Under the pieces are notes generated by a model. It searched no databases. It was given only the letters and a program-made list of their open reading frames with translations, and was not told the DNA's origin. The position numbers and the translations under genes are program-made. A stretch of DNA of 35,302 nt from assembly GCA_025362115.1 (NCBI GenBank), contig JANYIK010000114.1:1-35302 (forward strand). The letters run 5' to 3'. Positions 1 to 35,302 of this stretch are shown one piece after another (within the stretch, counting starts at the first letter, position 1; each line of letters opens with the position of its first letter). The stretch is from Methylophilaceae bacterium. GTDB taxonomy: Bacteria; Pseudomonadota; Gammaproteobacteria; Burkholderiales; Methylophilaceae.

Positions 1-1
1 C

Positions 2-1000
2 GGTGGGGAACTGGCACGGGTGCTGGCGGCTGGCGGTGATGCAAAGAAAATTGTATTTTCCGGCATCGGCAAAACCGCGGATGAAATGCGGCAAGCACTG
101 GAGGCGGGAATTTTTTGCTTTAACGTGGAATCAGAAAGCGAACTGAACCGCCTCAACCATGTGGCGGGCGAAATGGGAAAAGTCGCTCCGGTATCACTAC
201 GCGTTAATCCGGACGTAGATGCCAAGACGCACCCCTACATTTCTACAGGCTTAAAAAACAACAAGTTTGGGGTCGCGTTGGAAAACGCTTTTGAGCTTTA
301 TACCCAGGCCGCCGCAATGCCCAATATCGCCGTGCATGGCGTAGATTGTCACATCGGATCCCAGCTCACCGAAATCGCGCCTTTTTTGGCCGCACTAGAT
401 CGCGTATTGCTGCTGGTAGATAAGCTAGAAGCCGTTGGCATATCAATTTCACATCTCGATTTGGGCGGTGGCGTGGGCATACGCTACCAAGACGAAACGC
501 CACCAGAGATTGCGGTGTATGCACAAGCGCTGCTGGCTAAACTAGTCAACCGCAAATTCAAATTATTATTAGAGCCAGGCCGCGCACTGGTGGGCAACGC
601 CGGTGTGTTATTGACCAAAGTGGAATACCTCAAGCCGGGCGAGGCTAAAAATTTCGCCATCGTGGATGCCGCCATGAACGACCTGATGCGCCCAGCGCTG
701 TATGATGCTTGGCACGACATCGTGCCGGTTGAACCGCGCATCGGGCAGACCACCAATTATGAGATCGTTGGCCCAGTGTGTGAAAGCGGCGACTTTCTCG
801 GGCACGATCGCAAACTGTGCTTAGAAGAAGGTGATTTGTTGGCGGTAATGTCGGCAGGCGCTTATGGCATGAGCATGAGCTCCAACTACAACACCCGTCC
901 ACGCGTTGCGGAAGTGATGGTGGATGGCAACGAGGTTTATCTGGTGCGGGAGCGAGAAACTGTGGCTGCGCTTATCGCACTGGAAACAACCCTAAAATAG
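2..1000 (+). CDS. lysA: Diaminopimelate decarboxylase LysA (5' partial)
   Basis: Last step of lysine synthesis: PLP-dependent decarboxylation of meso-diaminopimelate to L-lysine in the cytoplasm. The reading frame is open from base 2, and the residues before the track's first Met (GGELARVLAAGG) already match the family, so the true start lies upstream. About 332 of the usual ~415 residues are present; the N-terminal strand with the PLP lysine is missing. Visible family signatures are HIGSQLTEIAPF, the glycine-rich phosphate-binding DLGGGVGIRY, the EPGRALVGNAG stretch and, near the C-terminus, GPVCESGDFLG with the catalytic cysteine, then SAGAYGMSMSSNYN. The stop codon lies inside a perfect short hairpin (separate entry). 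An exported peptide gene follows on the same strand. Identification is firm. Confidence 0.97.
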   Translation, partial: GGELARVLAAGGDAKKIVFSGIGKTADEMRQALEAGIFCFNVESESELNRLNHVAGEMGKVAPVSLRVNPDVDAKTHPYISTGLKNNKFGVALENAFELYTQAAAMPNIAVHGVDCHIGSQLTEIAPFLAALDRVLLLVDKLEAVGISISHLDLGGGVGIRYQDETPPEIAVYAQALLAKLVNRKFKLLLEPGRALVGNAGVLLTKVEYLKPGEAKNFAIVDAAMNDLMRPALYDAWHDIVPVEPRIGQTTNYEIVGPVCESGDFLGHDRKLCLEEGDLLAVMSAGAYGMSMSSNYNTRPRVAEVMVDGNEVYLVRERETVAALIALETTLK

Positions 1001-1006
1001 GGTTGT
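986..1006 (+). terminator. Hairpin across the lysA stop codon
   Basis: Perfect 9-bp inverted repeat ACAACCCTA / TAGGGTTGT with a 3-base AAA loop; the TAG stop of lysA forms the start of the right arm. No U-tract follows, so it is not a standard intrinsic terminator. It may act as an mRNA 3'-end stabiliser, a weak terminator or a barrier to read-through into the small gene downstream. The repeat is seen directly; the role is inference. Confidence 0.45.
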
Positions 1007-1082
1007 CAACCGCAAAAATTTGGCGTAAATTTCCCCTCGTAGTACCAATTTATAACTATCAAAATTTAACGGAGAGACGCAA

Positions 1083-1226
1083 ATGAAGAAATCGCTTTTA
1101 GCTCTACTGCTGGCTATGATGTCACTGTTCTCTGTAGGACTTGCTTTTGCTGATGAAATGGCTGATGACGGCTCCGCTTCCACGGAAGAGCCATTACCAC
1201 CACTGATGGAAGAAGGCGGCAACTAA
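1083..1226 (+). CDS. Small exported peptide, 47 aa, unknown function
   Basis: Too short for the ORF track. ATG at 1083 is preceded by a good ribosome binding site (GGAGAG about 7 bases upstream). The product starts with a textbook Sec signal peptide: KK, a hydrophobic run LLALLLAMMSLFSVGL, then AFA-DE as probable cleavage site. The mature part of about 24 residues is acidic (DEMADDGSASTEEPLPPLMEEGGN) and has no cysteine, so it is not a lipoprotein. A strong rho-independent terminator follows directly, so this is a complete small transcription unit or the tail of the lysA mRNA. I do not recognise a family. LptM-type small lipoproteins often sit next to lysA in proteobacteria, but this one lacks a lipobox and lies downstream. 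Confidence 0.7.
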   Translation: MKKSLLALLLAMMSLFSVGLAFADEMADDGSASTEEPLPPLMEEGGN

Positions 1227-1249
1227 TACACCGTTGACACTGATTAAAT

Positions 1250-1284
1250 AAAAAGGCGGAGGCTCCTTAGCGCTCCGCCTTTTT
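1250..1284. terminator. Bidirectional rho-independent terminator
   Basis: Perfect 12-bp arms AAAAAGGCGGAG / CTCCGCCTTTTT around an 11-base loop that can pair further (GCT/AGC). The A-run on one side and T-run on the other make it work in both directions. It sits between the small exported peptide gene (+) and purU (-), which converge here. Confidence 0.92.
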
Positions 1285-1301
1285 ATCGTCCAAAATCTGA
1301 G

Positions 1302-2156
1302 CTAGTCAAAAATAACCGTCTTATTGGCATAAAGCAAAATCCGATTTTCGATGTGCCAACGCACTGCACGCGACAACACTACTTTTTCCAAATCCCTGCC
1401 TTTATGAATCAAGTCTTCTAGCTGATCGCGGTGCGAAATGCGTGCCAAATCTTGTTCGATAATCGGCCCTTCGTCCAGCACCTCGGTCACATAATGGCTG
1501 GTGGCTCCGATAAGCTTCACACCGCGCTCAAACGCCCGATGATAAGGTTTTGCACCAATAAACGCGGGTAAGAAAGAGTGGTGAATGTTGATTATGCGGC
1601 TGGGATAACGTGCCACAAAATTGGGCGATAAAACTTGCATATAGCGCGCCAGCACAATCAGATCAATTTCGTGAGCATCAAGCAGTGCAAACTGTGCAGC
1701 TTCTGCCTCAGCCTTGTTCTCTTTGCTGACGGTTATCACATGAAATGGAATACCGTAGAAATCCGCCAAGCGCTTGGTGTCAGTATGGTTGCTTATAATC
1801 AGAGGAATATCGCAATCCAGCTCCCCGCTTTGATGGCGATATAACAGGTCGGTTAAGCAGTGGTCATATTTGGAGACAAAAATGGCGATTTTAGGTTTGC
1901 GGCTGGCGAGTTTCAGCTGCCAGTGCATCTCGAATTTTTCGGCGATGGGGACAAACGCCTGTTCAAACTGCGTGGGTTCCAAGGCAAAGCCCGTAAAATC
2001 CCATTCTACACGCATCAAAAACAGATTTTGTTCGGCATCTTGATGCTGGTCGGCGTGCAAAATGTTGGCATTGTGACGATACAAAAAGTCGGCAATCGCC
2101 GCCACCAAGCCCTTGCGATCAGGGCAATTGATTAACAAAGTCGCGGTATTTTTCAT
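1302..2156 (-). CDS. purU: Formyltetrahydrofolate deformylase PurU
   Basis: Hydrolyses 10-formyl-THF to formate and THF, balancing the one-carbon folate pool and feeding formate to PurT-type purine synthesis. The N-terminal ~85 residues form an ACT domain (TATLLINCPDRKGLVAAIADFL), followed by a formyltransferase-fold domain with the signature IINIHHSFLPAFIGAKPYHRA and the catalytic Asp region (VTEVLDEGPIIEQD). Length from the ATG is 284 residues, close to the ~280 of the family. The track begins at a TTG three codons earlier; I prefer the ATG because MKNTATLL is the natural beginning of the ACT strand. Neither start has a clear Shine-Dalgarno. Single gene, divergent from ispH and ended by the bidirectional terminator. 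Confidence 0.95.
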   Translation of the reverse strand: MKNTATLLINCPDRKGLVAAIADFLYRHNANILHADQHQDAEQNLFLMRVEWDFTGFALEPTQFEQAFVPIAEKFEMHWQLKLASRKPKIAIFVSKYDHCLTDLLYRHQSGELDCDIPLIISNHTDTKRLADFYGIPFHVITVSKENKAEAEAAQFALLDAHEIDLIVLARYMQVLSPNFVARYPSRIINIHHSFLPAFIGAKPYHRAFERGVKLIGATSHYVTEVLDEGPIIEQDLARISHRDQLEDLIHKGRDLEKVVLSRAVRWHIENRILLYANKTVIFD

Positions 2157-2186
2157 AACAAACAAACGTCAAAGAAGATGCCGCGC

Positions 2187-2256
2187 ATTATAATCGTTTC
2201 ATTCGATGTATTGCCGTGCTAAGTTAATTCTAGGACAATCAACAAGTATTTATAAT
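2187..2256. promoter_or_regulatory. Divergent promoter region purU / ispH
   Basis: The 136-bp gap between the two starts holds a perfect TATAAT in each direction: at 2251-2256 on the plus strand, ~37 bases before ispH, and at 2187-2192 read on the minus strand, ~31 bases before purU. I cannot find a good -35 hexamer at the ideal distance for either, so only the -10 elements are claimed. Confidence 0.5.
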
Positions 2257-2292
2257 CCGCTCACGCAGTCAATAGTTTAGGAAGTCAAAACA

Positions 2293-3225
2293 ATGGAAGT
2301 GTTACTAGCAAACCCTCGTGGATTCTGCGCCGGTGTTGACCGCGCCATCATTATTGTCGAGCAAGCCTTGGAACGCTATGGCGCACCTATCTACGTCCGG
2401 CATGAAGTGGTACACAATAAATTCGTCGTAGATGACCTGAAGCGCAAAGGCGCGGTATTCATTGAAGACTTGGATGAAATTCCCGCTGGTAACACTGTTA
2501 TTTTCAGCGCTCACGGCGTTTCTCAAGCGGTACGCCACGATGCAGAAACACGCGGACTGCGTGTGTTTGATGCAACCTGCCCACTAGTGACCAAAGTCCA
2601 CATTGAAGTCAACAGAATGCACGCCAACGGGCAAGAGATCATCCTCATCGGCCACAAAGGTCACCCCGAAGTCGAAGGTACGATGGGTCAGGGTGAAGGA
2701 CGCATGTATCTGGTGGAAACACCAGAAGACGTGACCAAGCTGGAGGTTACCGATCCGCATAAGCTGGCTTACATCACGCAGACCACGCTGTCTATGGACG
2801 ACGCTGCCAAGGTGGTGGAGGCTCTGAAAGCGCGCTTCCCCGATATAGCAGCACCCAGGAGTGACAGTATTTGTTACGCCACACAAAACCGTCAAGACGC
2901 GGTGAAGAACATGATTAAGCACTGTGATTTGATTATCGTGGTGGGTTCACCCAATAGCTCAAACTCTAACCGTTTGCGCGAAGTGGCGTTGAATCAGGGA
3001 ATCTCGTCTTATATGGTTGATACCGCTAAGGAACTTGATCCCACTTGGCTGAATGGCAAACAACACATCGGCGTGACTGCGGGTGCTTCAGCGCCGGAAG
3101 TGTTGGTTCAAGAGGTGATTGCGCGCTTGCAAGAACTGGGCGCGATTAAGGTAAAAAACCTGGATGGAATTACCGAAACTGTAGTATTTCCGCTCCCCAA
3201 AGGCTTAATGGCTCAGGCCGCTTAA
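2293..3225 (+). CDS. ispH: 4-hydroxy-3-methylbut-2-enyl diphosphate reductase IspH
   Basis: Terminal enzyme of the MEP pathway: a [4Fe-4S] protein that reduces HMBPP to IPP and DMAPP, the building blocks of quinones, undecaprenyl and the hopanoids made by the locus at 8-14 kb. 310 residues, normal for the family (~316). The three cluster cysteines are visible at C12 ([12 protein letters not shown]), in [12 protein letters not shown] and in [10 protein letters not shown]. Substrate-binding motifs [27 protein letters not shown] and [14 protein letters not shown] are intact. AGGAAG lies 8 bases before the ATG and a TATAAT stands upstream. Its end overlaps the convergent DoxX gene by 4 bases. Confidence 0.98.
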
Positions 3226-3611
3226 GCCTGTTTTTTCTTTAAGTTATCCAGACTGCACGTAGTCACTGGATTACAAGCCAGCAGCATCAATCCTCCCGCC
3301 AGTCCCAAGTAGAGAAACATTGCGTCTGGCTGGAAGCGTCCCAGGACAACCGCGGAAAACAACGTATATCCCAGCATCACATAGGCGGCGGTTCTGGTTT
3401 TCCATCCAGCAAACAACGCCAGCCCACCTAGCAGCTGTAACAATATCAACAAAGAGGCAAAAATTCTGGGCAATCCCAAACCCGCAAGTAGTGCAATATA
3501 CTGTTCATAGGCATCTGGATCGCCTTGAAAGTGAATCATTTTGAGCGTCACGATACCAAGAAAAGCCAATGCAAGCAGAATGCGCGCCAAAGCACTTGAA
3601 TATTTACACAT
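3222..3611 (-). CDS. DoxX family membrane protein
   Basis: 129-residue integral membrane protein of the DoxX/DUF417-like superfamily, with about four hydrophobic segments: [60 protein letters not shown] and [16 protein letters not shown]. The arrangement of the first helix, the GLP loop and the E/Q-L-GG-LAL-GW-RxAA core is characteristic. The family was named for a thiosulfate:quinone oxidoreductase subunit but most members are uncharacterised, so no reaction is assigned. The C-terminus has two cysteines ([10 protein letters not shown]) before a lysine-rich end. The start is supported by GAGG before the ATG. It converges on ispH with a 4-base overlap and has no visible terminator. Confidence 0.8.
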
Positions 3612-3672
3612 AGGGAAACCTCAATCAAAAAAGTTAAAAACTCGCCACCAGAAGTAGACACATGATGCCCGA

Positions 3673-3701
3673 TTGCCCCACCTCTCTGCAAGCGCTAAAA
3701 T
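3673..3701 (+). promoter_or_regulatory. Putative sigma-70 promoter of the Fae-like operon
   Basis: TTGCCC (3673-3678), a 17-base spacer, then TAAAAT (3696-3701), about 35 bases before the Fae-like start. Spacing is ideal and the hexamers are reasonable. Found by eye only. Confidence 0.45.
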
Positions 3702-3736
3702 GAGTCCCCTAATCATACCTTCTGAAAGCACACATC

Positions 3737-4282
3737 ATGTCTGACAAAATCATTTTCAAAGCTGGCGAAGCCACCGTTTTTACCCCTGGTAAGGACGTTA
3801 CTGCCGCGATGCCAGAAATTCTCATTGGGTCGGTAGATGGCCCCGTTGGCCAGGCTTTCGCCAACATGATGGCGCAAAGCAAGGGGCACACCGCAATGTT
3901 CGCTGTGCGCGACATCAACCAGATGGTAAGACCAGCCACCATGATGGTGCCCAAGGTCACATTGAAAGATAGCGCCAATATCGAACTGTTCGGTGGCGTG
4001 GTACAGGCGGCCACGGCGGACGCGATTCTGGATTGTGTCATCGAAGGCATCATCCCGCGCAACCACGCTAATGATTTATGCATCATCGCCTTGTTATGGA
4101 TAGACCCGGGTTGCGCTAAAGAAGCCAATCTGGACAAGGCAGACATGTACAAAAACAACTATGAAGCCACCAAGCTGGCCATCAGTCGTGCGTTGAATGA
4201 CGAACCAACCATAGACGAACTCATCAAGAATCGTCACACCATCAAACATTGCATGTGGGAAGACAGCTGGGATCAAAAATAA
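3737..4282 (+). CDS. Formaldehyde-activating enzyme (Fae) homologue lacking the catalytic His
   Basis: Clear member of the Fae family, which condenses formaldehyde with tetrahydromethanopterin. Conserved blocks are EILIGSVDGPVGQAFANMM, GHTAMFAVRDINQMVRPATMM with KVTLK, the EGIIPRNHANDLCII strand and NNYEATKLAISRAL near the end. In the Methylobacterium enzyme the catalytic residue is His22 within VAHIDLIIG; here the aligned segment is AAMPEILIG, so Met25 replaces it. The protein is 181 aa with an extra C-terminal tail (KHCMWEDSWDQK). It is therefore probably a Fae2/Fae3-type paralogue with an altered or binding role rather than a standard Fae. It heads a tight unit with three small genes; no other H4MPT-pathway gene is in the window. 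Family assignment is strong, function is open. Confidence 0.85.
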   Translation: MSDKIIFKAGEATVFTPGKDVTAAMPEILIGSVDGPVGQAFANMMAQSKGHTAMFAVRDINQMVRPATMMVPKVTLKDSANIELFGGVVQAATADAILDCVIEGIIPRNHANDLCIIALLWIDPGCAKEANLDKADMYKNNYEATKLAISRALNDEPTIDELIKNRHTIKHCMWEDSWDQK

Positions 4283-4615
4283 GTGCATCTCACGGGAATT
4301 GACTATCCTGAAAGCATAGATTTTATTACCCGTAGCGAGGGCGTTGTGCGCCTAGTGCTGGTTGAGCAGCGCCAGCTTAGCGAAGACAACGCCCCCGCAC
4401 TGCAAGACAAACTCAACAACTACCTCGGTTACGTCATCAATGGCATGCTGCAAACACAGCATCCCGAATCCATTGATGACACCGTTCGCATCCGCGTAGA
4501 ACTTGCGACTGAGCAGACTCCCTTCATCCACGAGTTTCTGCTGCTTTACGCATCAACATTGGCAGAATACGACATTGCTTTTGAGGTAGTACTCGACGGG
4601 GAGGTCATCATATGA
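4283..4615 (+). CDS. Conserved hypothetical protein, DUF6572-like
   Basis: 110 residues beginning with GTG immediately after the TAA of the Fae-like gene, so translation is surely coupled. The pattern IDFITRSEGVVRLVLVE, then PALQDKLNNYLGYVINGML and RIRVELATEQTPF, resembles the DUF6572 family as I recall it: short cytoplasmic alpha/beta proteins beginning with a Y/D-x-ID motif. No signal peptide, membrane segment or cysteine pair. Its position between a Fae paralogue and another unknown gene suggests a shared role, perhaps an accessory to one-carbon or aldehyde stress, but that is inference. The 3' end overlaps the next gene (ATGA). Confidence 0.75.
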   Translation: MHLTGIDYPESIDFITRSEGVVRLVLVEQRQLSEDNAPALQDKLNNYLGYVINGMLQTQHPESIDDTVRIRVELATEQTPFIHEFLLLYASTLAEYDIAFEVVLDGEVII

Positions 4616-4887
4616 CGGATGCTGTGACCGTAAAAAGGCTAGGCGAGACCAGTTTTGAAGTGATGGTGCAAGGCCGCACTGCGACTACGCACATTGTCAC
4701 GGTATCTACACAATACGCCGCCAAACTTACTGCGGGTAAAGTTGCTACGGAGGTGCTGGTGAGTCGTTCCTTTGACTTCCTGCTGGAGCGCGAACCCAAC
4801 ACCAGCATCCTGCGCCGCTTTGACCTTAGCGTCATCGCGCAATATTTCCCGGAGTACGAGCGTACAATCGTCAAGATGCTGGATTAA
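4612..4887 (+). CDS. Hypothetical protein in the Fae-like operon
   Basis: 91 residues, unrecognised. ATG overlaps the stop of the preceding gene by four bases (ATGA), a strong sign of coupled translation; GGGGAGG lies about 10 bases upstream. The N-terminal half is beta-rich and threonine/valine-rich (TVKRLGETSFEVMVQGRTATTHIVTVS). The C-terminal half is predicted helical (VLVSRSFDFLLEREPNTSILRRFDLSVIAQYFPEYERTIVKML). The phrase SFDFLLERE..ILRRFDLSVIAQYFPEYE looks like a conserved core of a small family that I cannot name. No export or membrane signals. Confidence 0.75.
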   Translation: MTDAVTVKRLGETSFEVMVQGRTATTHIVTVSTQYAAKLTAGKVATEVLVSRSFDFLLEREPNTSILRRFDLSVIAQYFPEYERTIVKMLD

Positions 4888-4921
4888 AGCTCATACTGAA
4901 TTTATAACTTAGGAGTTAAAA

Positions 4922-5425
4922 ATGTCCCTTTCAATGTATCAAGCCTCAATCCCCGTTTTTGTAAAATTTCTAGGGAATCTATCCACGATACTAGAAAAAG
5001 GCGCTGCCCATGCGGAGGCCAAGAAAATCGAACCTTCCGTGTTGATCAACTCAAGACTGGCAGCCGATATGTACCCGCTTTCGCGCCAGATACAGATCGC
5101 CACTGACGTAGCGAAAGGCTGTGCCGCACGTCTGGCTGGCATTGAAGTACCGAGCTATGAAGACAAGGAATCGACCTTTCCCGAACTACAGGCACGTATC
5201 GCCAAGACCGTGGCCTTTTTACAAAGCGTGACCCCGGCACAAATAGACGGTAGCGAGGGGCGCAGCGTCACCCTCAAACTGCGCGGCAAGGATGTCACCT
5301 TTTTAGGGCAACCCTACCTGCTCAACTTTGCCATCCCCAATGTATTTTTTCACGTCACCACGGCCTACGACATCTTGCGCCACAACGCCGTAGAACTGGG
5401 CAAGATGGATTTTCTTGGAAGATAA
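4922..5425 (+). CDS. DUF1993 family protein
   Basis: 167 residues matching the DUF1993 pattern: N-terminal MSLSMYQASIPVFVKFLGNLSTIL, then INSRLAADMYPLSRQIQIATDVAKGCAARLAG, and a C-terminal PNVFFHVTTAYDILRHNAVELGKMDFLG. DUF1993 proteins are DinB-like four-helix bundles with unknown biochemistry. A strong AGGAG precedes the ATG. The gap to the previous gene is 34 bases with no terminator, so it is probably the last cistron of the Fae-like unit. A large stem-loop begins 13 bases after its stop. Confidence 0.88.
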   Translation: MSLSMYQASIPVFVKFLGNLSTILEKGAAHAEAKKIEPSVLINSRLAADMYPLSRQIQIATDVAKGCAARLAGIEVPSYEDKESTFPELQARIAKTVAFLQSVTPAQIDGSEGRSVTLKLRGKDVTFLGQPYLLNFAIPNVFFHVTTAYDILRHNAVELGKMDFLGR

Positions 5426-5438
5426 ATCTGGCTGACTA

Positions 5439-5509
5439 AATGTCAGAAGTCGGCCTTGGATTCAACCGGTGGATGCAAGGCCAGAAGCTGACATTAGCTG
5501 ATAAGCTAA
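5439..5509 (+). repeat. Compound stem-loop downstream of the DUF1993 gene
   Basis: Two stacked perfect arm pairs: AATGTCAG (5439-5446) with CTGACATT (5488-5495), and GGCCTTG (5452-5458) with CAAGGCC (5476-5482). They are separated by a symmetric 5+5 internal loop and closed by a 17-base apical loop that itself contains ACCGGT. A second hairpin TTAGCT-GATA-AGCTAA (5494-5509) follows at once. No long T-run, so not a classic intrinsic terminator. It could end the Fae-like transcript, be a repetitive extragenic element, or be part of a structured RNA. It marks the boundary to the AT-rich acyltransferase gene. Confidence 0.7.
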
Positions 5510-5558
5510 ACTATTACTGCTGTGTCCCAGAATCAGCCATTCGGAGGCGTTCTAATTT

Positions 5559-5567
5559 TGCTACAAT
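5559..5567 (+). promoter_or_regulatory. Possible extended -10 promoter of the acyltransferase gene
   Basis: TGCTACAAT gives an extended -10 (TG-N-TACAAT), with an AT-rich approach. No convincing -35. The leader would be about 55-60 bases. Weak, sequence-only call. Confidence 0.3.
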
Positions 5568-5629
5568 TTTCGCATCAGGTTTTGTACTTCACAACATAGA
5601 ACACCAGAATTTCCAATGTTTCTTGCAAA

Positions 5630-7642
5630 ATGAAAAATTCCAATAGCCAGAGCCTAGAACTAACTACACATCTTAATAAAATTCAATATCGTGCAGATAT
5701 CGATGGCTTACGGGCGCTGGCAGTTATTTTTGTAGTTCTATTTCATGCTTTTCCACTACTATTAAGAGGTGGATTTGTTGGTGTTGACATCTTTTTTGTT
5801 ATTTCTGGCTTTCTTATTTCGACAATTATTATTAATGATCTTGAAAAACTAAATTTTAGTTTTATTGAATTTTACAGTCGCAGGATAAGACGTATCTTTC
5901 CTGCATTACTTCTTGTTCTAATATCTACCTATTCTGTCGGCTGGTTTGTACTGTTGGGTGACGAGTACACTCAACTTGGAAAACATCTTATGGCGGGTGC
6001 TGGATTCATTTCCAATCTAGTGCTTTGGAATGAGAGTGGATATTTTGACGCATTAGATGAAACCAAACCACTACTACATTTATGGTCGCTAGGAATCGAA
6101 GAGCAGTTTTATATCGTATGGCCATTTATATTATGGATTACATATAAGAAACGTTCCACCACTCTCGGTGTGCTACTGTCAATCACTCTCATATCATTCA
6201 TCTTAAATGTGCGAGGGATTCATTCGAATGTAACTGCCACGTTTTATTCACCGCTAACCCGATTATGGGAGTTATCGATAGGGTCATTATTAGCCTATTC
6301 CACGATGAAAGAAAATAATTTCGTGAGCAATCTTAAAGAAAAGATTTCTGTTCGGATAAGTGCGTTATTTCTTGGTAAGCCAGAAGAGGAAGCCTCTTTA
6401 TTAAATAATGTTCAGACAACATTAGGTGTTTTTCTGTTAATCGTAGCCGTGTGCCTGTGTAAAGAGAAGAGTTTTCCTGGTTTGTGGGCTGTTCTGCCAA
6501 CTTTAGGTACTGTATTAATTATTTCATCGGGCTCTTCTGACCATGATGCATGGTTTAACCGTAAAGTGCTTTCAAGTCAATTTTTAGTATGGTTTGGCTT
6601 GATAAGTTTTCCGCTGTACTTGTGGCACTGGCCACTTCTTGTACTTTTGCCCCGTATTATAAACGACACATCTTCACATGAAATTTTCACCAAGGTAATA
6701 TCAATTGCCATTTCAGTCGGTCTTGCTTGGATTACATACATTCTTATAGAACGGCGCTTCCGGTTTGGTGCATATTTAAAAGCCAAAACTCTATCGTTAA
6801 TCGTTTTAATGATCCTTGTAGGTGGTACTGGTTATTATTGCTTTAAAGAGAACGGTTTTAAGCGTAACGGATTAGGGGCTGGGTTTCCAAAAGTTGTTCA
6901 AGACTTGTCTGAGTATCATTACGACCCAAATGGGGCATATCGAGTTGATATTTGCCATCTGGATGAAGAAATTCAATTCAACAGTTTTGATAAATGCCCC
7001 GATCGGTGGGCGCCTAACGGTAAAAATATATTAATTTGGGGTGATTCACATGCAGCCCATCTATATCCTGGATACCAGACTAGGTATAGTCAGTCCTATT
7101 CAATTATTCAACGGACCGCTGGCTTTTGCCCCCCGATACTGAATGATAACTTTAAGGGTACGAAGTACTGCCGGGAAATGAATGGGTATGTTTTTGATGA
7201 GATAAAAAAACAAAGGCCAGAAAGGGTGGTTCTTTCAGCAAACTGGGCTAAAGATAAATATAATTGGCAAGCCGTTGAGAAGACTGTTCTTGCATTGCAG
7301 GCAGTTGGGATAAAAAACATAGACTTGATTGGACCTGTCCCGCGGTGGGATAAACCATTGTCTAAATTGGCTCGACGATACATTATGAACCATCAACCTT
7401 TGTATCATATTCCGTATCGGATCAACTCTGGATTGAGTACCAAAGTTTTTAAGCTTGATGAGAAGATGCGAAATTTTTCAGCCCGTTTGCATATACGATA
7501 TATTTCAGCAACGGATATTTTTTGCAATGTCGAAGGGTGCGTTACTCGATCAGGTGATTCAGTGGATACCTTGGTTGCTTGGGACAACGCGCATCTTACA
7601 AAGGCTGGTTCGGAATTTTTAGTCTCTCATTTTCCGAACTAG
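5630..7642 (+). CDS. Membrane O-acyltransferase with C-terminal SGNH domain (OafA/OatA type)
   Basis: 670 residues. The N-terminal ~400 form an acyltransferase-3 membrane domain: RADIDGLRALAVIFVVLFH with the essential His39, then GGFVGVDIFFVISGFLIS, SRRIRRIFPALL, HLWSLGIEEQFYIVWP and about ten hydrophobic segments. After a linker comes a periplasmic SGNH esterase-like domain with WGDSHAAH (nucleophile Ser473) and the catalytic DNAH (Asp652, His655) near the end. Such proteins move acetyl groups across the inner membrane onto O-antigen, peptidoglycan or other glycans. The gene is strikingly AT-rich, with T/A-ending codons throughout, unlike both flanks, and is a lone gene between unrelated units, so horizontal acquisition is likely. 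No clear Shine-Dalgarno precedes the ATG. The substrate cannot be told from sequence. Confidence 0.92.
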   Translation: MKNSNSQSLELTTHLNKIQYRADIDGLRALAVIFVVLFHAFPLLLRGGFVGVDIFFVISGFLISTIIINDLEKLNFSFIEFYSRRIRRIFPALLLVLISTYSVGWFVLLGDEYTQLGKHLMAGAGFISNLVLWNESGYFDALDETKPLLHLWSLGIEEQFYIVWPFILWITYKKRSTTLGVLLSITLISFILNVRGIHSNVTATFYSPLTRLWELSIGSLLAYSTMKENNFVSNLKEKISVRISALFLGKPEEEASLLNNVQTTLGVFLLIVAVCLCKEKSFPGLWAVLPTLGTVLIISSGSSDHDAWFNRKVLSSQFLVWFGLISFPLYLWHWPLLVLLPRIINDTSSHEIFTKVISIAISVGLAWITYILIERRFRFGAYLKAKTLSLIVLMILVGGTGYYCFKENGFKRNGLGAGFPKVVQDLSEYHYDPNGAYRVDICHLDEEIQFNSFDKCPDRWAPNGKNILIWGDSHAAHLYPGYQTRYSQSYSIIQRTAGFCPPILNDNFKGTKYCREMNGYVFDEIKKQRPERVVLSANWAKDKYNWQAVEKTVLALQAVGIKNIDLIGPVPRWDKPLSKLARRYIMNHQPLYHIPYRINSGLSTKVFKLDEKMRNFSARLHIRYISATDIFCNVEGCVTRSGDSVDTLVAWDNAHLTKAGSEFLVSHFPN

Positions 7643-7783
7643 ACAGCCGACAATTTTACACTCTTGAAAAGCAATTTATTTTGGCAGCATGAAAATGCCA
7701 TTGACTGATAACAAACGAGCACTGTATGTTCGGTTATGGGAAAAATGACCGGCAAGAATGGGGCTGCTACCGACACCCAAGCT
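7643..7783. other. Convergent gap without recognisable features
   Basis: 141 bases between the acyltransferase gene (+) and hpnO (-). Only a weak 5-bp TGGCA/TGCCA repeat near 7682 is visible, without a T-run. The base composition returns from AT-rich to the background level here, so it may be one border of the acquired segment. Confidence 0.4.
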
Positions 7784-9172
7784 TTACCCCGCCTTATTCT
7801 TCAAAGCGTGCCCCGCCAGCGTCTTGCCCAAGTCCCATATCGCCCCCGGCACTTTGTGGGTATCGGCGATGACCTGATCGGTGGCGTTGATTATCCAGCT
7901 CACGTCTTCGTCGCCTATCACCAGCGGTGGTAACCATTTAACGACATTCATGCCGTGTCCGGCTACTTGGCTGAGGATGCGATGCTGCTTGAATAACGGG
8001 ATGGCGATCATCTGGCTGAACAAGCCTTTATTCGCGGCCTCCAGCAGGCTCCATGCGGCTTTGAGTGACAAGCTCTTGGGTGAGCCGAACTCTAGCGCGA
8101 TCATCAAACCCTGACCGCGTACTTCCTTGAGGAATTCGTATTTGGGGACTAGCGCTTGCAGTGCAGCAAGCAGTTGCTCGCCGCGTCGCGCGGCATTTTC
8201 CACTAACTTTTCTTCGGTGATGACATCCAGCGTCGCAATCCCCGCCGCCATTGCCATATTGTTCTTTGAGAACGTGGAGCCATGTACCACGGCTCTATCC
8301 ATGCGATTGAACACACGCTCCATGACGTGGCTGGTCATGGCGACTGCGCCGACAGGCACGAAACCACCGGATAGCGCCTTGGCCATCAGTATCATGTCGG
8401 GTTCATCAACGCCATAATGCTCTATGGCCCAGAACTTGCCGGTGCGCCCCAAGCCAGTCTGCACCTCGTCGGCCACCACCAGCGCACCGTGTTTGCGGCA
8501 TAGTTGTGCGGCTTCACGCAAGAATCCTGGCGCGGGCAGGTTGACGCCCTTGCCTTGAATCGGCTCGAAGATAAGCGCCGCCACATCACCGCGCGACAAT
8601 TCATGCTCAAGTGCAGCCAAGTCATTGAACGGCACAGTGACCACATCCGCCAGCAATGGCCCGAAACCTTGGCGGAACACGTTCTCGCTGGTGACCGACA
8701 GTGCGCCTAGCGTCAACCCATGATAACCATGGTCGAAGCTGATGATTTTGGAACGGCCTGTGGTGTAGCGGGAAAACTTGATCGCGGCTTCCACTGCTTC
8801 GGCTCCGGAAGAACAGAAGAACATGCGGCGCAGGTTGCCAGGGCAGTGCGACAATATTTTCTTGGCCAGGATACCGGAGAGCAAGGACACATCCAGTTGC
8901 ACCAAGTCCGGCAATTGACCCCCCAGCACGCCCTGTAACGCGGCAACAATCTTGGGGTGGTTGCGTCCCATGGCAAATACGCCGAAACCCGCCAGCAAAT
9001 CAAGGTAGCGCTGCCCCTCGGCATCAAACAGATACGGCCCTTCGGCGCGTGTATAGGTTCGGTCATAGCCTATGGTCTTGAGCATCTTGACCATCTGCGC
9101 GTTCAGGTGTTCTTCGTGCAGCTCGAATCTGTTACCCGTTTGTTGGCTTAGCCATTCACTACCATTTTCCAC
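7784..9172 (-). CDS. hpnO: Hopanoid-associated class III aminotransferase HpnO
   Basis: PLP-dependent fold-type I, class III aminotransferase (462 aa). Motifs: SSGAEAVEAAIKFSR for cofactor binding, HGYHGLTLGALS, EPIQGKGVN, the DEVQTGLGRTGKFWA aspartate segment and Schiff-base Lys265 in ILMAKALSGG. General family members act on ornithine or aspartate-type substrates. Position directly after hpnG in a squalene-hopene cluster, and the extended N- and C-terminal segments, point to HpnO, which aminates the C35 side chain to give aminobacteriohopanetriol. It is the last gene of the sqs-shc-hpnG-hpnO unit, 16 bases after hpnG. The 141-bp convergent gap to the acyltransferase gene holds no clear terminator. 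Confidence 0.9.
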   Translation of the reverse strand: MENGSEWLSQQTGNRFELHEEHLNAQMVKMLKTIGYDRTYTRAEGPYLFDAEGQRYLDLLAGFGVFAMGRNHPKIVAALQGVLGGQLPDLVQLDVSLLSGILAKKILSHCPGNLRRMFFCSSGAEAVEAAIKFSRYTTGRSKIISFDHGYHGLTLGALSVTSENVFRQGFGPLLADVVTVPFNDLAALEHELSRGDVAALIFEPIQGKGVNLPAPGFLREAAQLCRKHGALVVADEVQTGLGRTGKFWAIEHYGVDEPDMILMAKALSGGFVPVGAVAMTSHVMERVFNRMDRAVVHGSTFSKNNMAMAAGIATLDVITEEKLVENAARRGEQLLAALQALVPKYEFLKEVRGQGLMIALEFGSPKSLSLKAAWSLLEAANKGLFSQMIAIPLFKQHRILSQVAGHGMNVVKWLPPLVIGDEDVSWIINATDQVIADTHKVPGAIWDLGKTLAGHALKNKAG

Positions 9173-9188
9173 TATTGCATCCCTTTTT

Positions 9189-9875
9189 TCAGAGTTTGCT
9201 CAATACGCCACTAGTGCGGCGCAGAGTGGCCGCAGCAAGATCAAACCGTGTTTTTAATGGCCATAATGCAGCTAAGTCAGCAGGATGACGCAATAAGTTC
9301 GCCGCAAGGCGCAAACCATATATTTCACCCAGCGGATTCAGTGCGCCGTCCAAGCTCGCAGGAAGGCTATCATGGCAGGTATCTGCAACCGCTCTCAGCA
9401 CCAGCCCGGGGACGCTGTGACGCTGTGCAACGCGCAATACTGCGGCACTTTCCATATCTACTGCCACCGCACCGCTGGTTTCTGCCAAGCGCCGCTTCTC
9501 TGTCGTGCTATTTACCGCAACCCTTGATTCGACAATAGGTCGCGCATCCGCTGGCATCTGTAGTGCTTGCAATAGTTTGTTGCGCCACAATTCGTCAACC
9601 GCAAGCTCCACGCCGTCGGCACCCTTTACCTGTGTCGGAACTAATAGTGAACCAGCCTCTACGTCGTCCACCAAACCACCGGCGCAGCCCCAGCTTACCA
9701 ACACGTTTACGCCGAGTTTAACCAGCGCTTCGGCGGCAAGTTCGGCACGTGCTGCGCCCATGCCACCTACACACGCAGCCACGCCATCAGCACTCACCAC
9801 CTTGCCCATCACTACATGCTTCAAGCCCAGTATGTGCGCCTCGCGCTTGAGCGCGACGACTATGCCGATGGGCAT
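9189..9875 (-). CDS. hpnG: Hopanoid nucleoside phosphorylase-like HpnG
   Basis: 228 residues of the MTA/SAH nucleosidase (purine nucleoside phosphorylase) superfamily. The N-terminal IGIVVALKREAHIL, the GMGAARAELAAEAL and VSWGCAGGL core strands, and AVDMESAAVLRVA with the ribose-binding Met-Glu are all visible. In hopanoid producers HpnG removes adenine from adenosylhopane to give ribosylhopane (or its phosphate), the step after HpnH. The start ATG lies inside the end of shc (16-base overlap), which indicates translational coupling. The family is shorter and more divergent than Pfs/MtnN enzymes; genome context makes the HpnG call strong. Confidence 0.92.
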   Translation of the reverse strand: MPIGIVVALKREAHILGLKHVVMGKVVSADGVAACVGGMGAARAELAAEALVKLGVNVLVSWGCAGGLVDDVEAGSLLVPTQVKGADGVELAVDELWRNKLLQALQMPADARPIVESRVAVNSTTEKRRLAETSGAVAVDMESAAVLRVAQRHSVPGLVLRAVADTCHDSLPASLDGALNPLGEIYGLRLAANLLRHPADLAALWPLKTRFDLAAATLRRTSGVLSKL

Positions 9876-11815
9876 GAGTTTGTTGCCAGGTCAGCCGCCA
9901 GATAGCGCGCCAGCGCCCACAACGGGAAATATTTATCGTAACCGTGGTACTTCAGGTAAAACACTTTGGGGAAACCCGGCGCGGTGAAGTAGTTGTCATA
10001 CCACACGCCATCTGCGGCTTGCGCGCGCGTCAGAAAGGCGATGCCGCGTTCAACTTCCGGCGAACGGCCTTCCGCTGCCAGCAAGCCCAGCAGAGCCCAA
10101 GCGGTTTGGAATGCGGTGCTGGCTAGTGCTGTGCCGTGCAATGAGCGGTCTGCATAGCTGTCTTGGGTTTCGCCCCAGCCACCGTCAGCGCGCTGTTTGC
10201 TTTTCAGCCAGACTATCGCTTTTTGTACGCGTGGCTGATTCATCGCCACGCCCGCTGCTTGCAGCGCTATCAGCACCGACCATGCGCCGTAAATATAATT
10301 GCTACCCCAGCGCCCGAACCAACTGCCGTCGGATTCCTGCTCGCGCCAGATATAGTCCAAACAGCGATCAACCGCTGGTTGATAGCGTGCATCACGCTTT
10401 GCCAGCGGCGCCAACAGCATCAGACAACGCGCACTCACGTCCACCGTTGGTGGATCCAGCAGTGCGCCGTGGTCGGCGAAGGGAATAGAGTTGAGGTAAT
10501 AATGCGTGTTATCTACGTCGAAAGCGGCAAATCCGCCGCCAGCCGATTGCATGCCGTTCACCCAATCAGCGGCACGACGCACGTTGTCTGCAAACTCAGG
10601 CGCTTGTGACTGCATCATGGCGTAGGCAATAACCGCCGTGTCGTCCACGTCGGGATAATAGCTATTGTTGAATTGAAACGCCCAGCCGCCGCCCGCGATG
10701 TCTGGCGCACTGTCGCGCCAATCGCCAGCCTCGTCTGTGGTCAATTGTTTGCTGGCGCACCAGCGCAAAGCATTTTCAACCGCTTTGCTGATCGTGGCAT
10801 CGTGGCTGGTTCGCAGCACTTCTTGCAAACTCAGCGTGGCTAGGCCGGTGTCCCATATTGGCGAGGCACAAGGCTGACAATAAGCGTAATCGTCATGCTC
10901 CACCACCAGCAAGTCAATGGCGCGGCGTGCTGTGACAACTCGAGGATCACTTGGCGGAATACCCAAAGCCAGCATCGCTTCATAGGCATTAACCATCGCC
11001 GGAAAAATCGCCCCCAAGCCATCTTCGCCATTGAGCCTGGCCTCGAACCATTCCAGCGCAAGGCGCGTGGCGCGGCGGCGCATGGCTTTGGGAATCAGCG
11101 GTTCGATGAAGGTGCGGCCTATTTTGTCTAGCAACAGAAAGAATTTACCCGTGCGGGTTTGGATGGAGTCGAAGTAGCTAGTTTCTTGTTCCGGATCAAC
11201 GTGGAACAACTCAGCAACGCCAATCTTTTTGGGATTTTTAGCTTTGACTTTAAGCGTAGTCAGCACGAACAGCGGCACCATCACCGTGCGCGACCAGTAA
11301 GACACTTTACTCAAGTGGAAGAAAAACCATTTTGGCAGCAGCATGATTTCGACCGGAATATACGGCACTCCGCGCCACGGTAGCTGCTCGAACATGGCCA
11401 ATGCGATACGAGTGAACACATTGGCATGTGCCGCACCACCGTGCACTAACACATATCTACGCGCCTGTTCCATGTGGGCTGAATCAATATCGTCACCCGC
11501 CAACTTAAGTGCATAATAGGTCTTGATGGTGCAACTGAGATCACCCTCGCCGCCTGTGTACAGAGGCCACGAACCATCGGTGTTTTGCCGTGCCCGCAGA
11601 TAGCACCCAATCTTGGTTTCCAGCGCAGTGTCAATGTCATCCACATAGTGGCGCATCATGATGTATTCAGATGGAATCGTGCAGTCGGCCTCCAGCTCGT
11701 ACACCCAATAACCATTGGCGTGCTGATGGCTCAGAATGTTACGTACCGCAGCATCCAATGCGGCTTTGCTGGTGGCTTCAAGAGTGTCGGTGGAAAATTC
11801 AGTCAATTTATTCAT
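9860..11815 (-). CDS. shc: Squalene-hopene cyclase
   Basis: Monotopic membrane enzyme cyclising squalene to hopene/hopanol. About 651 residues, normal for the family. The catalytic DXDD motif is PDVDDTAV at about residues 389-392. Repeated QW motifs are scattered through the protein (for example QNTDGSWPLY, EQESDGSWFGRWGSNYIYG, KQRADGGWGETQDSY, AADGVWYDNYF). The C-terminal FPKVFYLKYHGYDKYFPLWALARY is typical. The track starts at TTG 11821, overlapping the sqs stop; I prefer ATG 11815, two bases past that stop. Neither has a strong ribosome site, consistent with coupling. Also called hpnF. The downstream end overlaps hpnG. Confidence 0.97.
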   Translation of the reverse strand: MNKLTEFSTDTLEATSKAALDAAVRNILSHQHANGYWVYELEADCTIPSEYIMMRHYVDDIDTALETKIGCYLRARQNTDGSWPLYTGGEGDLSCTIKTYYALKLAGDDIDSAHMEQARRYVLVHGGAAHANVFTRIALAMFEQLPWRGVPYIPVEIMLLPKWFFFHLSKVSYWSRTVMVPLFVLTTLKVKAKNPKKIGVAELFHVDPEQETSYFDSIQTRTGKFFLLLDKIGRTFIEPLIPKAMRRRATRLALEWFEARLNGEDGLGAIFPAMVNAYEAMLALGIPPSDPRVVTARRAIDLLVVEHDDYAYCQPCASPIWDTGLATLSLQEVLRTSHDATISKAVENALRWCASKQLTTDEAGDWRDSAPDIAGGGWAFQFNNSYYPDVDDTAVIAYAMMQSQAPEFADNVRRAADWVNGMQSAGGGFAAFDVDNTHYYLNSIPFADHGALLDPPTVDVSARCLMLLAPLAKRDARYQPAVDRCLDYIWREQESDGSWFGRWGSNYIYGAWSVLIALQAAGVAMNQPRVQKAIVWLKSKQRADGGWGETQDSYADRSLHGTALASTAFQTAWALLGLLAAEGRSPEVERGIAFLTRAQAADGVWYDNYFTAPGFPKVFYLKYHGYDKYFPLWALARYLAADLATNSCPSA

Positions 11816-11817
11816 AG

Positions 11818-12888
11818 TCAATGCGCTAAAGCTAAAACGCTGGCGGCGACCGGGGCGGGGTGGGAAGTCGGCAAGCCTTGCGACATAGCCGCGAACACCA
11901 AGCGCAGCGCAAGGTCGGAACGGTGTGTGATACGGCTTAAACCAATAGTGGTATGCACCTCGCGACGTGTGATTTTAACTTCCGTAGCAGAAGAAAAATG
12001 CCGATGACGATTGATGCGACGCAATGTCAGCACCGCCATGCCTATCGCCCACAGACAAAAATCGCGTACGCCGACGTGACGTTTCGGAATGCGCAAAGTG
12101 TATTCCAAGGCATTGCGCAAATGGCCGTGAGCGGTGGCTATCAATTCCTCCATTGCTGCGGCGTAGGCGACATCGGTATTGGGGGAAAGCTGCGTCAAAT
12201 CGTATCCCACAGTAGAAAACACCGAGCGTGGCAACCAGATTACACCGCGTGAGCGGTCATCCCACATGTCTTTGAGGATGTTGGTCATCTGCAAGCCTTG
12301 ACCAAAAGAAACGCTGAGTGGCAATAGTTGATCGCGTTGCCGCAAGATTTCCGGGTCGAACTCACAAAACAAATCGGTGAGCATTTCACCCACCACACCC
12401 GCCACATAGTAGCAATAGCGCGACATATCTTCCATGTCATCAAGGCCACGTGACAAATCACGTCCTTGATAAACCCCCATGCCGTGCGACATGATACGGA
12501 TACAGCGTTCCAGAGCATGGCGCTCAGCCGCGCTGAAGCCATGCGTAATCGCCACCACACGAGAGGTAGCGGCGATTAATTCATGTTCGGCGGGCAGGGT
12601 GGCTTGAGACAGGCGTGGCGCAAGCTGCGTGGTGAAATCTGCGGCAGAGGCTTGATTTGCAACCACTTGTGAGAACAAATCGCAGAACTGGTTTTTCTCC
12701 TCACGAGTCAGTTCCACTTCGTCCTCCACCGTATCCACAATGCGACACAGCAGATAGGCGTTAGCCACCGCCCGCGATAGCGGCAAAGGCAAACGAGGGA
12801 TGGTGAGCGCAAACGTCCGCGAAACGCCCAGCAAAAAGTGAGCTTGCAGCGCATCGTCGTCAAGTTGTGTGAAAGTGGCTTCAGCCAT
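11818..12888 (-). CDS. sqs: Squalene synthase, eukaryotic-like (Sqs)
   Basis: 356 residues, longer than HpnC or HpnD (about 280). It follows the farnesyl-diphosphate farnesyltransferase pattern: SRTFALTIPRLPLPL, AYLLCRIVDTVEDE with the first aspartate motif at residues 52-57, YCYYVAGVVGEMLTDLF, and QMTNILKDMWDD as the second aspartate motif (about 203-211). These match the human-type enzyme motifs as I recall them (YCHYVAGLVG), not the shorter phytoene-synthase-like HpnC/D. It would condense two FPP via presqualene diphosphate and reduce to squalene with NADPH. First gene of the hopanoid unit; its stop adjoins the shc start. It lacks the long C-terminal membrane anchor of the eukaryotic enzyme. 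Confidence 0.88.
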   Translation of the reverse strand: MAEATFTQLDDDALQAHFLLGVSRTFALTIPRLPLPLSRAVANAYLLCRIVDTVEDEVELTREEKNQFCDLFSQVVANQASAADFTTQLAPRLSQATLPAEHELIAATSRVVAITHGFSAAERHALERCIRIMSHGMGVYQGRDLSRGLDDMEDMSRYCYYVAGVVGEMLTDLFCEFDPEILRQRDQLLPLSVSFGQGLQMTNILKDMWDDRSRGVIWLPRSVFSTVGYDLTQLSPNTDVAYAAAMEELIATAHGHLRNALEYTLRIPKRHVGVRDFCLWAIGMAVLTLRRINRHRHFSSATEVKITRREVHTTIGLSRITHRSDLALRLVFAAMSQGLPTSHPAPVAASVLALAH

Positions 12889-13094
12889 GTCGGCGATGAT
12901 TTAATTTGTAAACCTAAGTCGCGTCATATTACCGTAATTTTAATGCCAAAGAAACCCGTGGCTAGCATGAATGAAGCGGCATTACAAAGCCACGGCACAC
13001 CAATTTATGGCGGTTTAGTGTAAACTTATAAGACTAATTTGCGGTGCCTACTGTTGAGCGCCGCTGCCCTTTTTTAAAATTTCAGGAGCACTGC
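12889..13094. promoter_or_regulatory. Divergent control region sqs / hpnH with inverted repeat
   Basis: The 206-bp gap carries promoters for both arms of the hopanoid locus. A perfect 8-bp inverted repeat CCGTGGCT (12956-12963) / AGCCACGG (12988-12995), 24 bases apart, lies near the middle. A TTATAA at about 13026 could be the -10 for hpnH. No good -35 was found for either direction. The repeat may be an operator or an mRNA hairpin; the choice cannot be made by eye. Confidence 0.5.
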
Positions 13095-14198
13095 ATGAGT
13101 GTGCCGTTAAGACTACAAGCCGCAGTCGCCCGTTATCTCATCAAGCAAAAACTTGCGCGTCGTGAACGTTACCCATTGGTATTGATGCTTGAACCCTTGT
13201 TCAAATGCAATCTGGCCTGTGCCGGTTGCGGTAAGATTGACTATCCGGACGACATTCTGGATCAACGTATCAGCGTTGAGGACGCGCTAGGCGCCGCCGA
13301 TGAATGCGGCGCGCCTATTGTCTCTATTGCTGGCGGTGAGCCCTTGCTGCATAAGGAGTTACCTCAAATCGTCGCGGGCCTGATCGAGCGCAAAAAATAT
13401 ATCTATCTTTGCACCAATGCTTTATTGCTTAGTAAACGCATAGACGACTATCAACCATCGCCATACTTGTCGTTTTCCATACACTTGGACGGTATGAAAG
13501 ATCGGCACGACACCTCGGTGTGCCAGACCGGTGTATTTGAACGCGCGGTGGAAGCCGTCAAACTTGCACTAGGCAAGGGTTTCCGCGTCAGCGTCAACTG
13601 CACTTTGTTCCAGGGGGAGCCGCCGGAAGAAGTCGCCGAGTTTTTGGATTTCTGTACCGAACTAGGCGTGGAATCTATCACTCTTGCCTCAGGTTTCAGC
13701 TACGAACACGCGCCACGTCAGGACATCTTCATCCCCACCACTGACGGCAAACAGTTGTTCCGTTCCGTATTCGCTATCGGTAAACGCCTGAAAAAACGCT
13801 GGCCGCTCAATCATTCGCCTTTGTATATGGATTTTTTGGCGGGCAACCAAACCTTCCATTGCACCCCGTGGGGAAACCCGACGCGCAACGTGTTTGGCTG
13901 GCAAAAGCCCTGCTATTTGTTGGTTGACGAAGGCTACGCGCCCACATTCAAAAGTCTGATGGAAGATACGCCTTGGGAAAAATATGGCACTGCTAACAAC
14001 CCCAAATGCGCCAACTGCACCGCACACTGCGGCTATGAACCCACAGCCGTCAACGAAGCCCTCCGCCGTCCGTGGAAAGCGCTGTCCGTAGGCTTGTTTG
14101 GTCCACGCACCAGCGGTGCACTGGCACCAGCGGTTGCTCGCAATTACACCCTTCCTGAGCCTAAACGACCCGTAATTCGGGTGGAGTCTGTTTGTTAA
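13095..14198 (+). CDS. hpnH: Adenosyl-hopene transferase HpnH (radical SAM)
   Basis: Radical SAM enzyme that adds the 5'-deoxyadenosyl radical to hopene, giving adenosylhopane, the first step of C35 side-chain building. 367 residues from the ATG at 13095, which has AGGAG seven bases upstream; the track's earlier start is an open-frame extension. The [4Fe-4S] site is CNLACAGC (Cys38, Cys42, Cys45). SIAGGEPLLH is the SAM-binding GGE motif. C-terminal cysteines (CANCTAHCGYEPTA) match the HpnH C-terminal region. MEPLF-type LEPLFKCNLAC and SFSIHLDGMKDRHD are HpnH hallmarks. Divergent from sqs-shc-hpnG-hpnO, so both directions serve one pathway. Confidence 0.96.
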   Translation: MSVPLRLQAAVARYLIKQKLARRERYPLVLMLEPLFKCNLACAGCGKIDYPDDILDQRISVEDALGAADECGAPIVSIAGGEPLLHKELPQIVAGLIERKKYIYLCTNALLLSKRIDDYQPSPYLSFSIHLDGMKDRHDTSVCQTGVFERAVEAVKLALGKGFRVSVNCTLFQGEPPEEVAEFLDFCTELGVESITLASGFSYEHAPRQDIFIPTTDGKQLFRSVFAIGKRLKKRWPLNHSPLYMDFLAGNQTFHCTPWGNPTRNVFGWQKPCYLLVDEGYAPTFKSLMEDTPWEKYGTANNPKCANCTAHCGYEPTAVNEALRRPWKALSVGLFGPRTSGALAPAVARNYTLPEPKRPVIRVESVC

Positions 14199-14230
14199 CT
14201 CTGTAAATTATACGTAATTAGGATTAGGTT

Positions 14231-14623
14231 TTACAGGTAGGACTTCCACTCTTCGGCAAAAGAGCAGTTGGGTGGAGCCGCGCGAAATAGAGGTGCGATC
14301 TGCGAGTCACTGAGTCCGGCGGGAGTAACGCCTATCCTTGTGATATGGAACTGCCGTTCAGGGCGCGAGGCAGCAAAAGCAATGAATTTATCAACGGCAG
14401 GCTTGATTGCCTCCAGCGCCAGAGGTTCCATGTTGAAGCCTTTTACTGGAATGCCGTAACTGGTTCCTATGAAACCTTCGGCTATTCCCTGTCTCGCACC
14501 AAACTTGGTTGCGGCAATCAGCGCCCAGCCTACATCGTGTACGCCCTTTTTATTGCTACCATACACCAGCGCACTTTTCCCATCTGGCATCGCCATGTCT
14601 TTATGGAAGCTGAATTTTGACAT
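14231..14623 (-). CDS. Conserved hypothetical protein (phage/bacterial FGSN-type family)
   Basis: 130 residues. The layout ALVYGSNKKGVHDVGWALIAATKFGA, GTSYGIPVKGFNMEPLAL, FIAFAASRPERQFHITRIGVTPAGLSDSQIAPLF and the end NCSFAEEWKSYL match, from memory, a small family of unknown function found in phages and scattered bacterial genomes, labelled A1S_2505-like in some databases. Members begin with a VFGSN-x-x-G-x-H segment and have a T-R/x-IG-x-G-L-AG-x-x-D-x-x-IAP-F stretch. No signal or membrane segment. It is a lone gene between hpnH and mutY with its own promoter-like sequence. Function unknown; a nucleotide-binding fold is possible but unproven. Confidence 0.72.
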   Translation of the reverse strand: MSKFSFHKDMAMPDGKSALVYGSNKKGVHDVGWALIAATKFGARQGIAEGFIGTSYGIPVKGFNMEPLALEAIKPAVDKFIAFAASRPERQFHITRIGVTPAGLSDSQIAPLFRAAPPNCSFAEEWKSYL

Positions 14624-14701
14624 AACTGAATTCTCTTAATTTTCTTGGTTGATTCAATGTGCTACCTATCGGGTCACAATGATTATTCTTTAAATGGATA
14701 C

Positions 14702-14730
14702 ATTATTCCCCATTGCTTGCTGACGTTCAA
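14702..14730 (-). promoter_or_regulatory. Putative sigma-70 promoter of the lone hypothetical gene
   Basis: Read on the minus strand: TTGAAC (14730-14725), 17-base spacer, AATAAT (14707-14702). This gives a leader of roughly 70 bases to the ATG at 14623. Spacing ideal, hexamers close to consensus. It also means the gene need not depend on read-through from the mutY operon end. Confidence 0.45.
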
Positions 14731-14741
14731 CTTGATTCTGG

Positions 14742-15782
14742 TTAATTGGCTGCTATACCCAACAAAATCTTGCGTATGGGCGCCGGTAATGCGGCATCTA
14801 TTGCATCTTCTTTATCCAGCCATACCAAGCCGCTTTGACGTACTTCTGGCCGCATTTTCAACATTTTTAGTGGTTGTGGGGTGATGCGCAGGCGGAAGTG
14901 GGTGAAGGTGTGGGTGACTATGGGTAGGGTAGGCAACAACTTTGTTTCTAACCCTAAACGCTGACGTGCAACGAGTTGTACGTCTTCACCCATCGCCACT
15001 TCCGGCAAGCTCCACAATCCACCCCAGATGCCACTAGGTGGGCGTTTTTCCAGCAAGATTTCGTTGGCAGCGAGCAATATCAACATCACTATTTCACGCT
15101 CAGGAATAATCTTACGTTGCTTGGGCGTGGGCAATTGGGTGATGCGACTCTTTTTCCTCGCAACGCAGTTTTCACGCACTGGACACTTATCGCATTGTGG
15201 TTTGCTTCTGGTACATAGGGTTGCGCCTAAGTCCATCAGGCCTTGAGTGTAGCATTGGATGTCAGCTTTGGGTAACAGACTTTCCGCCAATTTCCACAGG
15301 CGTTTCTCAACCGCTGGCTGGCTAGGCCAGCCTTCTATACCAAAACAACGTGTAAGCACGCGCTTGACGTTGCCATCCAGTATGGTTTGAGTTTGACCAT
15401 AGGCAAATACGGTAATGGCGGAGGCGGTTGAACGGCCTATGCCAGGAAGGGCGTTGATTTTCTCATGGGTTTGAGGAAACTCGCCTTGGTATTGCTGCAT
15501 GATAGCAAGAGCTGCGGTATGCAGATTGCGCGCTCTGGAGTAGTAGCCTAAGCCACTCCAGTGGCGCAATACTTCATCCTCATCGGCTTGGGCTAAACTG
15601 GCAACATCTGGAAAACGCGACATAAATCGCTGATAATAGGGGATGACCGCAACGACTTGGGTTTGTTGCAGCATAATCTCTGACACCCAGATAGCGTAAG
15701 GATCTTGAGTATTTTGCCAAGGTAAGCTGTGGCGACCATGCAGCTGCTGCCATTGGATGAGTCGCTGAGAAAACTCTGCCAT
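14742..15782 (-). CDS. mutY: A/G-specific adenine glycosylase MutY
   Basis: Removes adenine mispaired with 8-oxoguanine. 346 residues. HhH-GPD domain with the motif INALPGIGRSTASAI, the catalytic aspartate in ILDGNVKRVLTRC, the Glu in SEIMLQQTQV, and a [4Fe-4S] loop CTRSKPQCDKCPVRENC. The C-terminal NUDIX-like 8-oxoG recognition domain (ILLEKRPPSGIWGGLWSLPE) is complete. The ATG at 15782 shares its A with the TGA stop of ptsI (TGATG), so the two are translationally coupled; the track's TTG start is one codon earlier. It is the last gene of the long minus-strand array. Confidence 0.97.
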   Translation of the reverse strand: MAEFSQRLIQWQQLHGRHSLPWQNTQDPYAIWVSEIMLQQTQVVAVIPYYQRFMSRFPDVASLAQADEDEVLRHWSGLGYYSRARNLHTAALAIMQQYQGEFPQTHEKINALPGIGRSTASAITVFAYGQTQTILDGNVKRVLTRCFGIEGWPSQPAVEKRLWKLAESLLPKADIQCYTQGLMDLGATLCTRSKPQCDKCPVRENCVARKKSRITQLPTPKQRKIIPEREIVMLILLAANEILLEKRPPSGIWGGLWSLPEVAMGEDVQLVARQRLGLETKLLPTLPIVTHTFTHFRLRITPQPLKMLKMRPEVRQSGLVWLDKEDAIDAALPAPIRKILLGIAAN

Positions 15783-17506
15783 CAAGCGTTAAGTTTTGCC
15801 AATAGCAACTCAGTTTTTTCCGGCTCGTTACTGGCCAAAATCTTGCGTACCAAATTTTCTATCTTAGGCAACTCAGTATTCAACACCTGCCGTTTCACCG
15901 CCAGTATGTGCGCCGGATGCATGGAAAACTGGCGCAAACCGAAACCCAGCAGCATTCTCGTTAGTCTCACATCCCCCGCCATTTCGCCGCATACGGAAAT
16001 CTCTTTTTTCGCTTTATTGGCGGCGCGGATGGTCATTTCCACCAATTGCAACACCGCCGGATGCAGTGGGTTGTAGAGGTGTGCAACTTCGCCGTCGGTG
16101 CGATCAATCGCCAGCGTGTACTGGATGAGGTCGTTGGTGCCTATGGATAAAAAGTCCAGGTGTCGCGCGAAGAGATTGGCACCCAAAGCGGCAGCGGGGA
16201 TTTCTATCATGCCTCCCACCGGAACCTTCGCATCAAACCCAATGTTGTCGTCTTTCAGGCTTTGTTTGGCACGCTCTATGGCTTGCAGCGCTTGCTTCAA
16301 CTCGACTAGATTGCACAGCATGGGGATGAGAATTTTCACCTTGCCGTAGTTGGAAGCACGCAAAATAGCACGTAGGTGAGCGTGAAACATCTGCGGCTCA
16401 GCCAAGCACAAACGTATCGCCCGCAAGCCCAGCGCTGGATTGGTGACGGTACGCTCGCTGTCTGGATTTACCTGCTTATCTGCCCCTATGTCTAGGGTGC
16501 GGATGGTGACAGGCAACCCTTTCATGGCATGTGCTACTTTGCGATAGGCTTCAAACTGCTCGTCTTCATCCGGCCAATCGCGGCGGTTCATGAACAGGAA
16601 TTCGGTACGATACAGTCCAATACCTGTTGCTCCAGCTGCCTTGGTTTGCACAATGTCTTGGGGAATTTCGATGTTGGCGTGCAGTTCAATTGCAGTACCA
16701 TCCAGCGTCACAGCGGCGGTTTGCTTGATACGCTTGAGTTTTTGCTGATCAATTTCCCATTGTTCTTGGCGTAATTTGTACTCTGCGAGCGTATCTTTAT
16801 CCGGCCCAACTATTACCACGCCCTGCTGACCATCTACGATGATCATTTCACCATCTTGAATGAGGTTACGTGCATGGCTCAACGCCACAATAGACGGGAT
16901 GTTCAGGCTACGCGCCAGAATCGCGGTGTGGGAGGTCGCACCACCGACATCCGTAATGAATGCGGCGAATTGATGCTGTTTAAACTGGATCGCATCGGCG
17001 GGCGATAAATCGTGCGCTACCAGTATCATGCCGCTTTCTTGCTCGGCCAACGCCGCTTGGTTGGGGTGACCCAGCAGCGCCTTGATTACGCGCTCCACCA
17101 CCTGCACTACGTCAAACTTGCGCTCGCGCAAATATACGTCTTCAATCGCCTCAAACTGCTCAACCAATGTTTCCATTTGCTGCTTCAACGCCCATTCCGC
17201 GTTACAACGCTCTTCGCGCATAATCGTTTTGGGCATTTGCGATAGCGAACTATCCGACAAAATCATCAAATGCGTATCTACAAACGCGCCCATTTCCGCT
17301 GGCGCGTTGTTGGGTAAACTTTGCCGAATGCTGCTTAGCTCTTCGCGTACCGTGGTCACCGCCTGCTCAAAACGATGCACCTCGAAATCCAGCTGTTCGG
17401 GACGCACATCATAGTGCGCTACTTCCAACAGTGCGTGCGAGACCAGATGGGCACGGCCTATGGCGATGCCTGCGGAAACACCTACGCCGTGCATGGTAAA
17501 ACTCAT
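15782..17506 (-). CDS. ptsI: PTS enzyme I (PEP-protein phosphotransferase)
   Basis: Takes phosphate from PEP and passes it to HPr. 574 residues, usual EI size. N-terminal HPr-binding domain; active-site His193 in GGATSHTAILARS; PEP-binding C-terminal barrel with GATGIGLYRTEFLFMNR, the RTLDIGADKQ segment, GGMIEIPAAAL, FLSIGTNDLIQYTLAIDR and the catalytic Cys in SVCGEMAGD. No PTS sugar permease is in the window, so this EI most likely feeds a regulatory chain through HPr and the mannose-type EIIA. The ATG at 17506 has AGAGG 8 bases upstream; M5 is an alternative. The upstream 60 bases contain a copy of this start region (separate entry). Confidence 0.97.
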   Translation of the reverse strand: MSFTMHGVGVSAGIAIGRAHLVSHALLEVAHYDVRPEQLDFEVHRFEQAVTTVREELSSIRQSLPNNAPAEMGAFVDTHLMILSDSSLSQMPKTIMREERCNAEWALKQQMETLVEQFEAIEDVYLRERKFDVVQVVERVIKALLGHPNQAALAEQESGMILVAHDLSPADAIQFKQHQFAAFITDVGGATSHTAILARSLNIPSIVALSHARNLIQDGEMIIVDGQQGVVIVGPDKDTLAEYKLRQEQWEIDQQKLKRIKQTAAVTLDGTAIELHANIEIPQDIVQTKAAGATGIGLYRTEFLFMNRRDWPDEDEQFEAYRKVAHAMKGLPVTIRTLDIGADKQVNPDSERTVTNPALGLRAIRLCLAEPQMFHAHLRAILRASNYGKVKILIPMLCNLVELKQALQAIERAKQSLKDDNIGFDAKVPVGGMIEIPAAALGANLFARHLDFLSIGTNDLIQYTLAIDRTDGEVAHLYNPLHPAVLQLVEMTIRAANKAKKEISVCGEMAGDVRLTRMLLGFGLRQFSMHPAHILAVKRQVLNTELPKIENLVRKILASNEPEKTELLLAKLNA

Positions 17507-17538
17507 AGAGTTTTACCTCTATCAAGAGCAAAGCTCAT
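17503..17538 (-). other. Eleven-codon mini-ORF from a duplicated ptsI start region
   Basis: Between ptsH and ptsI the sequence AGGTAAAAC-(4 bases)-ATGAG occurs twice, 32 bases apart: once before ptsI and once before an 11-codon ORF (MSFALDRGKTL). The mini-ORF has the same AGG-to-ATG spacing as ptsI, and its TGA overlaps the ptsI ATG (ATGA). It begins with the same MSF as EI. It may be a tandem-duplication relic or a leader ORF that tunes EI translation. Confidence 0.55.
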
Positions 17539-17566
17539 GGGGTTTTACCTTTGTAATAAACGAAAC

Positions 17567-17836
17567 TCATTCACCTTCTCCAAAGCGATCATTTACCAGA
17601 TTCAGTAGCGCTGCCATCGCTGGCCCCTCATCCTGCCCCTCAACTTCAAAAGTTATCTTGCTACCCTTTCCTGCCGCTAGCATCATCACGCCCATAATGC
17701 TTTTTGCATTCACCCGTCTGGCATTGCGTTCTATCCAGATTTGGCTAGAAAACTGTGCGGCGACTTGGGTGAGTTTGGTTGAAGCGCGGGCGTGTAGTCC
17801 CAGTTTGTTGATAATTTCCACTTCTTGTTTAATCAT
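17567..17836 (-). CDS. ptsH: PTS phosphocarrier protein HPr
   Basis: 89 residues. Phospho-accepting His15 in NKLGLHARAST and the regulatory serine Ser46 in AKSIMGVMML, the site used by HPr kinase, whose gene is three positions upstream. Both sites are intact, so HPr can be switched by PEP/EI and by ATP/HprK. The ATG lies inside the end of the EIIA gene (8-base overlap), showing coupled translation. Confidence 0.97.
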   Translation of the reverse strand: MIKQEVEIINKLGLHARASTKLTQVAAQFSSQIWIERNARRVNAKSIMGVMMLAAGKGSKITFEVEGQDEGPAMAALLNLVNDRFGEGE

Positions 17837-18236
17837 GTCCCGTGCACGCTTCCTCTGTAAAATGAATCACGCCTGCCACTCCGCCTGCTATGGCTTTCTC
17901 CACCACCACATCCAAGGCCAAATGCCGATAGCTCAAAGCACGGATGAGCATGGGTAGGCTCACCCCAGCCACGCCCTCTACCACTCCCGGCTGCATCAAG
18001 CGACACACGATATTGCAAGGTGTCGCGCCATAAATGTCCGATAACACCAGCACCCCAGCACCTCTATCCAACTCTTTTATCATAGCCTGAGCGCGGGGTA
18101 ACATCACCTCGGGGTCATCCTCCATACAGACGCCCAACTCTTCCAGCAAGGGAGGTTTGCTACCCAGCACATGGGTGACGCAATCTGCTAGGCTTTCGCC
18201 CAAACCACCGTGTGTAACTATCAGTATGCCTATCAT
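17829..18236 (-). CDS. PTS EIIA component, mannose/fructose (ManX-like) family
   Basis: 135 residues from the ATG at 18236 (the track's TTG is one codon earlier). Begins MIGILIVTHGGLGESL with the phosphorylated His9, and has the DIYGATPCN and VSLPMLIRAL segments of the EIIA-Man fold. Betaproteobacteria often keep this lone EIIA with HPr, EI and HprK but no EIIB/C/D, so it probably works as a regulatory phosphoprotein rather than in sugar uptake. Nine bases after rapZ, eight-base overlap into ptsH. Confidence 0.93.
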   Translation of the reverse strand: MIGILIVTHGGLGESLADCVTHVLGSKPPLLEELGVCMEDDPEVMLPRAQAMIKELDRGAGVLVLSDIYGATPCNIVCRLMQPGVVEGVAGVSLPMLIRALSYRHLALDVVVEKAIAGGVAGVIHFTEEACTGHD

Positions 18237-18245
18237 CAAATATCC

Positions 18246-19082
18246 TTACACTAGTCCGCGATGTCGCACCAAGACTTGCTGTCCTTGTTTACGGAAATAC
18301 TCAGCCAAACGCTCCACAAAATATACTGAACGGTGTCGTCCGCCAGTGCAGCCTATAGCCACCGTTAAGTAGCTGCGGTTATCGCGCACAAAACACGGCA
18401 ACCATTTTTCGATGTAATCGCGGATGTCGTTCAACATCTCGCTGACTTGTGACTCTTTTTCCAAGAACTCAATGACCGCAGCGTCACGCCCAGTCAATGG
18501 ACGCAACTTTGCATCGTAGTGCGGATTCGGCAAGCAGCGCACGTCATACACCATATCCGCATCCAGCGGAATGCCATACTTAAAGCCGAAGGACTCCACC
18601 AACAAGGCCAAACCGCTATGATCCAGCGCCACAAAGTCCTTCACCCAAGCACGCAGGGTGTTCGTAGACAGTTCGCTGGTATCCAACCTATGTCCCATAT
18701 CGCTCAACTCAGCTAACAATTCACGCTCCAGATGGATGCTCTCGGCCAAGGTGCGTGTATCGTTTGAAAGCGGGTGGCGACGGCGCGTTTCGCTAAAGCG
18801 TTTGACTAGGGTTTCGGTATTGGAATCTAAAAATAATACTGAGACTTCGATATTGATGGTTTTCAGGTGCTCAATATGTTGAGGCAAATCTTCCAGTTGT
18901 GCGCTGCGTGTATCAATGCTTACAGCGGCGAGATGGTGTCCGGCCAGTTCTAGGTGCGATGCCACCTGATGCAACAAGGGCGCGGGCAGATTATCTACGC
19001 AATAATAACCGCTGTCTTCCAGTCCCTTCATGACGATGCTTTTGCCCGAGCCGGAAAGACCAGTGACGATGACTAGCTGCAT
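18246..19082 (-). CDS. rapZ: RNase adapter / nucleotide-binding protein RapZ
   Basis: 278 residues. P-loop GLSGSGKS at the N-terminus in [33 protein letters not shown], Walker B-like [11 protein letters not shown], and the C-terminal [14 protein letters not shown] that characterises the YvcJ/RapZ domain binding a UDP-GlcNAc-related ligand. In E. coli RapZ directs RNase E to GlmZ and controls GlmS, linking amino-sugar supply to envelope synthesis. That fits a position in an array starting with LPS genes. The ATG overlaps the hprK stop by one base (TAATG). Confidence 0.96.
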
Positions 19083-20038
19083 TAGGAATTCCCGACCTTA
19101 CCTTGGCGACGCATCTCGCGCGTCTGCCGCTGCATGAACTGCTTGGAGCTATTCACCCCGCGCATCAACAACACGTGGTTACGCACTGCCACCTCCACCA
19201 GTACTGCAATGTTGCGACCGGCAGCGACTGGGATGGTGACTTTGGGGACTTTCACACCCAGAATCGCTTCGCTTTGCGATTTTATTCGCAATCGGTCTAA
19301 TTGTTGCGGCGAGTTGGAATCAGCCATTTGTAGCTGCACGATCATATCCAAAGGTTTGGTGGGTTTGACCGCGTTATCGCCGAATAGCTCGCGGATATTC
19401 AGAATGCCTAAGCCGCGTACTTCCAGAAAATCCTGTAACAACTTGGGACAACGACCTTCCAGCCTGTCCGGTGAGATACGGAAAAAATCCACAATATCAT
19501 CTGCCACCAAGCGGTGGCCACGTGTCACCAATTCCAGTGCCAATTCGCTCTTACCGATGGCGGCATCACCTTTTACCAGTACACCAAAACCCTGTACTTC
19601 AAGAAATACACCATGAAAGCTGATGGATTCGGCCAATGCTTGCACCAAATAATGGCTCAACAGATCCATTAAATCAGGGCTACGCATAGGTGAAGTGAAT
19701 AATGGGGTATTTTTGCTGTCCGCGGCCTTAGTCAATGCCGCTGGAACTCCTTCGCCATTGGCCACCACTACTGCAGCCAAGTCGGTGGAGTACAAATTAC
19801 TAATGGCTTGTTTAACCGCGGCAGCGTCCAAGCCGCGCAGATAATCCATCTCAGCACACCCCAACACTTGCACCCGGTTAGGATGCACAAAATTGAGGTG
19901 TCCAATCAGCGCCAACGAAGGCTTGGTGACGGTTTCGCTGGTGAGCAACTTGTCACCTCCGTTTAAGCCCGCCACCCACGTCAACCGAAGTCGGCGGCGG
20001 GTTTCGCGGTAAAGCTCGCTAACGCTGATTTGTCCCAT
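19082..20038 (-). CDS. hprK: HPr kinase/phosphorylase HprK
   Basis: 318 residues. Bifunctional enzyme that phosphorylates and dephosphorylates Ser46 of HPr. The N-terminal domain includes [15 protein letters not shown]. The catalytic domain has [31 protein letters not shown] (Walker A plus the preceding His) and the HprK signature [15 protein letters not shown]. It lies 22 bases after hpf; in many betaproteobacteria ptsN sits in exactly this slot and it is absent here. The gene overlaps rapZ by one base. Confidence 0.96.
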
Positions 20039-20060
20039 GTTGGGCTTCCTAAGTACTCAA

Positions 20061-20387
20061 TTAGCCCACCGCTTGGTGTTTCACACCACCGTCAGAACGG
20101 TGATGGTCGGCAAATTTTTCCTTCACCTTCAATACTTGCCTATCCAGCTTGTCGGCAAGTAAATCAATAGCGCTATACATGTTTTCATCACTGCTTTCGG
20201 CGTGTAAATCATTGCCTGGCACATGAATAGTGGCTTCTACCTTATGCTTCAATTTTTCTACTGTGAGTGTAACTTTGACGTCAATGACATGATCGAAATG
20301 GTTGCTCAGTCGCTCCAGCTTGGAGTGCACGTATTCGCGCAAAGCTGGTGTTATTTCAAGATGGTGTCCGGTCATGTGCAGATTCAT
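20061..20387 (-). CDS. hpf: Ribosome hibernation promoting factor, short form
   Basis: 108 residues of the HPF/RaiA family (sigma-54 modulation protein). MNLHMTGHHLEITPALREYVHSKLERLSNHFD and VEATIHVPGNDLHAESSDENMYSAIDLLADKLDRQVLKVKEK are the standard two halves of the beta-alpha-beta-beta-beta-alpha fold. It lacks the C-terminal dimerisation domain of long HPF, so it should act like E. coli HPF with RMF-type partners in 100S formation. A strong TAGGAG precedes the ATG. It follows rpoN by 35 bases, as in most proteobacteria. Confidence 0.96.
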   Translation of the reverse strand: MNLHMTGHHLEITPALREYVHSKLERLSNHFDHVIDVKVTLTVEKLKHKVEATIHVPGNDLHAESSDENMYSAIDLLADKLDRQVLKVKEKFADHHRSDGGVKHQAVG

Positions 20388-20422
20388 TTTAATCTCCTAA
20401 GTTTTGTAGACTACTTCATAAA

Positions 20423-21862
20423 TTACAACGACTTACGCTGACTCGCCGCAGGGATTTGCAAAGACTCACGGTACTTGGCAACGGTGCGGCGTGCTACTAC
20501 TATGCCCTGCTCTCCCAGAATATCAGTGAGCTTGCTATCCGACAAAGGCTTTTGCGGTTTTTCTGCAGAAACCAGTTGTTTAATCAGTGCGCGGATGGCA
20601 GTTGCAGAACACACTCCTCCAGTTTCGGTCGCCACGTGGCTGCCGAAAAAGTATTTCAATTCATATACTCCACGCGGGGTAAGCATATATTTGCGCGTAG
20701 TGACCCGAGAAATGGTGGATTCATGCAGTTCCAGTTCGTCCGCAATCTCACGCAACACTAAAGGGCGCATGGCCACGTCACCATGCTCAAAAAAACTGCG
20801 CTGCCTATCCACAATGGCCTGCGATACTCGCAGAATAGTGGTGAAACGCTGCTGGATGTTCTTGATGAACCATTTGGCCTCTTGCATCTGGCTGGCGAGA
20901 TATTGCGAAGAGCTGTCACGGTTGCGTTTCAGGATGTCGGCATAGACGCGATTGATACGCAGTTTGGGTACCGCGTCATTGTTGAGGCTGGCCAACCACA
21001 GGCCTTTGACCTTTTTCACCACCACTTCTGGCTGTACGTAATGGTCGGCTTCTATGCTGGTAAACCCCGCGCCGGGGCGTGGGTCCAGACGCGTAATCAA
21101 CAACTGTGCACCACGCAGCGTATCGTCATTGCACGACAAAATCTTACGTAGCCGGACGAAGTCCCGCGCCGCTAGCAAGGGTAGATGCTCTTGTACTATG
21201 GCCAAAGCGCAGTCTCTATACGGGGTATCGTCGGGCATGGCGAGCAGTTGTAGCTGTAGGCATTCGGTCAGATTGCGTGCGCCTATGCCGAGCGGATCTA
21301 AATGTTGAATCAGCTTGAGCGCTGTTTGTAGCTCTAGCAAATCTACCTCTTGCTCTGGTGGCAAGAACGTCAGCATTTCTTCCAGCGATTGATCCAGATA
21401 GCCATCTTCATCAATCGCATCCACCAACATGCCTGCCAACAGCAAGTCGCGCTCGGAAAGATGCATCAAGCGCAGTTGTTCCAGCAGGTGTTCACGCAGT
21501 GTAGTCGCACTCGGTTCTTGAAAACTGAAGTCATTGTCGTCCTCGTTATCGTGCGCGCTGCCATTCGATACCTGTTCCCAACGCCCATTATCGCCTGCGT
21601 CAAAGTCTTGCTCTCCTACTGATTCAGAGGTTCTATCTACGGGTTCTGCTGGTTCTTGGTGTTCGCTAACTGGTGTTTCACGAATTTCAGAATAATTGAC
21701 GCTTTCTTCCCCTACGCGCTCCAACAGGGGGTTTTCTAGAAGAATAGTTTCCAGTTCTTGTCCTAGCTCGATGGAAGAGAGTTGCAACAAGCGGATAGAC
21801 TGCTGCAGTTGCGGCGTTAAGGTGAGATGTTGAGAAACACGTAATTGAAGCGTTTGCTTCAT
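20423..21862 (-). CDS. rpoN: RNA polymerase sigma-54 factor RpoN
   Basis: 479 residues. Region I (LRVSQHLTLTPQLQQSIRLLQLSSIELGQELE) is glutamine/leucine-rich and binds enhancer proteins. An acidic region II follows (QDFDAGDN..EDDNDFSFQEP). The core-binding and DNA-binding region III ends with the RpoN box VARRTVAKYRESLQIP and the HTH ELHESTISRVTTRKYMLTPRG. Intact and full length, so sigma-54 transcription is expected in this organism. Two bases after lptB, suggesting co-transcription with LPS transport. Confidence 0.98.
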   Translation of the reverse strand: MKQTLQLRVSQHLTLTPQLQQSIRLLQLSSIELGQELETILLENPLLERVGEESVNYSEIRETPVSEHQEPAEPVDRTSESVGEQDFDAGDNGRWEQVSNGSAHDNEDDNDFSFQEPSATTLREHLLEQLRLMHLSERDLLLAGMLVDAIDEDGYLDQSLEEMLTFLPPEQEVDLLELQTALKLIQHLDPLGIGARNLTECLQLQLLAMPDDTPYRDCALAIVQEHLPLLAARDFVRLRKILSCNDDTLRGAQLLITRLDPRPGAGFTSIEADHYVQPEVVVKKVKGLWLASLNNDAVPKLRINRVYADILKRNRDSSSQYLASQMQEAKWFIKNIQQRFTTILRVSQAIVDRQRSFFEHGDVAMRPLVLREIADELELHESTISRVTTRKYMLTPRGVYELKYFFGSHVATETGGVCSATAIRALIKQLVSAEKPQKPLSDSKLTDILGEQGIVVARRTVAKYRESLQIPAASQRKSL

Positions 21863-21864
21863 AG

Positions 21865-22587
21865 TTATAACCTGAAATTCTTCCCTAGATATACTTCGCG
21901 CACGCTCTCATTTTGGATAATATCTGCTGGTCGCCCAGCTGCAAGCACCCGTCCATCATTCACAATATAAGCGCGATCGCAAATGCCTAAGGTTTCACGC
22001 ACATTGTGGTCGGTAATCAGTACACCGATACCTTTTTCTTTTAAAAATTTGATGATCTTTTGAATATCAATCACCGCAATCGGATCAATCCCGGCAAATG
22101 GCTCATCCAGCAAGATAAAGCGCGGATTGCTGGCTAAACAGCGTGCGATTTCCACGCGTCGCCTTTCACCCCCTGATAAGCTCACTGCGGGGCTATGTCG
22201 TAAGTGTGAAATATGTAAATCCAACAGCAATGACTCTAGTTTTGACTCCATTTGCAGTGGTAGTAAATGCTGCAACTCAAGAATGGCCAATATGTTTTCC
22301 GCCACCGTCAACTTGCGGAATATAGACGGCTCTTGCGGCAGGTACGACAGCCCCATGCGTGAGCGTCTATGCACAGGCAAGTGCCCCAAATCCACGCCAT
22401 CCATGGTGATGCGCCCGCCATCCAGCGGCACCAAACCCACCATCATGTAAAAGCTGGTGGTCTTGCCCGCGCCATTCGGCCCCAGCAAACCCACTACTTC
22501 GCCGCTGGAAATGCTGACCGAAATATCGTGAATCACGGTGCGCGCCTTGAAGCGCTTTTTTAGGCCTTCTACTTTAAGTTCGCTCAT
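21865..22587 (-). CDS. lptB: LPS export ABC ATPase LptB
   Basis: 240 residues; cytoplasmic ATPase of the LptB2FG extractor. Walker [11 protein letters not shown]-loop [13 protein letters not shown], signature [15 protein letters not shown], Walker [18 protein letters not shown] and the switch His in [12 protein letters not shown]. Overlaps lptA by four bases (ATGA). The membrane partners LptF/LptG are not in the window, as is usual. Confidence 0.97.
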
Positions 22588-23144
22588 TCCCCCGACTTCA
22601 CTGATGTACCGTCCACCGCTGGTACGATGGCCTTTTTCGGCTGGATAGTAGCGTGCACACGACCCTTGCCGGTATTAGATGTCGCTGTTTGCTTATTACT
22701 CAACACTTCGGCGTATTCTGAACTGGCGTCATACATGATGTAATCACCATTCACCACATCCTCACCGCGTTTAAACCAAGCTTTTTCATAAATCTGCACT
22801 TTGTCTACACGGCCATCGTATTCAATGCGTAAACCACTGCCTTGAATATACTGCGGCTTACCCTCCATTTTTTGTTTGAAGGTGGTGGGGTCGCCGGTGG
22901 ACGTACTGTGCTGGAAGCCTTCAGCGTCCTCACGCACGATAAGCTTGTCGGCATGAATCTCTAGCGTGCCTTTGGTTAAAATCACATTGCCGGTATAAAC
23001 ACTGGTTTTTTTAGCGTCATTCACCGATAAATTATCGGCCTCAATATCTATCGGTTTGTCTCGGTCAGCCTTTTCTGCTTGCGCCACACCGCTAAACAAC
23101 AAGGCTGCCAGCCACAGCACCAATGGTAATTTATGGATTTTCAT
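22584..23144 (-). CDS. lptA: LPS transport periplasmic protein LptA
   Basis: 186 residues with a signal peptide ([23 protein letters not shown]) and an OstA-like beta-jellyroll domain: [40 protein letters not shown], then a second half with [35 protein letters not shown]. It forms the periplasmic bridge between LptC and LptD. The C-terminal ~30 residues are basic and probably disordered. It begins inside lptC (14-base overlap) and ends inside lptB. Confidence 0.95.
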
Positions 23145-24084
23145 AATGTCTCCGGATTTTTGCCTTACTTTTCTTTGCTTGAGTGGGCTTAGGCTTGCTG
23201 GGCTTGGCCTGAGTGTCTGTTTTTGCTTTTTTCTTAATCTTATGTTGCTTTACCTGTTGTTTCTCTGCCTGAATTGAGCTTGTAGCTTCTGGCTGCGACT
23301 TCTCTTTTGCGGGCTGGACTGCTGGCGCTTGCAACGGCGCAGTAAGTTCCAACTTATTCACCTGTGGATTCACCTTCACTGGCACTGCGCCTTTTGATGC
23401 CGGCGGTGGCACCAAGCTATCCAATTGCGGCTGCACCACCGACTTTCTAGGCATCAAGCGCGGCTGCGACCCCGCTACTTGCTCTATGGTCAACGCCTTG
23501 CTGGGCAGTGCATCGGGTCTCACATAATGCACTTTGACATGGCCTTGCAGATTCAAAATACTCTGCTTTTTATAAAACTGCATAGCATTCGCGCGAAGTA
23601 CTGTGTGAGGCGCTTGCAATATGGTCACCGGACGGTTTGTTTGCGCCAAATCTTGATCCGGAATAATGTGCAAATAATCCGTAACCACGGTCAATTCAGC
23701 CTTGCGTTGCGTCCCCGCACGCACTACCTTCACATTATCCATGAAATACACGTTTTCGCCATTGGCAGACACCTGCCCTCGATCCGCAATAATCTCAGTC
23801 GTTGGCTTCTTTAAGCTGTACAAACTGAAACGTGGTTTGGTCAATTCTGTACTATCGTCGTCTGGAAAGTGCCGCATTTCAGCACCTTCCAACTTGTAGC
23901 GTGGGTTACCAAATCCATTGGTTCGCAAAGTCGAGAAATTGTTCACGATGTAATCAGGGTCATGACGGTTGCTGCCATCGCGCTTGGCAGCGGGTGGCTC
24001 AGCCACCTTATCTATCCAAAAAGTAAGCGCTGTTAGCAAGGCCAACAACATCAGCCCAAACCAAATCGCAGGAATCCCTTTCAT
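23131..24084 (-). CDS. lptC: LPS export protein LptC with long basic C-terminal tail
   Basis: 317 residues; LptC is usually about 190. One N-terminal transmembrane helix (IWFGLMLLALLTALTFWI), then the OstA-like periplasmic domain to about residue 187 (NNFSTLRTNGFGNPRYKLEGAEMRHFPD..MDNVKVVRAG..GHVKVHYVRP). The remaining ~127 residues are low-complexity, rich in Pro, Gln, Ala and Lys, ending in strings such as KIKKKAKTDTQAKPSKPK. LptC hands LPS to LptA through its C-terminal edge, so a flexible cationic tail there is notable. The frame runs cleanly into the lptA overlap, so this is not a frameshift artefact within what can be seen. Confidence 0.9.
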   Translation of the reverse strand: MKGIPAIWFGLMLLALLTALTFWIDKVAEPPAAKRDGSNRHDPDYIVNNFSTLRTNGFGNPRYKLEGAEMRHFPDDDSTELTKPRFSLYSLKKPTTEIIADRGQVSANGENVYFMDNVKVVRAGTQRKAELTVVTDYLHIIPDQDLAQTNRPVTILQAPHTVLRANAMQFYKKQSILNLQGHVKVHYVRPDALPSKALTIEQVAGSQPRLMPRKSVVQPQLDSLVPPPASKGAVPVKVNPQVNKLELTAPLQAPAVQPAKEKSQPEATSSIQAEKQQVKQHKIKKKAKTDTQAKPSKPKPTQAKKSKAKIRRHYENP

Positions 24085-24093
24085 CGTTTAAGA

Positions 24094-24615
24094 CTAACGC
24101 AAAAACTGGGCTAGCTGACTATCGAGCGTTCCCTGCGCACGCATAATCAGCTCACACACCTCGCGCACCGCGCCTTGTCCCGCTTGCAGCGTGGTGATGT
24201 AGTGGGCATGCTGCTTTACTAGATCATGTGCTTGCGGCACTGTGAGCGCCAAACCCGCACGGCGCATGGGTGGCAAATCCACCACGTCATCGCCCATGAA
24301 GGCACACTGTTCCGGTTGCAAGCCCGTTTCTTTCAGCAATTCCCCAAACGCTTGCAATTTGTCGTCCACGCCCTGATAAAAATAGCTGACACCCGTGCTT
24401 TCAGCGCGTTGGGTAACCACCTTGGAAGTGCGTCCGGTGATAATCGCCATATCAATGCCCGTCGCCTTGAGCAACTTCATGCCCAGGCCGTCCTGCGTAT
24501 TAAAGCACTTATATTCCAAACCGTCGTCGCCTATGATGAGTCGCCCATCGGTCATCACGCCGTCCACGTCAAATATCACCAATTTGATGCGCTGCGCGCG
24601 TTGTTCGAGAGTCAT
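24094..24615 (-). CDS. kdsC: Kdo-8-phosphate phosphatase KdsC
   Basis: 173 residues, HAD superfamily. Catalytic DVDGV in KLVIFDVDGVMTDGRL, second motif in MAIITGRTS, and GDDVVDLPPMRRAGLALTVPQAHD with the terminal Asp pair. Removes phosphate from Kdo-8-P to give Kdo for the LPS inner core. The small C2-type cap arrangement of KdsC (tetrameric) fits the length. Overlaps kdsD by four bases and precedes lptC by nine. Confidence 0.96.
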   Translation of the reverse strand: MTLEQRAQRIKLVIFDVDGVMTDGRLIIGDDGLEYKCFNTQDGLGMKLLKATGIDMAIITGRTSKVVTQRAESTGVSYFYQGVDDKLQAFGELLKETGLQPEQCAFMGDDVVDLPPMRRAGLALTVPQAHDLVKQHAHYITTLQAGQGAVREVCELIMRAQGTLDSQLAQFLR

Positions 24616-25595
24616 ACTACTTTCGCCCTGAGTAGATCGTGCATATTGAGTGCGCCCACCAACACGCCTTGTGTGTCTATCACCAGCAACCCATTAATTT
24701 TACATTCTTCCATCAATTCCACAGCTTCTACCGCCAAGCGATTGGGCAATATGGTCTGAGGATTGGCGTGCATGGTGGTGGCGATAGTGGCGGTGTTGAA
24801 ATCAAGACCTTTTTCAAACAATCGGCGTAAATCACCATCGGTCAAAATGCCCACTGGTGCACCTTTAGCGTTGACTACTGCGGTCATACCCAACCCTTTT
24901 TTGGTCATTTCCAATAGCGCTTGCGAAAATGAAGCACCTTCGCCCACTTTTGGTATCGCTTCCTTGACACGCATCACGTCAGAAACATGTATCAGTAGCC
25001 TACGCCCTAGTGCGCCCGCCGGATGCGAACGGGCAAAATCATCAGCGCTAAAGCCTCGCGCATCCAGCAACACAACCGCCAGCGCATCTCCCAGAGCCAG
25101 TGCTGCTGTGGTGCTGGCGGTCGGTGCCAGACCCAAAGGGCAGGCCTCTTGAGATACAGCAGCGTCCAAATGCACCTCGGATTGCTTAGCCAAAGTAGAG
25201 TTGGGGTTGCCGGTCATACTAATCAACTTGGCCCCCATGCGCTTGACGGCAGGGACGATGGTGAGTAGCTCATCGCCCTCACCGGAATTGGAGAGCATCA
25301 ACACCACATCATCTCCTGTCATCATACCCACGTCACCGTGGCTGGCTTCTGCCGGATGCATGAAAAATGACGGAGTACCAGTACTGGAAAGGGTGGCAGC
25401 AATTTTGTTGGCGATATGCCCGCTTTTACCCATGCCGCTCACCACGACCCGTCCACGGCATTGTAGAATGAGTTCAACAGCGCGCTGGAAGCTGGCATCC
25501 AGCCGCGCGGCGAGCGCCTCAACCTCGCGTGCTTCAACTTGCAACACTTCACGCGCAAGCGCTAAGCCGTGGGAACTGGTTTTTAAGATAGACAT
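24612..25595 (-). CDS. kdsD: Arabinose-5-phosphate isomerase KdsD
   Basis: 327 residues. Converts ribulose-5-phosphate to arabinose-5-phosphate, the first step towards Kdo. N-terminal SIS domain (RVVVSGMGKSGHIANKIAATLSSTGTPSFFMHPAEASHGDVGM and LSNSGEGDELL), followed by two CBS domains in the C-terminal ~120 residues (VSDVMRVKEAIPKV and NPQTILPNRLAVEAVELMEECKINGLLV). First gene of the minus-strand array. Upstream, TATACT on the minus strand overlaps TATAAA on the plus strand in the gap to thiO. Confidence 0.96.
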   Translation of the reverse strand: MSILKTSSHGLALAREVLQVEAREVEALAARLDASFQRAVELILQCRGRVVVSGMGKSGHIANKIAATLSSTGTPSFFMHPAEASHGDVGMMTGDDVVLMLSNSGEGDELLTIVPAVKRMGAKLISMTGNPNSTLAKQSEVHLDAAVSQEACPLGLAPTASTTAALALGDALAVVLLDARGFSADDFARSHPAGALGRRLLIHVSDVMRVKEAIPKVGEGASFSQALLEMTKKGLGMTAVVNAKGAPVGILTDGDLRRLFEKGLDFNTATIATTMHANPQTILPNRLAVEAVELMEECKINGLLVIDTQGVLVGALNMHDLLRAKVV

Positions 25596-25605
25596 AACAC
25601 CCCAA

Positions 25606-25614
25606 GTATAAAAG
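25606..25614. promoter_or_regulatory. Possible overlapping divergent -10 elements, kdsD / thiO
   Basis: The sequence AGTATAAAAG in the 57-bp gap reads as TATAAA towards thiO and TATACT towards kdsD. No convincing -35 for either. If real, the two promoters would compete and the kdsD leader would be very short. Low-confidence call. Confidence 0.25.
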
Positions 25615-25652
25615 GGAAACGCCGCCGGATAAAGGTCGGCATAAAAATTGCT

Positions 25653-26669
25653 GTGCTAAAACGAAATATCAAACGACATATCGTAATTATTGGCGGGGGC
25701 GTTATCGGCTGTCTCAGCGCCATAGTGCTGCATAAAAAAGGTGCCCATGTCACGCTAGTTGAACGCGCTGAGATAGGTGCAGAATCTTCTTGGGCAGGTG
25801 GCGGTGTCTTGTTGCCATTATTGCCTTGGCACTACAGCGCACCAGTGAATACGCTAGCTTTGGCGGGCGCCAAGCTATATCCCATGTTGGCTGAGGAACT
25901 GCTCGCCAGCACGGGTATAGATATTGAATACACTGTTAGTGGCTTGCGCGTGTTACCCCCATTCGATAGCAGCCTTTCTAAGCAATGGTGCGCTGAAAAT
26001 GGGTTGACTGCTGAAACAGATGGCGACACGTTGTGGCTTCCCGATGTCGCACAAGTGCGCAATCCTCGGCTTATGCAAGCATTGAAGCGTTGGTTGGAAT
26101 TGAATGACGTAGCTACTGTTAAAGCAGAAATCACCCCGATCACCTCAAACAAAAATCGCGTAACCCAGCTAAGTATCAGCCAAGGTGAAATCATAAGTTG
26201 CGACCAAGTGGTCATTTCTGCTGGCGCGTGGAGTCAAGCCTTATTGGGTGATTACGCACTGGATTTGGAGCTAAAGCCCATGCGCGGCCAAATGTTGCTT
26301 TATCAACAACCCGTTGGCTTGCTGCGCGAGATACTGTATTGCGATGATTTTTATTTGATTCCGCGCCGCGATGGCCATATTCTGGCAGGAAGCACGGTAG
26401 AAGATGTGGGCTTTGATAAAACTACCACCACGACTGCGGCTGAAACCTTGCATCAAAAAGCTTTAAAGCTATTGCCTGCATTGGCGGACTGCTCCGCAAT
26501 TCAGCATTGGAGCGGTTTGCGCCCAGGCTCACCGGATAACATACCCGTCATTCAACGGCATCCTCAGCTAGAAAATGTATGGCTCAATACCGGGCATTTT
26601 CGCTATGGAGTGACTATGGCACCCGCTGCGGCTGAAATTTTGGCGCAGTTACTACTGGAAAAAATCTAG
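25653..26669 (+). CDS. thiO: FAD-dependent glycine oxidase ThiO-like
   Basis: 338 residues of the DAO flavoprotein family. Dinucleotide-binding motif HIVIIGGGVIGCLSAIVLHKKGAHVTLVE, the ESSWAGGGVLLPLLPWHY segment typical of ThiO, VVISAGAWS, KPMRGQMLL, and a C-terminal HWSGLRPGSPDNIPVIQ..NTGHFRYGVTMAPAAAEILA. ThiO oxidises glycine to iminoglycine for the thiazole of thiamine. No other thiamine gene is in the window, so another amino-acid oxidase role is possible. The start is GTG at 25653; no in-frame ATG occurs before the FAD motif. Confidence 0.88.
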   Translation: MLKRNIKRHIVIIGGGVIGCLSAIVLHKKGAHVTLVERAEIGAESSWAGGGVLLPLLPWHYSAPVNTLALAGAKLYPMLAEELLASTGIDIEYTVSGLRVLPPFDSSLSKQWCAENGLTAETDGDTLWLPDVAQVRNPRLMQALKRWLELNDVATVKAEITPITSNKNRVTQLSISQGEIISCDQVVISAGAWSQALLGDYALDLELKPMRGQMLLYQQPVGLLREILYCDDFYLIPRRDGHILAGSTVEDVGFDKTTTTTAAETLHQKALKLLPALADCSAIQHWSGLRPGSPDNIPVIQRHPQLENVWLNTGHFRYGVTMAPAAAEILAQLLLEKI

Positions 26670-26715
26670 TTTTTTTACTTTATTTCAGCAACTCTGAAAC
26701 TTTCCTAAAAACTTC

Positions 26716-26760
26716 TTGCCATTACAGTGTAAATTGTTTATTCTGTTTATACGATTTACA
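26716..26760 (+). promoter_or_regulatory. Promoter with flanking inverted repeat before the 58-aa ORF
   Basis: TTGCCA (26716-26721), 17-base spacer, TATTCT (26739-26744) forms a good sigma-70 promoter. A perfect 7-bp inverted repeat TGTAAAT (26728-26734) / ATTTACA (26754-26760), 19 bases apart, brackets the -10 and the expected start point. The placement is that of a repressor operator. Seen directly; binding is inference. Confidence 0.55.
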
Positions 26761-26788
26761 TCGTTCATCTTTAAATTAGGAGGCGAGC

Positions 26789-26965
26789 ATGTTACCAATT
26801 GACAATCAACACTATGGAATCTTATATAGTTTTCAGCCCAAGTATCTGGCGCATCTCATTGCCGATGATAATGGTCGCTTGAATTCGCAAGAGGATAATG
26901 AAGCGGTGCCCGAAAAAAATGTTTGGGCATCGCTGTACAGCTATGTCTATGCACTTATGCACTAA
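26789..26965 (+). CDS. Small protein of 58 aa, unknown function
   Basis: Not in the ORF track because of length. The ATG is preceded by TTAGGAGGCGAGC, a near-perfect Shine-Dalgarno, and a good promoter lies upstream, so expression is likely. The product starts MLPIDNQHYGILYSFQPKYLA, has an acidic middle (ADDNGRLNSQEDNEAVPE) and an aromatic end (NVWASLYSYVYALMH). Seven aromatic residues are tyrosine or tryptophan; there is no cysteine, signal peptide or clear membrane helix. I recognise no family. It stands 66 bases before a ribbon-helix-helix-like gene. Confidence 0.65.
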   Translation: MLPIDNQHYGILYSFQPKYLAHLIADDNGRLNSQEDNEAVPEKNVWASLYSYVYALMH

Positions 26966-26987
26966 AACTTCATAGTTACAAGCAGGC

Positions 26988-27020
26988 TTTATGGTATCTT
27001 TTACTCAGATTTACCATAAA
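26988..27020 (+). promoter_or_regulatory. Inverted repeat abutting the RBS of the RHH-like gene
   Basis: Perfect 9-bp arms TTTATGGTA (26988-26996) / TACCATAAA (27012-27020) with a 15-base spacer. The right arm ends directly at AGGG, the ribosome site for the ATG at 27032. It may be an operator for the encoded DNA-binding-like protein, or an RNA hairpin that affects access to the ribosome site. It differs in sequence from the repeat upstream of the 58-aa ORF. Confidence 0.6.
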
Positions 27021-27031
27021 AGGGTGTGGCA

Positions 27032-27274
27032 ATGAATGATAAAGATAAAAAATCTGCTAAGCAGAAAATGGTACGTGACAGCTTTACCATGCCGGAGGAT
27101 GACTATTCGATTCTTGACGCGCTCAAAGCCAAGTGTCTGGTGAATGGGATAGAGGTGAAAAAAAGTGAGTTATTGCGAGCTGGGCTGATAGCATTGTCGA
27201 AATGTTCTGATGCTTCACTGATACAAGCCGTGAGCGAGGTTGAGAAGCTAAAAACCGGAAGACCTAAAGGTTAA
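27032..27274 (+). CDS. Small ribbon-helix-helix-like regulator, 80 aa
   Basis: Lysine-rich N-terminus (MNDKDKKSAKQKM), then VRDSFTMPEDDYSILDALKAKCLVNGIEVKKSELLRAGLIAL, whose strand (RDSFTMP) followed by two helices fits the MetJ/Arc fold, and a basic end (KTGRPKG). Similar short proteins occur widely in betaproteobacteria as hypothetical proteins, by recall. ATG 27032 is chosen over the track's GTG two codons earlier because AGGG is 8 bases upstream. The 9-bp inverted repeat in its leader suggests autoregulation. No toxin partner is recognisable; it could also be a stand-alone DNA-binding protein. It converges on ilvA with a 44-bp gap and no clear terminator. Confidence 0.75.
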   Translation: MNDKDKKSAKQKMVRDSFTMPEDDYSILDALKAKCLVNGIEVKKSELLRAGLIALSKCSDASLIQAVSEVEKLKTGRPKG

Positions 27275-27318
27275 GTCCTTCTCCTTTTCAAAGTCAGGGA
27301 GATGGTCTCGTAAGGAAA

Positions 27319-28845
27319 TTAACCCAAAAACAACTTGTATGCAGGGTTGTTACTTTCATCCCAGTACACATAACCGAGTTGTTTCAGAAACGCCTTAAAT
27401 TCTTTTTTATCACTTTCGGGCACTTGCATTCCCACCAGAACCCGTCCGTAATCCGCACCGTGGTTGCGATAGTGGAATAGTGAAATGTTCCAACCGCTAC
27501 TCATATGTTCCAGAAATCGCATCAAAGCACCAGGGCGCTCGGGGAATTCAAAGCGATATACCAGTTCGTTTTTGGCTTGTGGCGCACGTCCACCGACGAG
27601 GTGACGAATATGCAGCTTGGCCATTTCGTCGTCGGTCAAGTCCAGCGTTTCCAAGCCGTGTTTTTGCAGTGATTCCACCAGATTATGTGCCTCTTGAAGC
27701 TTGGTTATCTGCACGCCAACGAATACGTGCGCCTCTTTGGGGTCGGAATAGCGGTAATTAAATTCGGTGATGGAACGTGCGCCCAGTAAGGCACAAAACT
27801 TCTTGAAGCTGCCGGGGCTTTCTGGGATGGTAACCGCTAACACGGCTTCGCGCTGTTCGCCGACTTCAGCGCGCTCCGCCACAAAACGCAGACGGTCGAA
27901 ATTAGTGTTTGCGCCACTGGCGATAGCTATCAGCGTCTTATTTTTGAGTTTATGACGTATCGCATATTCTTTAGCGCCGGCCACGGCTAACGCTCCAGCA
28001 GGTTCCAAGATGGAGCGGGTTTCTTCAAACACGTCTTTAATCGCGGCACAGATGGCATCGTTATCCACCACTATCATGTCGTCCACGTATTCTTGGCACA
28101 GACGGAAAGTTTCTGCGCCCACTTGCTTAACCGCAGCGCCGTCAGCAAACAAGCCCACTTGCTCTAGTTTGATCCGTTTTCCGGATTTCAACGATTGCGT
28201 CATGGCATCGGCATCTTCAGACTCCACGCCGATAATCTTGACTTCCGGCCGCACACTTTTCACATAAGCCGCGATGCCCGCAATTAGCCCACCACCGCCC
28301 ACGCAGCAGAATATGGCGTGGATAGGTTCTGGGTGCTGCTGCAAAATTTCCAATCCTATAGTACCTTGTCCGGCGATGACCTCTGGGTCGTCGAACGGAT
28401 GTACATAGGTGAGTTGCTGTTCTGTCGCTAACGCATGGGCGTGGTGACTGGCTTCATCGTAAGAATCGCCGACCAGCAATACCTCAGCACCGCGCCGCTT
28501 GACCGCATCCACCTTGATGTGTGGCGTGGTAGTTGGCATCACTATAACGGCACGGCAACCCAGTTTCTGCGCGGCCAAGGCCACGCCTTGCGCGTGATTA
28601 CCAGCCGAAGCGCAAATCACACCACGTTTGCGTTCAACTTCAGTCAAATGCGCCATTTTGTTATAAGCGCCGCGCAGCTTGAAGGAAAACACTGGCTGCA
28701 TATCTTCGCGCTTGAGCAGCAATCGGTTACCTATGCGCCGCGACAATTGGGGTGCATTTTCCAAAGGACTTTTGACCGCCACGTCATAAACGCGTGCTGC
28801 ACGGATTTTTTCTGGGTAGTCGTTTTTCATCTGAGTGTTTTTCAT
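27319..28845 (-). CDS. ilvA: Threonine ammonia-lyase, biosynthetic
   Basis: Deaminates threonine to 2-oxobutanoate, the first step to isoleucine. 508 residues, the long feedback-regulated form. PLP lysine K56 in PVFSFKLRGAYNK, GNHAQGVALAAQ, phosphate-binding CCVGGGGLIAG, and SGANTNFDRLRFV. Two C-terminal ACT-like regulatory domains follow (LAVTIPESPGSFKKFCALLG and YRFEFPERPGALMRFLEHM), which bind isoleucine and valine. The first ATG is used; a second lies five codons in. Divergent from rpiA. Confidence 0.97.
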   Translation of the reverse strand: MKNTQMKNDYPEKIRAARVYDVAVKSPLENAPQLSRRIGNRLLLKREDMQPVFSFKLRGAYNKMAHLTEVERKRGVICASAGNHAQGVALAAQKLGCRAVIVMPTTTPHIKVDAVKRRGAEVLLVGDSYDEASHHAHALATEQQLTYVHPFDDPEVIAGQGTIGLEILQQHPEPIHAIFCCVGGGGLIAGIAAYVKSVRPEVKIIGVESEDADAMTQSLKSGKRIKLEQVGLFADGAAVKQVGAETFRLCQEYVDDMIVVDNDAICAAIKDVFEETRSILEPAGALAVAGAKEYAIRHKLKNKTLIAIASGANTNFDRLRFVAERAEVGEQREAVLAVTIPESPGSFKKFCALLGARSITEFNYRYSDPKEAHVFVGVQITKLQEAHNLVESLQKHGLETLDLTDDEMAKLHIRHLVGGRAPQAKNELVYRFEFPERPGALMRFLEHMSSGWNISLFHYRNHGADYGRVLVGMQVPESDKKEFKAFLKQLGYVYWDESNNPAYKLFLG

Positions 28846-28922
28846 ATCAACTCGGGGCGTGTATTATTGATGCCTAGGTATTGCAATTATAAAGAAAACG
28901 ATAGCTCTTAAGGATTAAGAAC

Positions 28923-29579
28923 ATGGCAACACAAGACGAATTAAAACAACAAGTGGCAAAAGCTGCTGTGGCTTATGTCAAAAGTGGCATCATAGGCGTA
29001 GGCACTGGGTCCACCGCCAATTTTTTCATTGAAGAATTAGCCAAGGTTAAACATAAGATTGACGGCGCGGTCGCCAGCTCTGAAGCCACAGCACAGCGTT
29101 TACGCGCTCACGGCATTGAAGTGTATGACTTGAACAGCGTCAATGGCATGGAAATCTACGTGGATGGTGCCGACGAAGTGACCGAGCATTTCCACATGCT
29201 CAAAGGTGGTGGCGGTGCGTTGACCCGTGAAAAAATCGTGGCAGCCTGCGCCGACAAGTTTATTTGTATCGTGGATGGCAGTAAACTGGTGCCAGTGATG
29301 GGCAAATTTCCGTTGCCGGTGGAAGTGCTGCCTATGGCACGCAGTCATGTGGCACGTCAATTGGTCAAGCTAGGCGGGCAGCCAGTGTTGCGTGATTTCA
29401 CCACCGATAACGGCAATCTCATTCTCGACGTGCATAACCTGAATATCGTTGATCCTGTGGCACTAGAAGCCAAAATCAACCAAATCGTCGGCGTGGTCAC
29501 CAATGGCTTATTTGCTGCGCGTCCTGCTGATATTGTATTACTGGCTACACAAGAGGGTGTAAAAACACTCACGCGGTAA
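28923..29579 (+). CDS. rpiA: Ribose-5-phosphate isomerase A
   Basis: 218 residues, exactly the usual length. [15 protein letters not shown] phosphate-binding loop, [22 protein letters not shown] with catalytic Asp, [15 protein letters not shown] with catalytic Glu/Lys, and [19 protein letters not shown]. Interconverts ribose-5-P and ribulose-5-P, the latter being the KdsD substrate. AAGGA precedes the ATG. A TTGATG at about 28867 with an AT-rich region ~17 bases later may be its promoter. Confidence 0.97.
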
Positions 29580-29642
29580 CAATAACTTAATAAAGCTGCA
29601 ATAAACTAGCCGACTTAACCCTTGGCTTAAAGGATATAGTCC

Positions 29643-30347
29643 ATGCAAACCGAACATACATTCAAGCAATACGACACCGAACTGGAAGCCGTGCGCGCCA
29701 AAGTGCTACAAATGGGCGGGCTGGTGGAGGAGCAAATCACCAACGCAGTTGAAGCGCTTGCCAGCGCCAACATGCAGCTGGCCGACCAAGTAATAGAACG
29801 CGATCATGAGGTTAATGGTCTGGAAGTTTCTGTGGATGTGGATTGCAGCCGCATCATCGCACGTCGCCAACCAGCGGCAGGTGATCTACGCATGATCATG
29901 ATGATAGTGAAAACCATCACCGACTTGGAGCGTATTGGTGACGAGGCCACCAAAATTGCCCGCGTGGCTAAACGTATTCACGAGACTGACCGAATGGCTA
30001 CGCCACGATTTAAGGAAATCAAACGCATGTCGGAGCAAGTGCGTGACATGCTACGCATCTCGCTGGATGCCTTTGCCCGTCTTGATGTTAGCCGTACTGT
30101 AGAAGTGGCACGCCAAGACATGCAGGTGGATGATGACTTCCGTGGTGTGATACGTCAACTTATCACCTTTATGCTGGAAGATCCCCGCACCATATCCATG
30201 TCATTAGAGGTGCTGTTCGTTGCTAAAGCTATAGAACGCATTGGTGATCACGCCAAAAACATCGCGGAATATGTGGTGTATATGGTCAAGGGCAAGGACG
30301 TGCGTCACGTCAGTATGCAAGAAATGGAAAACGAAACACTCAATTAA
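29643..30347 (+). CDS. phoU: Phosphate signalling protein PhoU
   Basis: 234 residues made of two three-helix bundles. The metal-binding E/DxxxD patterns are seen in RIGDEATKIARVAKRI and ERIGDHAKNIAEYVVYMVKGKDVRH, which is the typical end. PhoU restrains the PhoR/PhoB system with Pst. Here no pst genes adjoin; it precedes ppx by seven bases, so polyphosphate turnover and phosphate sensing are likely co-expressed. AAAGGA lies before the ATG. Confidence 0.96.
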   Translation: MQTEHTFKQYDTELEAVRAKVLQMGGLVEEQITNAVEALASANMQLADQVIERDHEVNGLEVSVDVDCSRIIARRQPAAGDLRMIMMIVKTITDLERIGDEATKIARVAKRIHETDRMATPRFKEIKRMSEQVRDMLRISLDAFARLDVSRTVEVARQDMQVDDDFRGVIRQLITFMLEDPRTISMSLEVLFVAKAIERIGDHAKNIAEYVVYMVKGKDVRHVSMQEMENETLN

Positions 30348-30354
30348 CTTTTTG

Positions 30355-31848
30355 ATGAGTCTTGCTCAAGCTCCCGTAGAGATAGCCGCTGTTGATTTAG
30401 GTTCTAACAGTTTTCGCCTACAAGTGGCGCGTATGGCTGACGACCACTTGTTTATGCATGATTCATTGCGTGAAATGGTGCGTTTAGGTGCAGGTCTCAA
30501 CAAAGATAAGTTTCTCGAAGTTGACACCATAGACCGCGCAGTGGAATCCTTACGGCGTTTTGGTGAGCGCCTGCGCGGCTTTGACCCGCACAACGTGCGC
30601 GCCGTCGCCACCAACACCTTTCGCGTTGCCCGCAACTCTCCTGAACTGCTCGCGCGTGCGCAGGAAGCGTTGGGTTTCCCCATCGAAATCATCGCCGGAC
30701 GCGAAGAAGCACGCATGATCTTCATTGGCGTATCGCATGATTTGCAACCATACTCCGGCAAACGCTTGGTCATAGACATAGGTGGGGGCTCCACCGAATT
30801 CGTTATTGGACAGGGCTTTGAGCCCAGCGATACGGAAAGCCTATACATGGGTTGCGTGAGCTACAGCCTGCGCTTTTTTGAGGATGGCAAACTTTCCGAA
30901 GGTAACCTCAAGCGCGCAGAAATTGCCGCTCGCTCGGAAATTCAAGGCATACGCCGTAGTTTCTGCGCTGAGCGCTGGGATGAAGCGGTTGGCTCAGCTG
31001 GTACCGCACGCACCCTCAGTCAAGTGTTGCAGGCAAACGGCTTGTCGAAAGATGGTAGCATCACCCGAGCCGGACTCTTTGAGTTAAAAAATCTGCTCAT
31101 TCAAGCTAAAGACATCAAAAATCTACAGCTGCCGGGACTGAGTGCTGATCGCGCACCCGTTATCACTGGCGGTTTTTGCATCTTACTGGGAGCCTTTGCC
31201 GAATTGGGTATTGAGCGAATGGCGGTATCTGAGAGCGGGCTACGCCAAGGTGTTTTGTACGAGTTACTCGGACGTATCCAACATCACGACACGCGTGAAT
31301 CTACGGTGCGCCAGTTTATGCGCCGCTATCACGTAGATGCATCACAAGCCAAACGTGTGCAAGTCTTGGCACTTAGCTTGTTGCAATCACTCGAGTCACA
31401 ATTAAGTATGGAAGTGGAAATCGCTTCACATTACCTTATTTGGGCTAGTTTATTGCATGAAATCGGGGTCACCATCGCTCACACCGGCTACCATAAACAT
31501 TCTGCTTACATTGTTGAAAATGCCGACATGCCTGGTTTTTCCAAGATGGAGCAGCAAATGCTGGGCTTGTTGCTGCGCGCGCAACGGCGTTCCCTTACCA
31601 AACTATCACTACCTCCAGTGCATGACGATCGCATCAAGTTAATTATGGTGCTGCGCTTGGCAGTGTTGTTCCAGCGTAACCGCATGGAGCTGGTGATTCC
31701 CAACCTCAAGCTTGCACTGAATGATGATCAGTTTGAACTCAAGTTACCCGCAGACTGGCTCTCACAAAACCCGCTAACCGAGGCCGAGTTAGAGGCGGAG
31801 ATTGGGTTCTGGAAGGACGCAGGAGTAACGCTTAAAGTTCAGGTTTAG
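30355..31848 (+). CDS. ppx: Exopolyphosphatase / guanosine pentaphosphatase (Ppx/GppA)
   Basis: About 497 residues from ATG 30355; the track start at 30241 runs through phoU out of frame and is not real. N-terminal ASKHA fold: EIAAVDLGSNSFRLQVARM, ATNTFRVARN, EIIAGREEARMIFIGV and VIDIGGGSTEFVIG. The C-terminal half is an HD-type helical domain (LIWASLLHEIGVTIAHTGYHKHSAYIVEN). Hydrolyses terminal phosphates of polyphosphate and possibly pppGpp. No strong ribosome site, and only seven bases separate it from phoU, so coupling is likely. The last 17 bases overlap the convergent rsmB. Confidence 0.94.
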   Translation: MSLAQAPVEIAAVDLGSNSFRLQVARMADDHLFMHDSLREMVRLGAGLNKDKFLEVDTIDRAVESLRRFGERLRGFDPHNVRAVATNTFRVARNSPELLARAQEALGFPIEIIAGREEARMIFIGVSHDLQPYSGKRLVIDIGGGSTEFVIGQGFEPSDTESLYMGCVSYSLRFFEDGKLSEGNLKRAEIAARSEIQGIRRSFCAERWDEAVGSAGTARTLSQVLQANGLSKDGSITRAGLFELKNLLIQAKDIKNLQLPGLSADRAPVITGGFCILLGAFAELGIERMAVSESGLRQGVLYELLGRIQHHDTRESTVRQFMRRYHVDASQAKRVQVLALSLLQSLESQLSMEVEIASHYLIWASLLHEIGVTIAHTGYHKHSAYIVENADMPGFSKMEQQMLGLLLRAQRRSLTKLSLPPVHDDRIKLIMVLRLAVLFQRNRMELVIPNLKLALNDDQFELKLPADWLSQNPLTEAELEAEIGFWKDAGVTLKVQV

Positions 31849-33130
31849 CACGTTGTAGTGCCGCCGCAAAGAAACCATCCGTACCATGTGTTTGCGGTAG
31901 TAGTGTCAACGTCTCTCCTGTATCCAATGTCACGTGCTGCTGCGCTAAAATCTCTGCCGCATTGAGCATTGTGAAGTCAGGATGCGCCACTAGAAACGCA
32001 TCTACAATTTCTTGATTTTCTTCTTTGAGCAGACTGCATGTGGCATACACCAAGCGTCCACCGGCTTTGACCAGTTTGGCGGCAGCAGCGAGAATATTGC
32101 TTTGTTTTACCACTAACTCGGAAATATCGCGCGGTGATTGTTTCCAGCGCAGGTCCGGGTTACGGCGCAAGGTACCGAGGCCGCTACAAGGGGCATCCAC
32201 CAGCACACGGTCAAATTTACCTGCCAGCCGCTTGAGCTTTTGGTCGCGTTCGTTGGCGATGAGTTGCGGGTGGATGTTGGATAAGCCAGAACGCGCTAAT
32301 CGTGGTTTTAAGTTACCTAATCGTCTCTCGGATACGTCAAATGCGTACAGTCGGCCTGTGTTTGCCATGAGCGCACCCAAGGCCAGTGTCTTGCCACCCG
32401 CACCGGCGCAAAAATCAGCCACCATCTCGCTGCGTCTTGGGGCAACCAGCAACGCCAATAATTGGCTACCTTCATCTTGCACTTCCACTACACCTTTGGT
32501 GAACAGCACGTGCTTATTCAGCGCGATTTTGTTTTTTAAGCGCACACCATCGGGCGAGTAGGGTGTGGCTTCAGCGGCGATACCTTCTTTCTCAAACAAC
32601 GCCAGCACGGCTTCGCGCTGACCATTCAGCCGATTCACACGTAAATCCAGCGGCGCTGGTTGTTGCAGGCTGCGCGCCAAGATGAGCGCTTGCTCCTCGC
32701 CATATTGTTTGGCAAGGCTGTCCCACAGCCAATCGGGCAAATCGGCCTGTACCGCGGAGGTGAGTTCGCCAATCACAGTGGCTTTAATTTCCTGCGCACG
32801 CGCGGCTTGCACTGGTGAGAGCTGTGCCGAGAGTTCACGTAAACCTAAACCCTGTACTCGTAACAACGACGCCATGAGCAACCCGAACGGCTCCTCATTA
32901 CCGCAAATTTGCATGAGGTAGCGCTTGCGTCGCAGCACGGCATACACTGCGTCGGCAATAAAGGCGCGGTCATTCATCCCTAGATCGTTATTTTCACGAA
33001 AATACAGGCTCAATTTGGCATCCGCCGCGCCACTGGGTGAAAGTGTGGTTTCTAGTGCACGGGTGGCATGGTTGATGAGGTTGCGGCTCATGTCCTGCTT
33101 GGGGGTGCTTTGCTGGTATTTTTTGGTCAT
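31832..33130 (-). CDS. rsmB: 16S rRNA m5C methyltransferase, RsmB/NOP family
   Basis: 432 residues. The N-terminal part is helical (NusB-like remnant, LINHATRALETTL..ADAVYAVLRRKRYLMQI). The C-terminal Rossmann methyltransferase has VADFCAGAGGKTLALGALM, DAPCSGLGTLRRNPDLRWK with one catalytic cysteine, and LVYATCSLLKEENQEIVDAFL with the other. RsmB methylates C967 of 16S rRNA; other NOP-type substrates cannot be excluded, as the protein diverges at the N-terminus from E. coli RsmB. M14 is an alternative start. Its ATG overlaps the stop of the DUF3108 gene by one base (TAATG). Confidence 0.88.
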   Translation of the reverse strand: MTKKYQQSTPKQDMSRNLINHATRALETTLSPSGAADAKLSLYFRENNDLGMNDRAFIADAVYAVLRRKRYLMQICGNEEPFGLLMASLLRVQGLGLRELSAQLSPVQAARAQEIKATVIGELTSAVQADLPDWLWDSLAKQYGEEQALILARSLQQPAPLDLRVNRLNGQREAVLALFEKEGIAAEATPYSPDGVRLKNKIALNKHVLFTKGVVEVQDEGSQLLALLVAPRRSEMVADFCAGAGGKTLALGALMANTGRLYAFDVSERRLGNLKPRLARSGLSNIHPQLIANERDQKLKRLAGKFDRVLVDAPCSGLGTLRRNPDLRWKQSPRDISELVVKQSNILAAAAKLVKAGGRLVYATCSLLKEENQEIVDAFLVAHPDFTMLNAAEILAQQHVTLDTGETLTLLPQTHGTDGFFAAALQRAKPEL

Positions 33131-34158
33131 TAGGGTTCTATCTTTAGGTTGCTGACGATAAGGTCAGTGACGCTTCCGTCTTTTTCGGTGACGCGGATTC
33201 TTACCGGCAAATGACGCTGGTCTATGGCCAGCCACAGCTCGGTTTTGGCATCGTTGTCACGGCTACTTTTGGCGATATGCCAAGTGCGCAGGGTGCCCAT
33301 TTTAGTGCTTAAACTGTCTTCACCCTCAAATTCATAGTTGTAGGTCTTCAGTTTTTTGCCATCAGTGATACTCAGTTGCATTTCATTGAGCGGTGGCGCG
33401 AACATGAATTGGTACATAAAGCTCAGTCTATCTTGGGTCGCTGCGGGTAATTCCACCACCTCAATGCGCTTGCCACTATCTAGAGTCGCTTTTTTGTTTA
33501 CCCAGTCAAAAGTGGCGATCTGTGGGTTCTTAGTGGTGATTTTTTGACGAAATAGGCTAGGTTGCAGGCCGGTTTCCGTGATTAGCCCTTCGCTGCGCTG
33601 GGCTATGGTGGCCGATACAAACAAAAAGGCTGGAATACTAAGTTCGCTGTTAATCAGGTAACGCCCGTTATCAAGTCGTTCAAAACTTTGTTTGCCACTG
33701 CCCTTACTGTCGCCGTTACCAGTGAATTCAATATCTACTTTTTTCGGTGGCGGCGGGATAGGTTCAGGCTCGTCTTCAATGATGGGTAGGGGTTCTGGCG
33801 CTTGTTGTATCGTTGGCGAAGGCTCGGTAGGTGCTTGCACTGTAGACGCGACATCTGCTGGGGCAACAGGCGGTGGCTTGTGTTCCATTGGGGTCGCGGA
33901 TGGTGACTCCGGTTTTGTAATTGCAGCAAGTTTGGGTGCTGGTTTGGGTTCGGGTTTGATCTGTGGGGATTGTAATTGCGGCGGAGCGGGCTTTACCTGA
34001 GGCGGCGCAGGCGGCGACGCCAGCGTTACTTGGATAGGGTCGTTGATGAAACTCAGCGTTGGCAACCAATTTGCATTGCCAGACACCAACAGCCAGTGCA
34101 GCAACAAAGACCCTATCAGCGCCCCTAATAATCGCCGGTTAATAACGCGGCTAAACAC
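33130..34158 (-). CDS. DUF3108 protein with TonB-like proline-rich linker
   Basis: 342 residues. One N-terminal transmembrane segment (LLGALIGSLLLHWLLVSG), then a proline-rich, low-complexity stretch of ~100 residues (PPAPPQVKPAPPQLQ..EPEPIPPPPKK) like the periplasm-spanning part of TonB. The C-terminal DUF3108 domain of ~200 residues starts at about VDIEFTGNGDSKG. DUF3108 proteins are beta-rich, predicted periplasmic, and uncharacterised. The design suggests an inner-membrane-anchored periplasmic protein that reaches toward the outer membrane or peptidoglycan. Four bases after a shorter paralogue; coupled to rsmB. Confidence 0.85.
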   Translation of the reverse strand: MFSRVINRRLLGALIGSLLLHWLLVSGNANWLPTLSFINDPIQVTLASPPAPPQVKPAPPQLQSPQIKPEPKPAPKLAAITKPESPSATPMEHKPPPVAPADVASTVQAPTEPSPTIQQAPEPLPIIEDEPEPIPPPPKKVDIEFTGNGDSKGSGKQSFERLDNGRYLINSELSIPAFLFVSATIAQRSEGLITETGLQPSLFRQKITTKNPQIATFDWVNKKATLDSGKRIEVVELPAATQDRLSFMYQFMFAPPLNEMQLSITDGKKLKTYNYEFEGEDSLSTKMGTLRTWHIAKSSRDNDAKTELWLAIDQRHLPVRIRVTEKDGSVTDLIVSNLKIEP

Positions 34159-34162
34159 AATG

Positions 34163-34831
34163 CTACTCCACAGTCAGGCTGGTGATGACCTGCTCTATCT
34201 TGGCACCATTGTCGTCAAACATGACAATTTTGGCAGGGATGAAATGCCCGTCTATGGCCAACCACAGCTCTTTTTCTTCTCCACTATCGCTCTTGTTGGT
34301 ATTGGCCAGATGCAGGGTTTTGACCTCGTCCACCATCTCATTCTGACTAGCAATTTTGTATTTATAGGTGCGTAGCTTTTTGCCGGATGTGATGGGTAGC
34401 GTGATTTCTTCGCCTGCGGGTACGCGAAACATGAATTGATAGGCATAACTGGCAAGATCTTGCGTGCCAGGTTCCAATGGTGCGGTACTGGTTTTGCCTT
34501 TGTTGTTCATGGTGAGCATGTTGGTATTCCAGTCAAAGTCAGCGCTTACGCCCTTTTTGTCGCCTTGTTGCTGCTCAAAATGCTTGGGGACCAAGCCGTT
34601 GGCGCTTAATTCGCCTTCACTGCTGAGCTTGCGCTTACCCAGCAGCGCATATACGCCTATGCCGCTAGTGACGCTCTCGACACGGTAATTTTTCCCGTCT
34701 TGGGTAAAGGTTTCATTGACTGTGGCAAAGGGCTGGCCTTTACGCGTCACGTCATAGGTCACGGTGATTTTTTTCGGCGCGGCAAATGCCGAGAATGAAG
34801 CCAGCAACAGGAGGAGAAATAGTTTTTTCAT
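34163..34831 (-). CDS. DUF3108 protein, secreted paralogue
   Basis: 222 residues with a clear signal peptide (MKKLFLLLLLASFSAFA-AP) and one DUF3108 domain: YDVTRKGQPFATVNETFTQDGKNYRVESV, LASYAYQFMFRVPAGEEITLPITSGKKLRTYKYKI and ELWLAIDGHFIPAKIVMFDDNGAKIEQVI. The second half matches its neighbour (FMFAPPLNEMQLSITDGKKLKTYNYEFEG; ELWLAIDQRHLPVRIRV), so the two arose by duplication. Periplasmic or outer-membrane associated; function unknown. Lies between purM and the anchored paralogue, an order common in betaproteobacteria. Confidence 0.87.
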   Translation of the reverse strand: MKKLFLLLLLASFSAFAAPKKITVTYDVTRKGQPFATVNETFTQDGKNYRVESVTSGIGVYALLGKRKLSSEGELSANGLVPKHFEQQQGDKKGVSADFDWNTNMLTMNNKGKTSTAPLEPGTQDLASYAYQFMFRVPAGEEITLPITSGKKLRTYKYKIASQNEMVDEVKTLHLANTNKSDSGEEKELWLAIDGHFIPAKIVMFDDNGAKIEQVITSLTVE

Positions 34832-34855
34832 GTCCGGTTTAACGCTGGCACAGCT

Positions 34856-35302
34856 TTAAACGATGACCGTCTGTGGTTCGTTGGTATTTTGCGGGCGTAT
34901 CACCCCGATGCGCCGTACTTGCTCGCCTTCTAAACTTAGCTGAAGTGCAGCACGGTCTGCGTCCTCCGCAGCCACTATTACCACCATGCCAATACCACAG
35001 TTGAAGGTACGAAACATTTCCGCATCGGTAATGTTGCCCTGTACTTGTAGCCATTTGAACAAAGGTGGGATTTCCCAACTGCCGTTTTTGAGTTCGGCGG
35101 TGAGGTTTTTGGGCAATACGCGCGGGATGTTTTCGGTGAGGCCGCCGCCGGTGATGTGCGCCATGCCTTTGACTTTCATCGTATCCAACAACTTGAGCAG
35201 CGGCTTCACATAAATCCTCGTCGGTGCCATCACCACGTCGCGGAATGGCTTTCCATGAAAATTGCTATCCATATCAATCCCAGACATCGTAATCAGCTTA
35301 CG
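34856..35302 (-). CDS. purM: Phosphoribosylformylglycinamidine cyclo-ligase PurM (partial)
   Basis: C-terminal ~148 residues of AIR synthetase, the fifth step of purine synthesis. The frame is open to the window edge (RKLITMSGID..), so the N-terminal ~200 residues with the ATP site lie outside. Visible: VVMAPTRIYVKPLLKLL, GMAHITGGGLTENIPRVLP, FKWLQVQGNITDAEMFRTFNCGIGMVVIV and the terminal RIGVIRPQ. These match the E. coli protein block for block. The track's Met at 35287 is internal. Confidence 0.97.
   Translation of the reverse strand, partial: RKLITMSGIDMDSNFHGKPFRDVVMAPTRIYVKPLLKLLDTMKVKGMAHITGGGLTENIPRVLPKNLTAELKNGSWEIPPLFKWLQVQGNITDAEMFRTFNCGIGMVVIVAAEDADRAALQLSLEGEQVRRIGVIRPQNTNEPQTVIV

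Follow-up and report, generated by a model that had tools for sequence, protein, structure and literature searches.

The window, i.e., the whole 35,302-nt stretch of DNA analyzed here, carries on its forward strand a gene for a 181-residue protein of the formaldehyde-activating enzyme (Fae) family (positions 3737–4282), which we refer to as fae2. The open reading frame matched PF08714 with a score of 201 bits (E = 1.2e-59), against a cut-off of 27 bits, over profile positions 2–158 of 159. The TAA stop codon of fae2 abuts the GTG start codon of a gene for a 110-residue DUF6572 protein (4283–4615; PF20212, E = 4.4e-10). This gene overlaps by 4 nt with the gene for a 91-residue protein (4612–4887), which had no Pfam match but belongs to a family that is widespread in Methylophilaceae. 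A gap of 34 nt then leads to a gene for a 167-residue DUF1993 protein (4922–5425; PF09351, E = 8.2e-65). All four genes are on the same strand, and the zero or negative spacing noted in the first-pass annotation for the first three of them, followed by the DUF1993 gene, was correct. Divergent from fae2, on the reverse strand, is a gene for a DoxX/MauE-like membrane protein (3222–3611; PF07681), the usual upstream neighbor in Methylophilaceae, while the usual downstream neighbor, mutY, is found at 14742–15785, also on the reverse strand (TIGR01084, 365 bits). The nearest C1 gene is purU (1302–2165). A search with family models from 1.3 to 15.8 kb of the window detected no H4MPT-pathway gene, in agreement with the earlier statement that none is nearby.

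By sequence, the protein is closest, among those with a solved structure, to the enzyme of Methylobacterium extorquens (PDB ID 1y5y). In a multiple alignment, the segment VAHIDLIIG of 1y5y, which includes the catalytic His22, was aligned without gaps to AAMPEILIG in the window protein, and His22 therefore corresponds to Met25. (The HMMER alignment introduced a short gap immediately before the AAMPEILIG segment.) The profile match, the ungapped alignment and the presence of Met25 all bear out the original description of the gene as encoding a Fae paralogue in which the catalytic His is replaced by Met. Across 132 Fae sequences, the residue in the His22 column was group-specific: His in 24/24 Fae1-type sequences (17 canonical sequences and seven from a divergent Fae1-like clade), Met in 99/99 Fae2 sequences and Glu in 9/9 Fae3 sequences. 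The Met residue characterizes the entire Fae2 subfamily, beyond the window protein.

In a tree calculated with the His22 column removed, the His-bearing sequences made up one side of a 100/100 branch, the Glu-bearing sequences formed a clade (97/100), and there were two residue changes in all at the His22 column. The Met group may be a clade or may be the source of the Glu group (one or two changes). The window protein lacks the catalytic His22 of canonical Fae1, fell outside the His-bearing side of the tree, and grouped with Met-bearing sequences at 57–94% identity. Its relatives are 78–94% identical in nearly all of the larger Methylophilaceae genomes and 57–74% identical in other Pseudomonadota families. 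Fae2 proteins of methylotrophic Pseudomonadota were named previously (PMC4109929, PMC3728764, PMC5023235), and fae2 was found in all Methylophilaceae genomes examined in PMC4109929, and fae3 in some. We equated the Met group with Fae2 and the Glu group with Fae3, because this published distribution (PMC4109929) agrees with ours. On sequence grounds, then, the window gene falls within the known Fae2 subfamily, with the published name assigned by distribution. Like the published Fae2, it belongs to a clade that is near-universal in the H4MPT-carrying members of the family, and it differs only in the neighborhood downstream of it in the window. In the literature that we searched, formaldehyde-activating enzyme was not mentioned in combination with either His22 or DoxX; older papers on the structure and on Fae2 and Fae3 may treat the residue.

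The AlphaFold model of the window protein had a pLDDT of 92.6. Its only significant matches in the PDB were 1y60 and 1y5y, the best being 1y60 with a TM-score of 0.92 (by target length) and an RMSD of 1.7, consistent with the Fae fold. The substrate-binding residues of M. extorquens Fae1, reportedly Asp24, Leu53, Lys71, Thr73 and Gln88 (UniProt), correspond to Glu, Phe, Lys, Thr and Gln in Fae2, the last three of which are invariant. Asn134, Tyr135 and Lys139 are common to Fae1 and Fae2 and lost in Fae3. While the fold and the residues Lys71, Thr73, Gln88, Asn134 and Tyr135 are thus kept, Fae2 is only ≈34% identical to Fae1, with His22 replaced by Met, Asp24 by Glu and Phe49 by His, and the window fae2 is not clustered with H4MPT genes. 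The residue at the Phe49 column, His51, is the sole invariant Fae2 histidine that is absent from canonical Fae1; His is invariant at this position in both Fae2 and Fae3, whereas most canonical enzymes have Phe. Fae3 from the same genome, which is 44% identical to Fae2, also shares the Pro-Glu sequence after the replaced residue, but has Glu where Fae2 has Met and lacks the Asn-Tyr pair. The divergent Fae1-like clade (L173, L174, L175, L195, L199, L201 and L202) is ≈30% identical to Fae1 and keeps the catalytic His (AHIN), and most of its members also have His at the Phe49 column. Between close relatives, the dN/dS ratio of fae2 was 0.03–0.06, demonstrating that Fae2 is under purifying selection and that the protein is not decaying. 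To judge from the conserved residues, Fae2 probably still binds pterin.

Neighboring genes were counted for 80 named fae2 loci, the upstream side being scored in 71 and the downstream side in 67. Upstream, 56/71 loci had a divergent DoxX-like gene, on the strand opposite to fae2, and 49/71 had a GNAT gene in the interval between the two. Downstream, mutY was found on the other strand within 2.5 kb of fae2 in 43/67 loci. The gap between fae2 and mutY ranged from 69 to 5266 nt, with a median of 1.25 kb (58 named loci), compared to 10.46 kb in the window. Since mutY is still present at this distance, a block of genes (4283–14740) lies between the two. This block contains the three small genes, genes for an AT3-SGNH acyltransferase and a class-III aminotransferase, and a set of hopanoid genes (HpnG, squalene-hopene cyclase, a squalene-synthase-like protein and HpnH). 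Next to mutY there is a 130-residue protein (14234–14623) that matches the NCBI model “A1S_2505 family phage non-structural protein”.

We considered the possibility, raised in the first-pass annotation, that fae2 and the DUF6572, 91-residue and DUF1993 genes form a dedicated aldehyde-sensing operon. The spacings (zero, negative and 34 nt), the location on a single strand, the retention of the arrangement in a sister genome (G001) and the low dN/dS in all four genes are consistent with such an operon. However, the three genes were found downstream of fae2 in only 1/67 named loci, that of the sister genome. For the DUF6572 protein, a search of other genomes of the family yielded weak matches only and no close homologue. 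Members of the 91-residue protein family occurred in 106/187 Methylophilaceae genomes, among them streamlined genomes that lack fae2; where inspected, the gene was located away from fae2 with unrelated neighbors. Furthermore, the block parts fae2 from its usual neighbor mutY. Because the neighbors of fae2 vary between genomes, the module reading fails. We rejected the four-gene module on these grounds of synteny, and consider a dedicated operon very improbable. What had looked like a novel operon is a known Fae2 gene followed by a local arrangement of three small genes with at most a putative link to it; co-transcription of the four genes within this genus is possible. Between the sister genomes, dS was 0.26–0.31 for the DUF6572 and 91-residue genes, 0.72 for fae2 and 1.15 for the DUF1993 gene, and this inequality suggests that the 4283–5425 region is a recombined mosaic. 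The DoxX-like protein (3222–3611) is also strongly different from that at the same place in the sister genome, despite identities of 98% for ispH and 94% for fae2 on either side of it; this might reflect a gene replacement.

Three Fae proteins are encoded in the genome: canonical Fae1 with the VAHID motif (C155), Fae3 with EPEIIIG (C146) and the window Fae2. The genes mch and ftr are also present elsewhere, both on C6. The classic fae and the mch that the first-pass annotation had proposed to look for outside the window thus both exist. In G000 and G001 (L003 and L007), fae3 adjoins genes for an FAD-dependent oxidase-like protein and an XRE-cupin-like regulator, reminiscent of the reported link between fae3 and methylamine (PMC5023235).

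Of 187 genomes of the family, 126 contained Fae2 together with mch and 49 contained neither, almost all of the latter belonging to two streamlined genera; the other 12 were discordant, and for the most part incomplete. When 45 genomes were searched with Pfam, Fae2 turned out to be the only full-length Fae in many of them. In total, Fae2 was the sole full-length Fae in 29 Methylophilaceae genomes from four genera, a list that excludes G112, which has a Fae1 fragment at a contig end, and G044, which is 48% complete. The completeness of 15 of the 29 genomes is at least 90%, and two genomes (G103 and G173) consist of a single contig. Met was present at the His22 column in 29/29. The genes mch and ftr were each found in 28/29, and none of the 15 more complete genomes lacked either of them. 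Remnants of fae1 could be seen in G124 and G160, one truncated after ≈37 codons, the other frameshifted and truncated. Outside Methylophilaceae, a Fae1-type match was also present in 22/22 Fae2 genomes sampled; the notion that Fae2 is always accompanied by Fae1 holds for that sample, but is false within Methylophilaceae. Conversely, G185 (99% complete) has Fae1 and Fae3 and no Fae2. One strain without a true Fae but with fae2 and H4MPT genes was noted earlier (PMC4109929), and the present count makes this single case a recurrent pattern. (The fae2 genes in two metagenome-assembled genomes labeled Methylococcaceae and Thiodictyon, L081 and L084, are 85–87% identical to Methylophilaceae genes; these contigs are probably mis-binned.)

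Fae2 is thus tied to the H4MPT pathway, since it is co-retained with mch and ftr and stands as the only Fae in 29 genomes; roles as enzyme, carrier or sensor are all compatible with this. Because Fae2 is alone in these 29 genomes, nearly all of which have mch and ftr, the “non-catalytic” label given to the protein in the first-pass annotation is unproven. One alternative is that Fae2 is a structural partner in mixed oligomers with Fae1. The two proteins have the same fold, and in the work on 1y60, Fae1 was reportedly oligomeric with active sites between subunits. However, Fae2 stands without a full-length Fae1 in the 29 genomes, making a role as a mere Fae1 partner hard to credit. It is also conceivable, but distinctly unlikely, that the substrate of Fae2 is a different pterin or C1 adduct, for instance in tetrahydrofolate-linked formaldehyde transfer or its reversal. 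A tetrahydrofolate role was modeled or proposed for Fae homologues (PMC11748545, PMC6277846), but the streamlined genera that lack mch are also without Fae2, and streamlined Methylophilaceae without H4MPT genes are described as reliant on the H4F route (PMC6794327).

The reading that we prefer, with a probability of roughly 0.45, is that Fae2 is a constrained, pterin-binding protein of the H4MPT pathway, either a His22-independent, low-flux enzyme or a carrier of methylene-H4MPT. Fae2 would bind H4MPT or methylene-H4MPT, and would either weakly accelerate the condensation with formaldehyde without His22, or hold and deliver methylene-H4MPT. The invariant His51 would be the only new candidate histidine for a His22-independent condensation, and we infer that it may have a part in such a residual activity or carrier role. 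A weak enzyme or carrier might suffice where the H4MPT flux is small, as in Methylophilaceae that use the RuMP cycle, and this would allow the loss of Fae1.

Mutants in fae1 fail to grow on methanol in Methyloversatilis universalis (PMC5023235) and Methylobacterium aquaticum (PMC7356819), despite the presence of genes named fae2. In these two species, Fae2 is therefore no replacement for Fae1. Formaldehyde and H4MPT condense spontaneously, and the pathway could therefore run with no Fae catalyst at all, in which case Fae2 could do something else. The failure of the fae1 mutants and the existence of the Fae2-only genomes can be reconciled if Fae2 supports a low flux only, or if spontaneous condensation supplies the flux. 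A low-flux role is tenable because Methylophilaceae have alternatives in the RuMP cycle and the H4F route (PMC6794327). The H4MPT pathway is expressed in the field in one reduced Methylophilaceae lineage (PMC8262872), which may or may not be Fae2-only. Rather doubtful, in our estimate, is the more specific proposal that, in the many Methylophilaceae lineages without Fae1, the His-less Fae2 is a working enzyme that condenses formaldehyde and H4MPT, either via His51 or by substrate positioning alone. If this proposal were true, His22 would not be essential to such chemistry.

Sensing is the usual guess for Fae homologues outside the canonical groups, the function of which was stated as unknown (PMC11748545). 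Fae2 could be a non-catalytic sensor or regulator of methylene-H4MPT or formaldehyde that binds its ligand and reports the C1 load to another protein, independently of the three downstream genes. Such a role agrees with the fixation of the catalytic His as Met, with previous proposals of sensing or signaling by Fae homologues (PMC3728764, PMC4109929, PMC11748545) and with the lack of a growth phenotype upon single deletion of fae2 in M. universalis (PMC5023235). However, within the family, fae2 has no conserved neighbor that encodes a regulator, kinase or transporter, and in other families, none of the Methylophilaceae-type neighbors tested was found within 1.5 kb of fae2. Moreover, the retention of Fae2 as sole Fae together with mch and ftr is explained equally by work in the pathway, and we consider a sensor somewhat unlikely.

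The window Fae2 scored 143.7 bits against TIGR03126, above the cut-off of 118.05. Under automated annotation, the His-less Fae2 is thus named formaldehyde-activating enzyme, a label by which metabolic models and surveys of methylotrophs based on fae can be misled. The group-specific catalytic column and the Fae2-only genomes that contain mch and ftr provide clean material for distinguishing between enzyme, carrier and sensor. Since Fae2 is the sole Fae beside a retained pathway in 29 Methylophilaceae genomes, its function is now directly testable.
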